A stretch of DNA of 64,000 nucleotides from positions 682,001 through 746,000 of the forward strand of contig NZ_LRXL01000026.1 in assembly GCF_001637325.1 (NCBI RefSeq). The letters are read 5' to 3'. This document shows, in pieces, positions 1 to 64,000 of the stretch. Each line of letters opens with the position of its first letter. Within the stretch, counting starts at the first letter, position 1. A model generated the notes under the pieces. The model made no database searches. It was given only the letters and a program-made list of their open reading frames with translations, and had not been told where the DNA came from. The stretch is from Cochleicola gelatinilyticus. GTDB taxonomy: Bacteria > Bacteroidota > Bacteroidia > Flavobacteriales > Flavobacteriaceae. A program made the translations under genes and the position numbers.

Positions 1-2306
1 TCAATCTCGGGTCGTTTCGCTAACGGAATATCGGTTTCAGAATAACTAAAATTGTCAAGATTCGCATATAAACTGAAGAAGCTATAGGTATTGTAAAGGG
101 TTCCGAAGAATTTATTGCGTACTTCAGCAATTCCGTCGCTATCAAATTTTAAATTATCCCACGGATTCGCATTGCTAATCATATACCATCGCGTAGCATC
201 GGGACCGTAGGTTTTTAAGGTATCGAAAGGATCTACAGCATTTCCAAGACGCTTCGACATTTTTTGTCCGTTCTTGTCGAGCACCAATCCGTTAGACACT
301 ACATTTTTATACGCAACATCATCAAAGATCATTGTAGCAATGGCATGTAACGTATAAAACCAACCTCGGGTTTGATCGACACCTTCTGCAATAAAATCTG
401 CTTTACGCCAAGTTTGCTCAACTTTTTCTTTGTTCTCAAACGGGTAATGCCACTGTGCATACGGCATCGAACCACTATCGAACCAAACGTCGATAAGATC
501 TGCCTCACGTTTCATAGGCTTTCCACTTTCTGAAACCAATACAATATCATCAACAATGTTTTTATGAAGATCTACCGTATTATAATTTTCTTCGGAAAAA
601 TCGCCAGCCACAAAATCTGAATAGATATCTTCCTTCATGAAACCTTTAGAAACAGCTTTTTCCATTTCTTGTTTCAATTCTTCAATAGAGCCGATAATTA
701 TTTCTTCTTTTCCATCATCAGTACGCCATAACGGAAGGGGAATTCCCCAGTATCGTGATCTCGAAAGGTTCCAGTCGTTGGCATTCGCTAACCAATTTCC
801 GAAGCGCCCTTCCCCAGTCGATTTTGGTTTCCAATTAACGGTTTCATTTAATTCGAACATCCGATCTCTAAAATCGGTCACTTTAATAAACCAAGAGTCT
901 AGCGGATAATATAAAATTGGTTTATCGGTTCGCCAGCAATTAGGGTAACTATGCACATATTTCTCTACGTGGAATGCTTTATTTTCGGTCTTTAGCTTAA
1001 TTGCCAATTCAACATCAACGCTCTTTTCTGGTGCTTCTCCATCATCATAATATTCATTTTTTACATATTTGCCGGCAAATTCTCCCATTTCGGGTCTAAA
1101 TTTCCCCTGCATATCTACTAACGGAACTAAATTATCTCCCTCATCTTTCACCAATAATGGTGGCACTTCTGGCACAGCTTCCTTAGCTACTTTCGCATCA
1201 TCGGCCCCAAAAGTAGGAGCGGTATGTACTATTCCGGTACCGTCTTCAGTAGTGACAAAATCTCCAGTAATGATTCTAAAAGCATTTTCGGGATGATCGT
1301 GTGGCTGCGCATAAGACAATAATTGTTCGTATCGAATTCCTTCAAGATCTTTTCCTTTAAATTCCGCAGCAATAAAATAAGGTATCTTTTTATCCCCTTG
1401 TTTGTAGGCTTCTAACGATTCTGCATTAGGTTTTTCTTCAAATTTTCCGCCAAATTGCTTTTCAACTAGATTTTTCGCTAAAACAACGTTGATCGGTTGA
1501 AACGTATATTGGTTATAAGAACGCACCAACACATAATCGATCTTTGCCCCTACGGTAAGTGCCGTATTACTTGGCAATGTCCAGGGTGTTGTCGTCCATG
1601 CTAGAAACCAGATATCGTTAGAGACTTCTGCCAGTACATCGGGTAACGTATCGGCTACGGCTTTAAACTGTGCTACAACAGTTGTATCGGTAACATCTTG
1701 ATAGGTTCCAGGTTGGTTTAACTCGTGCGAACTGAGTCCTGTCCCTGCCTTTGGAGAATATGGCTGTATGGTATACCCTTTATACATGAGCCCTTTGCCA
1801 TAGATTTCTTTTAACAGCCACCACACAGTCTCCATGTATTTGGGCTTATAGGTAATGTAAGGGTCTTCCATGTCTACCCAATACCCGTAACTTTCTGTAA
1901 CTTTATTCCAAGCATCGGTATAGCGCATTACGGCTTTTCGACAAGCCTCGTTATAGGCTTCAACAGAAATTTTGATTCCGATATCTTCTTTGGTAATTCC
2001 CAGTTCTTTTTCTACTCCTAACTCTATAGGTAGTCCGTGGGTATCCCAACCGGCTTTGCGGTCTACTTTAAATCCTTTTTGGGTTTTATAGCGACAGAAA
2101 ATATCTTTGATTGCACGTGCCATCACGTGGTGAATTCCAGGCATTCCGTTTGCCGATGGTGGCCCTTCGAAAAACACAAAGGGTTGGTTGTCTTCACGAA
2201 TGGAAATACTCTTTTCGAAAATGTTTTCTTTTTTCCAAAAATCGAGTACTTCCTTTCCCAGTTCAGGAAGGTCTAAGCCCTTGTATTCCTTAAATTTTGT
2301 GCTCAT
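1..2306 (-). CDS. ileS: isoleucine--tRNA ligase, 3' end cut by window
   Basis: This is class Ia isoleucyl-tRNA synthetase, a cytoplasmic enzyme that charges tRNA-Ile and edits misactivated valine. The window holds the first 768 residues; the family is about 1,130 residues in Bacteroidota, so the anticodon-binding C-terminus lies outside. Seen directly: the HIGH-like site as GMPGIHHVMAR with the two His at residues 59-60, the editing (CP1) region with WTTTPWTLPSN, and the KMSKR loop at residues 682-686 within GQKMSKRLGN. The ATG at 2306 gives MSTKFKEYKGLDLPEL, the usual start of this subfamily. Nothing suggests damage in the part that is visible. Confidence 0.97.
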   Translation of the reverse strand, partial: MSTKFKEYKGLDLPELGKEVLDFWKKENIFEKSISIREDNQPFVFFEGPPSANGMPGIHHVMARAIKDIFCRYKTQKGFKVDRKAGWDTHGLPIELGVEKELGITKEDIGIKISVEAYNEACRKAVMRYTDAWNKVTESYGYWVDMEDPYITYKPKYMETVWWLLKEIYGKGLMYKGYTIQPYSPKAGTGLSSHELNQPGTYQDVTDTTVVAQFKAVADTLPDVLAEVSNDIWFLAWTTTPWTLPSNTALTVGAKIDYVLVRSYNQYTFQPINVVLAKNLVEKQFGGKFEEKPNAESLEAYKQGDKKIPYFIAAEFKGKDLEGIRYEQLLSYAQPHDHPENAFRIITGDFVTTEDGTGIVHTAPTFGADDAKVAKEAVPEVPPLLVKDEGDNLVPLVDMQGKFRPEMGEFAGKYVKNEYYDDGEAPEKSVDVELAIKLKTENKAFHVEKYVHSYPNCWRTDKPILYYPLDSWFIKVTDFRDRMFELNETVNWKPKSTGEGRFGNWLANANDWNLSRSRYWGIPLPLWRTDDGKEEIIIGSIEELKQEMEKAVSKGFMKEDIYSDFVAGDFSEENYNTVDLHKNIVDDIVLVSESGKPMKREADLIDVWFDSGSMPYAQWHYPFENKEKVEQTWRKADFIAEGVDQTRGWFYTLHAIATMIFDDVAYKNVVSNGLVLDKNGQKMSKRLGNAVDPFDTLKTYGPDATRWYMISNANPWDNLKFDSDGIAEVRNKFFGTLYNTYSFFSLYANLDNFSYSETDIPLAKRPEI

Positions 2307-2457
2307 AAACGGTTGCCTTTCAATAAGGTTGCGAAAGTAAGAAATTTTGCTGAAAAAGGCTAGTAGGTTTAAAGTCAAAATCATTCCTGTTTTCAGCTTT
2401 CAACTTCGCTATAAATCTTTCCGAAGAAAATTCTATCTTTAGCCAAAACCTTATCAT

Positions 2458-3366
2458 TTGAAAAACTATTGTATCCTACTTGTTTTTGTTTCCTGTTCCG
2501 CTTTTTGCCAAAATTATGTAGACCTTTTAAAAGTAGGCTACGGACAAACATTTAATAACGATTATGTAAATACAGTAGGTAGCACTAATGTTTCTTCATT
2601 AGACATAGATCTTACAGTTCCTATAGTGTTGTCAGAGAAAAATGCTTTTATTACTGGGGTTGCATTTAGCACCAACCACCTAGAACTAGCTCCCAATACA
2701 TCAGCCACAACACTTTATAGTACAATTTTAAAACTGGGACTTGCCACTACTTTTAACGATACATGGAGTAGTACGTTAGTATTACTTCCGAAGATCGCCT
2801 CAGACTACAATGCTATAAAGGGTGATGATTTTTATTTTGGAGGATTGGGCTTGTTGAAATACCAAAAAAATGAACACTTAAAATATCGTTTTGGACTCTA
2901 CGCAACAACCGAAGCTTTCGGTTTTTTCACAACACCTATTATCGGGTGGTATTATTTAAGTAAGAACAATAAGTTTGAAATGGACATGTCGCTACCAATT
3001 GCCGCTGATGTAAATTATACCTTCGGAAAAACTACGGTTGGAGTAGATTATTACGGAATTGGTAGAAGTTTTCGTTTGTATGACGAAACTGATACTTCTG
3101 AACGCTATGTAGACCTTAGTTCACTTGAATTTTCAAGTTATATACAGCTAAATCTATTAGAAAAAACGGTTCTTTTACGTGGAAAAATTGGGTACTCTAG
3201 CAATAATTACGAAGTGTATTCTAATGCAGAAAAAATCGATCTTGGAGTTTCTGCTTTCAGCTTTGGGGATGATAGAACTCAATTAAACCCAGATGTTTCA
3301 GGAGGATTCTTTGCTAAAATTGAAGCAATTTATCGCTTTAACTTACCCAGTACTTCTTCAGAATAA
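2458..3366 (+). CDS. exported outer-membrane beta-barrel protein (DUF6268-like)
   Basis: About 302 residues with an N-terminal signal peptide (MKNYCILLVFVSCSAFCQN) followed by alternating amphipathic strands rich in Tyr, Phe and Gly and ending in an aromatic strand (KIEAIYRFNL), the look of an outer-membrane barrel. It resembles the DUF6268 family of Bacteroidota, which has no known function. The start is a TTG; it is kept because the signal peptide begins exactly there and a -7-like box (TATCTTTA, 2434-2441) lies 16 bases upstream. It is divergent from ileS and probably monocistronic. The family assignment is from memory of the pattern and is moderate only. Confidence 0.7.
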   Translation: MKNYCILLVFVSCSAFCQNYVDLLKVGYGQTFNNDYVNTVGSTNVSSLDIDLTVPIVLSEKNAFITGVAFSTNHLELAPNTSATTLYSTILKLGLATTFNDTWSSTLVLLPKIASDYNAIKGDDFYFGGLGLLKYQKNEHLKYRFGLYATTEAFGFFTTPIIGWYYLSKNNKFEMDMSLPIAADVNYTFGKTTVGVDYYGIGRSFRLYDETDTSERYVDLSSLEFSSYIQLNLLEKTVLLRGKIGYSSNNYEVYSNAEKIDLGVSAFSFGDDRTQLNPDVSGGFFAKIEAIYRFNLPSTSSE

Positions 3367-3408
3367 TTTACTTTCTGGTATCTTTTTTATAAATTAGTAC
3401 ACTTTGTG

Positions 3409-3416
3409 TATATTTG
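3409..3416 (+). promoter_or_regulatory. -7 promoter box
   Basis: TATATTTG matches the Bacteroidota -7 consensus TAnnTTTG exactly. It sits 21 bases before the ATG at 3438 and overlaps the upstream in-frame TTG at 3414, so translation must begin at 3438. No clear TTG-type -33 box is visible at the expected distance. Confidence 0.55.
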
Positions 3417-3437
3417 ATTACAAAACTCCCCTGTTTT

Positions 3438-3998
3438 ATGTTAATTAAGTTAAGAAATGAAGTCTGGAAAGACTTCAAAAAGCCACATTGGCGCAATGAA
3501 GAATCGTTTAAGGTATCTAACTTCGGAAGGGTAATCACCTATAAAAAAAATCCGGAAGGCGAAATTTTAAAAGTAAGTTCTCTTGCAAAGTATGATGTTT
3601 TTTATGCTAGAAAAAAAGTTGGAAAATACGACTTGATCTATGTACATCGTGCTGTTGCTGAACTCTTTTTGGATAATCCAGAAAATAAAAAGTTTGTTAC
3701 GCATATTGATTTTGACAAACGGAATAATCGAGCGGAAAATCTCATGTTTGCAAACCGTGCTGAATTAACGGCTCATAATATGAAAAACCCAGCGGTCATT
3801 GCAGCAAAAGAAAAAACAAAGATAAAACCTCGCTATTCTAAATTAAATGCGGGAAGAGTAAAGCTTATAAAAAGAAAGATCTTCGACCCTAACAGAAAAA
3901 CACGAATGCGGCTTATTGCAAAACAATTCGGAATTTCTGAAATGCAATTATACCGCATTAAATCTGGAGAAAATTGGGGTCACGTTGAATACGAGTAA
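3438..3998 (+). CDS. NUMOD4/HNH endonuclease
   Basis: A 186-residue protein with the layout of small free-standing homing-type nucleases. Residues about 6-30 (EVWKDF...FKVSNFGRV) are the NUMOD4 motif. Residues about 60-110 match an HNH_3 core: VHRAVAELF, then NPENKKFVTHIDFDKRNN with the catalytic-type His, and RAENLMF. The C-terminus (RLIAKQFGISEMQLYRIKSG) is a helix-turn-helix of the kind used for target recognition. A more upstream TTG at 3414 lies inside the promoter box and is rejected. It stops 2 bases before the next gene, so the two are co-transcribed. No intron or intein host gene is near, so its target is unknown. Family call firm, role unknown. Confidence 0.8.
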   Translation: MLIKLRNEVWKDFKKPHWRNEESFKVSNFGRVITYKKNPEGEILKVSSLAKYDVFYARKKVGKYDLIYVHRAVAELFLDNPENKKFVTHIDFDKRNNRAENLMFANRAELTAHNMKNPAVIAAKEKTKIKPRYSKLNAGRVKLIKRKIFDPNRKTRMRLIAKQFGISEMQLYRIKSGENWGHVEYE

Positions 3999-4000
3999 CT

Positions 4001-4357
4001 ATGAATAGACAATGTCCCGAATGTGGTGAAAAAATTATTGGACGTTCCGACAAGAAATTTTGCAGTGATGCCTGCAGGAATGCTCATAACAATTCACTAA
4101 ATAAGGATCATAAAAATCTCGTTCGGAACGTAAACAACAGACTTCGAAAGAACTATCGAATTTTAGAGCAATTAAACACAAAAGACAAAACAAAAACCAC
4201 TAAAGAAAAGCTACTTAGGTTAGGGTTTAGTTTTAAGTTTTTTACGGGTCAATATATCACAAAAACTGGATCAACATATTTCTACGTGTATAACCAAGGA
4301 TATTTAGCCCTAGAAAATGACATCTATCTTCTTGTTAAAGTTGATCTTAGCTTGTAA
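4001..4357 (+). CDS. small zinc-ribbon protein
   Basis: 118 residues, starting with a four-Cys zinc ribbon: CPECG at residues 4-8 and FCSDACRNAH at about 20-29, the pattern of the DUF2116-type ribbon. A basic, helical middle segment (NVNNRLRKNYRILEQL) and a short C-terminal beta-rich part follow. Its start codon lies 3 bases after the stop of the HNH gene, so it is translationally linked with it. The basic helix suggests nucleic-acid binding, but that is inference. Similar short proteins occur in many flavobacteria without a known job. Confidence 0.65.
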   Translation: MNRQCPECGEKIIGRSDKKFCSDACRNAHNNSLNKDHKNLVRNVNNRLRKNYRILEQLNTKDKTKTTKEKLLRLGFSFKFFTGQYITKTGSTYFYVYNQGYLALENDIYLLVKVDLSL

Positions 4358-4402
4358 GAAATTACTCTCTTAATAGAGTATATTGGTTGTTGGTCTAATA
4401 TA

Positions 4403-4433
4403 TTTTGAGGATTCTAGAATCGCTCTATATTTG
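4403..4433 (+). promoter_or_regulatory. promoter for the lectin-like gene
   Basis: A -33 box TTTTG (4403-4407) and a -7 box TATATTTG (4426-4433) are separated by 18 bases, the textbook Bacteroidota arrangement. The ATG of the next gene is 17 bases downstream of the -7 box. Confidence 0.7.
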
Positions 4434-4450
4434 TTAGAAAATCACCTCAC

Positions 4451-4993
4451 ATGAAACAAATTATACTCATCGCTTTCATCCTTATTGGATGGAATGCAGT
4501 ATACTCCCAGGTAGGAATTGGCACTACAAATCCCGACCCCTCTGCTATATTAGATGTTTCTTCAGAAGATAGTGGAATCTTGATTCCTCGCCTGCCCTCA
4601 GCGAACAGAACCGCAATGCCAAACGTACAAGGAATGTTGGTGTACGATACCGATATTAATTCTTTCGTTTATAATGATGGCACTCAATGGGTTGTTTTGG
4701 TAAGTTCTATTAACAATAGTAATTTAACGCAAGCAGGAAGTTACGAAACAGGACCTATAGTTAGTGGATGGCAGTATTACGATGTTACTTTTAATACCCC
4801 GTTTGCTGCAGTCCCTTCGATAGTGATCTCATTTCGGGAAGGTGATGGAATTAATAATTCAGGGTCGAATTCTGTTGAACAAATAAAAGTAGCCAATGCT
4901 TCTGTTACTGGATTTACGATAGCTATAAACGATTCTGCTAACACCAATGATGTATTTATCGACTGGATCGCTACTGAAAGAACACAAAATTAA
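4451..4993 (+). CDS. secreted protein with H-type lectin-like C-terminus
   Basis: 180 residues. A signal peptide (MKQIILIAFILIGWNAVYSQ) is followed by VGIGTTNPDPSAILDVSS and SGILIPRL, a repeat unit found at the start of many Bacteroidota surface and tail-fibre-like proteins. The C-terminal part (residues about 98-178) has the beta-strand pattern Y-D-V-T-F ... F...PSIVISF ... VTGFTIAI ... DWIATE, which resembles the H-type lectin (GalNAc-binding) fold. It has its own good promoter. Its stop codon touches the stop of the opposing CBS gene with no gap. The lectin call is a resemblance, not a proven domain hit. Confidence 0.6.
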   Translation: MKQIILIAFILIGWNAVYSQVGIGTTNPDPSAILDVSSEDSGILIPRLPSANRTAMPNVQGMLVYDTDINSFVYNDGTQWVVLVSSINNSNLTQAGSYETGPIVSGWQYYDVTFNTPFAAVPSIVISFREGDGINNSGSNSVEQIKVANASVTGFTIAINDSANTNDVFIDWIATERTQN

Positions 4994-5458
4994 TTATTTC
5001 CAGGTTTGTCCTCGTAATTTTAAAGCCGCTTTTAAGACATCTTTTTGACTAATTTGCCCGACTAATTTTCCGTTTTCAACAATGGGGAATCTACGGTGTT
5101 TCGATTCTAAGAACTTATTCGCTGCATCGAAAACATTCATGTTACCATCGATCGTGTCCACATTTTTAGCCATGTGTTTCGATACGGTTACATCTTCCAT
5201 AGGTTGATTGTAATAACGGCTCTCACTAATTTGTTTCATACAATCCCCTTCAGAAATAATCCCGACAAGTTCATTTTTTTCATTTACGACTGGGCCACCT
5301 GATATTTTGTGCTTAACCAATAAGGTCATCACTTCCATAACAGATTGATCGGGACGAAATGTTGTTAAATTACGTGACATATAATCTGAAACTCGAATCC
5401 CTTCCGAAGCTCCTTTTTGAGGCGTAGCTCTTTTACCCATAAAACTTTTAATTCCCAT
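4994..5458 (-). CDS. CBS-domain pair protein
   Basis: 154 residues made up almost entirely of two CBS motifs: residues about 24-85 (VSDYMSRNLTTFRPDQSVME, ISGGPVVN, LVGIISEGDCM) and 90-150 (VSKHMAKNVDTID, RRFPIVENGKLVGQISQKDVL). Such stand-alone Bateman modules bind adenine nucleotides and regulate partner proteins; the partner here is not evident from context. The short N-terminus is basic. It converges on the lectin-like gene and is divergent from the M28 peptidase. Confidence 0.85.
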   Translation of the reverse strand: MGIKSFMGKRATPQKGASEGIRVSDYMSRNLTTFRPDQSVMEVMTLLVKHKISGGPVVNEKNELVGIISEGDCMKQISESRYYNQPMEDVTVSKHMAKNVDTIDGNMNVFDAANKFLESKHRRFPIVENGKLVGQISQKDVLKAALKLRGQTWK

Positions 5459-5576
5459 AATACCTGCATTTTATGTTTTCTAAGATAAGAAAAAACAAAA
5501 CGAAAACGTCCTCAATAAAACAAACAGTTCCCTCTTTTATGATAAAGTTGTATTTTTAAATCCCTAAACTGGGTTT

Positions 5577-7940
5577 ATGCGAAAATTAAGTGGTGTTCTT
5601 TCTTTATTAATTATTCTTCTATTACTCTACCTTTCATTTTTTACACTTATGCCTCAAAAGGGTAAAGATGCAAAAACACCGCTTACCGAATTCTCTTCAG
5701 AACGGGCACTAATCCCTCTTAAAGAAATAAGCAAAGCACCACATTATTTAGGTTCTAAAGAACACGAACGAGTTCGTAATTATTTGGTCGCACAATTAGA
5801 AGCACTAGGTCTCGAAACTGAAATACAAGAAGGCTTTGTTTTAAACACTTCTTCAAAGAGTCTCGACAAACCAAAAAATATAGTAGCTCGAATTAAAGGT
5901 GAGAATCCAACAAAGTCATTACTACTTTTATCGCATTATGATAGTGCGTTGGTTCCTTCGAACGGAGCCAGCGATGCGGGGAGTGGGATTGTAACTATTT
6001 TAGAATCGCTCCGTGCCTATCAGGCAAGCGGAAAAACTCCTAAAAATGATGTAATAATTCTCTTCAGCGATGGAGAAGAAATTGGATTAGATGGCGCTAA
6101 ATTATTCGTAAATGAACATCCATGGGCAAAAAACATCGGACTTATACTAAACTTTGAAGCTCGTGGAAGTGGTGGCCCAAGTAATATGATTCTTGAAACC
6201 AATCACGGAAATTCTAACCTTATTAAAGGTTTTATAGCGGCAAATCCGAAATTTCCAGTGAGTTCTTCCCTCATGTATAGTGTATATAAATTATTACCAA
6301 ACAGCACAGACTCGACAGTATTTAGGGAACGAGGCGATATCGATAGTTTCTTTTTTGCATTTATCGACGATCATTACGATTATCACACAGCAAACGATAC
6401 GTTCGAAAATCTAGACCGTAATACGCTACAACATCAAGGAAGTTACCTGCTACCATTACTTCATTATTTCGCTGATGCAGATTTATCTCAACTTCGCTCT
6501 GAAACAGATAATGTATATGTAAATCTTCCTTTTCTAAAATTAATTAGCTACCCTTTTTCTTGGATCTTACCAATGCTCTTACTGTGTGCTGCACTATTTA
6601 TTGTTTTGCTTTTCTTCGGAATTTCTAAAGGAAAACTGAAAGGTCGTACCATCGCAAAAGGCTTTGGAACCTTTTTACTTTCTTTAGTTCTATGCGGAGG
6701 CATTGGGTATTTTGGTTGGATTTTACTTCTGAAGCTGTATCCGCAATACAATGAAATTCAGCACGGATTTACCTATAATGGGCACGCATATATTGCGTTT
6801 TTTGTGTTGCTTTCTCTAGCCATTTTATTTAAGCTATATAAACGCTATAGCAAAAAAGATTTCGTTGCCGGTCTATACGTTGCACCTTTAACGTTCTGGT
6901 TGCTTGTAAATATCGTTGTAGTTATTTATTTAAAAGGAGCTGCCTTTTTTGTAATTCCGTTGTTTTTTGGATTAATTTCATTATTTCTATTAATTCATCA
7001 AGAACGTCCAAGTTTGTTGCTCTTAGCATTTTTAGCAGCACCAGCCTTATTTATATTGGGACCATTAATTCAGTTTTTTCCTGTTGGTTTAGGGTTAAAA
7101 ATGTTGGTGATTTCCTGTGTCTTCACCGTACTTTTATTCGGATTATTGCTTCCGGTATTTGGCTTTTATGTGTGGAAAAATATTAGTTCGCTTATATGCT
7201 TTATACTTGCGATTGTGTTTTTTATTACTGCCCATATTAGAAGTGATTTTTCTGAAAAAAGACAAAAACCGAACAGTCTTTTATTTTATAAAGATGCCGA
7301 TACGAACCAATCGTATTGGCTTACTTACGACTCTTTTATCGATGACTGGACTAAAGGATATTTGGGAGAAGATCCGGAAACAGCTTCAAATAAAAATCTT
7401 ATTACCTCTTACAGTAAATACAGCAGAGGCTATAGTTTTATTGCAGAGGCTCCAAATAAAAACATTCCGAAGCCAGCGATCGAAAAAACCCTTGATACAA
7501 TTTATAGTGGAAACAGAGATGTCACATTCACCATATATCCAAACAGAAATGTAAATCAGATAGAGCTCTATGCTGCTACCCCACATGCGATAACAAATAT
7601 TTCATTTAACGGTAAGAACCTTCCGTTACGAGATCGAACCAATAGTATTTTTGCTTCAAAAGACAAGAACAATTTAATTCGACATTATGTTTCAGATGGT
7701 GATTCACTTCGTGTTACTTATAGTTCGACTTCAGAAATACCCATTAAATTTACCCTCCAAGAGTATTCTTTCGATTTAATGTCGCATCCTCAATTTAGTA
7801 TAAATCCGCGTCCAAAAACGATGATGCCTAAACCGTTTGTCGTGACCGATGCTGTTGTATTAAAACACGAATTTACACCTACAGAACTTCCTCTTTCTAA
7901 TGCCATTCATGACACTTTAGTAAAAAACAACTATGAGTAA
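5577..7940 (+). CDS. membrane M28 family zinc peptidase
   Basis: 787 residues. An N-terminal membrane anchor (residues 7-25) precedes an M28 aminopeptidase domain. Metal-site residues are visible: H120 and D122 in LLSHYDSAL, D133 in NGASDAGSG, the E-E pair at 167-168 in FSDGEEIG, E194 in LNFEARG, and a C-terminal H in DDHYDYHTANDT. Residues about 320-555 form roughly eight further transmembrane helices, then an extracytoplasmic domain. This matches the Vps70/PFF1-like membrane-embedded M28 proteins. It overlaps the next gene by 8 bases (ATGAGTAA), so both are in one transcript. Substrate unknown. Confidence 0.88.
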   Translation: MRKLSGVLSLLIILLLLYLSFFTLMPQKGKDAKTPLTEFSSERALIPLKEISKAPHYLGSKEHERVRNYLVAQLEALGLETEIQEGFVLNTSSKSLDKPKNIVARIKGENPTKSLLLLSHYDSALVPSNGASDAGSGIVTILESLRAYQASGKTPKNDVIILFSDGEEIGLDGAKLFVNEHPWAKNIGLILNFEARGSGGPSNMILETNHGNSNLIKGFIAANPKFPVSSSLMYSVYKLLPNSTDSTVFRERGDIDSFFFAFIDDHYDYHTANDTFENLDRNTLQHQGSYLLPLLHYFADADLSQLRSETDNVYVNLPFLKLISYPFSWILPMLLLCAALFIVLLFFGISKGKLKGRTIAKGFGTFLLSLVLCGGIGYFGWILLLKLYPQYNEIQHGFTYNGHAYIAFFVLLSLAILFKLYKRYSKKDFVAGLYVAPLTFWLLVNIVVVIYLKGAAFFVIPLFFGLISLFLLIHQERPSLLLLAFLAAPALFILGPLIQFFPVGLGLKMLVISCVFTVLLFGLLLPVFGFYVWKNISSLICFILAIVFFITAHIRSDFSEKRQKPNSLLFYKDADTNQSYWLTYDSFIDDWTKGYLGEDPETASNKNLITSYSKYSRGYSFIAEAPNKNIPKPAIEKTLDTIYSGNRDVTFTIYPNRNVNQIELYAATPHAITNISFNGKNLPLRDRTNSIFASKDKNNLIRHYVSDGDSLRVTYSSTSEIPIKFTLQEYSFDLMSHPQFSINPRPKTMMPKPFVVTDAVVLKHEFTPTELPLSNAIHDTLVKNNYE

Positions 7941-8742
7941 AACTATTTCAATTGCTGGGTTAGGGTGGTTAGGACAACCCTTTGCACAACGTTTAATGAC
8001 GCTTGGCTATCGGGTTAAAGGGTCGGTGACAAGTCTAAAAAAGGCGAGTTCTTTTCAAAACAGAGGTTTTAATGCGTTTCCTTTAGAACTATCGGAACAA
8101 GGAATTAGCGGAGAACCCAAAGCTTTCTTGAAAGATGTAACAATATTGGTTTGCATGATTCCTCCAGGACTACGACGAAATACTGGAGCCGATCATGTTG
8201 CCAAAATGAAGCATTTTTTAGGTGCTATTGAAGCTAGCTCTGTAAAGAAATTAGTGTTGGTTAGTAGTACTTCTGTATACAGTGATTCACAAGGGCATGT
8301 TTTCGAAACGAATGTGCCAAAGCCCAACTCTAATGCAGGACTACAACTATTGGAAGTAGAGCAACTATTTTTTAATGCACCCTCTTTTAAAACGACTCTT
8401 GTGCGTTTTGGCGGCTTGTATGGGGGAAGTCGAGAACCTGTAAAATATCTCGCTGGTAGGACCGAACTTAATGGAGGTGCTGCTCCCGTAAATCTAATTC
8501 ACAGAGACGATGCTATTGGGATACTTTCAGAAATAATAAAACAAGATGCTTTTGGACATATTTTTAATGCGGTAAGTCCACAACATCCTTTAAAAAAAGA
8601 GTATTATACGCATCGGGCGAAGGAACTTCAATTAGAACCGCCAAATTTTTCAGAAGAAATAGAAAATAGAACATATAAAAAGGTCGATTCTAAAAACCTT
8701 GATCTTGTATTGGGATATTCATTTATACATGCATTAAACTAA
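7933..8742 (+). CDS. SDR-family NAD(P)-dependent epimerase-like protein (YeeZ-like)
   Basis: 269 residues with an N-terminal Rossmann fold: GLGWLGQPFAQRL at residues 9-21 is the dinucleotide-binding loop in the atypical GxGxxG form used by YeeZ/YefA-like extended SDRs. LVSSTSVY (about residues 112-119) carries the Ser/Tyr region and LIHRDDAIGIL the C-terminal signature. The start overlaps the end of the M28 gene by 8 bases. Substrate not predictable; the family is often annotated as nucleoside-diphosphate-sugar epimerase. A hairpin terminator follows at 8801-8824. Confidence 0.8.
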   Translation: MSKTISIAGLGWLGQPFAQRLMTLGYRVKGSVTSLKKASSFQNRGFNAFPLELSEQGISGEPKAFLKDVTILVCMIPPGLRRNTGADHVAKMKHFLGAIEASSVKKLVLVSSTSVYSDSQGHVFETNVPKPNSNAGLQLLEVEQLFFNAPSFKTTLVRFGGLYGGSREPVKYLAGRTELNGGAAPVNLIHRDDAIGILSEIIKQDAFGHIFNAVSPQHPLKKEYYTHRAKELQLEPPNFSEEIENRTYKKVDSKNLDLVLGYSFIHALN

Positions 8743-8800
8743 AATAGCCGGAACCAAAACTCTGTGTTCTTCCAATAAAAATTTATTCTATACAACAAAA

Positions 8801-8824
8801 AAAGGAGCCCTTTCGAGCTCCTTT
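8801..8824 (-). terminator. intrinsic terminator
   Basis: AAAGGAGC (8801-8808) pairs with GCTCCTTT (8817-8824) over an 8-base loop. Read on the minus strand the stem is followed by a run of T, so it best serves the M13 peptidase gene that ends at 8848; the stem could also stop the converging plus-strand transcript. Confidence 0.75.
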
Positions 8825-8847
8825 AATCTATTTAAAATTTGAATGTA

Positions 8848-10920
8848 TTACCAAATACGTACTCGGTCTTCTGGAGCTACGTACATAGGGTCACCTTCTT
8901 TAATATCGAATGCTTCGTAAAAAGCATCTATGTTTTTTAATGGCTCGGTCGCTCTGTAACGTCCTGGAGAATGTGGGTCTGTTTTAATTTGTGTGCGTAG
9001 GTATTCATCACGTTGTTTGGTTCTCCAAACTGTTGCCCAACTCATAAAGAATCGTTGCTCTGGAGTAAACCCATCTATATCTTCAGGTCTTCCGTGTTCT
9101 GCGTAATAGCGTTGTAGTCCGTCGTAGGCTCCTAAAAGACCTCCAACATCACCAATGTTTTCACCTAAAGTAAATTTACCGTTAATAAAAACACTGTCCA
9201 TAACCTCAACACTGCTGTATTGCTCTGCAAGTTTATTTCCACGTTCTGTAAATTTCTCAAGATCTTCTGGTGTCCACCAGTTTACTAAGTTTCCTTCTGC
9301 ATCAAATCGTGAACCACTATCATCGAAAGCATGCGATATCTCGTGACCAATCACAGCTCCAATTCCACCGTAGTTTACCGCTGCATCTGCTTTATAATCG
9401 TAAAAAGGAGGTTGTAAAATTGCTGCAGGAAATACGATCTCGTTATTAAACGGATTGAAATACGCATTCACCGTTTGTGGAGACATTCCCCATTCGGTCC
9501 TGTCAACAGGCTCATCGATCTTATCAAGATTTTCTTTTAAACCCCATTCGCTTACCGCTACCATATTGTCGTAATAGCTATTTCCTTCTTTAACAGCCAT
9601 ACTTGAAAAATCTTTCCATTTGTCTGGATATCCGATCTTTACGGTAAATTTATCAAGTTTTTCTATCGCTTTTGTTTTGGTCTCTTGACTCATCCAGTCA
9701 AGATTCTTTATTCTGTCTTTGTAAGCGGCGATCACGTTACTAATCATTTCCTCTGCTTTTACTTTCGCTTCTGGCGGAAACATTTCATCTACGTATAGTT
9801 TACCTAAAGCTTCTCCTACACTACCATTAACAGTTGCTAACGCACGCTCATCTGCAGGGCGTTGTTTCTTACTTCCTTTAAGGTACTTACTATAGAAGTC
9901 CCAATTTGCTTGTTGAATTTCTGTGGTAAGCATTCCGGTAGCACTATTTAAAGTAGCCCAGCGCATTACAGATTTCCACATATCAAAATCGGGATTTGCC
10001 ATCATTCCTTTTACAACTTCCATATATTTTGGTTGCATTACAATAACCGTATCAAGTTCTTTGGTTACACCCATGTCTTTAAAAGCTTTCTTCCATTGAA
10101 TTTGTGGCACCATTTCCTGAACCTGCTCTAACGAACGTGGGTTGTTGAAATTTCTAAAATCACGACTTGCTACTTTATCTAACCTTGGAATTGCCAATTT
10201 TGTTTCGAAAGCAAGTATTTGCTCCGCTTGTTTTCGCGCATCCTCTTCAGAACCTCCAATAAACTGAAGCATTCTTGTTATGTGGTCAACATATTTAGTA
10301 CGAATCTCTACCGATTTAGCGTCTGTATTGGTATAAAAATCACGATCGGGTAATCCAAGACCTCCCGGTGTAATATATGCCGAATTCATGGCACTATTAC
10401 TCGGATTTGAAAAAGCAGCCACTCCAATAAAAGGTTGTGAGACTGCCACAGCATCTTCGGTCATAACACGTTGAAAATCCTCTATAGAGTTAATTCCGTC
10501 AATTTTATCTAATGCCGGTTGTAGGGGTTTAATACCAGCCTCATTTCTAGCAACAGTGTCTAATTCTGAGTTGAAGATCATTAATGCTTTCGCCTGATCT
10601 GTATCGGCAGCATAGTTCCCGCTTTTACCTGCTTTATCAAGAATAGATAAAACATCTTTATCGGTTTTTTTACGAAGCACATTAAATCCACCCCAACGAT
10701 CTTGATCCTCTGGAATTTCAGTATTCTTCATCCAACTTCCATTTACGAAGTTGTAAAAATCTTCTTTCGGATTTACTGTTGTATCCATATTAGAAAGAAT
10801 AATCCCTCTTTCTTCTGTTTCGGCAGCAGCCATTTTTGTGTCTTTTTTCTCATTACAAGCACTTACAGCCACGGTAAGAATTGCAATCGAAAAGATCGAT
10901 TTAAAACTGTTTTTTTTCAT
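8848..10920 (-). CDS. M13 family metallopeptidase lipoprotein
   Basis: 690 residues. The N-terminus (MKKNSFKSIFSIAILTVAVSAC) is a lipoprotein signal with the lipobox Cys at residue 22. The rest is a full neprilysin/PepO-type M13 enzyme: NAYFNPFNNEIVFPA, the zinc site H526-E-I-S-H530 in GHEISHAFDD, the third ligand E587 in GENIGDVGG, and the C-terminal RATEPLKN and EDRVRIW. M13 enzymes cleave short peptides outside the cytoplasm. Length is normal and all catalytic residues are present. It is 67 bases downstream of another lipoprotein gene on the same strand and may be co-transcribed. Confidence 0.95.
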   Translation of the reverse strand: MKKNSFKSIFSIAILTVAVSACNEKKDTKMAAAETEERGIILSNMDTTVNPKEDFYNFVNGSWMKNTEIPEDQDRWGGFNVLRKKTDKDVLSILDKAGKSGNYAADTDQAKALMIFNSELDTVARNEAGIKPLQPALDKIDGINSIEDFQRVMTEDAVAVSQPFIGVAAFSNPSNSAMNSAYITPGGLGLPDRDFYTNTDAKSVEIRTKYVDHITRMLQFIGGSEEDARKQAEQILAFETKLAIPRLDKVASRDFRNFNNPRSLEQVQEMVPQIQWKKAFKDMGVTKELDTVIVMQPKYMEVVKGMMANPDFDMWKSVMRWATLNSATGMLTTEIQQANWDFYSKYLKGSKKQRPADERALATVNGSVGEALGKLYVDEMFPPEAKVKAEEMISNVIAAYKDRIKNLDWMSQETKTKAIEKLDKFTVKIGYPDKWKDFSSMAVKEGNSYYDNMVAVSEWGLKENLDKIDEPVDRTEWGMSPQTVNAYFNPFNNEIVFPAAILQPPFYDYKADAAVNYGGIGAVIGHEISHAFDDSGSRFDAEGNLVNWWTPEDLEKFTERGNKLAEQYSSVEVMDSVFINGKFTLGENIGDVGGLLGAYDGLQRYYAEHGRPEDIDGFTPEQRFFMSWATVWRTKQRDEYLRTQIKTDPHSPGRYRATEPLKNIDAFYEAFDIKEGDPMYVAPEDRVRIW

Positions 10921-10987
10921 TGTATTGTTTTTGAAAAATTCTGGTTATTGGTTACTATTTGGTATTGGTAGATATAATTCTATTTTG

Positions 10988-11584
10988 TTACAAAGTATCG
11001 TTCTTTTTATCTTGAAGTTCTGCTTTATATACAGAATCTAAAAACTTTTGCTGCTTTTTAAGTTCTTCTTTTTCGCTTTCCTTTCGCTGAAGGTCAATAT
11101 CATCTTTTTTAAACTTCTCGTTGATTTGAACGATTAGATTTTTTGTAGCCATATTCATCTCATGAATTGATGCTACCAATGCAGCTGAATCTACACGTAC
11201 TTTGTGTGCCTCTTGATGAACAAGTGAAGCTCTTGTTTTAGCAACTGTAATTCGAGAAATAATAGCTTGACTTAAAAGTGTATCTGGAATTTTTTTTGAG
11301 AGCGAATCTGTTCTAGCCAAGAGTCTGTCTGTGCCAGATTTTAATTGTTCTAAATCTCTTCCGTTAATCGCTTTTGCTTCAGTTTCGAAATCTGTGTAAA
11401 CACCCCAGCTACTTACAAAAGCCTCTGCAGTTTCAGTAAGTTGCGGGAACAGAAAGTCTTTTTTTCCGTAGACAATTGTGGAGTCGTTTGCAACTTCTTG
11501 ACTTTCTTCATTAGATTCCGAAGAAGTATCGCAAGCAAAAATTAAAAAAGAAATACCAATACACAACGGCAATAGCCACTTCAT
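10988..11584 (-). CDS. lipoprotein of unknown function
   Basis: 198 residues with a lipoprotein signal peptide (MKWLLPLCIGISFLIFAC, lipid-attachment Cys at residue 18), an acidic Ser/Glu stretch, then mostly helical sequence ending in a charged coiled-coil-like segment (residues about 160-198, rich in Lys, Glu and Asp). No recognised domain. A -7 box at 11605-11612 gives it its own promoter; the M13 peptidase gene follows 67 bases later. Confidence 0.7.
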   Translation of the reverse strand: MKWLLPLCIGISFLIFACDTSSESNEESQEVANDSTIVYGKKDFLFPQLTETAEAFVSSWGVYTDFETEAKAINGRDLEQLKSGTDRLLARTDSLSKKIPDTLLSQAIISRITVAKTRASLVHQEAHKVRVDSAALVASIHEMNMATKNLIVQINEKFKKDDIDLQRKESEKEELKKQQKFLDSVYKAELQDKKNDTL

Positions 11585-11604
11585 TCCGAGGATTTTAAGA
11601 TGCG

Positions 11605-11612
11605 CAAATATA
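11605..11612 (-). promoter_or_regulatory. -7 promoter box for the lipoprotein gene
   Basis: On the minus strand these bases read TATATTTG, an exact TAnnTTTG box, 20 bases upstream of the ATG at 11584. A -33 box is not obvious. Confidence 0.5.
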
Positions 11613-11697
11613 GGAATTAATGGTATACAGCCACTTTCTTTTAGAAATAATTAAGGTTTGAATGCCTATATTTACCCACTTAAAATTCGTACAATCT

Positions 11698-12651
11698 ATG
11701 AAAAAAAGGATCTTGATTATTGGCGCTTCCGGACAAATCGGAACTGAATTAACAGCAGCTCTTCGGAAAAAATACGGAGGTCACAAAGTGATTGCCAGTG
11801 ATATAAATGAAGGAAGCGACGAATTAATGGAGAGTGGCCCTTTTGAAGTATTGGATGCAATGGATTATGAGGCAGTGCAGGATGTAATTATTACTTATGA
11901 AATTACCGAAGTGTATTTAATGGCCGCCATGCTATCTGCCACAGCTGAAAAATTTCCTATGAAAGCATGGAACTTAAATATGACCTCATTATTTAATGTA
12001 CTTAATTTAGCTAGAGAGAATAAAATTGACAAGATCTTTTGGCCTTCAAGTATTGCTGTCTTTGGTCCAACTACCCCTAAAGAGATGACGCCCCAGCATA
12101 CTGTAATGGAGCCTTCTACTGTGTATGGTATTAGCAAACAAACTGGAGAACGCTGGTGCGAATACTATCATAAACGATACGGCGTAGATGTGCGTAGCAT
12201 TCGATACCCAGGCTTAATAAGCTATAAAACCCTACCCGGAGGTGGCACAACCGATTATGCAGTGGATATATATCATAAAGCCCTCAAGCATAAAAAATAC
12301 ATTTGCTTTTTAGACGAGGACACCACTTTACCTATGATGTTTATGGATGATGCTATTAAAGCGACCATCGGTATTATGGAAGCGGATGCAGCTTTAATTA
12401 AAATACGTAACGCTTACAATCTTTCTGGAATGAGCTTTAACCCAAAAGAAGTCGCTGCCAGCATTCAAAAACACATTCCCGAATTTACAATCGAATACGA
12501 GCCTGATTTTAGGCAAGACATTGCCGATTCATGGCCACAAAGTATCGATGATTCTGATGCACGTAAAGACTGGGGCTGGAAACATCATGTTTCTTTAGAT
12601 GAAATGACCGAAATAATGCTAGAGAATCTTCGAGATACCTATTCATCATAA
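11698..12651 (+). CDS. tdh: SDR-type L-threonine 3-dehydrogenase
   Basis: 317 residues from the ATG at 11698. The protein opens with ILIIGASGQIGTEL (Rossmann GxxGxxG) and carries the extended-SDR catalytic set WPSSIAVFG and YGISK. The run PGGGTTDYAVDIYHKAL is characteristic of the NAD-dependent short-chain threonine dehydrogenase known from Flavobacterium, distinct from the zinc MDR type. It oxidises threonine to 2-amino-3-ketobutyrate in threonine breakdown. An in-frame ATG at 11662 would add 12 residues with no homology to the family, so the later start is chosen. The 2-amino-3-ketobutyrate ligase partner is not adjacent. Confidence 0.88.
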   Translation: MKKRILIIGASGQIGTELTAALRKKYGGHKVIASDINEGSDELMESGPFEVLDAMDYEAVQDVIITYEITEVYLMAAMLSATAEKFPMKAWNLNMTSLFNVLNLARENKIDKIFWPSSIAVFGPTTPKEMTPQHTVMEPSTVYGISKQTGERWCEYYHKRYGVDVRSIRYPGLISYKTLPGGGTTDYAVDIYHKALKHKKYICFLDEDTTLPMMFMDDAIKATIGIMEADAALIKIRNAYNLSGMSFNPKEVAASIQKHIPEFTIEYEPDFRQDIADSWPQSIDDSDARKDWGWKHHVSLDEMTEIMLENLRDTYSS

Positions 12652-12716
12652 TTTACATGAAAGTGGGTTAACAATTTGGTAACATACTGATTTTATGAAA
12701 TTTATTTTATAAAATA

Positions 12717-12747
12717 TTTTGAAATGTAAGAATTTTTCCTACATTTG
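12717..12747 (+). promoter_or_regulatory. promoter for lipoprotein gene
   Basis: TTTTG (12717-12721) and TACATTTG (12740-12747) are 18 bases apart, an exact Bacteroidota -33/-7 pair. The coding start at 12770 is 22 bases downstream, which rules out the upstream in-frame TTG at 12719 as a start codon. Confidence 0.75.
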
Positions 12748-12769
12748 CCATCCCAAATTTAACCAACTT

Positions 12770-13744
12770 ATGAAAAAATTACCCCTGCTGTTAGCCTGTG
12801 CGCTAGCATTCTTTTCGTGTGAACCAAACGAAGATCTGGTTCAAGAACAAACTTCCGAAAATCAACAACTTGAAGCACCCTTAAATTCGTCTACTGTTAT
12901 GGCCGAATATCATGTTCGGGACGCTGAGGAAAATATTATTATGAAATATTATTTCGATTCGGAAGGACGTTTTATACAGTCACATGAAGTCTCCTTAAAC
13001 TTTACATGGAATTTTAGCTACGACGCTACAAACAAACTTATTGCCATTAACAAAGTAGATCTCGATGGAATTCTATTGGAAGGAAATGAATTGGTATATG
13101 ATGATCAAGATAAAATTTTAACTCTTGGAGATCGTACTTTTAAATATGATTCAATAGAGGAACATTATTCTGAAGGATCTAGTTACGAACTTATTGGACC
13201 CTATATGGATGGAGGTACTAGGACATATGATTATTCGTATAATCAATTCTGGTATGGAGACCCTAGCAACCCAATTGCACAGTACTGCTTTTTTGAAGGT
13301 TCTCTAAGAACAGACACCTTGTTTGGAGGAGGAACTGTAGACACAGGAACGTGCAGTCCTCTAAATTTTCTTACGTTTACATACGATGGAAACAATAATA
13401 TTACACAGCGAAACGACAGTGGTGTAGCAAGTAATTTTCAGTATGACAATACTGTAAACCCACTCTTTAATGGGACCACTAACTTAGTATATGTTTTTGG
13501 GTTTTTATCGCAAAATTTTACAGATGAAAATTACGCTCTCCCCTATATTATTTCTGAAAACAACAGAACACAATCGTTTTGGGGAACTACAGACTCTGGA
13601 GCAATTAGTAATAGTTATTCTTATGAATTTAATGCTAATAACCTTCCAGTAAGAGCAACTACCATTGCTAATCATGGTGCTACTACTTCCGAGTATGAGT
13701 ACGCTAATTATTATTATCAAGGCGATGTAATCCCCGAAGATTAA
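12770..13744 (+). CDS. lipoprotein with YD-like beta repeats, function unknown
   Basis: 324 residues from the ATG at 12770. A lipoprotein signal (MKKLPLLLACALAFFSC, Cys at residue 17) is followed by a Glu/Gln-rich linker and then tandem beta-strand units such as WNFSYDATNKLIAIN, ELVYDDQDKIL, FTYDGNNNITQRND and YSYEFNANNLPVRATT. These are like the loose YD/RHS-type repeats in many Bacteroidota surface lipoproteins (DUF4595-like). Substrate and role unknown. It has a strong promoter and a strong terminator of its own, so it is monocistronic. Confidence 0.75.
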   Translation: MKKLPLLLACALAFFSCEPNEDLVQEQTSENQQLEAPLNSSTVMAEYHVRDAEENIIMKYYFDSEGRFIQSHEVSLNFTWNFSYDATNKLIAINKVDLDGILLEGNELVYDDQDKILTLGDRTFKYDSIEEHYSEGSSYELIGPYMDGGTRTYDYSYNQFWYGDPSNPIAQYCFFEGSLRTDTLFGGGTVDTGTCSPLNFLTFTYDGNNNITQRNDSGVASNFQYDNTVNPLFNGTTNLVYVFGFLSQNFTDENYALPYIISENNRTQSFWGTTDSGAISNSYSYEFNANNLPVRATTIANHGATTSEYEYANYYYQGDVIPED

Positions 13745-13765
13745 ACTATTGTAACTAACCAAAGA

Positions 13766-13793
13766 AAAGCTGCAATTTATTGCGGCTTTTTTT
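13766..13793 (+). terminator. intrinsic terminator
   Basis: A 10-bp stem AAAGCTGCAA / TTGCGGCTTT (one G-T pair) with a TTTA loop is followed by a T run to 13793, 22 bases after the stop of the lipoprotein gene. The reverse strand also ends in a T-rich run, so it may act on the converging TVP38 gene as well. Confidence 0.85.
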
Positions 13794-13801
13794 ATTACAA
13801 T

Positions 13802-14503
13802 TTATTTCTTCTTTTTCTTGTCCCACCAAATATAGCCTCCAAAAACAAGCAAACTAACTAAAGAACTCCATAGTAAGCCTTGTTTAAGGCGGTCTGTGTT
13901 TTCTCCAATAATAGCAATGTAAAGAGTTAGAGGGGCAATTCCCAGAAGGGTAGCCCCTATAAATTTCCAGTATCCCATTTTTAAGATTCCTGCTACAAAA
14001 CTTATGGCGTCGTTAGAAAGGAAAGGGTTAATACGAGTAATCACCACAGCCCAAAAGCCATAAGCTTCAATGAATTTTTCGATTTTCTTTTCGGTAGTAG
14101 CTCCAATAAGTTTTTTTACAAGCGTTTCACTAAGGTACGTTCCAATGGCATAACCCACCGAAGAAGCTGTCACCACAGCAACAATTACAATAAGGCTTCC
14201 CCAAAAGGGTCCGTATGCTAAAATTGAGACCACCATCAGGGCGAGTGAGGGAATAACCAATAAAAACATTTGAGCAACCATTGCCAAAACAAGAACTACG
14301 GGTCCCATCCAGCCAAAATCACTCACCCAATTTTCAATTCGGGCATTATCGTCACTGGTAAGTACTTCCCAAGCTTCATTGAAAAACTCTTTTACAGAAG
14401 GAATAAAAAAATAGCTTAAAACCAAGCCTAAAAGCAGCAATAACGAAAGATATAGCGGCAGTTTACTTTTTTGAGTAGTATTAGATGTCTTCGTTTCTTC
14501 CAT
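13802..14503 (-). CDS. TVP38/TMEM64 (DedA-like) membrane protein
   Basis: 233 residues with about five hydrophobic segments: 17-35, 68-90, 98-120, a re-entrant region near 148-170 and 205-225. The family signature is visible as FGWMGPVVLV, AYGPFWGSLIV and the strongly conserved ITRINPFLSNDAISFVAG and MGYWKFIGATLLG. DedA/TVP38 proteins are inner-membrane lipid scramblases or transporters in current models; no specific substrate can be read here. It ends close to the bidirectional terminator at 13766-13793. Confidence 0.88.
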   Translation of the reverse strand: MEETKTSNTTQKSKLPLYLSLLLLLGLVLSYFFIPSVKEFFNEAWEVLTSDDNARIENWVSDFGWMGPVVLVLAMVAQMFLLVIPSLALMVVSILAYGPFWGSLIVIVAVVTASSVGYAIGTYLSETLVKKLIGATTEKKIEKFIEAYGFWAVVITRINPFLSNDAISFVAGILKMGYWKFIGATLLGIAPLTLYIAIIGENTDRLKQGLLWSSLVSLLVFGGYIWWDKKKKK

Positions 14504-14604
14504 ATCTCATAGATCCTATGCAAAATTGAATAAATTATCTGAAGCAAAAAAATTGGAGGAATTCCTAGAAGTTAAAAATCCTTCCATAAAAGGTTTTAAA
14601 AACA

Positions 14605-14636
14605 AAAATCCCGACCTAAAAGTAGATCGGGATTTT
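14605..14636 (-). terminator. terminator downstream of tRNA-Asn
   Basis: AAAATCCCGA (14605-14614) pairs perfectly with TCGGGATTTT (14627-14636). T runs flank both sides, so it works in both directions; the obvious client is the tRNA gene that ends at 14642 on the minus strand. Confidence 0.75.
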
Positions 14637-14641
14637 TTCAG

Positions 14642-14715
14642 CTCCTCTTCTTGGGCTCGAACCAAGGACCCTCTGATTAACAGTCAGATGCTCTAACCAA
14701 CTGAGCTAAAGAGGA
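14642..14715 (-). tRNA. tRNA-Asn (anticodon GTT)
   Basis: A complete 74-nt cloverleaf. The acceptor stem is TCCTCTT / AAGAGGA with discriminator G, the D arm GCTC...GAGC, the anticodon stem TCTGA / TCAGA with loop CTGTTAA (anticodon GTT), a five-base variable region, and the T arm CTTGG-TTCGAGC-CCAAG. The CCA end is not encoded, as usual in Bacteroidota. A promoter lies about 75 bases upstream and a terminator directly downstream. Confidence 0.97.
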
Positions 14716-14790
14716 ATTTCATATAGAAAATTAAAAGGGAAAACCCTTTCAGCTTGCTTCCAAACCGGTGTATTGGTTTGTAGGCGGGTG

Positions 14791-14823
14791 CAAATATAAA
14801 TTATTTTTAATGTGTCGCAAAAA
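14791..14823 (-). promoter_or_regulatory. promoter of tRNA-Asn
   Basis: On the minus strand TTTTTG (14818-14823) and TATATTTG (14791-14798) are 19 bases apart. The tRNA starts at 14715, giving a 5' leader of roughly 70 nt that contains a small CAAACC/GGTTTG hairpin and must be removed by RNase P. Confidence 0.7.
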
Positions 14824-14850
14824 GTTTTCTGTTTTTTTTACAACTTTTAG

Positions 14851-16176
14851 TTATTCGAACAACCAGCGGTAAATATCATTCCCATTTGCGAACAATACCA
14901 AAGCAATTAATAAGAAGAAACCTACCATTTGTGCATACTCCATAAACTTATCGTTAGGCTTTCTTCCTGAAACTATTTCGTAAAGTAAAAACATTACGTG
15001 TCCTCCATCTAAGGCAGGAATAGGTAATATGTTCATGAATGCTAAGATAATAGATATTAATGCCGTGGTTTCCCAAAAACTAACCCAATTCCAGGTATCT
15101 GGAAACAGATTTCCAATAGCTCCAAATCCACCTACTTGAGTAGCTCCCTTACTTGTAAATACATATTTAAATTGTTTTACATAATCTTTAAGAGTGTTAT
15201 ACCCATAATCGATTCCAGCAGTAAAACTCTCTCCAATACCATAAGAGAGATGTGTTGACTTCCCTCTATATTCTTTCCCGAAATTATTAATTCCCACAAT
15301 ACCATCTGCATTAGGAGTAACTAGAAGCGTATCTGTTTGCCCACCTCGAGCTATTACTACAGAACTTTCTTTATCTATATTCTTTCTTACATTAGCTGTA
15401 AATTGATGCCAATGTTCTATATCTGTGCCATTTACCGATACAATTCTATCTCCTTTTAAAAACCCTGCACTCGCAGCAGGATAATCGGCAAGTACCGTAT
15501 CGATCACTGGAGTACGCATCGGCTCGAACGGACGTAAAATATCTTTTTGGAACATTTGTGGACCAATATCTTCTGGCATTGCGATTGCTTCAGTTTCTCC
15601 CGAAGCATGTAGAACCTCGATGGTTTCAATGTCTCTAAGAAATAAATGTTTATTAATATCGGTCACATCTTCAAAATCCTTTCCGTTTACTTTCAGAATT
15701 TTGTCACCGTCTTCAAATCCGTATTGTCTAAATTCTTCTGCTACTGCAAAACCTTTTGGCAGATCATCGTTGGTTACGATGTCTTTTCCGTAGAAATAAA
15801 AGATCCCCATATAAATTACAATCCCCACAATAATGTTAACGGTCACACCCCCTAACATAATAATAAGACGCTGCCAAGCCGGTTTGCTTCTAAATTCCCA
15901 AGGTTGTGGCGGTTGCGCCATTTGCTCCTTATCCATACTCTCATCGATCATCCCAGCAATTTTCACATAACCTCCTAAAGGTAGCCACCCGATTCCGTAA
16001 ACCGTTTCTCCAATTTTCTTTTTAAATAAAGAGAATTTTACATCGAAAAACAGGTAGAATTTTTCGACCCGAGTTTTAAATAATTTTGCAGGAATAAAAT
16101 GCCCCAATTCGTGAAGCACAATTAATATAGATAAGCTGAGTAATAGCTGAATTGCTTTAACGGCAAATGGACTCAT
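14851..16176 (-). CDS. rseP: RIP zinc metalloprotease RseP (site-2 protease)
   Basis: 441 residues from the ATG at 16176. The first membrane helix carries the zinc site H22-E-L-G-H26 (LIVLHELGHF), and the C-terminal helices carry LPIPALDGGH with the Asp ligand. Two PDZ domains lie between, recognised by QYGFEDGDKILKVNG and PAASAGFLKGDRIVSVNG. Site-2 proteases cut anti-sigma factors and leftover signal peptides inside the inner membrane. An upstream in-frame ATG at 16215 would add 13 mostly basic residues (MKRKNKTYKYKCA) not typical for the family, so 16176 is preferred. Confidence 0.93.
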   Translation of the reverse strand: MSPFAVKAIQLLLSLSILIVLHELGHFIPAKLFKTRVEKFYLFFDVKFSLFKKKIGETVYGIGWLPLGGYVKIAGMIDESMDKEQMAQPPQPWEFRSKPAWQRLIIMLGGVTVNIIVGIVIYMGIFYFYGKDIVTNDDLPKGFAVAEEFRQYGFEDGDKILKVNGKDFEDVTDINKHLFLRDIETIEVLHASGETEAIAMPEDIGPQMFQKDILRPFEPMRTPVIDTVLADYPAASAGFLKGDRIVSVNGTDIEHWHQFTANVRKNIDKESSVVIARGGQTDTLLVTPNADGIVGINNFGKEYRGKSTHLSYGIGESFTAGIDYGYNTLKDYVKQFKYVFTSKGATQVGGFGAIGNLFPDTWNWVSFWETTALISIILAFMNILPIPALDGGHVMFLLYEIVSGRKPNDKFMEYAQMVGFFLLIALVLFANGNDIYRWLFE

Positions 16177-16377
16177 AGCACACTTGTATTTATAGGTTTT
16201 ATTTTTTCTTTTCAAAAACCGAACCCAAAATCACATGCATTACACTATAGGTTCGTGCTCAAAATTTGAACGCACAAAAGTACGGTATTAAGCCTTGCTA
16301 AAAAAATATGTAAAGTTTTACTTCGGAAGGGTAAAAACATTTATGAAAAGGAAGTGGTAGAATCAAGTTTTGAGTCG

Positions 16378-16385
16378 TAATTTTG
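16378..16385 (+). promoter_or_regulatory. -7 promoter box for the SCO gene
   Basis: TAATTTTG fits TAnnTTTG and lies 16 bases upstream of the ATG at 16402. A TTTTG at 16368-16372 is too close to be its -33 partner. Confidence 0.45.
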
Positions 16386-16401
16386 CTAAAAATATACGCA
16401 A

Positions 16402-17067
16402 ATGCTTCAGTTCTTTTCCCGGTATAAATTTTTCGCCATTGTATTATTAATACTGTCAGTCATCATTATTACTGTGATCTATACTATTCTGAAGCCTGTA
16501 AAAATACTTCCAGTATACCAACCCAACGATGTAAATGCAGAATTGGTAGACACCACCATTCAGTATGTAAAAAAATACCATACTATCGCCGATTTTAAAT
16601 TGACCAATCAAAACGGAAAAACAATTACGCAACAGGATTACGCCAATAAGATCTATGTTGCCGATTTCTTTTTTACCACCTGCCAGACCATTTGTCCTGT
16701 CATGACCAACCATATGGCAGAAATTCAAGAAGAACTTTACAACGATGAGGAAGTACTTTTACTTTCTCATACCGTGATGCCCGAAACAGATACCGTTGCA
16801 CAATTAAAAAAATATGCACTAGAAAAAGGGGTAAACGATGCAAAATGGAATTTGGTCACCGGAGATAAAAAACAAATTTACGATCTTGCCCGAAAATCGT
16901 ATCTGGCAGCAAAAGACAATCCATACCAAAAAAGCGATTTAATTCACACCGAAAATTTTGTTTTGGTCGACACTAAAAAACGCATTCGAGGTTTTTACGA
17001 CGGTACCGACCCATTGGCAATAGAAACCTTGCTTGAGGACATTCAAACTTTGAAAAAAGAAGAATAG
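16402..17067 (+). CDS. SCO1/SenC family copper chaperone
   Basis: 221 residues. An N-terminal membrane anchor (residues 11-30) is followed by a thioredoxin-like domain with the copper-binding CxxxC at C94 and C98 (FTTCQTICPVM) and the conserved His at residue 182 (LIHTENFVLVD). SCO proteins deliver copper to the CuA site of cytochrome oxidase or keep its cysteines reduced, facing the periplasm. All three copper ligands are present and length is normal. Neighbours do not include oxidase genes. Confidence 0.93.
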   Translation: MLQFFSRYKFFAIVLLILSVIIITVIYTILKPVKILPVYQPNDVNAELVDTTIQYVKKYHTIADFKLTNQNGKTITQQDYANKIYVADFFFTTCQTICPVMTNHMAEIQEELYNDEEVLLLSHTVMPETDTVAQLKKYALEKGVNDAKWNLVTGDKKQIYDLARKSYLAAKDNPYQKSDLIHTENFVLVDTKKRIRGFYDGTDPLAIETLLEDIQTLKKEE

Positions 17068-17198
17068 GTAGTAAAAATTAAATTTTAAGTAGCCGCAGAA
17101 ACCTACAGATTAAAGTGTAAAAGTTAGCAAGTTCTTCAGTCTCTCAGTACAAATCTATTGTTTTACCGCTTTTCTTTTTACAGGTCATGTATTTCGCT

Positions 17199-17206
17199 TA
17201 CTTTTG
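17199..17206 (+). promoter_or_regulatory. -7 promoter box for feoAB
   Basis: TACTTTTG matches TAnnTTTG, 30 bases before the feoA start. Only a T-rich tract is found at the -33 position. No clear Fur-type palindrome is visible in this intergenic region. Confidence 0.45.
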
Positions 17207-17236
17207 CGTTGTTTAAAATGAATCTAAATAAACTTA

Positions 17237-17464
17237 ATGCGAACCATTGCCACATTAAAAAAGGGAGAACGCGCGATTATTAAAGAATTTTCGGTCGATG
17301 TTGTGCCTTTAAAATTATTAGAAATGGGATGTCTTCCGGGTAATGAAGTAGCGTTAGTTCAAACAGCACCTTTTCAAGATCCTTTATATTTAAACATCAA
17401 TGGAAGCTATCTCGCCATTCGGAAGGAGACGGCTGCACAAATCGAAATAGAGATTATTTTATAA
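17237..17464 (+). CDS. feoA: ferrous iron transport protein A
   Basis: 75 residues forming one SH3-like FeoA domain: LKKGERAIIKEF, then PLKLLEMGCLPGNEVALVQTAPF, the conserved glycine turn, and YLAIRKETAAQIEIE. FeoA is the small cytoplasmic partner needed for FeoB-driven ferrous iron uptake. It lies 47 bases upstream of feoB on the same strand. Confidence 0.93.
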   Translation: MRTIATLKKGERAIIKEFSVDVVPLKLLEMGCLPGNEVALVQTAPFQDPLYLNINGSYLAIRKETAAQIEIEIIL

Positions 17465-17511
17465 AGAAACAGGTACGCACAAAGAGTTACCCGTCGTTAC
17501 GGGCAGATACT

Positions 17512-19611
17512 ATGGCAAGGCAGATTAATGTTGCACTTATTGGAAATCCGAATACCGGGAAAACCTCTGTTTTCAATCGGCTCACTGGACTGAATCAAAA
17601 AGTGGGGAATTATCCAGGAATTACGGTTGAGAAAAAACAAGGCGTTTGTAAGTTAGACCGTGGACTTAAAGGACATATTCTAGACTTACCTGGCACCTAC
17701 AGTTTAAACGCTTCATCTCTCGACGAAAATGTTGTTATAGAATTATTACTTAACAAAAACGATAAAGATTTTCCAGACGTCGCAGTGGTAGTTAGCGAAG
17801 TAGAAAATTTAAAACGAAATCTGCTTCTTTTCACTCAAATTAAAGATCTAGGAATCCCTACTATTTTAGCAGTGAATATGGCAGATCGCATGAAACGAAA
17901 AGCCATTTCTCTCGATGTTGAAGCCTTAGAAGCAAAACTGGAAACAAAAATAGTTCTTGTAAGTTCGCGAAAAAATACAGGCTTCGATGCATTAAAAAAT
18001 GCGATCACTAATTATGGCCACCTTTCTACTAAACCCTGTGTAAATGCTTCAGTAATTGCTCCCGAATATTTTGATAGGCTTCGGAAAGCATTCCCAAAAC
18101 AGGAACTGTATAAGCTTTGGTTAGTCATCACCCAAGATGTAAACTTCGGAAAATTAGACCGAAATGAATTAAAAGGTGTGGCGTCGTTTCAAACCGAATC
18201 GAAAAGCAATCTGAAGCGATTACAGCAAAAAGAAACCATTCTCCGATATCAATTTATAAATGGTGTTTTAAAAGAAACATTAACAATAGATACCGAAAAC
18301 GCCAAAGATCTTCGCAGTCGTTTAGATCGTGTTTTAACGCATAAAGTATGGGGATATCTTATTTTCTTCGGAATTTTAATGCTGATCTTTCAAGCAATTT
18401 TCGACTGGAGCAGTTATCCAATGGATTTTATCGACTCTTCCTTTGCTTCATTAAGTGAATGGACGAAAAATACGATGCCACCAGGTGATTTTACGAACTT
18501 AATTGCAGAAGGGATCATCCCTGGATTAGGAGGGATTGTTATTTTTATTCCTCAGATTGCTTTCTTATTCCTATTTATTTCAATTTTGGAAGAATCGGGA
18601 TATATGAGTCGTGTGGTATTTTTAATGGACCGTATCATGCGACGCTTCGGACTGAGTGGAAAAAGTGTAGTGCCATTAATTTCAGGAACTGCATGTGCGA
18701 TTCCAGCGATCATGGCAACCCGTAATATTGAAAATTGGAAAGAACGACTCATAACAATTTTAGTAACCCCTTTTACCACTTGCTCAGCACGACTTCCAGT
18801 ATACCTTATTATCATTGCGTTAGTAATCCCCGAAGGACGAGTTCTAGGAATCTTTAGTTATCAAGGGTTAACATTAATGTTATTGTATTTACTCGGGTTT
18901 GGAACGGCGATCTTATCTGCTTACCTTCTAGACAGAATTTTAAAAATTAAAAGTAAGACCTTCTTTGTGGTAGAAATGCCCAATTACAAACTTCCTATGC
19001 CGAAGAATGTAATTATTACCGTAATTGAAAAGACAAAATCATTTGTATTAGGTGCTGGAAAGATCATTCTTGCAATTTCGATTATTCTGTGGGTGCTTGC
19101 TTCATACGGACCTGGTACATTTAACGAAGCCGAAACGATTGTACGACAAGAATCCGCATCTTTAAACCTTTCCGAAGAAGAGATCGATACTCGAATAGCT
19201 TCTTACAAATTAGAACATTCGTATATTGGAATTACAGGAAAATTCATCGAACCCGCAGTACAACCATTAGGATACGATTGGAAAATTGGAATCGCAATAG
19301 TAAGTTCCTTTGCTGCCCGAGAAGTCTTTGTGGGAACATTGGCAACTATCTATAGCGTGGGAAGTGAAGAAGAAGAAACCATAAAAAACCGAATGGCTGC
19401 CGAAGTAAATCCTATTTTAGGCACTCCTTTGTTCAATTTTGCTAGTGGTGTTTCGTTATTACTTTTCTATGCCTTTGCCATGCAATGTATGAGTACGTTG
19501 GCAATTGTTAGAAGAGAAACCAACAGTTGGAAATGGCCCATGTGGCAACTCTTCGCCATGACGGTAATCGCTTATGTTGTCGCCCTTGGCGCCTATCAAA
19601 TTTTAAAATAA
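17512..19611 (+). CDS. feoB: ferrous iron transporter FeoB
   Basis: 699 residues. The N-terminal G domain shows G1 at residues 11-19 (GNPNTGKTS), the switch NYPGITVEK, G3 DLPGTYSL and G4 NMAD; a helical spacer follows, then two Gate motifs in the membrane part (SGTACAIPAIMATRN with the conserved Cys, and FAAREVFVGTLATIYSVG) among about eight helices. It imports ferrous iron across the inner membrane. Length is near the family norm (about 700 in Bacteroidota). It is followed 12 bases later by a small Cys-rich membrane protein, its usual companion. Confidence 0.97.
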   Translation: MARQINVALIGNPNTGKTSVFNRLTGLNQKVGNYPGITVEKKQGVCKLDRGLKGHILDLPGTYSLNASSLDENVVIELLLNKNDKDFPDVAVVVSEVENLKRNLLLFTQIKDLGIPTILAVNMADRMKRKAISLDVEALEAKLETKIVLVSSRKNTGFDALKNAITNYGHLSTKPCVNASVIAPEYFDRLRKAFPKQELYKLWLVITQDVNFGKLDRNELKGVASFQTESKSNLKRLQQKETILRYQFINGVLKETLTIDTENAKDLRSRLDRVLTHKVWGYLIFFGILMLIFQAIFDWSSYPMDFIDSSFASLSEWTKNTMPPGDFTNLIAEGIIPGLGGIVIFIPQIAFLFLFISILEESGYMSRVVFLMDRIMRRFGLSGKSVVPLISGTACAIPAIMATRNIENWKERLITILVTPFTTCSARLPVYLIIIALVIPEGRVLGIFSYQGLTLMLLYLLGFGTAILSAYLLDRILKIKSKTFFVVEMPNYKLPMPKNVIITVIEKTKSFVLGAGKIILAISIILWVLASYGPGTFNEAETIVRQESASLNLSEEEIDTRIASYKLEHSYIGITGKFIEPAVQPLGYDWKIGIAIVSSFAAREVFVGTLATIYSVGSEEEETIKNRMAAEVNPILGTPLFNFASGVSLLLFYAFAMQCMSTLAIVRRETNSWKWPMWQLFAMTVIAYVVALGAYQILK

Positions 19612-19623
19612 TATCTTTGTATT

Positions 19624-19782
19624 ATGCAAACAATACTTGTTTTTATCACGTTTATACTTGCCTCTGGATTTATTCTAAAGAAATTTGTCTGGAATCCTAT
19701 CTTTGAAGCACGTACAAAAGCTTCCGCTACCGCAGATGGTGGACAAACCAAGTGCGGCAAGAACGATTGTGGATGCCATTAA
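19624..19782 (+). CDS. FeoB-associated Cys-rich membrane protein
   Basis: 52 residues: one transmembrane helix (TILVFITFILASGFILKKF), a short charged linker, and a Cys-rich tail TKCGKNDCGCH with three Cys and a final His. It begins 12 bases after the feoB stop. The pattern (single helix plus C-terminal CxxxxCxC) is that of the FeoB_associated family, thought to act like the C-terminal Cys segment or FeoC-type partner of FeoB, perhaps binding iron. Function is inferred from position. Confidence 0.82.
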   Translation: MQTILVFITFILASGFILKKFVWNPIFEARTKASATADGGQTKCGKNDCGCH

Positions 19783-19900
19783 TAGAAAATTCTATTTTTT
19801 AAGAAGTACAAATTTTCTATCAAAGCAATTAGTTTCCAATATTTTACCTATTCATTAGATTCCTTAAGATTGTAAATTTTTGTTAATACTATTATTGTTT

Positions 19901-19916
19901 CTAACCGATTGTTTAG
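19901..19916 (+). promoter_or_regulatory. TetR operator 1
   Basis: CTAACCGATTGTTTAG is an inverted repeat (CTAAMC-GATT-GTTTAG, one mismatch) that overlaps the -7 box TAGTTTTG (19914-19921) of the TetR gene starting at 19936. A nearly identical site lies before the next gene. This placement predicts autorepression. Confidence 0.75.
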
Positions 19917-19935
19917 TTTTGCTTCGTATTAAGTA

Positions 19936-20499
19936 ATGGCACGCAAAAAAGAATATATAGAAAAAGAGGTAATCGAAAGAGCTATGAATTTATTCTGGCG
20001 TAATGGTTTCGAAACTACTTCCATGCAAATGCTCGAAAAAGAAATGGGCATTAATAAATTTTCTATTTATTCCAGTTTTGGAAGCAAAAATGGTGTGTTT
20101 GTTGAAAGTTTAAAATGCTATAAAGAGAAACTCAATCAACTTATTGAAAAGCTGAAAGCTTCTACGAAAGGTGTTGACGCTATCAAAGAATATTTTTACG
20201 ATTTTATCGAGTTTTCTAAAGAAACAGAACTTCGCAAAGGATGTTTAATTACGAATACTGCTAACGAAATGAGAGCAGATTCCGACCAACAAATTAAAGA
20301 GGTGCTTTCTAATTTTATGAACCATCTAGAAGAAGTATTTGCTTCAATGTTACGACAAGACACTTCCAAAGATGAAAAAACAATTAAAGAACAGACCGAT
20401 TACCTCATAGTTTCTATGTTCGGTCTCTCTTCAGCTACAAGATTATTTAACAAAATACAGCTTGACAATTATATAAATATCATTTTTAAGAATCTTTAA
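19936..20499 (+). CDS. TetR/AcrR family transcriptional regulator
   Basis: 187 residues. The N-terminal helix-turn-helix (residues about 8-50) reads VIERAMNLFWRNGFETTSMQMLEKEMGINKFSIYSSFGSK in pieces, the classic TetR pattern. The C-terminal part (KGCLITNTANEM) resembles the TetR_C group near YcdC/NemR-like regulators of electrophile or thiol stress. Palindromic operators lie at 19901 and 20521, before this gene and before the next one, so it very likely represses itself and the carboxymuconolactone decarboxylase-like, DsbA-like and dehalogenase-like genes downstream. The inducer is unknown. Confidence 0.92.
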   Translation: MARKKEYIEKEVIERAMNLFWRNGFETTSMQMLEKEMGINKFSIYSSFGSKNGVFVESLKCYKEKLNQLIEKLKASTKGVDAIKEYFYDFIEFSKETELRKGCLITNTANEMRADSDQQIKEVLSNFMNHLEEVFASMLRQDTSKDEKTIKEQTDYLIVSMFGLSSATRLFNKIQLDNYINIIFKNL

Positions 20500-20520
20500 T
20501 ACCTTTTTTTTACCTAATAG

Positions 20521-20536
20521 CTAAACGATTGTTTAG
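20521..20536 (+). promoter_or_regulatory. TetR operator 2
   Basis: CTAAACGATTGTTTAG is a perfect palindrome (6-bp arms, GATT centre) 28 bases before the start at 20565 and the same site as 19901-19916 apart from one base. It is the probable repressor site for the downstream redox genes. Confidence 0.8.
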
Positions 20537-20564
20537 ATAACATTAACCTTTAAAAAATTAAATC

Positions 20565-21113
20565 ATGACTACATTAAAAATTCACGACATCGAATCTGCA
20601 CCAAAACAAAGCAAGCCTTTATTAGAACAGTCACTAAAAACTAATGGAATGATTCCGGGATTACATGGAGTATTAGCAGGGGCTCCTGGTATTCTCGAAG
20701 CCTATCAAACAATCCATAAACTTTTTACCGAATCTTCTTTTAACAACGATGAGTTAACAGTAGTATGGCAAACGATTAATGTGGAGCATGAATGTCACTA
20801 CTGCGTTCCAGCTCATACCGCCATTGCAAATATGATGAAGGTAGACTCAGAATTATCAAATGCCCTACGAAACAAAACCGCAATGCCTTCCAAAAAATTA
20901 CAGGCTTTACATGATTTTACATTAAAAATGGTTCGAAACCGAGGTCAGGTTTCTCAAGAAGATCTTACAACATTTTATGATGCAGGATATGAAGAAAGAC
21001 AGGTACTTGAAATCATCCTAGGACTTTCTCAAAAAGTAATTAGCAATTATACCAATCATATTGCAAATACGCCAGTAGATGCACCCTTTAAAAAATTTGC
21101 ATGGACTAAATAG
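20565..21113 (+). CDS. carboxymuconolactone decarboxylase/AhpD-like protein
   Basis: 182 residues with the AhpD fold core: C77-H-Y-C80 and H84 in HECHYCVPAHTAIAN, the redox-active CxxC..H motif of AhpD-like peroxidase partners. The flanking helices (EDLTTFYDAGYEERQVLEIILGL) are typical of the CMD family. Likely role: thiol-dependent peroxide or hydroperoxide reduction in the cytoplasm. It is preceded by a perfect TetR operator and sits between a TetR gene and a DsbA-like gene, which supports an oxidant or electrophile response. Confidence 0.88.
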   Translation: MTTLKIHDIESAPKQSKPLLEQSLKTNGMIPGLHGVLAGAPGILEAYQTIHKLFTESSFNNDELTVVWQTINVEHECHYCVPAHTAIANMMKVDSELSNALRNKTAMPSKKLQALHDFTLKMVRNRGQVSQEDLTTFYDAGYEERQVLEIILGLSQKVISNYTNHIANTPVDAPFKKFAWTK

Positions 21114-21218
21114 GGTGTAAAGTTTAACTATTAAGTAATTTTAATTTCCAGAAATTACACATAGAACTTAAAACCCTTCAGAAGAAAACAGCTGTAACTA
21201 ATATTAAAAAGTATACGA

Positions 21219-21866
21219 ATGAATGACCTATTAAAAATTGACATTGTATCCGACGTTGTTTGTCCATGGTGTACCATTGGCTATAAGCGACTCGAAAAAG
21301 CTATCCGTGAGCTACAACTTGAAGATCGCGTAACGATCGAATGGCATCCCTTTCAATTAAATCCGAATATGCCTTCTGAAGGGCAATTGGTACACGAGCA
21401 TATTTCCGAAAAATATGGCGCATCTTTAGAACAACAAAAACAATCGCAACAGCAAATGACTGAAGCCGGAGCAGCTTTAGATTTTACATTCGATTACTTT
21501 GATGAAATGAAGATGGTAAATACTTTTAATGCGCATGTTTTGTTAGAGTATGCTAAACAGTTCGACAAGCAAACCGAGCTGAAAATGCGACTTACGACGC
21601 TATTCTTTAGTGAACGCAAAGATGTGTCTCACAATGATGTTCTAGAACAAGCCCTTCTAGATGTCGGACTTAATGCAGAAGAAGGAATGGCAACCCTCGA
21701 AAATACGACGGTAAGAAATGAGGTGAAAAATCAAGAAGCGTACTGGAAAAACTTAGGTGTAAATTCGGTTCCTACCATAATTTTTGACCAAAAAAGTGCA
21801 GTAACTGGCGCTCAGCCTGTCGCAGCATTTAAGCAAATTTTAAAAGATCTCATCAATGAAAAATAA
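21219..21866 (+). CDS. DsbA-family (FrnE-like) oxidoreductase
   Basis: 215 residues. A thioredoxin-fold CxxC is at C15-P-W-C18 (DVVCPWCTIGYKRLEKA), with the cis-proline loop SVPTIIFD near the C-terminus (about residue 187). No signal peptide, so it acts in the cytoplasm, as FrnE-like 2-hydroxychromene-2-carboxylate isomerase/DsbA proteins do; these relate to polyketide formation or disulfide handling in stress. It overlaps the next gene by 11 bases. Confidence 0.9.
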   Translation: MNDLLKIDIVSDVVCPWCTIGYKRLEKAIRELQLEDRVTIEWHPFQLNPNMPSEGQLVHEHISEKYGASLEQQKQSQQQMTEAGAALDFTFDYFDEMKMVNTFNAHVLLEYAKQFDKQTELKMRLTTLFFSERKDVSHNDVLEQALLDVGLNAEEGMATLENTTVRNEVKNQEAYWKNLGVNSVPTIIFDQKSAVTGAQPVAAFKQILKDLINEK

Positions 21867-22578
21867 ACCCATAGAAAATCATACTAACATCATAAACAAA
21901 ACGAGACCAAAAATTTTGTTCTTTGATGTAAATGAAACACTTCTAGATCTTACCAAAATGAAAAAACAAATTGGTCAGGTTTTAAATGGTAAGGAGGATC
22001 TATTATCTTTATGGTTTACAACAATGCTCCAATATTCTTTGGTTACCACAGTAAGCGGACAGTATAAGCATTTTAGCACTATTGGTGCCGCAACACTACA
22101 AATGGTTGCTGCAAATAACGGAATTTCAATTTCTTCAGAAGAAGCACGCGATACGGTTATCAATGCATTAAGAGCCCTTCCACCACATCCTGAAGTGATT
22201 TCTGCTTTGACAACATTAAAACAGGAGGGATATACCTTAGTTTCTTTTACAAACTCATCGAATGAAGGTGTAAAAAAACAATTTGAGTATGCAGGGTTAA
22301 CAGCTTATTTTGAAAAAATGTTAAGTGTTGAGGACGTTAGAAAATTTAAACCTGCAACTGAAGCTTATCAATGGGCAGCACAAAAAATGGGCGTAAATCC
22401 AGAAGAATGTATGCTAGTGGCTGCGCATGGTTGGGATGTAGCCGGTGCTATGTGGGCAGGTTGGCGTGCTGCATTTATTAGCCGCCCTGGTCAACAATTA
22501 TTTCCGTTAGCTCCTAAAACTGAAATTGAAGCCACAGATTTAACCGAATTGACAAAAATTCTAGTTGCTTATTCCTAA
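21856..22578 (+). CDS. haloacid dehalogenase type II-like hydrolase
   Basis: 240 residues of HAD superfamily: motif I FFDVNETLLD with nucleophile D24, motif II SFTNSSNEG, the Lys of motif III in RKFKPATEAY, and motif IV-like LVAAHGWDVAGAMWAGW. The pattern FTNSS...KFKP...HGWD is that of L-2-haloacid dehalogenases. Its first ~17 residues are an odd extension (MKNKPIENHT...) and the start overlaps the DsbA-like gene by 11 bases; a later start is possible but the Rossmann core needs residue 18 onward. Co-regulation with the TetR set is likely. Confidence 0.88.
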   Translation: MKNKPIENHTNIINKTRPKILFFDVNETLLDLTKMKKQIGQVLNGKEDLLSLWFTTMLQYSLVTTVSGQYKHFSTIGAATLQMVAANNGISISSEEARDTVINALRALPPHPEVISALTTLKQEGYTLVSFTNSSNEGVKKQFEYAGLTAYFEKMLSVEDVRKFKPATEAYQWAAQKMGVNPEECMLVAAHGWDVAGAMWAGWRAAFISRPGQQLFPLAPKTEIEATDLTELTKILVAYS

Positions 22579-22592
22579 AAAAATTATCTTAT

Positions 22593-23018
22593 TTATTCCT
22601 TATTAGTTTTTTTCACTAGCAGCAATGCATATTTAGAGGGATCGCTAATTCCTTCTTCTTGTGGGTAAGGGGTTACATTCATCCCGACATACGTCTTACC
22701 ATTTAACGTTGCAATTTGCTTGCTTTCTGACTCTCCTGGTCGAGTTTGACCAAATATTAATTCCTTAGTTTCTGCAGTAGTTCCATCTTTTGATACTTCC
22801 ACAAGAATTTTAATTCTACCAGCCCATATACAGTTCACTTCTTTGGGACATCGTGAATCCTCCAATACCTTTTTAAATGTTATTGTAGTCTCATTAATAG
22901 TAATCGATTCTCCAAAAGGTACTTTCATGGCAATTTTAGGAACTTCTACGGGGGTTTCTTTTTGTCCGTATACAAATGTAGAACATATAATAGCGAGGAT
23001 AAATAAGGTCTTTTTCAT
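22593..23018 (-). CDS. exported protein with SRCPxxVxCxWAG motif
   Basis: 141 residues with a signal peptide (MKKTLFILAIICSTFVYGQ) and a small beta-sandwich-like domain that carries DSRCPKEVNCIWAGRIKI, a two-Cys motif conserved in many short secreted Bacteroidota proteins of unknown function. The two cysteines probably form a disulfide in the periplasm. Upstream a -7-like box (TATCTTTA, 23038-23045 on the minus strand) is present. It converges on the dehalogenase gene with 14 bases between stops. Confidence 0.7.
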   Translation of the reverse strand: MKKTLFILAIICSTFVYGQKETPVEVPKIAMKVPFGESITINETTITFKKVLEDSRCPKEVNCIWAGRIKILVEVSKDGTTAETKELIFGQTRPGESESKQIATLNGKTYVGMNVTPYPQEEGISDPSKYALLLVKKTNKE

Positions 23019-23082
23019 ATATTTTAATTTAGTGTTATAAAGATATAGGAAAAAATAGTGCCAAAAAATGGATAGAGTCCAA

Positions 23083-24243
23083 TTACCCTCTAAACAAAAA
23101 GAAATCGTCTTTCATATGTTCAATCTTTTCATCTTTATTGGTAATAATATACTCCAATGCTAAATTGGTAAACTCATCTCCCTTTTTAGTTAAAGAAACA
23201 ACGTTATTTGTTACAGTCACCATGTTGTTTTTTAACGCAAGATCGAGTACCGTTTTAGAGCGAATTTTTTGCCAGTTAATATGTTCCTGTAAGTGATTAA
23301 TGTGTCGTTCTCTTTCTTCGGAATGATTATTTAAATGAAGCAAAAAAGTAATGAGAGAAACTTCTGTTCGTTGTTGCTTTTGACGATATAACACTGAAAT
23401 TAGTCCTTTTCGGGGTGCAAATAAATACACGAATAAGAAGATAACTCCCAACACTGTACTTATTGATCCCGAAATTGAAGCATCAAGCCAATGTGCCACC
23501 CAATATCCACCCAGTGCAGCAATGCTTCCGAATGTGATCGCTAACCATAGCATTTTTTTAAGGTCGCTCGTTAGCAAGTATGCGGTAGCGGCTGGTGCAA
23601 TCATTAAAGCCACTACCAGAATAGCTCCCACTGCATCAAAAGCACCTACAACGGTCACCGACGATACCGACATTAATCCGTAATGCATAATCACCGGTGA
23701 GATGCCCAATGCTGCAGACAGTCCACTATCGAAGGTACTTACCTTCAGTTCTTTGAAAAACAGAAGAAGCAATACAATGGTACTTATAAGTATAGTTCCC
23801 ATGACCCAAAGTGATTTTGGTCCGACATCGTTTCCGAAGAGCAAAAGCCTATCAAAGGGAGCAAATGCCAGTTCTCCCAGCAATACCGCATCTACATCTA
23901 AATGCACATCGTTTGCATTTTTAGCGATAAGGATTACACCAATACTGAATAAGGCAGGAAACACCAACCCAATGGCCGTATCTTCTTTAACCAATCCTGT
24001 TTTTTGAATCCATTCTACCAAAACGACTGTTATTACCCCTGTTATTGCAGCGAGTAAAATAAGTAGGGGCGAGTTAAGGTCTTGGGTAATAAAAAAACCA
24101 ATTACAATACCAGGAAGAATCGAATGACTAATCGCGTCACTAATGAGTGCCATTTTTCGAAGCACTAGAAATACTCCAGGAATCGCGCAGGCTATGGCAA
24201 CCACTACTGCAATTAACTGTATTTCTATTTGAGGACTATTCAT
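23083..24243 (-). CDS. metal ABC transporter permease with C-terminal winged-helix-like tail
   Basis: 386 residues. Residues 1-275 are an ABC-3 (MntB/TroD/ZnuB) permease with eight or nine helices; diagnostic segments are LRKMALISDAISHSILPGIV near the N-terminus and GAILVVALMIAPAATAYLL. Residues about 290-386 are a soluble extension (ERHINHLQEHINW...VLDLALKNNMV...VSLTKKGDEFTNLAL) with the look of a winged helix followed by a DtxR-like 'LTxxG' end. This extension occurs in some metal-permease genes fused to MntR-like domains. Last gene of the operon; starts inside the end of the upstream permease gene (8-base overlap). Confidence 0.9.
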   Translation of the reverse strand: MNSPQIEIQLIAVVVAIACAIPGVFLVLRKMALISDAISHSILPGIVIGFFITQDLNSPLLILLAAITGVITVVLVEWIQKTGLVKEDTAIGLVFPALFSIGVILIAKNANDVHLDVDAVLLGELAFAPFDRLLLFGNDVGPKSLWVMGTILISTIVLLLLFFKELKVSTFDSGLSAALGISPVIMHYGLMSVSSVTVVGAFDAVGAILVVALMIAPAATAYLLTSDLKKMLWLAITFGSIAALGGYWVAHWLDASISGSISTVLGVIFLFVYLFAPRKGLISVLYRQKQQRTEVSLITFLLHLNNHSEERERHINHLQEHINWQKIRSKTVLDLALKNNMVTVTNNVVSLTKKGDEFTNLALEYIITNKDEKIEHMKDDFFLFRG

Positions 24244-25360
24244 CTTTTTTTTGTTGGTTGTATAAATCTCTTGCTTCTGTAAATCCTTCGGAAGTTAAAG
24301 ACCATTGTTGTCCAGAAATTTCGATCCACTCTTTTTCTTCCAATTTGCGTAGGGTCCCTTTTGTAAAACCGTGAAAGTTATTTAAGATCCTGATGGCATG
24401 GGGATGTGAACTATTCTCATGTGTTTTTGCAATTCCATACATAAACTGAAGCGTTTTCTTTAAATGGAGATCTCTTCGGTTTTGTCGAAACCGAATCTCC
24501 CGAAATAGCAATCCTCGTCCTGGAGAGAAAATAAAGGAGAACAACACAAAAACAGCCGCGATCAATACGATCACTGGTCCCGTAGATAAATTATTCTGGC
24601 TTGCACTAACGGCAGTCCCCACCACTCCAGAAAAAGCTCCGAAGATCGCTGCCAGAAACACCATTGTGCCAAGGTTATTTGTCCATTGTCGTGCTGCTGC
24701 TGCAGGTGCTAACAACATTGCACTCATTAATACTACACCTACCGTTTGCAGTCCTAGAACGATCGCCAATACAATAAAGAACGTTATTAGAACATCTATA
24801 AGCTTTGTATTAAATCCTAATGTTTTGGTATAATCCGCATCAAAAAGCAGCAGTTTAAATTCTTTCCAGAACAGGAGCATAATAAACAGCGCAATTCCTG
24901 TAACGATTACCATTAACCGCACGTCACTTTCAACCAAGGTCGCTGCCTGACCAAATAAGTATTTATCAAGTCCCGCCTGATTGGCATTAGGCTGTTTCTG
25001 AATAAAAGTGAGCAATAGCATTCCGAAACCGAAGAATAATGAGAGTACCAAACCTAAAGCCGTATCACTTTTTAAATGTGTTTTGGTGATCATTCCTCGA
25101 ATCCAGAACGTACCAACCAATCCGCTGATTAAAGCTCCTAACAGTAATATGTTAGAGTCTTTGGTTCCCGTAATTAAAAATGCAATTGCAATTCCGGGTA
25201 GGGCAGCATGTGAGATCGCATCACCTAAAAGACTTTGTTTACGAAGTACCGCGAACGAACCCAACATTCCACAAATAGCACCCAATACCGCAGTTCCCAG
25301 CGTGATCGTGCGAAGGGTATAATCTGTAAAAAGGAGTTCGAAATATTCGGTGATGTTCAT
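24236..25360 (-). CDS. metal ABC transporter permease, second subunit, with winged-helix-like tail
   Basis: 374 residues, paralogous to the next gene. The ABC-3 permease core again shows LRKQSLLGDAISHAALPGIA and VVLMSAMLLAPAAAARQW. After residue about 285 comes a soluble tail (ALQFMYGIAKTHE in variant form, IRILNNFHGFTKGTLRKLEEKEW, WSLTSEGFTEARDL) resembling a winged helix. The two permeases together would form a heterodimeric channel of a manganese or zinc importer. Spaced 42 bases after the ATPase gene and overlapping the next permease by 8 bases. Confidence 0.9.
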   Translation of the reverse strand: MNITEYFELLFTDYTLRTITLGTAVLGAICGMLGSFAVLRKQSLLGDAISHAALPGIAIAFLITGTKDSNILLLGALISGLVGTFWIRGMITKTHLKSDTALGLVLSLFFGFGMLLLTFIQKQPNANQAGLDKYLFGQAATLVESDVRLMVIVTGIALFIMLLFWKEFKLLLFDADYTKTLGFNTKLIDVLITFFIVLAIVLGLQTVGVVLMSAMLLAPAAAARQWTNNLGTMVFLAAIFGAFSGVVGTAVSASQNNLSTGPVIVLIAAVFVLFSFIFSPGRGLLFREIRFRQNRRDLHLKKTLQFMYGIAKTHENSSHPHAIRILNNFHGFTKGTLRKLEEKEWIEISGQQWSLTSEGFTEARDLYNQQKKDE

Positions 25361-25402
25361 TCTTAATTTTGTAGTTTTTTAGCGGGTAGTTCGCCGCACT
25401 TC

Positions 25403-26140
25403 TTATTTATTAACTGCCACTTTATAATTAATTCCGTAGGTTTTGGTAAGGTTATCATCATTAAAAATTTCCTTCACCGGTCCCGTAGCAATTTTCTTCA
25501 CATTTAAAAATGTGACCCAATCGAAATATTCGGGAACAGTTTGAAGGTCATGATGCACGACTACTACCGTTTTTCCTGCTTTTCGTAATTCTTTTAAAAT
25601 ATTAATTATGGCAATCTCGGTAGTAGCATCTACTCCTTGAAAGGGTTCGTCCATAAAATAAATCGCAGCATTTTGTACAAGTGCTCTTGCCAAAAACACC
25701 CGTTGTTGCTGTCCACCACTTAACTGACTTATCTGTCTGTTTTTAAACGCAAGCATCCCGACTTTTTCCAAAGCTTCTAAAGCTGCCTTCTTTTCTTTCT
25801 GTCCAGGACGTTTAATCCAACCTAGTTTTCCGTAGGTCCCCATCATTACCACATCGACTGCTGTAGTAGGAAAATCCCAATCTACGCTTCCTTTTTGAGG
25901 AACATAGGCTACCAATTTGCGTTGCTTATTATACGGTTTATCATAAATAGTAACACTTCCCGCAATGGGCTTTATTATCCCCAAGATGGCTTTAATAAGT
26001 GTGGATTTTCCTGCTCCGTTGGGACCAACAATTGCCATTAAAACTCCCTCAGGCACCATAAGGTCGATATCCCATAACACCGGTTTGTAATTATAAGCTA
26101 CTGTAAGATCATCAACTTTTATGGCGATTTTTTGTTCCAT
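25403..26140 (-). CDS. metal ABC transporter ATP-binding protein
   Basis: 245 residues with Walker A G39-P-N-G-A-G-K-S-T47, the signature [16 protein letters not shown], Walker [14 protein letters not shown] and the H-loop VVVHHDL. It belongs to the MntA/ZnuC branch. It powers import by the two permeases downstream. Its ATG overlaps the stop of the binding-protein gene by 1 base. Confidence 0.95.
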
Positions 26141-27057
26141 TATTTAAGGGCGTTTACAATAGTAGAGACGTTGTATTTAAACATTCCAATATAGGTTCCT
26201 TCTTCGGTTCCAGCACTTCCCAGCGCATCACTGTATAAAGAACCTCCAATACTCACTTCGTGGTTTTTATCGAGCACAGCCGCCTGTAACGCTTCAATAG
26301 TACGTCTGGGCACAGAACTTTCAATAAATATGGCTTTTACTTTATTGTCGATGATAAATTGAGAGAGACGTTGTACATCTTGCACACCAGCTTCAGTAGC
26401 TGTTGAAAGTCCTTGTAATCCCACTACTTTAAATCCGTATGCTTTTCCGAAGTAATTAAAAGCATCGTGCGCTGTTACAAGAATACGTTTTTCTTCGGGC
26501 AGGGTTTTAATTTGCTCTTTAATTTCAGCTTCTAACCTCTCTAATTTTTTCTGAAATAGTGCATTATTCTTTTCAAAATAAGTAGCGTTCTCGGGAGTTG
26601 CTTCCGACAAAGTTTCTGTCACGGTTGAAGCAAACTGCTTAAAAAACTGAATATTAAACCAGACATGGGGATCGTAATTGGAAGCAAAATACTCGGATCC
26701 AATAAGTTCGTTTTTATCTAGAAATGAACCTAATGAAATGGCCTTCTGATCTTGTAAATCCATTTTTTCGAATACCTCAACCAGCTTTCCTTCCAAATGC
26801 AATCCGTTATAAAAAATAATATCTGCATTGTATAATTTACTTACGTCCCCTTCGCTTGCTTTGTACAAATGCGGATCGACACCTGCTCCCATTAATCCAT
26901 TTACTTGAATAGAATCGCCCCCAATATTTTTAACCAGATCGGTGAGCATTGTCGTGGTTGTAACTACTTGTAGTTTTTGGGAATCGCCTCCTGTTGCATT
27001 TGGATCTTTACAACTCCATAGCCCTACAAGTACTAGTACACATATTAACTTTTTCAT
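26140..27057 (-). CDS. manganese/zinc-binding lipoprotein of ABC importer
   Basis: 305 residues. A lipoprotein signal ([16 protein letters not shown], Cys at residue 16) precedes a cluster A-I binding protein. Metal ligands are seen in [17 protein letters not shown] and [11 protein letters not shown], and the final Asp region LYSDALG. The His-rich loop typical of zinc-specific ZnuA is absent, which favours manganese, though specificity cannot be settled from sequence. Followed immediately by the ATPase gene. Confidence 0.93.
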
Positions 27058-27064
27058 TTATTCC

Positions 27065-27856
27065 TTATTTTGGTATTCTAAAACTAATTCCTGCGCTTAT
27101 TAATATATCCTGCCCCTCCGTAATGCTACGCCCTATAGTAGCATCCAGTTGAATATTAGGTTGCAATGCGTATGTAACACCCGCATCCCAAAAATGATTT
27201 GCTTTTGTGTTTTCTGGAAGATCTCCATACACCTCGGCATAGGCACCTAAACGGTCGGTAATACTATAGCCATACACAAGAGTGTAAACATAAGCCGCTC
27301 CGGGCGTACCATCAAGCCATTGAGCTCCCAAATTATAAGCAAGACTCGACCGTTCTGAAAGCGTATGTGCAAATGAAAATCGGAAGTCCACGCCAGTAGT
27401 TTCTGGGCGCATCTCTTTATTCACTGTAAAAGGAAGATATAAATGTCCAAGCAATCCAATTTCGGGTAGAAATCCGTCTTCTTCGGCGATAGCAACTTTT
27501 ATTCCTGCTAAAAGTGGTGACAGACTGGAATCGGGATCTGAAAATTCATTTCCGTTTGTGGATAGTTTTACATCTTCCAGATTAAATCCCAGTCGCAGCT
27601 CAAAATTGTCTAGAAGTCCATAACGCAATAATGTAGTATTGTAGGTGTATACCTCAGACTTTATGTTGTTCTCTTCGAAAGATTCGTAAAAAGCTCCGGT
27701 TTCAACTTGAATACTTTTCTTTGGTACTGTGGTAGGCGATTCTGTGGCGTCGGGTCGATCGGTGATCATTTCTGGGGTGCTATCCGTGTCTTGTGCACTG
27801 GCCGCTCCAAAGATTATAAATACTATTAGGCAACAAAAGGTTTGAAGGTTTTTCAT
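27065..27856 (-). CDS. outer-membrane transporter-like beta-barrel protein
   Basis: 263 residues. A signal peptide (MKNLQTFCCLIVFIIFGAASAQ) is followed by a beta-barrel of the 'transporter/phenol MetA degradation-like' (PF13557-type) kind: ITDRPDATESPTTVPKKS, then FELRLGFNLE, GVDFRFSFAH and the final strand ILISAGISFRIPK. It sits between the regulator and the binding protein with gaps of 1 and 7 bases, so it belongs to the metal operon and might help metal cross the outer membrane. That function is inferred from position only. Confidence 0.72.
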   Translation of the reverse strand: MKNLQTFCCLIVFIIFGAASAQDTDSTPEMITDRPDATESPTTVPKKSIQVETGAFYESFEENNIKSEVYTYNTTLLRYGLLDNFELRLGFNLEDVKLSTNGNEFSDPDSSLSPLLAGIKVAIAEEDGFLPEIGLLGHLYLPFTVNKEMRPETTGVDFRFSFAHTLSERSSLAYNLGAQWLDGTPGAAYVYTLVYGYSITDRLGAYAEVYGDLPENTKANHFWDAGVTYALQPNIQLDATIGRSITEGQDILISAGISFRIPK

Positions 27857-27857
27857 T

Positions 27858-28514
27858 TTAATTGGTTTGTATGTATAGGTTTTCTGCGATCTTTTGAGAA
27901 ATAAAGAACTGGTTGCTCCCCACTTGAACGATCATAGAGCCATCGAAAAATTCTTTCCCGAGCACTCTTATTTTAGTCCCAATACTTATTTTTCGTTTAT
28001 CGAGATACTGAAGAAATTCACCACTCGATTCTTTAACACCTACACATACACCTCGTTGATTTTTATGTAATTCGGAAAGGAGTTTTTTCTCGGTGCGCTT
28101 TACATTTCCTTGTGCATCGGGAATAGGATCACCGTGTGGATCGAAATCGGGATGGCCTAAAAATTTGTCTAAGCGCGCCACCAATTCTTCGGAATGGACA
28201 TGCTCTAATTGTTCTGCAATATCGTGTACCTCATCCCAATGAAAGTTTAGTTTTTCTACCAAAAAAACTTCCCACAAACGGTGTTTTCGAATTACGTTTG
28301 CGGCTGCCTTTCTACCGTTTTCAGTAAGAAGTGTTCCTTTGTATTTTCTATAAGAAAGCATCTCTTTTTCGGCTAACTTTTGCACCATATCGGTTACCGA
28401 AGACGGCTTAGTGCTCATCGCTTCTGCAATGGCATTTGTGCTAACTTCCCCTTTGGTGGCATGCTCAAGGTGATAGATCGCTTTTAAATAATTTTCTTCT
28501 GCTAATGAATACAT
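27858..28514 (-). CDS. DtxR/MntR-family metal-dependent repressor
   Basis: 218 residues. An N-terminal winged helix (EENYLKAIYHLE, AIAEAMSTKPSSVTDMVQKLAEKEML, LTENGRKAA), then a dimerisation/metal domain with HRLWEVFLVEKL, HDIAEQLEHVHSEELVARLD and DPHGDPIPD, and a C-terminal FeoA/SH3-like domain (about 145-215). It binds DNA when loaded with manganese or iron and would shut off the metal importer downstream. It is the first gene of the six-gene operon; the next ATG is 1 base after its stop. A perfect inverted repeat lies 42-63 bases upstream (28556-28577). Confidence 0.93.
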   Translation of the reverse strand: MYSLAEENYLKAIYHLEHATKGEVSTNAIAEAMSTKPSSVTDMVQKLAEKEMLSYRKYKGTLLTENGRKAAANVIRKHRLWEVFLVEKLNFHWDEVHDIAEQLEHVHSEELVARLDKFLGHPDFDPHGDPIPDAQGNVKRTEKKLLSELHKNQRGVCVGVKESSGEFLQYLDKRKISIGTKIRVLGKEFFDGSMIVQVGSNQFFISQKIAENLYIQTN

Positions 28515-28555
28515 GTTGACAAAGGTAAATAGATTTTTTGATTTATACTGTTTTT

Positions 28556-28577
28556 ATTTTTAGCCACGTCTAAAAAT
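28556..28577 (-). promoter_or_regulatory. probable MntR/DtxR operator
   Basis: ATTTTTAG (28556-28563) and CTAAAAAT (28570-28577) are perfect 8-bp inverted arms around a 6-base centre. The TTTAG...CTAAA arms resemble DtxR-family boxes. It is upstream of the mntR-like gene, the first gene of the metal operon. Confidence 0.55.
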
Positions 28578-28666
28578 ATAGAAATACAGAATTTTGTTCT
28601 GAAGAAAAACTACATCTCTTCTGAAGAATTTTTTAAAATTAATTGCTTTTGCTCTATTATGCGTTT

Positions 28667-29410
28667 TTAGAATCCTCGCTCCTTCTGAAGCTGCTCGTAG
28701 GCTTCCTGCACTTTTCGGAACTTCTCTTCGGCACCATTTCGGTAGGCTTCGTCCATGTGTTGAAGTTTGTCGGGATGGTATTTTTTTGCCATGGTACGGT
28801 AGGCTTTCTTTATTTCTGCTTCGGTAGCAGTGCGCTCAATTTCTAAAATTTTATAGGCACTGTCTGGGTTCTTAAAGAACATGGCTTTAATACTTTCGAA
28901 ATCTCGAAGTTGTACCCCAAGATATCCCGCCATTCGGTTAATTTCATTTACTTCTGGAGTCGACACCGAACCGTCGGCATTAGCGATACTAAACAAAAAA
29001 TGAAGAATCTGAAGCCGTGATTCGTATCGTGTTCTTTGTCGTAATAAGGCACAAATATTCTGTGCAGAGATTTCTCTCTTTTTTATTACATCATTAAATA
29101 CTTTAAAGGTTGCATTGGCGCGTTCTCTTCCGTAGGATTGCACAAAATACTGTCGCACAAAATCCAGTTCCCGCTGATTTACATTTCCGTCTGCTTTAAT
29201 CACTAAAGAAGCCAAAGAAAGTAAGTTCAATTCGAAATCGGCTGGCGTTACGCGTTGTGAAGATGGTTGTTGAAATACTTGTTTAAAGCCTCCACCCTTG
29301 CCTCGGTTGCCTACCATATTATCGATAAGACTTCCTAGCATAAAGCCAATAAAAGCACCAGGGAAACGGTACAGCATGTATCCAACAAAAGCTCCAAACC
29401 AACGAATCAT
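28667..29410 (-). CDS. TerB/DjlA-like co-chaperone with J domain
   Basis: 247 residues from the ATG at 29410. A short N-terminal hydrophobic region (WFGAFVGYMLYRFPGAFIGFMLGSLID) may be a membrane hairpin. Residues about 75-165 form a TerB-like helical domain (LASLVIKADGNVNQRELDFV, IANADGSVSTPEVNEI), and the C-terminus is a J domain with the HPD motif (KKYHPDKLQHM). This is the architecture of DjlA-type DnaJ partners of DnaK. An earlier in-frame start at 29458 lies upstream of the -7 box and is rejected. Confidence 0.85.
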   Translation of the reverse strand: MIRWFGAFVGYMLYRFPGAFIGFMLGSLIDNMVGNRGKGGGFKQVFQQPSSQRVTPADFELNLLSLASLVIKADGNVNQRELDFVRQYFVQSYGRERANATFKVFNDVIKKREISAQNICALLRQRTRYESRLQILHFLFSIANADGSVSTPEVNEINRMAGYLGVQLRDFESIKAMFFKNPDSAYKILEIERTATEAEIKKAYRTMAKKYHPDKLQHMDEAYRNGAEEKFRKVQEAYEQLQKERGF

Positions 29411-29438
29411 AAATAAATATTGAACAGAAATTAAGTTG

Positions 29439-29446
29439 CAAATATA
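29439..29446 (-). promoter_or_regulatory. -7 promoter box
   Basis: Minus-strand TATATTTG, an exact TAnnTTTG box 29 bases before the ATG at 29410 of the TerB/DnaJ gene. It shows that translation starts downstream at 29410. Confidence 0.5.
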
Positions 29447-29550
29447 ACAGAACTTCATGGGGTAAGAAATGGATTAAATTGAAAATAATTGCTTTAGTGA
29501 ATAGCAGGTTCTCCCATACCAGCGCGCAAACTTTAAAAAAACCAAAATTC

Positions 29551-29630
29551 TTTTTGCAAGAGGGATAGCAGCTGGCTACCGTGTAGCGCGAATAGCCCGG
29601 TCGCCGTAGCAACGCGAAGGGGACTTGCCC
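29551..29630 (+). repeat. structured intergenic element, copy B
   Basis: In the 336-base gap between the divergent TerB-DnaJ and bacilliredoxin genes. Starting TTTTTGCAAGAGGGATAGCAG and ending GGACTTGCCC, it shares the frame of the element at 47814-47945: a poly-T-GC lead, GGGATnGnAG, GGCnnCC, then AGCGCGAATAGCCCGGTC and a final GCCC. An internal hairpin GCTAC-cgt-GTAGC is visible. Elements with this layout recur in flavobacterial genomes as far as I remember; whether it is an expressed RNA is unknown. Orientation is tentative. Confidence 0.5.
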
Positions 29631-29711
29631 AACTTATAAACATATAGTGTCACTATCGAAGTATAGAATTTTCGAATCATTACATCGGGGTAGTAACACT
29701 TTTGAAATTTG

Positions 29712-29719
29712 TATCTTTG
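29712..29719 (+). promoter_or_regulatory. -7 promoter box for bacilliredoxin gene
   Basis: TATCTTTG fits TAnnTTTG, 28 bases before the ATG at 29747. A TTTTG at 29700-29704 is only 7 bases away, too close for a -33 box. Confidence 0.5.
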
Positions 29720-29746
29720 TACTCAATACACTTAAAAGAAAATACT

Positions 29747-30160
29747 ATGTATCCAGCAGAATTAGTAAAACCAATGCGCGAAGACCTTACTAGCATAGGG
29801 TTCGCAGAATTATATACAGAACAAGATGTGACCGATGCGTTGCATAAAGAAGGTACTACATTAGTGGTTGTAAATTCGGTATGTGGATGTGCTGCAGCCA
29901 ATGCAAGACCAGGGGCACGTATGTCGCTTCAAAACGCAAAATCACCCGATCACCTAGTTACAGTTTTCGCAGGAGTTGATCGTGAAGCGGTTGATGCTGC
30001 TCGGGCACAAATGGTTCCTTTTCCTCCAAGTTCTCCATGCATGGCATTATTTAAAGATGGAGAATTGGTACACATGTTAGAACGTCATCATATTGAAGGG
30101 CGTCCAGCAGAAATGATTGCTGACAACCTTAAAATGGCTTACGACGAACATTGCAACTAA
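29747..30160 (+). CDS. BrxA/BrxB family bacilliredoxin
   Basis: 137 residues from the ATG at 29747, giving MYPAELVKPMREDL, the standard start of the YphP/YqiW family. The active-site CGC motif is at C46-G-C48 (VNSVCGCAAANARPG), and SSPCMALFKDGELVHMLERH is the second hallmark. Bacilliredoxins remove low-molecular-weight thiols from protein cysteines in the cytoplasm. A longer reading from a TTG at 29702 would start upstream of the promoter box and is rejected. A terminator follows at 30213-30238. Confidence 0.95.
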   Translation: MYPAELVKPMREDLTSIGFAELYTEQDVTDALHKEGTTLVVVNSVCGCAAANARPGARMSLQNAKSPDHLVTVFAGVDREAVDAARAQMVPFPPSSPCMALFKDGELVHMLERHHIEGRPAEMIADNLKMAYDEHCN

Positions 30161-30212
30161 TTATTTTGTGTGTAATGACATTCAGCGTAAAGCAGAAAAT
30201 AGTTAAAATTCT

Positions 30213-30238
30213 AAACCGCTCTTTAAGGGCGGTTTTTT
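30213..30238 (+). terminator. intrinsic terminator
   Basis: AAACCGCTC pairs with GGGCGGTTT (one wobble pair) over a TTTAA loop, followed by a run of six T. It lies 52 bases after the bacilliredoxin stop. Confidence 0.85.
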
Positions 30239-30251
30239 AATTCTTAAAAGC

Positions 30252-30259
30252 TATTTTTG
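30252..30259 (+). promoter_or_regulatory. -7 promoter box for plsC-like gene
   Basis: TATTTTTG fits TAnnTTTG and lies 19 bases before the start at 30279, just after the terminator of the previous gene. Confidence 0.45.
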
Positions 30260-30278
30260 TACTTAGTAGATCCTTTCA

Positions 30279-31034
30279 ATGCTCGTTATGAAAAAGATAC
30301 TTCACGTATTAAGTTATCCGCTTACAGTTCTGTTTTACCTGTTCTTTACGCTAGGCATGCTTTTCTTTCATCCAGTACAATGGATCTGTTTTAATGTATT
30401 TGGCTACCAAGCACATAAAAAAAGTGTGGACTATTTTAACTGGTATATTCTTCGGTGCCTTTCTATTCTAGGAACAAGTTTCGACATTACAATACATACC
30501 AGTATCCCTAATAACGTGCCGCTAATTATTGTTTCGAACCACCAAAGTATGTGGGATATTCCACCGCTTATTTGGTACTTACGGAAGTACCATCCTAAAT
30601 TTATTTCGAAGATCGAATTAGGAAAAGGAATTCCGTCTATTTCATATAATCTTCGTCATGGTGGGTCTGTGCTAATCGATCGTAAAAACAAAGAACAAGC
30701 CCTAACTGAAATGACAAAATTTGGCAAGTATTTGGTTCGGTTTAATAGAAGTGGTGTGATTTTTCCGGAAGGAACCCGCAGTCGTGACGGGCATCCCAAA
30801 CCGTTTCGGGTTACCGGAATGCTTACTTTATTTAAAAATGCTCCAGATGCTTATGTGCTCCCTGTAACCATTAATAATTCATGGAAATTACAACGGTATG
30901 GTATGTTTCCTATGCCCCTTGGCGTAAAGCTCGAAATGACCGTACATCCTACTCTTAAAATTTCAGACTTTACGCATGAAGAATTAATAAATAAGTTAGA
31001 AATACAAATAAAATCGGGCGTTGTAGTAGCATGA
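30279..31034 (+). CDS. 1-acyl-sn-glycerol-3-phosphate acyltransferase
   Basis: 251 residues. Two hydrophobic stretches at the N-terminus (residues 8-30) hold it at the inner membrane. The acyltransferase blocks are H88-Q-S-M-W-D93 (VSNHQSMWDIP, the HX4D motif) and FPEGTRSRDG (block III). It adds the second acyl chain to lysophosphatidate to give phosphatidic acid. ATG at 30279 or 30288 are both possible. Its stop overlaps the start of the HD gene (ATGA), so the two are translationally coupled. Confidence 0.92.
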   Translation: MLVMKKILHVLSYPLTVLFYLFFTLGMLFFHPVQWICFNVFGYQAHKKSVDYFNWYILRCLSILGTSFDITIHTSIPNNVPLIIVSNHQSMWDIPPLIWYLRKYHPKFISKIELGKGIPSISYNLRHGGSVLIDRKNKEQALTEMTKFGKYLVRFNRSGVIFPEGTRSRDGHPKPFRVTGMLTLFKNAPDAYVLPVTINNSWKLQRYGMFPMPLGVKLEMTVHPTLKISDFTHEELINKLEIQIKSGVVVA

Positions 31035-31690
31035 CAAACACAGAAAAAAAACATCTTGAGCAAACCATTGTATTTGTAAAACGGGAACTTAAAAATGCCG
31101 AAGGGGGACATGATTGGTTTCATATAGAACGCGTGTATAAAAATGCGCTATTAATTGCTTCGGAAGAAAATGTAGATGAGTTTATTGTCGCTTTAGGAGC
31201 CTTGCTTCATGACATCGCCGATTCTAAGTTTCATGACGGAGATGAATCGGTAGGGCCCAAAAAAGCATCTGACTTTCTTTCTGAAGCCGGGGTCTCTAAC
31301 ATCGTGATTCAACATGTGGTCGCTATTATTGAAAACATCTCGTTTAAAGGTGGAAATGTGAAGCAAAAATTTAATTCTAAGGAATTAGATGTGGTTCAGG
31401 ATGCAGATCGCCTAGATGCACTTGGTGCTATTGGTATTGCAAGAACCTTCAATTACGGCGGATTTAAAAACCGAAAACTATACGACCCAGACATAGCTCC
31501 TGTTCTCGGAATGTCTGTCGCTACGTATAAAGCTTCCGAAGCACCTACTATTAATCATTTTTATGAAAAATTATTATTGCTGAAAGACCGTATGAATACC
31601 GTTACAGGAAAGCGTATTGCTGCAGAACGACATGATTTTATGGAAGTTTTCTTGAAACAGTTCTATGCAGAATGGGAAGGAATTCGATAA
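31031..31690 (+). CDS. HD-domain phosphohydrolase
   Basis: 219 residues. HD superfamily residues are in GGHDWFHIERVYKNA (first H), LGALLHDIADSKF (the HD pair) and VVQDADRLDALGAIG (the last Asp), matching the YedJ/YpgQ group that hydrolyses nucleotides or small phosphates with a divalent metal. It begins with a 4-base overlap on the plsC-like gene. Substrate unknown. Confidence 0.9.
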   Translation: MTNTEKKHLEQTIVFVKRELKNAEGGHDWFHIERVYKNALLIASEENVDEFIVALGALLHDIADSKFHDGDESVGPKKASDFLSEAGVSNIVIQHVVAIIENISFKGGNVKQKFNSKELDVVQDADRLDALGAIGIARTFNYGGFKNRKLYDPDIAPVLGMSVATYKASEAPTINHFYEKLLLLKDRMNTVTGKRIAAERHDFMEVFLKQFYAEWEGIR

Positions 31691-31714
31691 ACGAACTTTT
31701 CAAATTTTTACAAA

Positions 31715-31747
31715 AAAAGAGCGGTCATTAAAAAATGCCGCTCTTTT
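31715..31747 (+). terminator. bidirectional terminator
   Basis: AAAAGAGCGG (31715-31724) and CCGCTCTTTT (31738-31747) form a 10-bp stem, with a few inner pairs. T runs exist on both strands, so it can end both the HD gene and the converging S9 peptidase gene (stop at 31765). Confidence 0.85.
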
Positions 31748-31764
31748 ACTTTTCAGAAATACTA

Positions 31765-34062
31765 TTATCCTTTAACAGGAATACTTCCTTCTGTTTTTAG
31801 ATGCTGTGCGAAGAAGCCCATCATTGCTTGATACAATTCTAATCTGTTTTCTTCCTTTCCGAAGCCATGCCCTTCATCGTACTTAACCATGTAAGGAACC
31901 TCAACGTTACGAGCACGAAGACTCTTAACGATTTGGTCTGCTTCATCGATATTTACCCGTGGATCGTTGGCACCTTGCACTACAAAGAGTGGTTTCTTGA
32001 TCTTGTCTACATGTAATGCAGGAGAGATCTCGTCCATGATCGCTTTTTCTTCAGGAATCTCCGGGTTGTACCAGATCTTATACATTAATGCACGGTATTT
32101 CTCCCAATAGGGTGGGATGGTCGTCATAAATGTATTTAGGTTACTTACTCCTACATAATCTACCCCACAAGCGTATTTATCGGGAGTTTTTGTCATACCT
32201 CTTAATACTGCATATCCTCCATGACTTCCACCAAAAATGGCTACTTTGTCCGCATCGATCCAACCTTGGTCGATCACATAGTCCACGCCATCTTCCACAT
32301 CGTTCATAGCCTTTCGACCAATTTGACCGAACCCGGCTTTTAAAAACTCTTTCCCATATCCACCGGAAATTCTAAAGTTTACATGTAAGGTGGCATAGCC
32401 TCGACTTGCAAATAATTGTGCTTCCGAATTAAAGCCCCATGAATCTCTTAATCCCTGTGGACCTCCATGTACATTTACAACAAGTGGCACTTTTTGTCCT
32501 TTAACATAATCGGTTGGAAGCGTAATGTAGCCGTGGATGGTAAGTCCATCGCGACTTTTAAACGTAATGGGTTTCATGGATGCCATATCACCAGATTGCA
32601 AGTGAGAGGACAACTTATACAAAAGAGTTACCGAATCGTTTGTTTTATTATATATGTAATATTCTCCGCGAATTTTATCGCTTGTTACCATTACTAAGTA
32701 TTGACTTTCATCGTCTGTTTTGTCGACCGTAAAAAATTGTTTGTCTCCAAATTCTTTTTGCAAACGGCTGTAGATCTTTTTGTAGGTTTTACTTTGAGGA
32801 ACAACAACTGTTTTCTCTCCTGTATAAGAAAAGTAATCTATTTCATAATTTCGCTTCCGTGACAATGACATTCCCGACACATCGTAGGTATCGTTATTAA
32901 AAAGTGTTTTTATTTTCTTGTTATTTTTAAGATCGTAAAGTTGGATCTCTAATTTATCGGTTCCTAAATTAGAAAGTACATAGGCATCATTAGGATCTTT
33001 AGTACTTGGGTTAAACGATGTAATAGCAAAAACATCTCCGAAATCTGTTGTAAGTAACGACTTAAATTCACCATCTATTTTATACAGAATTTCAGATTTA
33101 ATTCCATCTACAATTCGGTTCACGGCACGAAGGTTTCCTTGACGGTCAAAATTATATCCACTTACCGGCGGGTCGCCTGCGTTAACGGTATATAACTTAG
33201 TTATTTCTGCAGTATTAATATTAAGCAAATAAGGCTCTTCCTGTTGTGGATTGTCTTTGTTCATTTTAACGATCACATGAGCTTCATTTTCCTTTAATCC
33301 TTCAATAAGATCCACGCGAACACCTTCATAAGGGGTAAGTTCTTTTTTGTTTTTTCCACCGACATCAATTCCGAAGAGATGGTAGTTTTCATCACCCCCT
33401 TTATCTTGCATATAAAGTATTCGGCTATTATTTGCCCAAGCATACCCACGAATAAGGTCTTCTTCTTGTTTCAGCAACAAGGTTTCTTCCTCGGTAGTCG
33501 TATTTTTAATATAGACATCCCGCTCTCCTGTATCTCTTCTTTTCATATATGAAATATATGAACCATCTGGCGAGAGTTGAAATGAAAATGCTTCGGGTGT
33601 TTTAAAATAGTCGGTTACTGAATATTTATACGTACCATCTTCTTTAGCTCCCAAAGCTTCGATTTCTTGATCGGTTGAAGGCAGTGAGGTATTTCCTGGT
33701 TTAGTTTTCACAGTTTTCTTTAGATTTAATGGAAACGATTGTCCCATTTGTTCGTAGGTACCGGTAATTTCTTCTCCCGAAACAACGCCTGAATATTTCA
33801 TCTTCATTTTTGCTGAGGTCACGGTAACCGATCCGTCTTGCAATACTACAGAATCCAATTCGATTCCTGTAGCGCCTTGCATAGGAACATCCATTGTCGC
33901 TGTTAAATCGGCATCTGTACCGCTGAAATTATAGATAAGTTCCATTTCCATTCCACCAGCATTAAGAATACCACTGTAAGAACCGTTGAGTTGTTGTGCT
34001 TGTATATTCAATCCGAACAGTATCGTACAGATGAATAATGCTATTATATTATTATTTTTCAT
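31765..34062 (-). CDS. S9 family (prolyl oligopeptidase-like) exported peptidase
   Basis: 765 residues. A signal peptide (MKNNNIIALFICTILFGLNIQAQ) is followed by about 110 residues of unknown exported domain, a beta-propeller (about 145-490), and an alpha/beta-hydrolase C-terminal domain with the triad S613 (FGGSHGGYAVL), D700 (QGANDPRVN) and H732 (DEGHGFGKEEN). It cleaves peptides outside the inner membrane. Length is normal. A run of very short membrane-protein ORFs precedes it, ending 26 bases upstream. Confidence 0.94.
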   Translation of the reverse strand: MKNNNIIALFICTILFGLNIQAQQLNGSYSGILNAGGMEMELIYNFSGTDADLTATMDVPMQGATGIELDSVVLQDGSVTVTSAKMKMKYSGVVSGEEITGTYEQMGQSFPLNLKKTVKTKPGNTSLPSTDQEIEALGAKEDGTYKYSVTDYFKTPEAFSFQLSPDGSYISYMKRRDTGERDVYIKNTTTEEETLLLKQEEDLIRGYAWANNSRILYMQDKGGDENYHLFGIDVGGKNKKELTPYEGVRVDLIEGLKENEAHVIVKMNKDNPQQEEPYLLNINTAEITKLYTVNAGDPPVSGYNFDRQGNLRAVNRIVDGIKSEILYKIDGEFKSLLTTDFGDVFAITSFNPSTKDPNDAYVLSNLGTDKLEIQLYDLKNNKKIKTLFNNDTYDVSGMSLSRKRNYEIDYFSYTGEKTVVVPQSKTYKKIYSRLQKEFGDKQFFTVDKTDDESQYLVMVTSDKIRGEYYIYNKTNDSVTLLYKLSSHLQSGDMASMKPITFKSRDGLTIHGYITLPTDYVKGQKVPLVVNVHGGPQGLRDSWGFNSEAQLFASRGYATLHVNFRISGGYGKEFLKAGFGQIGRKAMNDVEDGVDYVIDQGWIDADKVAIFGGSHGGYAVLRGMTKTPDKYACGVDYVGVSNLNTFMTTIPPYWEKYRALMYKIWYNPEIPEEKAIMDEISPALHVDKIKKPLFVVQGANDPRVNIDEADQIVKSLRARNVEVPYMVKYDEGHGFGKEENRLELYQAMMGFFAQHLKTEGSIPVKG

Positions 34063-34088
34063 AAGAAATTAGATTTAAGATTATATTA

Positions 34089-34148
34089 TTAGAGCCAAGA
34101 GATCATTGTGATCACGAGTTGTGTTGCAAATTCTATTATGGTTGTCAT
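34089..34148 (-). CDS. possible 19-residue hydrophobic peptide
   Basis: ATG at 34148 to TAA at 34089: MTTIIEFATQLVITMISWL, one short hydrophobic segment. It starts 10 bases after the previous small ORF stops and ends 26 bases before the S9 gene. Too short to rely on alone; its support is the regular spacing with its neighbours. Confidence 0.3.
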   Translation of the reverse strand: MTTIIEFATQLVITMISWL

Positions 34149-34158
34149 AGTGTATGTT

Positions 34159-34263
34159 TTAAAAAATGAGTTTAACAATTAGGTAGATGGCGATTCCTGC
34201 GATAATTCCGATACCAAATTTTATTAATCGGATTTTTGAAGTGGTTTTGTTTTGAAGTTCCAT
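34159..34263 (-). CDS. possible 34-residue single-helix membrane peptide
   Basis: ATG at 34263 to TAA at 34159: a charged N-terminus (MELQNKTTSKIRLIKF) followed by the helix GIGIIAGIAIYLIVKLIF. It has a plausible start 10 bases after the preceding small ORF. No homologue recognised. Confidence 0.45.
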   Translation of the reverse strand: MELQNKTTSKIRLIKFGIGIIAGIAIYLIVKLIF

Positions 34264-34273
34264 ATGTTGTAAT

Positions 34274-34381
34274 TTATAGGTGATGATAATTAGTGTGTAA
34301 ATATGAGGCTATCATGAAGTAGAGTACAATTCCCCAGCAGATAGCTTCCCTTATATGATGTTCTTTTATCTTTATTTTCAT
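34274..34381 (-). CDS. possible 35-residue membrane peptide
   Basis: ATG at 34381 to TAA at 34274: MKIKIKEHHIREAICWGI then VLYFMIASYLHTNYHHL, a basic head, one helix and a His-rich end. It starts 5 bases after the stop of the 140-residue gene. No homologue recognised. Confidence 0.45.
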   Translation of the reverse strand: MKIKIKEHHIREAICWGIVLYFMIASYLHTNYHHL

Positions 34382-34386
34382 AACTT

Positions 34387-34809
34387 TTATTTTTTCTGAA
34401 TGATTCCGTTTTTAATTGTGGTCGATGCTTCGTTACCTTCTACATCTTTAAAATGAAGCTGTATAAGATCTACGTCATTATAATTGGCTACTTCAATTTT
34501 TAACAGCTCGTTTAAGCGAATGGCTTCTTCCTCGAATGAACCTGTCTTATACTGATTTAAATAAAAAGCAATCGTCTCGTTAGCAACTCCTTCTTGACTT
34601 ATTGCAATTCCAAAAGATGCATGATCCCTTTTCACTTCATCACAGTCGCAATGTTTTTTTAATGATTGTTCTATGTCCTCATTTATTCCCGAATGCATTG
34701 TATATCCTACATACGCTCCATAGCTAAATGGAATCATAAGAAGCACAAAGACGATGATACTAGCGGCAATTATTATTCGTTGAGCAGTGTTGTCTTTTTT
34801 TGTTTTCAT
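34387..34809 (-). CDS. membrane-anchored protein of unknown function
   Basis: 140 residues. One transmembrane helix near the N-terminus (about 12-34, IIIAASIIVFVLLMIPFSYG), then an extracytoplasmic part with a KHCDCDEVK segment and a small alpha-beta domain (residues 75-140). No domain recognised. It follows the next upstream gene by 23 bases and precedes a run of tiny ORFs. Confidence 0.65.
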   Translation of the reverse strand: MKTKKDNTAQRIIIAASIIVFVLLMIPFSYGAYVGYTMHSGINEDIEQSLKKHCDCDEVKRDHASFGIAISQEGVANETIAFYLNQYKTGSFEEEAIRLNELLKIEVANYNDVDLIQLHFKDVEGNEASTTIKNGIIQKK

Positions 34810-34832
34810 AGTATATTATTGAAAGGTTGATA

Positions 34833-35354
34833 TTAAAGTTTATGTTCGTAAAGGTCCTTGGCTAAACTGGCCCTTTTAAGCTTTTTATGTTTACGTATAT
34901 AACTGAAGTCGGATGGATTGTCTACCATAAGTTGGGTGTGGTAATAATTTATGTGCTCGAGAATTCCGAACGTGTTTGCCACAATTGCCCAACCTAGTGT
35001 ATCGTTAGTGAGCATGTTCCAATCATTTAGACACCATTGAAGCAAAAAAACCACGGGAATACCAGCAATGAGAGATACATTGATCTTTTTAGCGGTTGTG
35101 AACCAAGATAGATTTTTTTTCTCGTCGAAATCGACATCTGTTAATCGGTACAGTTTTAATTTCCAATACTGCTGCCCTTGCCATAAAATAAAAATGATAA
35201 GTACAAAGCCGTATAATAAAAAAACAAGATCTTGAATTGAATAGTGAAAAACAGCATAAATCGCTAACACAGGAAATGTAAAAAGGGCATGGAACCTCTC
35301 TAATGGATAGTACCACTTTAATCGATTGGTTAATTTTTGTTTTCGTGTTTGCAT
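34833..35354 (-). CDS. multi-helix membrane protein, unknown
   Basis: 173 residues from the ATG at 35354 (MQTRKQKLTNRLKWYYP). Four hydrophobic segments: about 24-42, 44-62, 95-112 and 123-140. The sequence has a Lys-rich end. An earlier in-frame TTG at 35390 would add 12 residues but no clear signal supports it. It seems to head the run of membrane-protein genes on this strand. No family recognised. Confidence 0.6.
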   Translation of the reverse strand: MQTRKQKLTNRLKWYYPLERFHALFTFPVLAIYAVFHYSIQDLVFLLYGFVLIIFILWQGQQYWKLKLYRLTDVDFDEKKNLSWFTTAKKINVSLIAGIPVVFLLQWCLNDWNMLTNDTLGWAIVANTFGILEHINYYHTQLMVDNPSDFSYIRKHKKLKRASLAKDLYEHKL

Positions 35355-35609
35355 TTCGTTTAAATTATGCTGATTGTTTTCTGAAATCAAATCTGCAATA
35401 TATTCTTCCTATATAAAAGAGAAGCCACCCCAATTTCGGAAAATTCGGGTGCTATAAAACGATCGACAACGCCCTTGATTAAAGGGATTACGTAAAACAA
35501 AGCAATGGATAAGAATGAAAATTTAAGAGAACCCTATTTTTATAAATTTAGGGTGTGGAAGCTTAATTTATAAGTAAAAAAGCTTATAATGATTACTGGA
35601 AAAGGGGGT

Positions 35610-35630
35610 GTTTTTTAGAATCTAAAAAAC
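35610..35630. repeat. 21-bp perfect palindrome
   Basis: GTTTTTTAGA and TCTAAAAAAC are perfect 10-bp arms around one base. It is 3 bases past the stop of the TPR-AraC gene at 35634. It could be a terminator stem for that gene (weak, no separate T run) or a protein-binding site. Confidence 0.45.
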
Positions 35631-35633
35631 TTA

Positions 35634-37367
35634 TTATGTAATATTTTTAATCTCTTTAATGTAAAATGAGGGGTTTAATCCGGTGTCTTTTTTAAAGTAT
35701 TTCGTAAACGAATCGGCACTTTTATAACCCAATTCTTCTGCAATAGATTGAATAGAATACGAGCGGAAGATCACATCATCTTTTAAACGAACAATGGCGT
35801 AATTAATTCGAAGATCATTAATATACGTATTGAAGTTTTTTCCGAAATGCGAATTAATCACTTTTGAAAGGTACGATGTATTCGTGCCTAATTTTTTTGC
35901 AACATGATACGAGTTGCATTCCTGCTTTAGATAATATTCTTTTTCCTCTAATTTTTTTAAACCTTCTAGAATTTGTTGTTTGGTTTCTTCTGGCACATCG
36001 GTAGTATTTGCTTCCTCTAGTACTGCATCTTTGGTATCTATGATGTCCTTGGGCTCTTCTGCCACTTTAATTTTCTGTACCAAAGCTTTAAATTTTGCTT
36101 CGTTTTTCTTTTTCTCACGGTAAAATTTTAAAAGAAAAAATAGAAGTGCTAGAATAATTAGAGAACCCCCTAATAATAAGTAGTTTAAATGATTTTGTTT
36201 TTTCTCCTTTTCGGCATATAAGGTGTTAAATTCATTTTCAAACTCTTCTCTTTCATTTCGAAGAAATTTATTTTTAGCGTCATTTTTGAATTTACTAAAC
36301 TCCTTTTGAGAAGTGAATTGCTTTTCGAAATAATAACTGGCTCTTTCAAAATCTCCGGTGTTCATATAAGCTTCGGCCAACATTTTATAATAGTCGTTCA
36401 TGAAACCCTCTTCAGATTCTAAGACTTGATAATTATCTAACCCTTGTTGTAAAATCCGTATTGCTTCGTGATAATTTTTAGTAGCAACTTCTATTTTACC
36501 AAAACTGTAAGCTTTAGATATTGGATAATTATTATGATAATCGGGGCATACCGAATACAACTTGGTGAAGAAATTTTTAGCGTCGTTGAATCTTTTTTCT
36601 TCGTAGGCAATCTCTGCGTCTAAAATATAATAATACTCAACATAGCAAGAGTCTAAAGCTTCTTTGGGGAACTTCTTTATATATCCCGAATATAATTTAG
36701 CTGAATCGATTTGCTTTAGTTTAAGATGTGAATTCCCCATCACATTATAGATATATGCTAAGGTTCCATTTTTATCTTTTATGGTATGAGAGGAATCGAT
36801 TGGTTTGTTTTCATAATAAGTTACCCCTCTCTTTCTTACCGCGATTGCCTTCTCTTCATCACCAATTAAACTGTAAACATTGGCTATTTTATTTATTGCG
36901 ACTAATTGATATCTCTCGTTATTTTTAGTTTCTGCAAGGCTTAATTGCTCTTCATAATATAATAGCGCGTTTTCTGCAGTGGTAGCAACCAATTGTACGT
37001 CACCCAAAAACCCTAAGGATCTCATTTCTAATTCAGAAAGCAAATTTTTTCTTGCAAAAGCCAGCATATCTTCTCCTTGATCATTTGCTTTTTCATACAG
37101 TTTATAATGATAATACGCTTCACCAATAAATTCCATACCAAACCATTGTTCGGTTTTGTTATGCTCTCTTTCCGCTTTTAAAATATAGGCTTTGGCGGTA
37201 GTAATAACTTTATCTTGGCTTCTATATTCGTATGTTATAATTGTATCTCTAAGGGCATCGAAAGACATTTGAGAAAGAGCATCATCACTTTGAGAATAAG
37301 AAAAAATTATGCTAGTAAAAACAAAAAAGAGAAGTAGAACATATTTCATACTAAATAAGTGATTCAA
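35634..37367 (-). CDS. TPR-transmembrane-AraC regulator, copy 1
   Basis: 577 residues. Signal-like N-terminus (MKYVLLLFFVFTSIIFSYSQ in the second Met reading), a periplasmic TPR array (about residues 70-350, with pairs such as YEKANDQGEDMLAFARKN and DFERASYYFEKQF), one helix at 394-413 (LNYLLLGGSLIILALLFFLL), and a cytoplasmic AraC helix-turn-helix at about 470-575 (SIQSIAEELGYKSADSFTKYF). Such proteins sense something outside and bind DNA inside. It is the tandem paralogue of the gene at 37545: the last 70 residues are identical bar the end, while the TPR parts differ. Promoter box at 37395-37402. Confidence 0.88.
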   Translation of the reverse strand: MNHLFSMKYVLLLFFVFTSIIFSYSQSDDALSQMSFDALRDTIITYEYRSQDKVITTAKAYILKAEREHNKTEQWFGMEFIGEAYYHYKLYEKANDQGEDMLAFARKNLLSELEMRSLGFLGDVQLVATTAENALLYYEEQLSLAETKNNERYQLVAINKIANVYSLIGDEEKAIAVRKRGVTYYENKPIDSSHTIKDKNGTLAYIYNVMGNSHLKLKQIDSAKLYSGYIKKFPKEALDSCYVEYYYILDAEIAYEEKRFNDAKNFFTKLYSVCPDYHNNYPISKAYSFGKIEVATKNYHEAIRILQQGLDNYQVLESEEGFMNDYYKMLAEAYMNTGDFERASYYFEKQFTSQKEFSKFKNDAKNKFLRNEREEFENEFNTLYAEKEKKQNHLNYLLLGGSLIILALLFFLLKFYREKKKNEAKFKALVQKIKVAEEPKDIIDTKDAVLEEANTTDVPEETKQQILEGLKKLEEKEYYLKQECNSYHVAKKLGTNTSYLSKVINSHFGKNFNTYINDLRINYAIVRLKDDVIFRSYSIQSIAEELGYKSADSFTKYFKKDTGLNPSFYIKEIKNIT

Positions 37368-37394
37368 AAATGGAGTATTGCTGAGACACGTGGG

Positions 37395-37412
37395 TAAAGA
37401 TACTATTTAAAA
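37395..37412 (-). promoter_or_regulatory. promoter of TPR-AraC copy 1
   Basis: The minus strand reads TTTTAAATAGTATCTTTA; TATCTTTA (37395-37402) is a -7 type box. The 17 bases TTTTAAATAGTATCTTT occur identically in front of the paralogue at 39251. Confidence 0.5.
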
Positions 37413-37544
37413 TAAAATTGTTCTTAGCATAAGTAATGAGAGTGTAGTGGCACGTGCACTATACGTATTCATAAAGCGAAAGTTAAAAGAACCCTGTTAT
37501 AAGGATGTTTTATGAGTTAACATTTGGGTAATAATGCTGAAAAG

Positions 37545-39251
37545 TCATGCTATATTTTTAATCTCCTTTATATAAAACGACGGATTTAACCCTGTGTCTT
37601 TTTTAAAGTATTTTGTGAACGAATCGGCACTTTTATAACCTAATTCTTCAGCAATTGATTGAATAGAATACGATCGAAAAATCACATCATCCTTTAGACG
37701 TACAATGGCGTAATTAATTCGAAGATCATTAATATAGGTGTTGAAATTTTTTCCGAAGTGTGCATTCACTACTTTCGAAAGATAGGAAGTGTTCGTATTT
37801 ATTTTTTTCGCTACGTTGTAAGAATTGCATTCTTGTTTTAGAAAGTATTCTTTGTTTTCTAATTTTTTAAGTCCCTCAAGAATTTGTTGTTTCGTTTCTT
37901 CAGGAATATCTGTAGTATTCGATTCCTCCAAGATTTGATCTTTAGTATCGATAATATTTTCGGGCTTTTCTGCACGCTCAATTTTCTTCAAAAGAGCTTC
38001 AAATTTTGCTTCATTACTCTTTTTATCACGGTAGAATTTTAAAAGAAAGAAAAGCAATGTGAGAATTATAAGAGAACCACCTAATAGAAAATAATTGAGA
38101 GTATTCTGTTTCTCGTCCTTTTCTTCCTTAAGTGCCTGTAATTCATTTTCAAACTCGCGAAGTTCTTTATTGCGAAACGAAGAATTTAAAGTGTCTTTTA
38201 TTTTAGCAAACTCTTTGATACTATGTACATGCTTTTGATAATAATAACTCGCTTTTTCAAGATTTTTTTCTTCTTTATATGCATTCGCAAGAACTAAATA
38301 AAAATCGTCCATAAAGCCTTCTTCTTTATCAGAAACCTCATACGTCGAAAAGCCATCCTCTAAATAAGATATAGTTTTTTTAAAATCCTTTTTTCCTGCA
38401 TACACTTTTGCATAGTACCCTCCAACAATCATACTATCAAATTTTGTTAAAGGCCTGCAGTATCGCATAGAATAATCAAGACTCTTTTTTGCTTCATCAT
38501 ATTTTTTCTTTAAAATTTCTGCGTGTCCTAATTGAACATACAACGTTCTAATCATACAAGAGTCTTTTTTATTTTTTAAAACCTGTTGTAAGTTTTTATT
38601 AATGTAATGATATGCAGAATCTCCATTTTTAGCTTTTAAAAAGGTATCTCCAATACTGTTTTCAGCTAATAGAACTAAATGTTGTTTTTGTTTTTTTGGA
38701 AGATCATTAAATCCTTCAATACGTTTTATCATGCGATGTTGAGAATTTATAGCCGAAATATAGTTTCCTTCAATCGCTTGGAACAGGCTAATAAAATATG
38801 TCGCAATTTGAATACTATTAATATCTTCATTTCTTTCTGCTATCGCTAATGAATTTTCAAATAGCCTTAGTCCTCTACTAAAGGTCCCCGCTTTTATGTA
38901 GGTCATGCCTGCCATCTGATAGGTACGGCTGTAATATTTTGTTAATTCATTTTCTTCAGTAAAAGATAGTAATCGCTCAGAAGCACGAATAGCCTTATCA
39001 TGATCGTTAGCTTGAGAATAGACGATTGCAAACGCCTCAAGCCCTAGATAATTTTGTTCAACGTCCTTTTCTTCTTGAGCTTTTTTTAAATAAATTTTAG
39101 ATGCAGATAGTGCTACCGCTGTATCACGCAGAATATATTTATTTATTATTCCACTTAACTCCTTATATGATTTATCTGCTAGGGTATCATTTTGAGCAGT
39201 CGAAGAGACAAGTGTCGATAAGAAAAAAAATAAGGAAAGAAAATACTTCAT
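37545..39251 (-). CDS. TPR-transmembrane-AraC regulator, copy 2
   Basis: 568 residues with the same layout as its neighbour: a signal-like start (MKYFLSLFFFLSTLVSSTAQ), TPR repeats (about 55-345), one helix at 385-404 and an AraC domain at the C-terminus. The final 70 residues (from HFGKNFNTYI to EIKNI) are identical to the gene downstream apart from the very last residue. DNA in that region differs at many silent positions, so the identity reflects selection on the protein. The sensor halves share only scattered residues, so the two may respond to different signals but bind the same DNA. Confidence 0.88.
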   Translation of the reverse strand: MKYFLSLFFFLSTLVSSTAQNDTLADKSYKELSGIINKYILRDTAVALSASKIYLKKAQEEKDVEQNYLGLEAFAIVYSQANDHDKAIRASERLLSFTEENELTKYYSRTYQMAGMTYIKAGTFSRGLRLFENSLAIAERNEDINSIQIATYFISLFQAIEGNYISAINSQHRMIKRIEGFNDLPKKQKQHLVLLAENSIGDTFLKAKNGDSAYHYINKNLQQVLKNKKDSCMIRTLYVQLGHAEILKKKYDEAKKSLDYSMRYCRPLTKFDSMIVGGYYAKVYAGKKDFKKTISYLEDGFSTYEVSDKEEGFMDDFYLVLANAYKEEKNLEKASYYYQKHVHSIKEFAKIKDTLNSSFRNKELREFENELQALKEEKDEKQNTLNYFLLGGSLIILTLLFFLLKFYRDKKSNEAKFEALLKKIERAEKPENIIDTKDQILEESNTTDIPEETKQQILEGLKKLENKEYFLKQECNSYNVAKKINTNTSYLSKVVNAHFGKNFNTYINDLRINYAIVRLKDDVIFRSYSIQSIAEELGYKSADSFTKYFKKDTGLNPSFYIKEIKNIA

Positions 39252-39292
39252 ATTCTATTGGTAGCGTTTGCAGATAAAACGTAACAAAAACC

Positions 39293-39309
39293 AAAGATAC
39301 TATTTAAAA
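39293..39309 (-). promoter_or_regulatory. promoter of TPR-AraC copy 2
   Basis: Minus strand TTTTAAATAGTATCTTT, identical over 17 bases to the site before copy 1; TATCTTTG is the -7 box. It overlaps the stop codon region of the radical SAM gene (39304). Confidence 0.5.
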
Positions 39310-40380
39310 CAAACGCATTTGTGGATTTTTTAGTTGCTGGTAATGTTCCGTTTCCAAGGGTAAAATTCCTTCTTTCGGAAGATATTTTTTACGTGCGATA
39401 TGCATCGTAGTTTTTATTTGTTCTGAAATTGTTCCTTCACCTCGCATACGTCTTCCCCACTGACTATCATTTAAAGTACCACCGTGACACTCTGCTATTT
39501 GGTTTAAAATGCGGTCCGCTCTATCGGGAATGGTCTTTCGTGCCCAGTCTTCAAAAATGGTAGCAATTTGTCCGTTGAGCCGTACGATAGTATATGCCAC
39601 ATCTTTTGCTCCTAATTCTGAAACTTTTTTTACTAAAGGTAGAATTTCATGACTATTTAAAGAAGGAATAATCGGCGCCATCATTACCCGTACGGGGATG
39701 TTGTTTTCTGAAAGTACCTCTACTGTTTTTAGCCGCTGCTTTATAGTTGCAGTTCGGGGCTCTAAAAGACGTCGGGTAGTTTCAGAAAGCGATGTAATAC
39801 TAACGTTTACCTGTATTAAATTAAACTTTGCCAACTCTTTTAAAATATCAAGGTCTCGCAAAACCAAAGAATTTTTAGTGATAATTCCGACAGGATGTTT
39901 CCATTTTAAAAAAACCGCTAGACATTTTCGGGTAATCTGAAGCTTTTTCTCAATTGGCTGATAGCAGTCGGTATTTCCAGAAAACACAATAGGATATGGC
40001 TTCCAATTTTTACTTTTTAATTTTTCTTCTAAAAGTTCGGGTGCATTCTTTTTTATTAGAATGGTTCGTTCAAAATCAAGGCCAGCTCCATATCCCCAAT
40101 ACTCATGACTATTGCGAGCATAACAATACACACATCCATGCTCACACCCTTGATATGGATTTGCAGAGAAACCCATTCCTACATCGGGACTATTCACTTT
40201 ATTAACGAGCGATTTGGGAAACACATCGATGTATTTCGTTTTATTCGTATCGGCTACTTCTCCTTCAATTTCACAATAATTTAGAAAATCATCCCGCATT
40301 TCATGACTTAGTTCAAAGAAGCGATTATGCACTTTTTGCTGAGCACCACGACCTTTAAGACTATTTTGAGTTTTAGACAT
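39304..40380 (-). CDS. PA0069-family radical SAM protein
   Basis: 358 residues. The 4Fe-4S site CxxxCxxC is C79-E-H-G-C83-V-Y-C86 in YQGCEHGCVYCYARNSHEYW, and FSGNTDCYQPIE plus NGQIATIFEDWARK are typical of the SplB/PA0069 family. Function of this family is unknown; some members relate to DNA photoproduct repair. Its start codon is directly after a hairpin with a T run, so its expression may depend on read-through or its own promoter. Confidence 0.9.
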   Translation of the reverse strand: MSKTQNSLKGRGAQQKVHNRFFELSHEMRDDFLNYCEIEGEVADTNKTKYIDVFPKSLVNKVNSPDVGMGFSANPYQGCEHGCVYCYARNSHEYWGYGAGLDFERTILIKKNAPELLEEKLKSKNWKPYPIVFSGNTDCYQPIEKKLQITRKCLAVFLKWKHPVGIITKNSLVLRDLDILKELAKFNLIQVNVSITSLSETTRRLLEPRTATIKQRLKTVEVLSENNIPVRVMMAPIIPSLNSHEILPLVKKVSELGAKDVAYTIVRLNGQIATIFEDWARKTIPDRADRILNQIAECHGGTLNDSQWGRRMRGEGTISEQIKTTMHIARKKYLPKEGILPLETEHYQQLKNPQMRLF

Positions 40381-40413
40381 AAAAAAACTTTGAAAAGCGA
40401 ACTCTTCAAAGTT
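40381..40413 (-). terminator. terminator abutting the next start codon
   Basis: On the minus strand AACTTTGAA (40405-40413) and TTCAAAGTT (40386-40394) form a 9-bp stem followed by T residues to 40381. The radical SAM ATG follows at once at 40380. It should end the enoyl-CoA hydratase transcript (stop at 40464). Confidence 0.6.
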
Positions 40414-40463
40414 AATTTAATTTTGGACTTATTCCAAGTTAAAATGGAAATATTCCTAGTTGT

Positions 40464-41246
40464 TTATTGTCCTGGAAATTTTGGCTTTCTTTTATCTAAA
40501 AAAGCAGTTGTTCCTTCGTGAAAATCGGCAGTTCCAAAGCATTTTCCAAATTCTGTTATTTCTGTGTCAAAACCATTTTCTCCATCTTCGTATCCTGCAT
40601 TAATAGCTGCGATCGCTGAAGCAATTGCCACTGAAGAATTACGCATTATTTTATTGGCTATTCCTTGTGTAAACTCGATAAGTTCTTCTGGTGCAACCAC
40701 GTGATTTACAAGTCCATATTGAAGTGCTTGGTTCGCATCTATCATTCCTGCGGTCATGATCATTTCCATCGCACGACCCTTTCCAACTAATTGCGGTAAG
40801 CGTTGTGTTCCACCATAGCCTGGAATAACTCCCAAAGAAACTTCGGGTAGTCCCATTTTAGCGTTATCACTAGCAATTCTAAAATGTGCCGCCATAGCCA
40901 ATTCAAGTCCACCTCCTAAAGCAAACCCATTTACGGCTGCTATAACTGGTGTTGAAAGGTTTGCTACAAAATCAAAAAGCATGGCCTGCCCTTGCGCTGC
41001 TAGTTGCCCGCCTTCAGCAACAGAAAAATCAGCAAATTCACTAATATCAGCTCCAGCTACAAAAGCTTTTTCTCCAGTTCCCGTAATTATAATTACTTTC
41101 ACATCAGAGGCAGCATCTGCTGCTTTAAAAGCATTGTGTAATTCTTTTATTGTCTCGCTATTAAGTGCATTTAATTTTGAAGGCCTATTAATTGTAATGG
41201 TAGCGATTCCCGATTGGGAGTCTGAAAGTAAATTTTCGTACTTCAT
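40464..41246 (-). CDS. enoyl-CoA hydratase/isomerase (crotonase)
   Basis: 260 residues of crotonase fold. The oxyanion-hole stretch AFVAGADISEFADF (around residue 62) and the two catalytic Glu regions FALGGGLELAMAAHF and GLPEVSLGVIPGYGGTQRL are all present. It hydrates enoyl-CoA in fatty-acid breakdown or a related pathway. Length is normal (260). No beta-oxidation partners are adjacent. Confidence 0.92.
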   Translation of the reverse strand: MKYENLLSDSQSGIATITINRPSKLNALNSETIKELHNAFKAADAASDVKVIIITGTGEKAFVAGADISEFADFSVAEGGQLAAQGQAMLFDFVANLSTPVIAAVNGFALGGGLELAMAAHFRIASDNAKMGLPEVSLGVIPGYGGTQRLPQLVGKGRAMEMIMTAGMIDANQALQYGLVNHVVAPEELIEFTQGIANKIMRNSSVAIASAIAAINAGYEDGENGFDTEITEFGKCFGTADFHEGTTAFLDKRKPKFPGQ

Positions 41247-41300
41247 TTTGATAAGATTAAGTTTGTTTTATTATTTAGGGTAGCCAAATTTACAAAAAAC

Positions 41301-42767
41301 TTAGATTACTCTGGGGATGTTCACTTTAAAAGTAGTTCGCTGTGTTTCATCGGTTTCCAAAATAATTGTGCCATTGTAGGTTTCTACAATTTTCTTTACC
41401 ATAGCTAGGCCGAGTCCCATTCCACTTGATTTAGTGGTAAATTTAGGTTCGAAGATTTTATCGATATGATCTTCTGCAACACCAATTCCATTATCGGTAA
41501 CACATATTGAAATAGATGCAATTTCAGTAAAGACCCTAACTTCGATCCTCGGTTCTTGCGGAGGCTTTTGTTCAATTGCCTGTATACTATTCTTAACAAG
41601 GTTTGTGATAACCCGAATTAATTGCGTTCGATCAAATTTTGCAGTAATATTTTCTTCTTCGGAAAAGAAATAAATAAAATCTTCATTAAAAATATCTAGT
41701 GCTAATTTTGTGATCTTTACAACATTAAGCATCTCGTCCTGCTGCGCTGGCATTTTAGCATAAGTTGAAAACGCAGAAGCAATCGAACTCATCGTGTCTA
41801 TTTGCTGAATTAGCGTATTACTGTACTCGTTTATTTTAGTGTGTATCTCTGGGTCTGAAGGGTCAAATTTGCGCTGAAAACTTTGTACCGTTAAACGCAT
41901 AGGTGTCAACGGATTTTTAATTTCATGAGCTACCTGTTTTGCCATTTCTCGCCAGGCTGCTTCCCGTTCGCTAGCAGCCAGTTGTGCCGCACTGTTTTCT
42001 AATTCGTCGATCATCCCGTTGTATGCGTTTACTAAGGTTGAGATCTCTTCAGAGGCGCTGGAAACCTGTATTTTTTTGTTTCGTTTATTTAAACGAGTTT
42101 CGGTGATCTTTTCGCTAATCTCATTTAAAGACCGCGTAATATATTTTGATAAGAAATATGCTAGTATAAAAGCGACCAGCAACATAAATAAATACGCAAT
42201 TGCCAATCGTGTTAAAAACTCTTTCATCTCTCTATTGATGAAATTATCATCTTCAATATATGGGAGGTTTAAAATTGCTAACGGTTTAAAATAACTGTCG
42301 GTTATAAACGTATAAGAGGATTGATATTCTTGTCCGTCTTCAGAAAACTGTTCGACAAAACTTTTACTTGGTGAGTTCTGAAGAGCGTCTAGCGCCCTTG
42401 GAGGCATCTTTAGGTCGGTGGCAGTACTGTCTTTAAAAAAGGAAATACGAGACGATTTTAATAAATCACCATTTAGATCATATAAATAAATTTCTAAGTT
42501 ATGAATGTCTTTCAGTTCGAAAATCTTCTCTTTAAATATTAAAGGAATCTGTTTTGTTTCTACCGGATACGTAGTGGTTTTTAAAACATAATTAATATTT
42601 TCACGTATAGCGGCTTCTTTCCGAAGTAATCGCTCAGCATGATAATCTTCTGCTTCTTCACGGTATTGTATTACTGTTACAATAGCAATTAATACCGAAG
42701 CTCCTACAACCAAAAAGATCATCGATAAAAAAATACGAGTTCGTAAGGACTTGGTGAAAAACTTCAT
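41301..42767 (-). CDS. HAMP-containing sensor histidine kinase (NtrY-like)
   Basis: 488 residues. A first helix (about 12-33), an extracytoplasmic sensor region, a second helix (about 188-207), a HAMP linker, and a HisKA/HATPase_c core. The phosphorylated His is H281 in KQVAHEIKNPLTPMRL; N box LVKNSIQA, G1 DNGIGV and G2 KSSGMGLGLAMVKKI follow. A two-component sensor in the NtrY group. No response-regulator gene is adjacent in this window, so the partner is elsewhere. Confidence 0.92.
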   Translation of the reverse strand: MKFFTKSLRTRIFLSMIFLVVGASVLIAIVTVIQYREEAEDYHAERLLRKEAAIRENINYVLKTTTYPVETKQIPLIFKEKIFELKDIHNLEIYLYDLNGDLLKSSRISFFKDSTATDLKMPPRALDALQNSPSKSFVEQFSEDGQEYQSSYTFITDSYFKPLAILNLPYIEDDNFINREMKEFLTRLAIAYLFMLLVAFILAYFLSKYITRSLNEISEKITETRLNKRNKKIQVSSASEEISTLVNAYNGMIDELENSAAQLAASEREAAWREMAKQVAHEIKNPLTPMRLTVQSFQRKFDPSDPEIHTKINEYSNTLIQQIDTMSSIASAFSTYAKMPAQQDEMLNVVKITKLALDIFNEDFIYFFSEEENITAKFDRTQLIRVITNLVKNSIQAIEQKPPQEPRIEVRVFTEIASISICVTDNGIGVAEDHIDKIFEPKFTTKSSGMGLGLAMVKKIVETYNGTIILETDETQRTTFKVNIPRVI

Positions 42768-42844
42768 ACTATGGTAAACTGGATTGGAAAGATAGCAATA
42801 ATTAGACCGTTCTGTATCTCTGTGTAATTTTTCTAATTACAGCA

Positions 42845-43378
42845 CTACCGCTCTCGAAGTCGTTTGTAAAATTTATAGCCAAGCATTAATACTATTGAAA
42901 ATGCAATAATACCCACGACACCATAAATCCAATTGATTGCATTTCTAAGGGTTACTAAAAAGACCACCGCAAATAGAATAATAGTGGCGCCTTCATTAAA
43001 CAAACGCATAAAGTTCGAAGAATGCTTCACCACATCGTTTTGCAGTTGTTTAAAAATTAAATGACACTTTATATGGTAGGCAATTAATAGCACTACAAAG
43101 ACCAGTTTTACCTGCATCCAGGCATCGGTTAGGTAAAAGGTACGCATTGAAATTAGCCATATGGCAAAGAAAAGTGCAAGCACCATGGAAGGCCAAGTAA
43201 TAATATACCACAATCGTTTCGCCATGATCTTAAATTGAGCTCCTAAAATTTCTTTTTCCGGCGATGGTTTTTTAGTGGCTTCAATTTGATACACAAACAG
43301 TCGCACAATGTAAAAAAGCCCGGCAAACCAGGTAATGACAAAAATTAAATGAAGAGATTTTATATAATTATATTCCAT
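42845..43378 (-). CDS. hemJ: protoporphyrinogen oxidase HemJ (CopD-like)
   Basis: 177 residues with four or five helices and the HemJ pattern: H10 in the first helix (SLHLIFVITWFAGLFYIVRLFVY), RLWYIITWPSMVL, and the conserved Lys in WMQVKLVFVVLLIAYH. HemJ oxidises protoporphyrinogen IX in the inner membrane of bacteria that lack HemG or HemY. It lies about 6 kb from the heme gene cluster. CopD-type copper proteins are related, but the single conserved His and the heme context favour HemJ. Confidence 0.82.
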   Translation of the reverse strand: MEYNYIKSLHLIFVITWFAGLFYIVRLFVYQIEATKKPSPEKEILGAQFKIMAKRLWYIITWPSMVLALFFAIWLISMRTFYLTDAWMQVKLVFVVLLIAYHIKCHLIFKQLQNDVVKHSSNFMRLFNEGATIILFAVVFLVTLRNAINWIYGVVGIIAFSIVLMLGYKFYKRLRER

Positions 43379-43455
43379 GTAAAGAAGCTTCAGTCAACGG
43401 GTGTAAAGGTATAGAAAACCACTCACAAAAAGCCGTTGCATTACATTCACATCAC

Positions 43456-44595
43456 TTATTCTTCTGAAACTTTTTCGGTTTCAGCCACCGTATTCTCTTT
43501 TAACAATCCCAATGAGACTTTTAATCGAATTATTTTTTTAACCGATTGATACACCTGATGCTTGTACACTGAATCTTTTTTCATTTCTGAAAGAACCGAA
43601 TCGATCGTTTCTGTTTCATCAATAGGCATCAACAACATATCATTCCCCGCCTTCGACGCTACTAATGGAGCGTTTTCAATAATTGTTACCGCTTTCATAA
43701 TGTTTAAAGCATCGGTAATTATAAGCCCTTTAAATCCTAATTCATTTTTAAGCAAGTCGGTTACGATTGTTCTGGAACAACTTGCTGGAAGACCATTTGT
43801 TCCGTACTGTTCGTTATTGTTTATCGTTATATGTGCCATCATGATAGAAAGTACTCCGGCTTCAATTAACGGTGGATATACCACCAACTCTTGTAATGGC
43901 CCGTCAATATAAACCGATTTTTTATGGGTGTCTCCAGTGACCAATCCGTGCCCAGGAAAGTGTTTTGCAGTTGCTACAATACCTTGCTCTTGCGATGTTT
44001 TAATAAATTGTTTGCTTAACGCTATTACCGAATCTATATCATTACCAAAACTCCTATTTTTAATGGCTTCGTTCATCGGACTTACATCGCTAACAGGTGC
44101 AAAATTTTGCCGAAAACCAATGTCTAATAGTTGTTTATTAATTAGTGTAGCGATCGAATCACTTTCTGCTAGTGTTTTAATATCGATGGTATTCATCATC
44201 GGTGCACTCCCTTGTAACCTTCCATTAAAGAGACTAGGCTCGGCATCTATCGAGAATAATAAAGGCAATTGCTGATTCTCTTTAGAGATCGCATTAAGAC
44301 TATCGATCATGCGTTTATGATTTTCTTTAGTGCCTTTTAAAAACACCACCCCACCAATCTTATTTTGCTGAGCTAATTTTAAAACCACACTTTCGGGCTT
44401 CCCGAGTTCTCCTGCAGAAGTAACGATCATTTGTGCGACCCGAGTGGTATCGTTCATGGATTGAAAAATAGTGTCCACGGTATACTCTAGCACCGGATCA
44501 TATTCATAAAAGTTTTCGAGCGAAAATGAATTTATTTGTCCGTAAGACAAAGAGGTAAAAAAGATCGCAAAGGCAAATAGGGTGTGGGTTTTCAT
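43456..44595 (-). CDS. glycoside hydrolase family 3 (beta-N-acetylglucosaminidase-like)
   Basis: 379 residues with a signal peptide (MKTHTLFAFAIFFTSLSYGQ). The GH3 TIM barrel carries GGVVFLKG, the KHFPGHG loop with conserved Lys-His-His residues, MMAHITINN and the nucleophile-type ITDALNI Asp. The size and KHFPGHG are those of NagZ-like enzymes that trim GlcNAc from cell-wall or chitin fragments, here exported. It follows the VPS10 gene by 31 bases and may be co-transcribed. Compared with cytoplasmic NagZ it is clearly secreted. Confidence 0.88.
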   Translation of the reverse strand: MKTHTLFAFAIFFTSLSYGQINSFSLENFYEYDPVLEYTVDTIFQSMNDTTRVAQMIVTSAGELGKPESVVLKLAQQNKIGGVVFLKGTKENHKRMIDSLNAISKENQQLPLLFSIDAEPSLFNGRLQGSAPMMNTIDIKTLAESDSIATLINKQLLDIGFRQNFAPVSDVSPMNEAIKNRSFGNDIDSVIALSKQFIKTSQEQGIVATAKHFPGHGLVTGDTHKKSVYIDGPLQELVVYPPLIEAGVLSIMMAHITINNNEQYGTNGLPASCSRTIVTDLLKNELGFKGLIITDALNIMKAVTIIENAPLVASKAGNDMLLMPIDETETIDSVLSEMKKDSVYKHQVYQSVKKIIRLKVSLGLLKENTVAETEKVSEE

Positions 44596-44626
44596 TATTT
44601 TCTTCTAAATTTTTCTTCAATAGGTA

Positions 44627-47600
44627 TTAATCTTCGGTTTCATCTTCCACAAACAAATATGTTAAGTTCATGGCGTTGAATTGTGCATTAAAATCTGCAA
44701 TTTCTTTTGAAATCAATGTATTAAACTTAAGCAACTCATCGTTAATTTTTTTTGTGAGTTCATTTTTAACAGCAACGTCTTGCTGTGTGGGAGGAAAATC
44801 GTCCATCCCCACTAAACTATTTAAATGTGCTAATTTGTTTGTGAGGCGTATTGGAAAATTCAATGGATCTTGTCCACTTTTGTTTTTGGTTTGATACAAT
44901 GCTTTTTCTATGGTTGAAAAGTCTTCCGAAAGTGCCTTCGCCTTTTCGACAAGAGTTTTTACATTTTCATTGTCTTTATATTGTTTCTGAAATGCTTCGA
45001 GTTGCGCATTTATTTTTCGAATCTTTTTTATTGAAGTGTGTGCTTTATCGATCGTTGCGTTTATATCGGTGATAAAATCGAATTGCTTTTGCATACCGGC
45101 AAGGTCGGTTTCTGCATTTTTATCTGGGACAATTCTAAAAGATTTCGACACTGTATCATCGTCATATTGCAATACTACTTTATATTCTCCTGGCACTGCT
45201 TGGGGAGCATCTGTACTTGCCCACCATAGTATCATTCCTTCCAGCCGCTCTGCTCCTTGTCCACGCATGTCCCAAACATGCATATTACCGCCTTCTTCTA
45301 CTTCTAGTTTGTCTTTCTTTTTATTTTTCGTGCTAAACTTCTTAATCGTATCCCCCGATTTTGTAAGGTAGCTCAATGAGACCTCCTTATCTTTAGGATC
45401 TTTCAAATTAAAATAAGTGACCACCCCTGCAGGATGATTGGTACCCGTTGTTAGTGAACCTTCTCGAGAACCTCCATCCATACGATACGTTGTTTTTGGT
45501 TGAAAAAGAAAGTTCTCTCCTTTTTTTACTTCGGAAAGTTGATAGATTACAGAAAGATCATCTAAGATCCAGAGACTTCTTCCTTGAGTTGCAACAATTA
45601 AGTTGTTCTCTTTCACAGCGAGATCTGTAATTGGAACAATGGGAAGGTTTAATTGAAAGGGTTGCCAAGTACTTCCATCATTAAATGAAATATACATTCC
45701 TGTTTCTGTACCTGCATACAGCAAACCCTTTTTAGTTTTATCTTCCCGTACTACACGTGTAAAATGTTCTGGTTCGATTCCAGTTGTAATTTTTTTCCAA
45801 GTTTTTCCAAAATCATTTGTTTTATAAAGGTAGGGTGCAAAATCTCCAGTTTTATATTTAGTACCAGCAATATAACACGTTCCGGCATCGAATACAGAGG
45901 GTTCGATACTATTTATCATCATCCATTCTGGCATGCCCTTTGGCGTCACATTCTCCCAATCCTTTCCTCCATTCCGAGAAACATGAACGAGCCCATCGTC
46001 GCTTCCTGTCCAAAGTAAATCCTTCTGCTTGGGGGACTCTGCAGCAGCAAAAATGGTACAGTAATATTCTACCGAGGTATTATCCTGTGTAATGGGACCC
46101 CCCGATGATTTTAATTTTGATGGGTCATTTCTAGTAAGATCGGGACTTATTGTTTGCCAACTTTCTCCTTCATTAGTCGTAGCATGCAAATGGTTGGAAG
46201 CTGTGTACAATTTATTGGGATCGTGTGGGGAAAAGAAAATAGGAAAGTTCCACTGAAAACGGTATTTCATATCCTCCGCTCCGTGTCCCATCGGATTATC
46301 GGGCCAAACACTTACACTTCGCACAGTTCCAGTTTCGTGATTGTACCGTGTAAGAAATCCGTCGTAGCTTCCGCCATACACAATATCGTTATTTTCTGGA
46401 TCGACAGCTATATGGGCACTTTCTCCACCAGCAGTAGACTCCCAATCTGACTCTCCGATGCTACGACCTTCAGTACGATGCGCAATTCGGATGGTAGAAT
46501 TGTCTTGTTGTGCGGCGTAGATGCGATACGGAAAAGCATTATCGGTAGTTACTCTATAAAATTGAGAGGTGGGTTGGTTATGATAGGTGCTCCAGGTCTC
46601 ACCACCATCATACGTAACTTGTGCGCCTCCATCATCTCCAATAACCATACGGTTGGGATCTTCGGGAGCAATCCAAAGATCGTGATGATCACCGTGAGGA
46701 GCATTATAGGTTTCGTAGGTTTTTCCACCATCGGTACTTTTGTGATAGCGAACATTAAGCACATACATCACATCTTCGTCTTTGGTGTCTGCGTAAATCC
46801 GCGTATAGTACCAAGCGCGTTGTCGTAGTTTTCGCTCACTATTAATTAAGTCCCACGTTTCTCCACCATCATTACTTCGGTATACGCCGCCTTTATCTTT
46901 ATTTTCTACGATTGCCCAAACCCGCTCACTGTTTGCTGGTGAAACTGTAACCCCGATTATTCCCAATGTATCGGTAGGAAATCCCTTATTCTTAGATATT
47001 TCGTTCCATGTTTCGCCACTATCGGTACTTTTCCAAAGGGCAGATCCATCACCGCCGCTGCTTAAACTATAGGGTGTTCGCCGAACATTCCACGTAGAAG
47101 CATAGAGAATACGTGGATTGTTAGGATCCATGATTAAATCGACCGCTCCGGCATTTTCGTTTGCAAACAGGGTTTTTCGCCATGTTTTTCCTCCGTCTGT
47201 AGTTTTATACACGCCACGTTCTTGAGTGGGTTTATAAATATTCCCTAGTACGGCAGCGTACACTGTATTATGATCTTTGGGATGAATGGCAATTCTAGGT
47301 ACATGTCTGCTTGTTTCAAGTCCTGCTGTAGCCCAAGTTTTACCCGCGTCTTCAGATTTCCAGATCCCATAGCCAGACGACACATTTCCACGTACGGTCT
47401 TTTCTCCGCCACCCACATAAATTACATTGGGATCATCTTCAGCAATTTCGATCGCTCCAATAGAGCCACCAAAATACCCATCGCTTATATTCTCCCATGA
47501 TCTTCCACCATCTTTAGTTTTCCATACACCTCCTCCAGTTGCTCCGAAATAGAATAGATTTGGTTTGTTGGGGACTCCAGTGACTGCGGCACTTCTTCCA

Positions 47601-47737
47601 CCACGAAACGGTCCGATTAATCGATATTCTAGTGCATCATACAGGGATGCATCGTAGGTTTGAGCAGTGACATTACTACTAAAGAAAGCACCTATTAGAA
47701 GCGTGGTGCAGACAGAGAAAAGAAACGAACGGATCAT
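44627..47737 (-). CDS. exported VPS10/BNR-repeat glycosyl-hydrolase-like protein
   Basis: 1,036 residues. A signal sequence (SVCTTLLIGAFFSSNVTAQ) is followed by two BNR/sialidase-type propellers with repeated Asp-box units such as SEDAGKTW, STDSGETW, SNDGGETW and NDGSTW, the sortilin/VPS10 pattern. The C-terminus (from about 800) is a beta domain plus a long helical region (about 900-1036). Members are widely annotated as glycosyl hydrolases in Bacteroidota but no catalytic residues are certain. A good promoter is found upstream. Confidence 0.88.
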   Translation of the reverse strand: MIRSFLFSVCTTLLIGAFFSSNVTAQTYDASLYDALEYRLIGPFRGGRSAAVTGVPNKPNLFYFGATGGGVWKTKDGGRSWENISDGYFGGSIGAIEIAEDDPNVIYVGGGEKTVRGNVSSGYGIWKSEDAGKTWATAGLETSRHVPRIAIHPKDHNTVYAAVLGNIYKPTQERGVYKTTDGGKTWRKTLFANENAGAVDLIMDPNNPRILYASTWNVRRTPYSLSSGGDGSALWKSTDSGETWNEISKNKGFPTDTLGIIGVTVSPANSERVWAIVENKDKGGVYRSNDGGETWDLINSERKLRQRAWYYTRIYADTKDEDVMYVLNVRYHKSTDGGKTYETYNAPHGDHHDLWIAPEDPNRMVIGDDGGAQVTYDGGETWSTYHNQPTSQFYRVTTDNAFPYRIYAAQQDNSTIRIAHRTEGRSIGESDWESTAGGESAHIAVDPENNDIVYGGSYDGFLTRYNHETGTVRSVSVWPDNPMGHGAEDMKYRFQWNFPIFFSPHDPNKLYTASNHLHATTNEGESWQTISPDLTRNDPSKLKSSGGPITQDNTSVEYYCTIFAAAESPKQKDLLWTGSDDGLVHVSRNGGKDWENVTPKGMPEWMMINSIEPSVFDAGTCYIAGTKYKTGDFAPYLYKTNDFGKTWKKITTGIEPEHFTRVVREDKTKKGLLYAGTETGMYISFNDGSTWQPFQLNLPIVPITDLAVKENNLIVATQGRSLWILDDLSVIYQLSEVKKGENFLFQPKTTYRMDGGSREGSLTTGTNHPAGVVTYFNLKDPKDKEVSLSYLTKSGDTIKKFSTKNKKKDKLEVEEGGNMHVWDMRGQGAERLEGMILWWASTDAPQAVPGEYKVVLQYDDDTVSKSFRIVPDKNAETDLAGMQKQFDFITDINATIDKAHTSIKKIRKINAQLEAFQKQYKDNENVKTLVEKAKALSEDFSTIEKALYQTKNKSGQDPLNFPIRLTNKLAHLNSLVGMDDFPPTQQDVAVKNELTKKINDELLKFNTLISKEIADFNAQFNAMNLTYLFVEDETED

Positions 47738-47761
47738 AGGGAATTTAATTAATTGGTTGGT

Positions 47762-47793
47762 TAAAGATACTGTTTCCGTTCAATTGTTTCAAA
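47762..47793 (-). promoter_or_regulatory. promoter of VPS10-type gene
   Basis: Minus strand TTTG (47790-47793) and TATCTTTA (47762-47769) are 20 bases apart, and the ATG is at 47737, 24 bases beyond the -7 box. Confidence 0.5.
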
Positions 47794-47813
47794 CACATCT
47801 TCTTGTGTAAAGA

Positions 47814-47945
47814 TTTTTTTGCGTTAGGGATTGTAGTGGCATCCTCTTTATTGCTTTGGGAAGCCATAAAGAGATACAACGGAAAGCCCGGTCCTTTTGA
47901 AGCAGCGCGGAAAAAGGGAACGCCCAAAGCCCTAGTACTTTTTTG
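47814..47945 (+). repeat. structured intergenic element, copy A
   Basis: Between the convergently and divergently placed VPS10 and MATE genes. It opens with TTTTTTTGCGTTAGGGATTG and contains nested stems: CTCTTTAT (47844-47851) with ATAAAGAG (47866-47873), enclosed by TTGTA / TACAA, then a second hairpin CCTTTT / AAAAGG and ends in CGCCC. A shorter copy with the same lead and core is at 29551-29630. A 69-codon reading frame on the minus strand through this element is not a gene. Possibly a noncoding RNA or a mobile REP-like unit. Confidence 0.55.
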
Positions 47946-47953
47946 AAAAATCA

Positions 47954-49333
47954 CTAAGGAATTAAAGTGGTACGAACCTCTTTATTAAGGTAATAACCCG
48001 TAACTATTGTAGATAATACATCGGCAATTGGAAATGAAACCCAAACACCCCAAACCCCAAAAAATTGTGGCAATATTAATATAAGGGGGATTAAGAAAAA
48101 CCCTTGTTTTGTAAGACTTAACAATAGGGCTGGCAAGGCTTTACCTATGGCTTGAAAATAAGAAGCTCCAATAAGTTGCACTGCGATGATCGGGGTTGCA
48201 GCAAAGACCCATCGCAAGGCAGTAGGTGTTCGCTCTAGTAATATTGCATTATCCGCACGGGTTGCGGCATCCAGATTTTGGTTGTTACTAATAAAAATAG
48301 ATACGATCTCTTGCGGAAAAATCATAATTATTATAAAAATTCCGAGGGCTAATAGGCCAGAATATTTTATCGAGGTATTGATCGATTCGCGTACTCGCTG
48401 GTATTTTTCTGCGCCATAATTGAACCCCGCAATTGGCAAAAATCCCTGATTTACACCAATTACTGGAAATAAAGCAAACATGAGCATGCGACTAATGATT
48501 CCGTAGCTTGCGACATCTAATGCATCTCCATGAACTATAAGTACATTGTTAAGAAGTATGGTGAGTACGCTTACAGTGGCTTGTCTTGCTAAGGTAACTG
48601 AACTTAGTCCGCTGATTTCGTTTACTATGGTTCGTTTCAGTTTTATGGCTTCAAAAGTGAGGCGGAGTTCGCTTTTTGCAACAAAGAACCAAACTATAAA
48701 CGCAAAACATACGGCATAACTAATAAAGGTTGCCCAGCCTGCGCCTTCCATTCCGAAGTCGAATATATTTATGAGGATGTAATCCATAAAAATGTTTCCA
48801 ATAGCGGGTAACATCATGGCGTACATGGCGAATTTTGGTTTTCCTTCGGCACGAATCACATTATTCCCCATCATACAAAGTGCGAGCATGACAATGCCAT
48901 ACATAACAATTCGATAGTATGTGAGTGCTAATTCTTTGAAAGATTCGTCGGCACCAAAAAATTCGATAAGGTAGTCTTGAAAAACGAGTCCGAGTATCGC
49001 TAATATTCCTGCCGTTAAAAAGGTAAGTGTTACTTGGTTCCCAAACACTTTTAACGCTTTTTCATCGTCTCCTTTTCCCAATGCTCTTGAAAGGACCGAA
49101 CTTCCTCCAATTCCAACGGCGAGTCCAATTGCTCCAATAAAAAAAGTAACTGGAATCACAACCGTAATTGCTGAAATTGCCAACGGACCAATCCACCGAC
49201 CTACAAAAATGGTATCGACGATCATGTTGAGCGACATGACCAATATTCCGATCGATGCCGGAATTGCTTGACGGAGCAGTAATTTATAGATGGGGTCGGT
49301 CCCTAGCGTGTCTGATCTTTTTCCGTTTGCCAT
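47954..49333 (-). CDS. MATE family efflux transporter
   Basis: 459 residues, twelve helices in two similar halves: first half with IYKLLLRQAIPASIGILVMS and IGGSSVLSRALGKGD, second with SRMLMFALFPVIGVNQGFLP and the C-terminal LLSLTKQGFFLIPLILILP. It exports cationic drugs or other small molecules using sodium or protons. ATG at 49333 is chosen over the in-frame GTG at 49348, which lies in a small hairpin. Nothing in the neighbours fixes its substrate. Confidence 0.9.
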   Translation of the reverse strand: MANGKRSDTLGTDPIYKLLLRQAIPASIGILVMSLNMIVDTIFVGRWIGPLAISAITVVIPVTFFIGAIGLAVGIGGSSVLSRALGKGDDEKALKVFGNQVTLTFLTAGILAILGLVFQDYLIEFFGADESFKELALTYYRIVMYGIVMLALCMMGNNVIRAEGKPKFAMYAMMLPAIGNIFMDYILINIFDFGMEGAGWATFISYAVCFAFIVWFFVAKSELRLTFEAIKLKRTIVNEISGLSSVTLARQATVSVLTILLNNVLIVHGDALDVASYGIISRMLMFALFPVIGVNQGFLPIAGFNYGAEKYQRVRESINTSIKYSGLLALGIFIIIMIFPQEIVSIFISNNQNLDAATRADNAILLERTPTALRWVFAATPIIAVQLIGASYFQAIGKALPALLLSLTKQGFFLIPLILILPQFFGVWGVWVSFPIADVLSTIVTGYYLNKEVRTTLIP

Positions 49334-49337
49334 AATC

Positions 49338-49355
49338 TTCCCGCACACGTGGGAA
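49338..49355 (-). promoter_or_regulatory. hairpin in 5' leader of MATE gene
   Basis: TTCCC / GGGAA arms close over ACGTGTGC-type loop, ending 5 bases before the ATG at 49333. A similar CCCA-TGGG hairpin is just before hemH. Confidence 0.35.
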
Positions 49356-49398
49356 ATTCTTTAAGTTTTGTTAGTAACCAAACTAAGTACAATTTTAT

Positions 49399-50439
49399 TT
49401 AAGCGATCGCTGTTTTTATATCTACAATTCGCCACTCATCAATCCATTTCGATAAAAGTTCTGCGAAATCATCACGGTCGTTGAGACAGGGTATGGTTGT
49501 AAATTCTTCTCCTCCCACTTCGTGGAAAATTTCCTGTCCCTCCATTGCGATTTCCTCTAAAGTTTCTAAACAATCGCTTACAAATGCTGGTGTAACCACC
49601 ACAAGTTTTTTCGTTCCTGCTTTTCCCATACGTTCAATGGTCCTATCTGTGTAGGGTTGTAACCAAGGATCGAATCCTAGTCTTGATTGAAAGGTAGTGG
49701 AGTACGTTCCCCGTTCTAAACCGAGTTTCTTTGCGACGTTTACTGTGGTAATCTCACATTGATGGCGGTAACAGAACTCATGCTGTGGTGACCCCATTTT
49801 AAAACAACATTTACCATTCATTTTGCAATTTCCATTCGTAATATCGCTTTTGCGAATGTGACGTTCGGGAACACCGTGATAGCTAAACAAAATGTGATCG
49901 TAGTCGAGACCTTTTAACGATTCGCCTATACTTTTTGAAAGCACTTCCACATAGCCTGGTTTGTTATAGAATGCTGGAGTTCTAGTAATAGTAACTTGCG
50001 GGAAAAACTCAGTTACAAGTTCATCTACTTTTACATCGATCGTTTCTGTAGTTGCCATTGCAAACTGAGGATATAACGGGATGGTTTTTATCTCGGTAAC
50101 TCCTTGATCTACCAATTCCTGAATTCCTTTTTTTAGTGTCATACTTCCATAACGCATTGCTAATGCCACAGGAATTGTAACGTTATCCTGCACTTTATTT
50201 TTAAGCCTTTCTGAAAGTACGATTAATGGCGACCCTTCTTCCCACCATATTTTTTGATAGGCTTTGGCACTTTGTTTTGGGCGCGTATTTAATATAATAC
50301 CACGCACCAGCAAAATTCTCGCCCAGCGAGGCACATCGATCACTCGTGGGTCCATTAAAAACTCATCAAGGTATTTCTTAACGTCTTTTGGTTTGGTGCT
50401 ATCGGGGGAACCAAGATTTACAAGGAGAACTCCTTTCAT
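49399..50439 (-). CDS. hemH: ferrochelatase
   Basis: 346 residues. Catalytic-site markers: LLVNLGSPD at the N-terminus, LFSYHGVPERH with the metal-inserting His, and the conserved PQHEFCYRHQC and VVTPAFVSDCLETLEEI. It inserts iron into protoporphyrin IX at the inner membrane to give protoheme. A Cys-rich stretch (GNCKMNGKCCFKMGSPQHEF) in the middle is longer than in the E. coli enzyme. It converges with no other heme gene but sits at the start of the heme region, on the strand opposite to hemA. Confidence 0.95.
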   Translation of the reverse strand: MKGVLLVNLGSPDSTKPKDVKKYLDEFLMDPRVIDVPRWARILLVRGIILNTRPKQSAKAYQKIWWEEGSPLIVLSERLKNKVQDNVTIPVALAMRYGSMTLKKGIQELVDQGVTEIKTIPLYPQFAMATTETIDVKVDELVTEFFPQVTITRTPAFYNKPGYVEVLSKSIGESLKGLDYDHILFSYHGVPERHIRKSDITNGNCKMNGKCCFKMGSPQHEFCYRHQCEITTVNVAKKLGLERGTYSTTFQSRLGFDPWLQPYTDRTIERMGKAGTKKLVVVTPAFVSDCLETLEEIAMEGQEIFHEVGGEEFTTIPCLNDRDDFAELLSKWIDEWRIVDIKTAIA

Positions 50440-50447
50440 ATATTTAA

Positions 50448-50462
50448 CCCAGCATGTGTGGG
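50448..50462 (-). promoter_or_regulatory. hairpin in 5' leader of hemH
   Basis: CCCA / TGGG arms (minus strand CCCACACATGCTGGG) end 9 bases before the ATG at 50439. The sequence resembles the hairpin before the MATE gene. Confidence 0.35.
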
Positions 50463-50582
50463 ATTCCTTTAATTAATGATTTATTTTTTCTGAAGTACAA
50501 AAATACCGTTTATAGCAACAGTGAAAAAGTGTGCGATATAGATTAACATAATAATGATATAAATATCTCTTCAGCCTTTATG

Positions 50583-51485
50583 TTAATTTGTAAGTCCCAT
50601 GAGAAATTTTTTAGGCGTCGTCCCAAATTTTTTTCTGAAAGCAGCAATAAAATGGCTGGAAGTGCTGTAGCCTACTTTGAGTCCCACCTCATTTACATTA
50701 TAGGAACCCGTAGCTAATAATTGTCGTGCAACTTCCATTTTATAATCGAAGAGAAAACTAAAAACCGAATCACCATAAATTTGTTTAAACCCCTCCTTTA
50801 AACGATTGAGTGGGAGATTAATTTCTTCGGAAAGTTCTTTCAGTGTAGGGGGTTCTGCCATTCGTTGAATAATAAGCTGTTTAGCTTTTTTTATCTTGGC
50901 AACATTTTCTTCATCCACTAAAAATGGACATTGTTCTACATCGGCATCGGCAGGACGATTAAAATAAAGACTTAGCAATTCGTAGGTCTTTCCTTTAAAA
51001 TAAAGGGGTTTTACTGAAGGATGCAGGTTGTAATTCATTAACTGATTTAATACAATTGCCATCGACGGGGAAATTGCTGCATCTTTGTAATACTTACGAT
51101 CCTTATTCTCGTCACTTAAAAATGTAATATAATTTGCTTCGGAAGAAAATAAACTGTGAAATTTTTTAATAGGGAATAAAACCGAAAGCACCCATGAATG
51201 CGGTGGTACCGTAATATGCAACGGCAAATCACGCTCCGGATTGTATAACAACAAAGAGTTCTCTTCCCGTAACGGCAGCACATAGTTTCCTTCATTAAAA
51301 CTAAAACTTGCACTCCCTTTAATGCAAAAATGAAACTGAATAAAAGATGCATTTACCTCTCGTACAAACACCTGACTATCATCACTTTCATTATTAAATT
51401 TTAGAATAAAAAAACCTTCCTCAATCGTGGTTTCTTCATAAAAACTTTGAGCGACATTTTTTTCAGAATTCAACATAAAATTCAT
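50583..51485 (-). CDS. AraC family regulator (PchR-like)
   Basis: 300 residues. The N-terminal half is a cupin-like sensor (FIQFHFCIKGSASFSF). The C-terminal AraC DNA-binding domain (about 210-298) shows TLKELSEEINLPLNRLKEGFK and the second helix-turn-helix VGYSTSSHFIAAFRKKFGTTPKK. This is the PchR-type pattern, regulators often tied to iron or siderophores. It is divergent from hemA, 226 bases apart, and preceded at once by a 23-bp palindrome, so iron or heme control of it is likely. Regulation of hemA is inferred. Confidence 0.9.
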   Translation of the reverse strand: MNFMLNSEKNVAQSFYEETTIEEGFFILKFNNESDDSQVFVREVNASFIQFHFCIKGSASFSFNEGNYVLPLREENSLLLYNPERDLPLHITVPPHSWVLSVLFPIKKFHSLFSSEANYITFLSDENKDRKYYKDAAISPSMAIVLNQLMNYNLHPSVKPLYFKGKTYELLSLYFNRPADADVEQCPFLVDEENVAKIKKAKQLIIQRMAEPPTLKELSEEINLPLNRLKEGFKQIYGDSVFSFLFDYKMEVARQLLATGSYNVNEVGLKVGYSTSSHFIAAFRKKFGTTPKKFLMGLTN

Positions 51486-51491
51486 GGTTTT

Positions 51492-51514
51492 TTATTTAGA
51501 ACTGTTCTAAATAA
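51492..51514 (-). promoter_or_regulatory. Fur/Irr-type palindrome before AraC gene
   Basis: TTATTTAGAAC (51492-51502) and GTTCTAAATAA (51504-51514) are perfect arms around one base. The core TTTAGAA-nnn-TTCTAAA equals the box reported for Irr-type Fur-family proteins. It ends 7 bases before the AraC ATG at 51485, so a bound protein would cover its transcription or translation start. Confidence 0.6.
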
Positions 51515-51620
51515 TTTTTTAGTATCGAAGGCTTGATGTTACGAATTTAGGGCATTTCAATAAATTAAGTCGTTTTTTTTAGCAATTTTAACAGGTGTCG
51601 ACACAATTGATGCCGCTAGC

Positions 51621-51642
51621 GTTGTTTTTTACAAAAAACAAC
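51621..51642. promoter_or_regulatory. perfect palindrome at hemA promoter
   Basis: GTTGTTTTTT (51621-51630) and AAAAAACAAC (51633-51642) are perfect 10-bp arms around AC. The left arm contains the TTG that could be the -33 element of hemA. Binding protein unknown; AraC proteins prefer direct repeats, so another regulator is as likely. Confidence 0.5.
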
Positions 51643-51653
51643 ATATACATTTG
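51622..51653 (+). promoter_or_regulatory. promoter of hemA
   Basis: TTG at 51622-51624 and TACATTTG at 51646-51653, 21 bases apart. Transcription would begin near 51658, downstream of an in-frame GTG at 51595, so the coding start is the ATG at 51712. Confidence 0.6.
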
Positions 51654-51711
51654 CGCAGTCGAAATATATTCTTACAAAAAATTTGATCTCTCTTCGACCA
51701 ACTATTCACGA

Positions 51712-52983
51712 ATGAAGCAAAACGGTACTCGCATAGCTACTTTGTCACCTGAATCGCATTTTTATGCTATTGGGTTGAATTACCAAAAGGCAGACGCAGA
51801 AATTCGTGGACATTTTAGCATTTCTGAAACAGCTCAAAAAAATATTCTAGAACAAGCCAAGCACCAAAATATTGAATCCTTAAGTGTAATTTCTACCTGT
51901 AACAGGACCGAACTCTACGGCTTCGCTACACACGCCGATCAATTTATAAATCTCTTATGTGAACATACACAGGGTACGGTAGAAGAGTTTGAAAAAGTAG
52001 CCTATGTGCTAAAAGGCGAACAAGCAATTTCACATCTTTTTAAAGTTGGTACGGGATTAGACAGTCAGATTCTCGGAGATTTCGAGATTATAAGTCAGTT
52101 GCGGCAAGGGTTTAAACGTTCTAAAAAAATGGGATTGCTTAATAACTTCATGGAACGGTTAGGCAATGAAGTTATTCGCGCCAGCAAACGTATAAAGAAC
52201 GAGACCGAAATTTCAAGTGGAGCCACCTCGGTAAGTTTTGCTGCTGTACAATACATAATGGCACGAGTTCCTTATGTTTCAGAAAAAAACCTGTTGCTTT
52301 TCGGAACAGGAAAAATTGGGCGAAATACTTGTGAAAATTTAATTAAGCACACCCAAAACGGACATATTACCCTCATTAACCGAACGAAGGATAAAGCAGA
52401 AAAGATCGCAGGAAAATTTAACCTTATCGTTAAAGATTACGCCGACATTCAAAGTGAGATCGCACAAACCGATGTGCTTATTGTAGCGACTGGAGCACAG
52501 CAGCCTACGATTTCTAAAGAATTATTGTTTCTGAAAAAATCCTTACTTATACTCGATCTTTCTATTCCTAAGAATGTAGCTTCAGACGTAACTGAAAATG
52601 AATTTGTTACGTTGGTTCACTTAGATGAACTTTCAAAAGTAACGGACAAGACATTGGCTCACAGAGCTTCACAGATTCCAATTGCAAAGGCCATTATTCA
52701 AGAAATTGAAGCCGAGTTTAATCAATGGGTTCAGAACCGAAAATTTGCACCTACCATTCAAGCGTTAAAATCGAAACTTTCAGAAATAAAAATGGGAGAA
52801 ATCGATTTTCAACGAAGAAAGCGCTCCGATTTTAATGAGGAGCAGGCAGAGATTATTAGCAATCGGATTATACAGAAGATTACGACACATGTTGCCAATC
52901 ATTTAAAAGACGATACGTTCGAGACAGCCGATAGCGTTGCTCTTATTCAAAAAGTATTTCAACTTTCAAATTCAGAACTTTGA
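51712..52983 (+). CDS. hemA: glutamyl-tRNA reductase
   Basis: 423 residues from the ATG at 51712. Catalytic C63 is in VISTCNRTELYG. The NADPH domain starts with LLFGTGKIGRNTCENLI, and LILDLSIPKNV and the C-terminal dimer helix follow. It reduces glutamyl-tRNA to glutamate-1-semialdehyde, the first step of the C5 pathway. A much earlier in-frame GTG would include the promoter, so it is rejected. The stop overlaps the TTG start of hemC by 4 bases. hemL, the next enzyme, is absent from the window. Confidence 0.95.
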   Translation: MKQNGTRIATLSPESHFYAIGLNYQKADAEIRGHFSISETAQKNILEQAKHQNIESLSVISTCNRTELYGFATHADQFINLLCEHTQGTVEEFEKVAYVLKGEQAISHLFKVGTGLDSQILGDFEIISQLRQGFKRSKKMGLLNNFMERLGNEVIRASKRIKNETEISSGATSVSFAAVQYIMARVPYVSEKNLLLFGTGKIGRNTCENLIKHTQNGHITLINRTKDKAEKIAGKFNLIVKDYADIQSEIAQTDVLIVATGAQQPTISKELLFLKKSLLILDLSIPKNVASDVTENEFVTLVHLDELSKVTDKTLAHRASQIPIAKAIIQEIEAEFNQWVQNRKFAPTIQALKSKLSEIKMGEIDFQRRKRSDFNEEQAEIISNRIIQKITTHVANHLKDDTFETADSVALIQKVFQLSNSEL

Positions 52984-53891
52984 TAAAGACCCTTCGTATT
53001 GGAACTCGCGACAGTGAATTAGCCCTTTGGCAGGCGAATACTGTTAAAGAAAAACTGGAAGAACTAGGATATATTGCAGAACTGGTTCCTGTAAAATCTA
53101 CTGGAGATTTAGTGCTAGACAAACCATTATACGAATTGGGGATCACTGGCATTTTCACAAAAACACTCGATGTTGCCATGCTTAACGGAACGGTAGATAT
53201 AGCGGTTCATAGCATGAAAGATGTCCCGACTCGGCTTCCTAAAGGAATCATTCAAACTGCGGTTTTAGAGCGTGCTGCTTCCGAAGATATTATCGTAACA
53301 AAAGGAACCGTAAATTATGCTGCCGCTTGTACGGTCGCAACTGGAAGCCTTCGTAGAAAAGCACAATGGCTGCATCAGTACCCGAATCACACAATGGTCG
53401 ACCTGCGTGGAAATGTAAATACCCGACTGCAAAAACTAGAAGATAATAATTGGCAAGGTGCAATTTTTGCCAAGGCCGGACTGGAACGCATCCATGTGCT
53501 CCCAGAAACACACACCCTATTAGACTGGATGCTACCGGCCCCTTCACAAGGAGCAATGGTAATTGTGGCGTTGGAAAATGATGCTTTCAGTATAGAGGCT
53601 ACTTCCAAATTAAATCATCGTGCTTCAGAAATAACCACACACATTGAACGTGATTTTTTACGTACCCTCGAGGGCGGATGTACGGCTCCAATAGGTGCTT
53701 TGGCGGAGATCGTAGGAAAGAAAATTCAATTTAAAGGTGCTTTGTTTTCATTAAATGGTGAAACAAAGATTGAAATTGAAAAAACAACTTCTGTCGATAC
53801 TTTTTTAGACTTCGGAAAAAAATGTGCCACTTATATTTTAGAGAATGGTGGTAAAGAATTGATGCAGGCTATTAAAAAAGAGATGAAATAA
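52980..53891 (+). CDS. hemC: hydroxymethylbilane synthase
   Basis: 303 residues starting with TTG (TTGA overlap with the hemA stop): MIKTLRIGTRDSELALWQA, the standard start. Also visible: VKSTGDL, HSMKDVPT, TGSLRRKAQ, LRGNVNTRLQKL, and the dipyrromethane attachment C234 in LEGGCTAPIGA. It polymerises four porphobilinogens to hydroxymethylbilane in the cytoplasm. It ends 46 bases before the DUF559-HemD gene, and an inverted-repeat unit begins 5 bases after its stop. Confidence 0.95.
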   Translation: MIKTLRIGTRDSELALWQANTVKEKLEELGYIAELVPVKSTGDLVLDKPLYELGITGIFTKTLDVAMLNGTVDIAVHSMKDVPTRLPKGIIQTAVLERAASEDIIVTKGTVNYAAACTVATGSLRRKAQWLHQYPNHTMVDLRGNVNTRLQKLEDNNWQGAIFAKAGLERIHVLPETHTLLDWMLPAPSQGAMVIVALENDAFSIEATSKLNHRASEITTHIERDFLRTLEGGCTAPIGALAEIVGKKIQFKGALFSLNGETKIEIEKTTSVDTFLDFGKKCATYILENGGKELMQAIKKEMK

Positions 53892-53895
53892 TTTA

Positions 53896-53932
53896 CCTCA
53901 TCCCCAGCCCTTCTCCTACTAAGAAGGGATAG
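53896..53932. repeat. left terminal inverted repeat of DUF559 cassette
   Basis: Starts CCTCATCCCCAGCCC and contains the hairpin CCCTTC...GAAGGG. Its reverse complement aligns along its length with 54281-54315 (which ends GGGACGGGGTGAGG), with several mismatches. It lies between the hemC stop and the start codon of the chimera. Confidence 0.7.
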
Positions 53933-53937
53933 TTTAT

Positions 53938-54963
53938 ATGAAGAAACCCAATAAAATAGCGATCGCAAGACACCTCAGGCAGCAACAAACTCCAGCTGAA
54001 AAAGAACTATGGACAGTATTACGCAATCGTAATTTTGAAAATTTAAAGTTTCGCAGACAACATCCCATTAAGGAATATATTGTTGATTTCTATTGTGATG
54101 CTTTACGGCTAATTATCGAACTTGATGAAGGTTATCACAACAATGGGGAGCAAAAAGAAAGAGACCATTTGCGTGACTTGCATTTACAGAAATTAGGATA
54201 TCATGTATTAAGGTTTCAAAATAAAGTGGTTTTTGAAGACTTGAACTCTATTTATGAGGCCATCAAAAAACTACAACCACTTTCCCCCTCTCAGCGGGAG
54301 AGGGACGGGGTGAGGGGTCTTTCTATACTTTCCACAAAAAAACTCCTCCTCAATCAGAAAGAATTGCTTCTCAACGCTAGAGTTTCGTTGGTTGAATATG
54401 ATGCTATTTCTATTGAATATCTAGATTTTGAAGCTCCTTCAGTAATAGAAAATGCTATTTTTACCAGTCAGAACGGAGTACGGGCTGTTGAAAATTTAGG
54501 ATTAAAAATTGAGAATTGCTTTTGTGTCGGTAAGAAAACAAAAGCGCTCCTCGAAACGAAAGGTCAAAATGTGATTAAAACGAGTGAATATGGGGCTGAA
54601 TTGGCAGCATACATCGTAAAAAACTATAAAAAAGAATCTTTTTACCAATTTTGCGGAACGATACGTCGGGAGGAAATTCCTTCAGAATTAAATAAAGCCA
54701 ACATACCTCTAACTGAAATTACCACCTATCAAACCGTATTAAAGCCAAAGAAATTTGAACGAATTTTCGATGCTGTGTTGTTTTTTAGTCCGAGTGGTGT
54801 TCAAAGTTTTCTCCTAGAGAATGACTCCACCAATAGCCCCGTGATTTGTATAGGAACGACAACCGCTTCCGAAGCAAAAAAATATTTTAAGAATGTAGTG
54901 ATCGCAAATGCTACCACCGTAGAAAGTGTGATCGCAAAAGCAATTAAAACGATTAAAAACTAA
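53938..54963 (+). CDS. hemD: DUF559 domain fused in frame to uroporphyrinogen-III synthase (HemD)
   Basis: 341 residues in two parts. Residues 1-110 are DUF559, a PD-(D/E)xK/Vsr-like endonuclease fold: LRQQQTPAEKELWTVLRN, FRRQHPIKEYIVDFYC (D50), LIIELDEGYH (E61, D63) and LGYHVLRFQN. Residues about 111-127 are a linker from the repeat unit. From about 129 to the end is HemD (LSTKKL...YDAISIEY, AIFTSQNGVRAVE, FQTVL-type TYQTVLKPKK, FFSPSGVQSFL, CIGTTTASEA), which closes and inverts hydroxymethylbilane to uroporphyrinogen III. HemD length is normal. An in-frame GTG (54310, V125) could allow HemD to start alone. All DUF559 catalytic residues seem intact. Confidence 0.85.
   Translation: MKKPNKIAIARHLRQQQTPAEKELWTVLRNRNFENLKFRRQHPIKEYIVDFYCDALRLIIELDEGYHNNGEQKERDHLRDLHLQKLGYHVLRFQNKVVFEDLNSIYEAIKKLQPLSPSQRERDGVRGLSILSTKKLLLNQKELLLNARVSLVEYDAISIEYLDFEAPSVIENAIFTSQNGVRAVENLGLKIENCFCVGKKTKALLETKGQNVIKTSEYGAELAAYIVKNYKKESFYQFCGTIRREEIPSELNKANIPLTEITTYQTVLKPKKFERIFDAVLFFSPSGVQSFLLENDSTNSPVICIGTTTASEAKKYFKNVVIANATTVESVIAKAIKTIKN
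54281..54315. repeat. right terminal inverted repeat of DUF559 cassette
   Basis: Contains the hairpin CCCTCTC / GAGAGGG and ends GACGGGGTGAGG; its reverse complement (starting CCTCACCCCG) aligns with the left repeat at 53896. It is translated in frame as part of the DUF559-HemD linker. Confidence 0.7.
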
Positions 54964-54990
54964 ACACCTTACTGGTGATCAGCTACTACT

Positions 54991-56028
54991 ATGAGTACTA
55001 TAAAGAACGATTTATTTTTAAAAGCATTAAAAGGAGAAACGGTAGAACGACCACCTGTATGGATGATGCGTCAGGCAGGGCGTTATCTTCCAGAATTCAT
55101 GGAAATAAAAGCCAAATACGATTTCTTTACCCGTTGCCAAACACCAGAATTAGCCAGTGAGATTACTGTACAACCCATACGTCGTTATGGAATGGATGCG
55201 GCAATCTTGTTTAGTGATATTTTAGTGATCCCACAAGCAATGAATATCCACGTAGAAATGAAACCGGGAATTGGACCATGGCTGCCCAACCCAATACGTT
55301 CTCAAAAAGACCTTGACAGGGTTATAGTTCCGGATATTCAGGATACATTAGGATATGTAATGGATGCCATTAAAATGACCAAAGAGAAATTAAATGACGA
55401 CATTCCATTAATTGGTTTTGCAGGGAGCCCGTGGACGATTCTATGTTATTGCGTACAAGGGCAGGGCTCTAAAAACTTTGACAAAGCGAAAGAATTTTGT
55501 TTCACCCAACCAGTAGCAGCTCATGAATTACTTCAGAAAATCACTGATACTACCATTGCTTATCTTAAAGAGAAAGTAAAAGCTGGAGTAAATGCGGTAC
55601 AGGTTTTCGATAGTTGGGGCGGAATGTTATCGCCGGTAGATTATCAGGAATTTAGCTGGAAGTATATGCAGCAAATTATAGATGCCCTAAAAGACGATGC
55701 TCCCGTGATTGCCTTCGGAAAAGGGTGTTGGTTTGCTTTAGACACCATGGCAAAAAGTGGCGCTTCAGCCTTAGGAGTAGATTGGACCTGTACTCCAGAA
55801 ACTGCACGGAAACTTAGCGGTGGAAAGATCACGCTACAAGGAAATTTTGATCCCACACGCCTTTTTAGTCCTCCGTCTGAAATTAAACGAATGGTCACAG
55901 AGATGATCGATGCCTTTGGAAAAGATCGCTATATCGTAAATCTTGGGCATGGTATTCTACCCAATATCCCCATTGAAAATGCAGGTGCATTTATAGAGGC
56001 GGTTAAAGAATATAGGGTACGGTCGTGA
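54991..56028 (+). CDS. hemE: uroporphyrinogen decarboxylase
   Basis: 345 residues. The N-terminal [17 protein letters not shown] and [14 protein letters not shown] carry the substrate-binding Arg and the catalytic Asp; the second signature [12 protein letters not shown] and the C-terminal [15 protein letters not shown] follow. It removes four carboxyls to make coproporphyrinogen III in the cytoplasm. It starts 27 bases after hemD and overlaps the next gene by 4 bases (GTGA). Confidence 0.96.
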
Positions 56029-56516
56029 ATCTAGTAAAGCGCATGAGTCAATTAAGTGTTCGACAATTCTTTAAATTGTCTGCCCTTTTTATATCTGAGC
56101 CTTTACTAATTTTCCCTACGATTCGAGCAACAACGAAAAGCATAAAGATTTGTAACAATCGTTTTGGAAATGCACATCACAAAAGTAACAAAGCGAATGC
56201 CTTTCGTCATGCCTTATGGAATGTGCTCATTTGTATGCACGCATTTAAGAAAACCTCGAATAAGAAAAGAGCATTGCTTTGGACCCAAAAAGTGACAACA
56301 TTGTATGAAAAAGTGACTCAAAATGAAGCGATGGATGAAGCTATGGATTTGCACAATAATGAAGTAGGAAGAAGGCTTTTTAGTCAAGACCCTACTTTAA
56401 CAGAGGCAGCTTACATTCAACTCCTCACAGATAAGATGAACACCGCTACCCAGTTAAAACATGGCGCGTTATACAAATTAGATAAAAATCTCTTAGTCTA
56501 TATTAGCGAATCATGA
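56025..56516 (+). CDS. DUF6973-like protein between hemE and hemF
   Basis: 163 residues. It starts with GTG in a GTGA overlap with the hemE stop; a later ATG at 56043 is also possible. Conserved features [17 protein letters not shown] and [17 protein letters not shown] give a His-rich helical core ([15 protein letters not shown]) matching DUF6973-type domains. A metal-dependent activity is possible but unproven. Overlaps the EI24 gene by 4 bases. Confidence 0.65.
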
Positions 56517-57301
56517 TACAAAACATCTTTAAAGGTATAAAAGCATACTCTGGAACATTCAAACTTATAAACCAGTTAGGATTGTGGAAGTATTTTGGAG
56601 TTCCCATGTTTATAAGTCTTGTCGTCGGATTACTAATTGGTCTTACCGCTTGGGGTCTTGGAGATCCTATAGGAAGGTTCATTTCGAAGATCTGGCTTTG
56701 GGAATGGGGCGCCACAACCTTCAAATCAATAAGTACTATCTTAGGAAGTCTAATTGTTGTTGCCTTTGGACTAATTGTTTACAAACACATGATTATGGCG
56801 TTTAGTGCTCCTTTCATGAGTCCAGTTTCAGAAAAAATCGAAGCCCATATATCTGGTGAAATTCATTCGCATAGAAATACAAATAACGCATCACAACTAT
56901 GGCGAGGAGTACGTATCAATGTACGAAATCTATGTATGGAATTATTATTAACCATTCCTCTTTTACTATTAAGTTTTATTCCCGTACTTAACATAATTAC
57001 CTCTATATTAATCTTTTTAGTACAATCATACTATGCAGGTTTTGGTAATATGGATTATACGCTAGAACGCCATTTTAAATACGCTGACAGTATTCGTTTT
57101 GTAAAAAGAAATAAGGGAGTTGCCATTGGAAACGGAATCGTTTTTATGGCGATGCTCCTAGTACCCATTGTGGGAATTATTCTTGTACTACCACTTTCAG
57201 TTACGGCGGCAAGCACAGAAACCTTAGCATTACTTGAGGCAGAAAATAACTTACATACAAAACGTATCGATCCTATTACTGAAGAAAAAATTAGTGGATA
57301 A
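56513..57301 (+). CDS. EI24/CysZ-like membrane protein
   Basis: 262 residues with four or more helices in the EI24 (PF07264) pattern: an N-terminal IKAYSGTFKLINQLGLWKYFG, then FKSISTILGSLIVVAFGLIVY, MAFSAPFMSPVSEKIE, and the C-terminal half LSFIPVLNIITSILIFLVQ and YAGFGNMDYTLERH. CysZ is a sulfate transporter in other bacteria; in flavobacteria the role is unproven. It begins in a 4-base overlap and is overlapped by the next gene. Confidence 0.8.
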   Translation: MIQNIFKGIKAYSGTFKLINQLGLWKYFGVPMFISLVVGLLIGLTAWGLGDPIGRFISKIWLWEWGATTFKSISTILGSLIVVAFGLIVYKHMIMAFSAPFMSPVSEKIEAHISGEIHSHRNTNNASQLWRGVRINVRNLCMELLLTIPLLLLSFIPVLNIITSILIFLVQSYYAGFGNMDYTLERHFKYADSIRFVKRNKGVAIGNGIVFMAMLLVPIVGIILVLPLSVTAASTETLALLEAENNLHTKRIDPITEEKISG

Positions 57302-57824
57302 ATTTTATAATATAACACCTTTTGAAGTCTCAGATGCTTTTGCATTGAACGACTTTATGATGGCTAACGAAAGTCGTTTTCAACGGTATTTACCAAAGAC
57401 ACTCGACCAAAATCGTTCGGCTGCTTTGGCCGCAGAATATGTACTTCGGAAACAAATAGAGATCGAAAAAAAAGAAACAATTACTTACAAAATTGAAGAA
57501 CGGTCTACCAAAAATCTTGTAGGAATTGTTATTCTAAAAAAAATCGACTTTAACCAAAAACAAGGAGAGATCGCCTACGGAATTGATGCCAGTTTTGAAG
57601 GTAAAGGAATTACATCGCATGCCGTTCACCATATGAGCAATTTTGCTTTTGAAACTTTAGGATTAGAAACGCTTCAAATCATCGCACATAAAACCAATAT
57701 TGGAAGCTGTAGGGTTGCGGAAAAAAATGGCTTCAGTTGGAAAAAAACCTTGAAAAACGAATTCATTCCAGATAACGATCTTCCGCAAGACATGGAATTA
57801 TTTGAAAAATATCGTCACGAATGA
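57294..57824 (+). CDS. GNAT-family acetyltransferase (RimJ/RimL-like)
   Basis: 176 residues from the GTG at 57294 (MDKFYNITPFEVSDAFALND), overlapping the EI24 stop by 8 bases. The GNAT core shows GEIAYGIDASFEGKGITSHAV (acetyl-CoA loop region), TLQIIAHKTNIGSCRVAEKNGF. RimJ/RimL-like proteins acetylate N-termini of proteins or small molecules. A TTG at 57234 gives a longer reading inside the previous gene and is less likely. It overlaps the next gene by 4 bases. Confidence 0.82.
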   Translation: MDKFYNITPFEVSDAFALNDFMMANESRFQRYLPKTLDQNRSAALAAEYVLRKQIEIEKKETITYKIEERSTKNLVGIVILKKIDFNQKQGEIAYGIDASFEGKGITSHAVHHMSNFAFETLGLETLQIIAHKTNIGSCRVAEKNGFSWKKTLKNEFIPDNDLPQDMELFEKYRHE

Positions 57825-58456
57825 ATATCATCGAACGATACGACAAACAATTTCAATATGCCGAGATCATTTTTTATCTCGTCATCACGCTTCAATTTTA
57901 TATTGTTTGGTCAAACCCTAAAATTTCTAATGTTCACTTAATAAGCGAACTGGCGCTTCTCATCGCCTTCGAATTTATTATGGTGCATAGCGGAGTATTT
58001 ATGGCTGCGTTCCCTAAGAAAATATCGTTATTTATCTTTTTTCCATTGTATGGAATTTTTGCCATTGTATTTTCATCATTTATCGAAAATTGGCACCTTA
58101 TTATAATTACCTATCTTTTTGCTGTCTTTAACAGAATGCGCTTTGCTTTTGCCGATGTTTCCGATAGGCTAAAATCGAGAAACATTCTTATTTCTGTAAC
58201 TGCTGCTGTGGTTTATTTTTTCCTCATGTTTATCATCGCATTTAGTGCAGACAGCATTCCCGAGTTAGGATTAACACAAGATTTTTTAAATAAATCAGGA
58301 TATTTTGAAACACTAAAAACAGGTGGTATTTTTCTCGATATGCCACAAACAGCATTATGCTTAGGCGTTATCTATTATGTATTAATGGCATGTTTTGTAT
58401 TTTTAATTACTAGAAAGAAAGCAACTCTTGCAATTCCACCCAAAATAAACTTATAA
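57821..58456 (+). CDS. multi-helix membrane protein, unknown
   Basis: 211 residues with about six hydrophobic helices (about 16-32, 40-60, 64-84, 90-106, 125-145, 178-202). No recognised family. The start is inside a 4-base overlap with the GNAT gene, and hemF follows 1 base after its stop, so it is part of the heme operon as transcribed. Confidence 0.6.
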   Translation: MNIIERYDKQFQYAEIIFYLVITLQFYIVWSNPKISNVHLISELALLIAFEFIMVHSGVFMAAFPKKISLFIFFPLYGIFAIVFSSFIENWHLIIITYLFAVFNRMRFAFADVSDRLKSRNILISVTAAVVYFFLMFIIAFSADSIPELGLTQDFLNKSGYFETLKTGGIFLDMPQTALCLGVIYYVLMACFVFLITRKKATLAIPPKINL

Positions 58457-58457
58457 A

Positions 58458-59360
58458 ATGAAAGATCAATTTGTAACCTACATTCGAACGCTTCAAAATA
58501 CGATTACTTCTACCTTGGAAGCCATTGACGGAAAAGCAGTTTTTAAAGAAGATCAATGGACTCGTCCAGAAGGAGGGGGAGGCAAAACCCGTGTCATTGA
58601 AAACGGAGCTGTCTTTGAAAAGGGAGGTGTAAATACTAGTGAAGTTCACGGAAAATTACCCGAATCGATGCAGCAATATTTTGGTGTAAAAGACGCTAAT
58701 TTCTTTGCTTGTGGCTTAAGTCTGGTTTTGCACCCGATAAATCCGATGGTGCCGACAGTACATGCAAATTGGCGTTATTTTGAAATGTATAATGCAAAAG
58801 GTGAAATTGTCGATCAGTGGTTTGGTGGTGGACAAGATCTAACTCCGTATTATTTATTTGAAGAAGATGCGATACATTTTCATCAGGTTTGTAAAACTGC
58901 ATGCGACAAACACGATTCCTCTTTTTACAGAAATTACAAAAAACGTTGCGACTCGTATTTTTACAACCCACACCGAGAGGAAGGCAGAGGCGTCGGAGGC
59001 TTATTTTTCGACTACCTAAAGGCGACACAAGAGAAATCGATGCAAGATTGGTATCATTTTGTAACCGAAGTAGGCGACAGTTTTCTGGAAGCATATGTTC
59101 CTATTTTGAAAAAAAGAATACACCTGCCATTTACAAAAGCCCAAAAAGACTGGCAGGAAATTCGTCGCGGACGCTATGTAGAATTTAACTTAGTTCACGA
59201 CAAAGGAACCCTCTTCGGACTCAAAACTAACGGCCGTATTGAAAGTATATTAATGAGTCTTCCTCCTGTAGTGCAATGGAAATACGATCATCATCCAGCG
59301 CCCAGAAGTAAGGAGGCTGAATTACTGGAAGTCTTGAAGAACCCGAAAGACTGGGTGTAA
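58458..59360 (+). CDS. hemF: oxygen-dependent coproporphyrinogen III oxidase
   Basis: 300 residues. Conserved blocks: WTRPEGGGGKTRVIENGAVF, HANWRYFEMY, WFGGGQDLTPYYLFEEDA, and GRYVEFNLVHDKGT. It converts coproporphyrinogen III to protoporphyrinogen IX using oxygen, so the heme pathway here is aerobic. It is 1 base after the upstream membrane-protein gene and ends 18 bases before the opposite-strand helicase. Confidence 0.96.
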   Translation: MKDQFVTYIRTLQNTITSTLEAIDGKAVFKEDQWTRPEGGGGKTRVIENGAVFEKGGVNTSEVHGKLPESMQQYFGVKDANFFACGLSLVLHPINPMVPTVHANWRYFEMYNAKGEIVDQWFGGGQDLTPYYLFEEDAIHFHQVCKTACDKHDSSFYRNYKKRCDSYFYNPHREEGRGVGGLFFDYLKATQEKSMQDWYHFVTEVGDSFLEAYVPILKKRIHLPFTKAQKDWQEIRRGRYVEFNLVHDKGTLFGLKTNGRIESILMSLPPVVQWKYDHHPAPRSKEAELLEVLKNPKDWV

Positions 59361-59378
59361 ATCTAAATAGTGATGTTC

Positions 59379-62033
59379 TTATTTCCAGATCAGTGCTTTT
59401 TTAGAGATTACATTGCGTTTGTCTTGTAAGTAATGGAAACGAGCTTTTAATAAGAGTTTCCGGCCTTCCAAATTCCGTGTAAAAACCATTGTTGCTGTAC
59501 CAAGCTCTTTTTCAAAATTTTCAAAAAACAACAAGGCATCTTTTTTACGCTCAGCAAAAATACCCGGCACCGTATAATAATTTTTGAATCCAAGTTTTTT
59601 CCGAAGAAAACCCGACTGTGTAATAAGATACCTTGGGTTCTCTACTGGATCGATAATTTGTTGTAGATACTCCACAAATTGTAGGCTTTCTTTAGCAGTA
59701 GCTCCAATGAGGTAACAGGAGAGTCCGCCATCAGCATGGGTTTCCACCTGTATTGTCGTTTCTTCTTCAGGGGTCTCAATGATTCTTTTTGCATGCATCG
59801 CACGTTTTAATGCTGTTGCCATTTTAAACAACTTCTTATCCCGACGGCCGAATTGCAAATAGAGCTTTAGTGCTTTATAGGTTTTAGGAAGAAAGATCAT
59901 GATAATTCCTCCTAAGATCACATAAAAGAAATACAAAACACCCTTAGTCAACAAGGTAGAAATATTATTCACTAGCAACTCGGGAAGCGTTATTAACAAT
60001 ACAGCTCCTAGTTCAATAAGCGAGTATTTCACTACATCTTTGTAATAAAGCCTTTTTTGTTTTATTGTTTCTGAAGGGCGGGCATCTTTCAGTTTTAATT
60101 CCCTTACTAAATGCACACCAGAAGTTATTGCCTCGTTCCACCGCTGGGTCACGACACTTCTTTCTTTAGACAATAGCTTCATTTTTTCATTCCAAAGGGA
60201 AACCTTTTTTACATTTTGAATGAGTTGCAAACGATCGGCTCCGTTTTCGATATAGGGCTTGTCTTCTAATGAAACTCCACAAAACGCATCGAATCTTCTA
60301 TGCAAGAGCGCCACATCGATTCCACCTTCGTCACTAGTTGGATCCACACATGCCAAATGCCAGACATTCGCAACTTTATCGGGGTGAGAGGGTCGCACAC
60401 GAATGGCTCTCCCGCGCATTTGATTCGACATAACAAAAGAGCCCACAAAGGAAGCAAGAATAAGAGTATTAATCGCAGGAGCATCCCAACCTTCCCCTAA
60501 AAATGACTTTGTACCAATAAGTACTTCGATCGCTCCCGTTTCAAAGAGTTGCGTGATCGCTCCCGTCATTTCCTTTTTACCTAAAGTCGTGGGTGTAATA
60601 AATAAATATTCCGAATCGGTTACAGGTGCAATTGAAAATGCTTCTGCTGAAACAAGATGCTTCAGATCTGCTACTAATGAAGTATGAAGAATGATCAAAG
60701 AACCCGAAAGTACTGCTAGTTTTGATTTCTTAAGATTGAATGTTTTCGTTTCCGAGATTTGCTTCCGAAGGTATTGAAAAATAGGAACCACGCCGAGCGT
60801 ATTAATTTCTGAAAGAGGCGCCTCTTGGTTTAAATTTAGAAATTCTTTCCGAATATAATCGGACAAGATCACCAATCGCAATTCATTTCCATTATGAGCA
60901 GCTTCCATTTTAACGATCTCAAAAATGCTTTTAAGTTTCGTAGGACTCTGTGAAAGGGAGCGGTATAATTTTTTTTCACCTACTAAATTTACCCGGTTTT
61001 TATCGTATGCACCTATTTTTCGAAGTTGCTTTTCAATATACGCGAGTACGTTTTCACCATCGATATATCGCTCCCGGTCGGAGACTAACATAGGCTGCAA
61101 TAATAGCTCTACCCATTGGTAACTGAAAGACGGAAAGGTCACAGATGCTTCTTCAAAACCCAACAACGCAGTCTTCTCCTTCTCGATCTCCACTCCTGCG
61201 GCATGTAAGTAAATAAGGATCGCCGAATAAAAATCGGGACTCCCATAAATTTCTTCGAGATGTAGTTCGGTTTGAGTATAGAAAGGGTGTTGCTGGATAA
61301 GCTCCTTAAACAATTCATTTTTCTGAAGCGAACTCACAAACTCCAGCAATTGCTCTCGGTATGTTATAATATATTTTATTTGTTCCTGCTCAGGTTCCGA
61401 CAAATAGATATAATCCTGATGGGGACATAAATTTCCCTCTTTTACCAATTCTGGAACACCAATTTCTACGTCGATAGGACCACAAAGATCGAAGTACTTG
61501 GCGATCTCACTAGCATCACTATCGTAGGGTGGAGTAGCAGTAAGCGAAATTAGAATGCTCCCAGTAATTTTCTTTAAGCTAAAAAGCGGTTTCCACCATT
61601 CATTTTTAAGATGATGGGCTTCATCCATCACAATAGTTTTAACGCCTGTTTCTTGGAAGTACGCAAGTAGTTTTTCTTCGGAAGCTTCCAAATCGTTTTT
61701 ATAAAAGGAATGCAATGATTGATAGGTTGAAAATGTAACCATCGCAGGAGCTTTTACATCGTACGAAATCGCAACTGAAGCTTCATCTTCCACAAAACAT
61801 TCGAGCATGCGATCGTGCCATTGATTTCGAATCGTTAACGTGGGTGACAACACCAGTGTTTTTTGATCGACCCTTTTAATCATTTCCAGTCCGAGAACTG
61901 TTTTCCCTGAACCAGGTGGCGCTATAACATGTAAATAATCATCTTCGATATACTGCTGATAATTATTTAAAAATTGTTGCTGATACGAACGCCAGGTATA
62001 TTTAAAATGAAAGGAATTTGATAGTAGGTTCAA
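59379..62033 (-). CDS. SF2 DEAD/DEAH helicase-family protein
   Basis: 884 residues. Walker A G41-S-G-K-T45 in VIAPPGSGKTVLGLE, the DEAHH box in IVMDEAHHLKNEWW, motif III SLTATPPYDSD, and motifs V-VI as KSFLGEGWDAP and QMRGRAIRV. The C-terminal third (from about 665) adds one or two hydrophobic helices (LIELGAVLLITLPELL, VLYFFYVILGGIIMIFL) and an unknown domain. The start is TTG at 62033; no ATG occurs nearby. The mix of helicase and membrane helices is unusual. It lies between hemF and hemB on the opposite strand. Confidence 0.8.
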   Translation of the reverse strand: MNLLSNSFHFKYTWRSYQQQFLNNYQQYIEDDYLHVIAPPGSGKTVLGLEMIKRVDQKTLVLSPTLTIRNQWHDRMLECFVEDEASVAISYDVKAPAMVTFSTYQSLHSFYKNDLEASEEKLLAYFQETGVKTIVMDEAHHLKNEWWKPLFSLKKITGSILISLTATPPYDSDASEIAKYFDLCGPIDVEIGVPELVKEGNLCPHQDYIYLSEPEQEQIKYIITYREQLLEFVSSLQKNELFKELIQQHPFYTQTELHLEEIYGSPDFYSAILIYLHAAGVEIEKEKTALLGFEEASVTFPSFSYQWVELLLQPMLVSDRERYIDGENVLAYIEKQLRKIGAYDKNRVNLVGEKKLYRSLSQSPTKLKSIFEIVKMEAAHNGNELRLVILSDYIRKEFLNLNQEAPLSEINTLGVVPIFQYLRKQISETKTFNLKKSKLAVLSGSLIILHTSLVADLKHLVSAEAFSIAPVTDSEYLFITPTTLGKKEMTGAITQLFETGAIEVLIGTKSFLGEGWDAPAINTLILASFVGSFVMSNQMRGRAIRVRPSHPDKVANVWHLACVDPTSDEGGIDVALLHRRFDAFCGVSLEDKPYIENGADRLQLIQNVKKVSLWNEKMKLLSKERSVVTQRWNEAITSGVHLVRELKLKDARPSETIKQKRLYYKDVVKYSLIELGAVLLITLPELLVNNISTLLTKGVLYFFYVILGGIIMIFLPKTYKALKLYLQFGRRDKKLFKMATALKRAMHAKRIIETPEEETTIQVETHADGGLSCYLIGATAKESLQFVEYLQQIIDPVENPRYLITQSGFLRKKLGFKNYYTVPGIFAERKKDALLFFENFEKELGTATMVFTRNLEGRKLLLKARFHYLQDKRNVISKKALIWK

Positions 62034-62059
62034 TATTCGGAAGGCTCAATTTATAATAG

Positions 62060-62067
62060 TAAATTTG
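62060..62067 (+). promoter_or_regulatory. -7 promoter box for hemB
   Basis: TAAATTTG fits TAnnTTTG and lies 23 bases before the hemB ATG. It sits in the short gap upstream of the opposing helicase gene. Confidence 0.45.
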
Positions 62068-62090
62068 TAGTCGTAAAAATAAACAATTCT

Positions 62091-63080
62091 ATGTATCCAC
62101 TACGACGAAACAGAAGATTACGACAAAGTGAGGCCATTCGTGGTCTTGTAAGAGAAACCATTATTTCTCCTAACGACTTTTTAGTACCATTATTTATTGT
62201 GGAAGGGAAGGGCGTAAAAGAAGAAATTGCATCAATGCCGAATTATTATCGGTTCAGTTTGGATCTGCTTCAGAAGGAAGTAAAAGACTTGTGGGATATG
62301 GGGTTACGATCGGTACTCCTCTTTGTAAAAGTACCCGATTCCTTAAAAGACAATAGCGGGACCGAAGCCTTGAATGCAGACGGACTCATGCAACGCGCAA
62401 TTAAAACGGTAAAAGACATAGCACCCGATATGCTGGTGATGACCGATGTAGCGTTAGATCCGTATTCGAGCTTTGGACACGACGGAATTGTTTCCGAAGG
62501 AAAAATTCTTAACGACGATACAACAGCTATTCTTGCCGAAATGTCCTTATCGCATGCCAATGCTGGAGCCGATTTTGTAGCACCCAGTGACATGATGGAC
62601 GGCCGCATTTTTGAGATACGAAGTTTGCTCGAAGACGAAGGTTTCCACGATACGGGTATTATGAGTTACAGCGCCAAGTATGCTTCCGCTTTTTATGGGC
62701 CTTTCCGTGATGCGTTGGACAGTGCGCCGGTAGATCTTAAAAATGTTCCGAAAGACAAACAAAGCTACCAAATGGATCCCGCAAACCGGGAAGAAGCGAT
62801 AAAAGAAACTCTTATGGATATTCAAGAAGGCGCCGATATAGTGATGGTAAAACCAGGTTTGTGCTACCTAGATATAGTTCGAGACATTCGGGAAGCTGTT
62901 GATGTTCCAGTGGCGGTGTATCAAGTAAGTGGTGAGTATGCAATGCTAAAAGCCGCTGCAGAAAAAGGATGGTTAGATCACGACGCAGTAATGATCGAAC
63001 AAATCACTTCTATTAAAAGAGCCGGAGCACAGATCATTGCGAGCTATTTTGCGAAAGATGTAGTGAAATTAATTTCATAA
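62091..63080 (+). CDS. hemB: delta-aminolevulinic acid dehydratase
   Basis: 329 residues. The active-site Schiff-base Lys pair is in MSYSAKYASAFYGPFRDA and DIVMVKPGLCYLD. The metal-site segment is DVALDPYSSFGHDGIV, with Asp instead of the Cys ligands of zinc-dependent enzymes, which points to a Mg-type enzyme. It condenses two aminolevulinates to porphobilinogen in the cytoplasm. Length is normal. Confidence 0.96.
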   Translation: MYPLRRNRRLRQSEAIRGLVRETIISPNDFLVPLFIVEGKGVKEEIASMPNYYRFSLDLLQKEVKDLWDMGLRSVLLFVKVPDSLKDNSGTEALNADGLMQRAIKTVKDIAPDMLVMTDVALDPYSSFGHDGIVSEGKILNDDTTAILAEMSLSHANAGADFVAPSDMMDGRIFEIRSLLEDEGFHDTGIMSYSAKYASAFYGPFRDALDSAPVDLKNVPKDKQSYQMDPANREEAIKETLMDIQEGADIVMVKPGLCYLDIVRDIREAVDVPVAVYQVSGEYAMLKAAAEKGWLDHDAVMIEQITSIKRAGAQIIASYFAKDVVKLIS

Positions 63081-63160
63081 TTTTTATTCGTTAAACATAC
63101 AGAAACTACCCCGAGCCATTAAGTCTTTAAAGCGGCAGAAAATTAATAACAGAGCACTTT

Positions 63161-63670
63161 ATGAAAACTATTTTTCTTTATTGTATGGTGTTATTCTTCG
63201 GAATAAGCTACGCTCAGCAATCTACTCCTAAAGAAGCGTTCCTCGAAAAATGGGAAAACTCTAAAACATACTTACTTGAAATTGTTGAAGCAATGCCAGA
63301 ATCGGAGTATGACTTTAAACCTTCCGAACGGCAAATGACCTTTCGGGAGCAACTGCTTCATATAAAGGGAAACATGGATTGGCTTCGAACCACTTATTTT
63401 ACCCAAAGCGATGTAAAAGCTACAGAAGCAGGAGGTACTACTAAAAAAGAAATTATTGCCTTAGTTACAAATGCTTTTAACAGTGTTTCAAAAGAAATAG
63501 AAACCACTTCCGAAGAAACACTTTTAGAAACAGTCGATTTTTTTGCGGGACCAAAAAGCAAACTACAAATTCTTAATCTGCTTCAAGATCACGTGACACA
63601 TCACCGCGGGCAGTTAATAGTATACCTCAACCTCAACGACATAGAACCTCCAAAATACTCGGGCTGGTAA
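63161..63670 (+). CDS. exported DinB-superfamily protein
   Basis: 169 residues with a signal peptide (MKTIFLYCMVLFFGISYAQ). The remaining four-helix bundle carries the metal-binding His positions HIKGNMDWL and LQDHVTHHRGQLIVYL of the DinB/YfiT family. Extracytoplasmic DinB proteins are common in Bacteroidota; function is unknown. Confidence 0.82.
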   Translation: MKTIFLYCMVLFFGISYAQQSTPKEAFLEKWENSKTYLLEIVEAMPESEYDFKPSERQMTFREQLLHIKGNMDWLRTTYFTQSDVKATEAGGTTKKEIIALVTNAFNSVSKEIETTSEETLLETVDFFAGPKSKLQILNLLQDHVTHHRGQLIVYLNLNDIEPPKYSGW

Positions 63671-63684
63671 AATTTTAATAAAAC

Positions 63685-63719
63685 TTTTGCATGAGGAAAT
63701 GCAATTCGCACTACCTTTG
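63685..63719 (+). promoter_or_regulatory. promoter of last gene
   Basis: TTTTG (63685-63689) and TACCTTTG (63712-63719) are 22 bases apart. The next ATG is only 5 bases after the -7 box, so the message would be almost leaderless, or the true start is further on. Confidence 0.5.
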
Positions 63720-63724
63720 ACCCC

Positions 63725-64000
63725 ATGAAAGAATTTCAGAACATTTTGAAGCAACTAATTCTCTTGATTGCGATAGGTTTCGCAACGGGTGCTTCTGCGT
63801 TCTCTTCTGAAAGTGCCTTCGTTATTCCAACAGATACTCACGAAGATCAAGTTCAATCTTTTCATAATAATGCATCCCTTTTCTTTGAAGAAGTCTCTGT
63901 TTCTGAAACACTTCCCGTATTTCATGAATCAGATCTCGAACTACATTTTTATAGTGGTGGAGCGATCAAAGAAGGTCATGACGCACTTCTTATTTCTGAA
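63725..64000 (+). CDS. exported protein, unknown, cut by window end
   Basis: At least 92 residues in one open frame to the end of the window: a signal peptide (MKEFQNILKQLILLIAIGFATGASAF) then polar sequence (SFHNNASLFFEEVSVSETLPVF). No family recognised in the visible part. Confidence 0.6.
   Translation, partial: MKEFQNILKQLILLIAIGFATGASAFSSESAFVIPTDTHEDQVQSFHNNASLFFEEVSVSETLPVFHESDLELHFYSGGAIKEGHDALLISE

Follow-up and report, generated by a model that had tools for sequence, protein, structure and literature searches.

The 64-kb stretch of the Cochleicola gelatinilyticus genome analysed here (hereafter the window) carries heme biosynthesis genes in the order hemA-hemC-[DUF559-hemD]-hemE. 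Beyond the hemC stop codon (53889-53891), a single open frame encodes a DUF559 domain, a linker and HemD, the DUF559 part lying between two inverted hairpin repeats (Table 1). The in-frame chimera described in an earlier note on this DNA was borne out: both Pfam domains are present, the frame contains neither a stop nor a frameshift between them, and the same architecture recurs in relatives. HemD is left whole, as had also been stated; Pfam, alignment and the predicted structure agree on a full uroporphyrinogen-III synthase fold in a heme operon context. The predicted structure consists of two confident domains with a disordered join (pLDDT <50 at residues 115-125), and HemD is complete in it, from its first strand onward, starting at residue 128. 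A chance fusion, or an assembly or frameshift artefact that had joined two genes, was ruled out by the independent assemblies of many genera that share this architecture; the window itself lies inside a 1.24-Mb contig, and we regard the artefact as practically inconceivable. The DUF559 domain is single-copy, being the sole one found in the 3.39-Mb genome of C. gelatinilyticus.

Table 1. Features of the DUF559-hemD locus; nucleotide positions are those of the window, and aa denotes residues of the chimera.
Feature	Position	Strand	Evidence and remarks
hemC (porphobilinogen deaminase), upstream neighbour	52980-53891	+	Pfam PF01379 (E 1.2e-65), PF03900
Left hairpin repeat, tail outward	53894-53929	+	ACCTCATCCCC AG CCCTTCTCC...GAAGGG; read directly
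DUF559-linker-HemD open reading frame	53938-54963	+	341 aa, ATG start, no internal stop
ATG of the unit, in place of the native hemD start	53938-53940	+	Start-codon scan; G168/G353 comparison
DUF559 domain	aa 8-111		Pfam PF04480 (E 7.4e-35; 119.6 bits, cut-off 20.6)
DUF559 nuclease domain with E21, D50, E61, D63, H67	53959-54270	+	Pfam PF04480, fold, conservation among chimeras
Linker peptide, encoded mostly by the right repeat	54271-54321	+	Predicted disordered
Right hairpin repeat, inverted relative to the left	54282-54317	-	Reverse complement GACCCCTCACCCC-GT-CCCTCTCCC...GAGAGGGGG
In-frame GTG within the right repeat, candidate internal HemD start	54310-54312	+	4 codons before the HemD core
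HemD (uroporphyrinogen-III synthase), complete, SILSTKKL to stop	54322-54963	+	Pfam PF02602, alignment, predicted structure
HEM4 domain (HemD)	aa 170-332		Pfam PF02602 (E 1.4e-27)
hemE (uroporphyrinogen decarboxylase), downstream neighbour	54991-56028	+	Pfam PF01208 (E 3.4e-133)

The nuclease part is a DUF559 member, with a Pfam score over the family cut-off and a predicted Vsr/PD-(D/E)XK-type fold carrying conserved acidic and histidine residues. Among the acids previously proposed for the active site (D50, E61 and D63), D50 and D63 are invariant across the aligned chimeras, but E61 is replaced by K in one of them, and the list was incomplete, as E21 and H67 are likewise invariant and belong to the same Vsr/EDxHD-like active-site pattern. 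E21, D50, D63 and H67 would correspond to the catalytic positions of Vsr. The nearest solved folds retrieved by Foldseek are NGO0050 (3hrl), the homing endonuclease I-Bth0305I (3r3p) and Vsr (1cw0). In close pairs with usable dS, several of them with dS >1, dN/dS was 0.04-0.12 for DUF559 and 0.14-0.23 for HemD, values indicating that the DUF559 part is under strong purifying selection, tighter than HemD.

The bounding hairpin repeats, which the earlier note had overlooked together with the loss of the native hemD ATG while correctly recognising an in-frame insertion, are the key to what the unit is. The right repeat is translated and yields the linker PLSPSQRERDGVRG. A repeat model (R1) was built from 17 sequences, including the two ends in the window, and accordingly matches sequences used in its own construction at the left (G000:C25:735894-735929, E 5.8e-5) and right (G000:C25:736282-736317, E 4.9e-8) repeats; it is a sequence-only model without base pairs, MAFFT having left the hairpin arms unaligned, and counts just repeats close to the hemD type. 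Read in this way, R1 has three matches in the 3.39-Mb genome, namely the two unit ends and one intergenic copy (L235, G000:C25:210340-210374), the latter lying among several similar hairpins clustered in a short intergenic stretch. The Y1/RAYT transposase is the known partner of REP repeats, and a search for it (PF01797) gave no match in this genome, while five control genomes were positive. Since R1 has just three matches and no Y1/RAYT transposase accompanies them, the hairpin ends seem to belong to the DUF559 unit and not to a repeat found across the genome. A REP cluster or RAYT origin for the unit ends was ruled out by the absent Y1 transposase and the single other repeat match. Across 60 genomes, R1 matched in six, with no clear link between repeat abundance and the presence of DUF559. 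One of the genomes (G023, 2.6 Mb) contains 21 similar repeats and one DUF559 match.

The arrangement at hemD is recurrent. A search with a chimera profile recovered nine full chimeras from 400 Flavobacteriaceae genomes, distributed over nine genera, and the GTDB species genomes added at least eight from Dokdonia, Leeuwenhoekiella, Flagellimonas pacifica and Aquimarina, including named or uncultured relatives, giving a total of at least 17 chimeras in about a dozen Flavobacteriaceae genera. A class-wide sample contained no additional hemD chimera outside the family. The insertion point is constant: in all chimeras found, the unit ends directly before (I)LSTKKL, the first strand of HemD. A split form exists in G312, from the genus of Leptobacterium flavescens, in which the unit is a separate open frame with an extra repeat and hemD keeps its own ATG. 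The DUF559 domains of the chimeras and of this split form make up one clade among 122 DUF559 domains (SH-aLRT 98). The view of the chimera as a good case of a tolerated unit stands as far as in-frame tolerance is concerned, but the case is not a single one, being recurrent in the family and old at hemD. Lone hairpin repeats in frame inside HemD were also observed in several Dokdonia and Leeuwenhoekiella (L131, L133, L135, L136, L139 and L140), encoding peptides such as LPSPSGEELGMR.

Comparison with a close relative lacking the unit, a check that had been suggested for the hemC-hemD junction, showed what became of the hemD start. Leeuwenhoekiella polynyae G168 (occupied) and its close relative G353 (empty) are 96.7 and 95.7% identical in the flanks, and at the junction 447 nt including the unit correspond to 18 nt ending in the ATG of hemD. 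The occupied allele thus lacks the native hemD start and uses the ATG of the unit. A scan of nine chimeras for internal starts showed five in which the 44 codons preceding the HemD core contain no in-frame ATG and the last 18 of them no GTG. Internal initiation in these five would have to take place inside DUF559 or at a weak TTG or GTG; lacking a plausible internal start, they must be translated as fusions. This ruled out an internal start as the general rule. The proposal that HemD might be made from an internal start such as the GTG at 54310 is accordingly retained for this strain only, where the in-frame codon could possibly start a short HemD. We infer that the full-length fusion is the main HemD of C. 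gelatinilyticus. The alternative that two proteins are produced, HemD arising by internal initiation (at GTG 54310 in this strain) or by proteolysis in the linker and DUF559 being merely translated upstream, would be consistent with the proximity of that GTG to the HemD core, with a close ATG or GTG in three other chimeras of the nine scanned, with the predicted disorder of the linker and with the separate hemD start retained in G312. It is nevertheless rather unlikely in view of the five chimeras without nearby starts and of the fused frame found in 17 of 18 cases (at least 17 chimeras, in a search whose profile favours fused forms).

The argument that hemD is essential, so that either the fusion or an internal start has to work, is weakened by a second HEM4-domain protein of 248 aa encoded in the window genome (L236:608-1354; G000:C25:513107-513853), whose gene is present in nearly all relatives. 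This protein may supply some synthase activity.

The presence or absence of the hemD unit required 12 changes on a host tree of 44 rows, at least five of them forced by well-supported branches. In the tree of hemC and hemD, the empty G353 is nested among occupied Leeuwenhoekiella (branches 100/99 and 98/94), and its empty state is therefore most likely due to loss of the unit; the start codon of G353 may be the ATG of the unit left behind. Among occupied genomes, the host topology was not rejected by the DUF559 data (AU p = 0.08), DUF559 and host distances were in proportion (median ratio 0.98), and fourfold-site identity of unit and host was similar in close pairs. The AU test, the distance ratios and the fourfold sites, used to look for recent horizontal spread or homing at hemD, gave no sign of either. 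The units of the window, Dokdonia sinensis, Leeuwenhoekiella and G303 have repeats with outward-pointing tails, and in the rest of the chimeras inspected the tails point inward, these two orientation groups tracking a deep host split. Taken together, the AU test, distances, fourfold sites and orientation groups argue for one or two old insertions, inherited mostly vertically and lost many times. Dokdonia sinensis may be an exception to the vertical pattern, its DUF559 falling with Leeuwenhoekiella with weak support.

Age and vertical descent at hemD, strong purifying selection, the retention of catalytic residues and the preponderance of fused forms (at least 17 versus one split form) would also be expected of a domesticated fusion kept for a benefit to the cell, such as regulation, DNA repair or defence, with mobility merely its history. 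We consider this unlikely: the 12 changes of state and the empty species nested in occupied Leeuwenhoekiella imply that the unit is dispensable, and related units occupy genes with no link to heme.

DUF559 was detected in 144 of the 301 Flavobacteriaceae genomes sampled, 45 among the matches listed belonging to open frames 300 or more residues long; as the query guided the sampling, these counts are not frequencies. In-frame units were found at fixed places in the leuS editing domain, metH (two sites), ileS and the end of hisD, and in recG between the DEQH and TATPIPRT motifs. Most in-frame DUF559 units outside hemD are flanked by hairpin-coded peptides, for example PSPSGRGAGGEG. Within a single genus, recG occurs with the full unit (G272), with an in-frame scar containing the left repeat (G422) and empty (G019; loci L074, L221 and L222). 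Beyond Flavobacteriaceae, Pfam-confirmed DUF559 domains share an open frame, as insertions or as fusions, with RimM, UvrC, S-adenosylhomocysteine hydrolase, urocanase, a radical SAM protein, an ArgB-like amino acid kinase, FtsJ, a type ISP restriction enzyme and, in an SR1 bacterium, the LeuRS editing domain. The corresponding loci are L162, L182, L147, L185, L200, L178, L180, L166, L198 and L205, covering leuS (SR1), uvrC (Gracilibacteria), ahcY, hutU, rimM, argB, the radical SAM gene, FtsJ and the type ISP gene. DUF559 insertions in unrelated host genes of Bacteroidota had been called known; the sequences do contain such units, but the statement was not confirmed in the literature searched, since the open-access papers searched yielded nothing relevant on in-frame DUF559 units, COG2852/YcjD or HemD fusions; such units may be described elsewhere.

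The metH gene of G239 (L034/L211) harbors two DUF559 units, one at the B12 site and one in the activation domain, which share 83% identity across exactly 418 bp, from AGCCCCCC to GGGGGGCT, the similarity stopping sharply at the terminal repeats. The two are sister sequences in the DUF559 tree, and the activation-domain site carries the full unit in G239, just a lone repeat in G200 and no insert in G290 or G228. This pair is the clearest evidence that a whole unit is mobile. If a mobile unit is recognised by a block present twice in one genome and by empty sites in relatives, both were found for the metH units; for the hemD unit, only the second was found, in the empty allele of G353, and the unit is single-copy in its own genome. 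In G200 (L215), the lone repeat is 30 nt long, in frame (SPLGGDLEAA) and located exactly at the site of the G239 unit, like a solo end left behind.

These data also bear on whether the repeats could instead form an unrelated REP-like family mobilised by another enzyme, with DUF559 as a passenger between two copies. Lone repeats in frame within HemD and MetH of relatives, the 21 repeats of G023 against its one DUF559 match, and the variation of repeat orientation at the hemD unit between host groups would fit such a passenger. This explanation is improbable, as the window genome lacks a Y1 transposase and contains just one other R1 match, paired inverted ends delimit most of the DUF559 units inspected, and in metH the two repeats and DUF559 moved together as the 418-bp block.

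We consider it likely that the insertion is a mobile DUF559 unit of about 0.42 kb with hairpin ends, in frame at hemD, old there, mainly vertically inherited and often lost. Such a unit would comprise a hairpin repeat, a DUF559 nuclease gene and an inverted hairpin repeat in about 0.42 kb, and would most likely be a minimal mobile element whose sole protein is a Vsr/EDxHD-like nuclease. On its insertion at the hemC-hemD junction, the own start codon of hemD would have been removed and the ATG of the unit lent to hemD, HemD then being made as the C-terminal part of DUF559-linker-HemD. The frame stays open across the host-side end, so that the unit would be expressed within the host protein, borrowing its expression from the heme operon. 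The unit would be tolerated because it enters just before the first strand of HemD and brings a flexible repeat-coded linker, and the open frame into the host gene would make imprecise deletion costly to the host. The DUF559 protein presumably moves the unit, or converts empty alleles, by nicking or cutting DNA, through homing or transposition. More tentatively, and with somewhat less confidence than an even balance would warrant, REP-bounded DUF559 units may constitute a widespread, undescribed mobile class that colonises conserved and frequently essential genes, staying in frame and needing no splicing, its palindromic ends doubling as DNA termini and flexible linkers and its expression coming from the host gene; the hemD chimera would be one old lineage of this class.

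Selfish nucleases within genes are thought to require introns or inteins to spare the host. For DUF559 units, palindromic ends that keep the frame and a tolerant position seem to suffice, in genes such as leuS, metH, recG and hemD, and an in-frame, non-splicing way of life for selfish DNA inside genes appears to be undescribed. If this is true, selfish DNA inside an essential gene without splicing becomes a directly testable question, a domain whose function is still listed as unknown (DUF559) acquires a candidate role, and unusual peptide insertions and problematic start sites of many bacterial proteins in annotation would be explained.

The unit shares features with several known systems. 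Inteins and group I introns with homing endonucleases also set the gene for a nuclease within a conserved host gene and have occupied and empty alleles, as seen here in close relatives for recG (one genus) and hemD (G168/G353). The unit differs from them in its uninterrupted open frame, in the lack of any visible splicing domain and in the predicted persistence of the insert as a separate domain; the Pfam scan detected no Hint or other splicing domain around the nuclease, whose flanks are hairpin repeats and the disordered linker. The EDxHD/Vsr-type homing endonuclease I-Bth0305I (PDB 3r3p) belongs to the same fold neighbourhood, with a weak sequence match, and likewise uses conserved sites in conserved genes; however, it is recorded as a mobile intron protein, whereas no intron or intein was seen with the DUF559 unit, whose nuclease stays in the host protein, and the recent horizontal spread that would mark a homing endonuclease was not found at the hemD site. 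REPtrons, in which a RAYT transposase lies between REPs, resemble the unit in that inverted hairpin repeats enclose one gene, but here DUF559 replaces the Y1 transposase and the window genome encodes no Y1 family protein.

In-frame palindromic elements as such are already known (PMC3733652). Like Rickettsia palindromic elements (RPE) and intragenic REP repeats, the hemD unit and its relatives represent palindromic DNA inside protein-coding genes with the frame kept, and lone-repeat peptide insertions occur here too; the former, however, are reported to be short, encoding tens of residues (PMC3733652 and references there), whereas here a whole conserved nuclease domain lies between paired inverted repeats. 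Finally, stand-alone DUF559 proteins, such as the E. coli YcjD family (PRK09767), Neisseria NGO0050 (3hrl) and Caulobacter VsrA (PMC12907096), belong to the same domain family but are encoded by separate genes; VsrA has been proposed to be a Vsr-like mismatch enzyme (PMC12907096).
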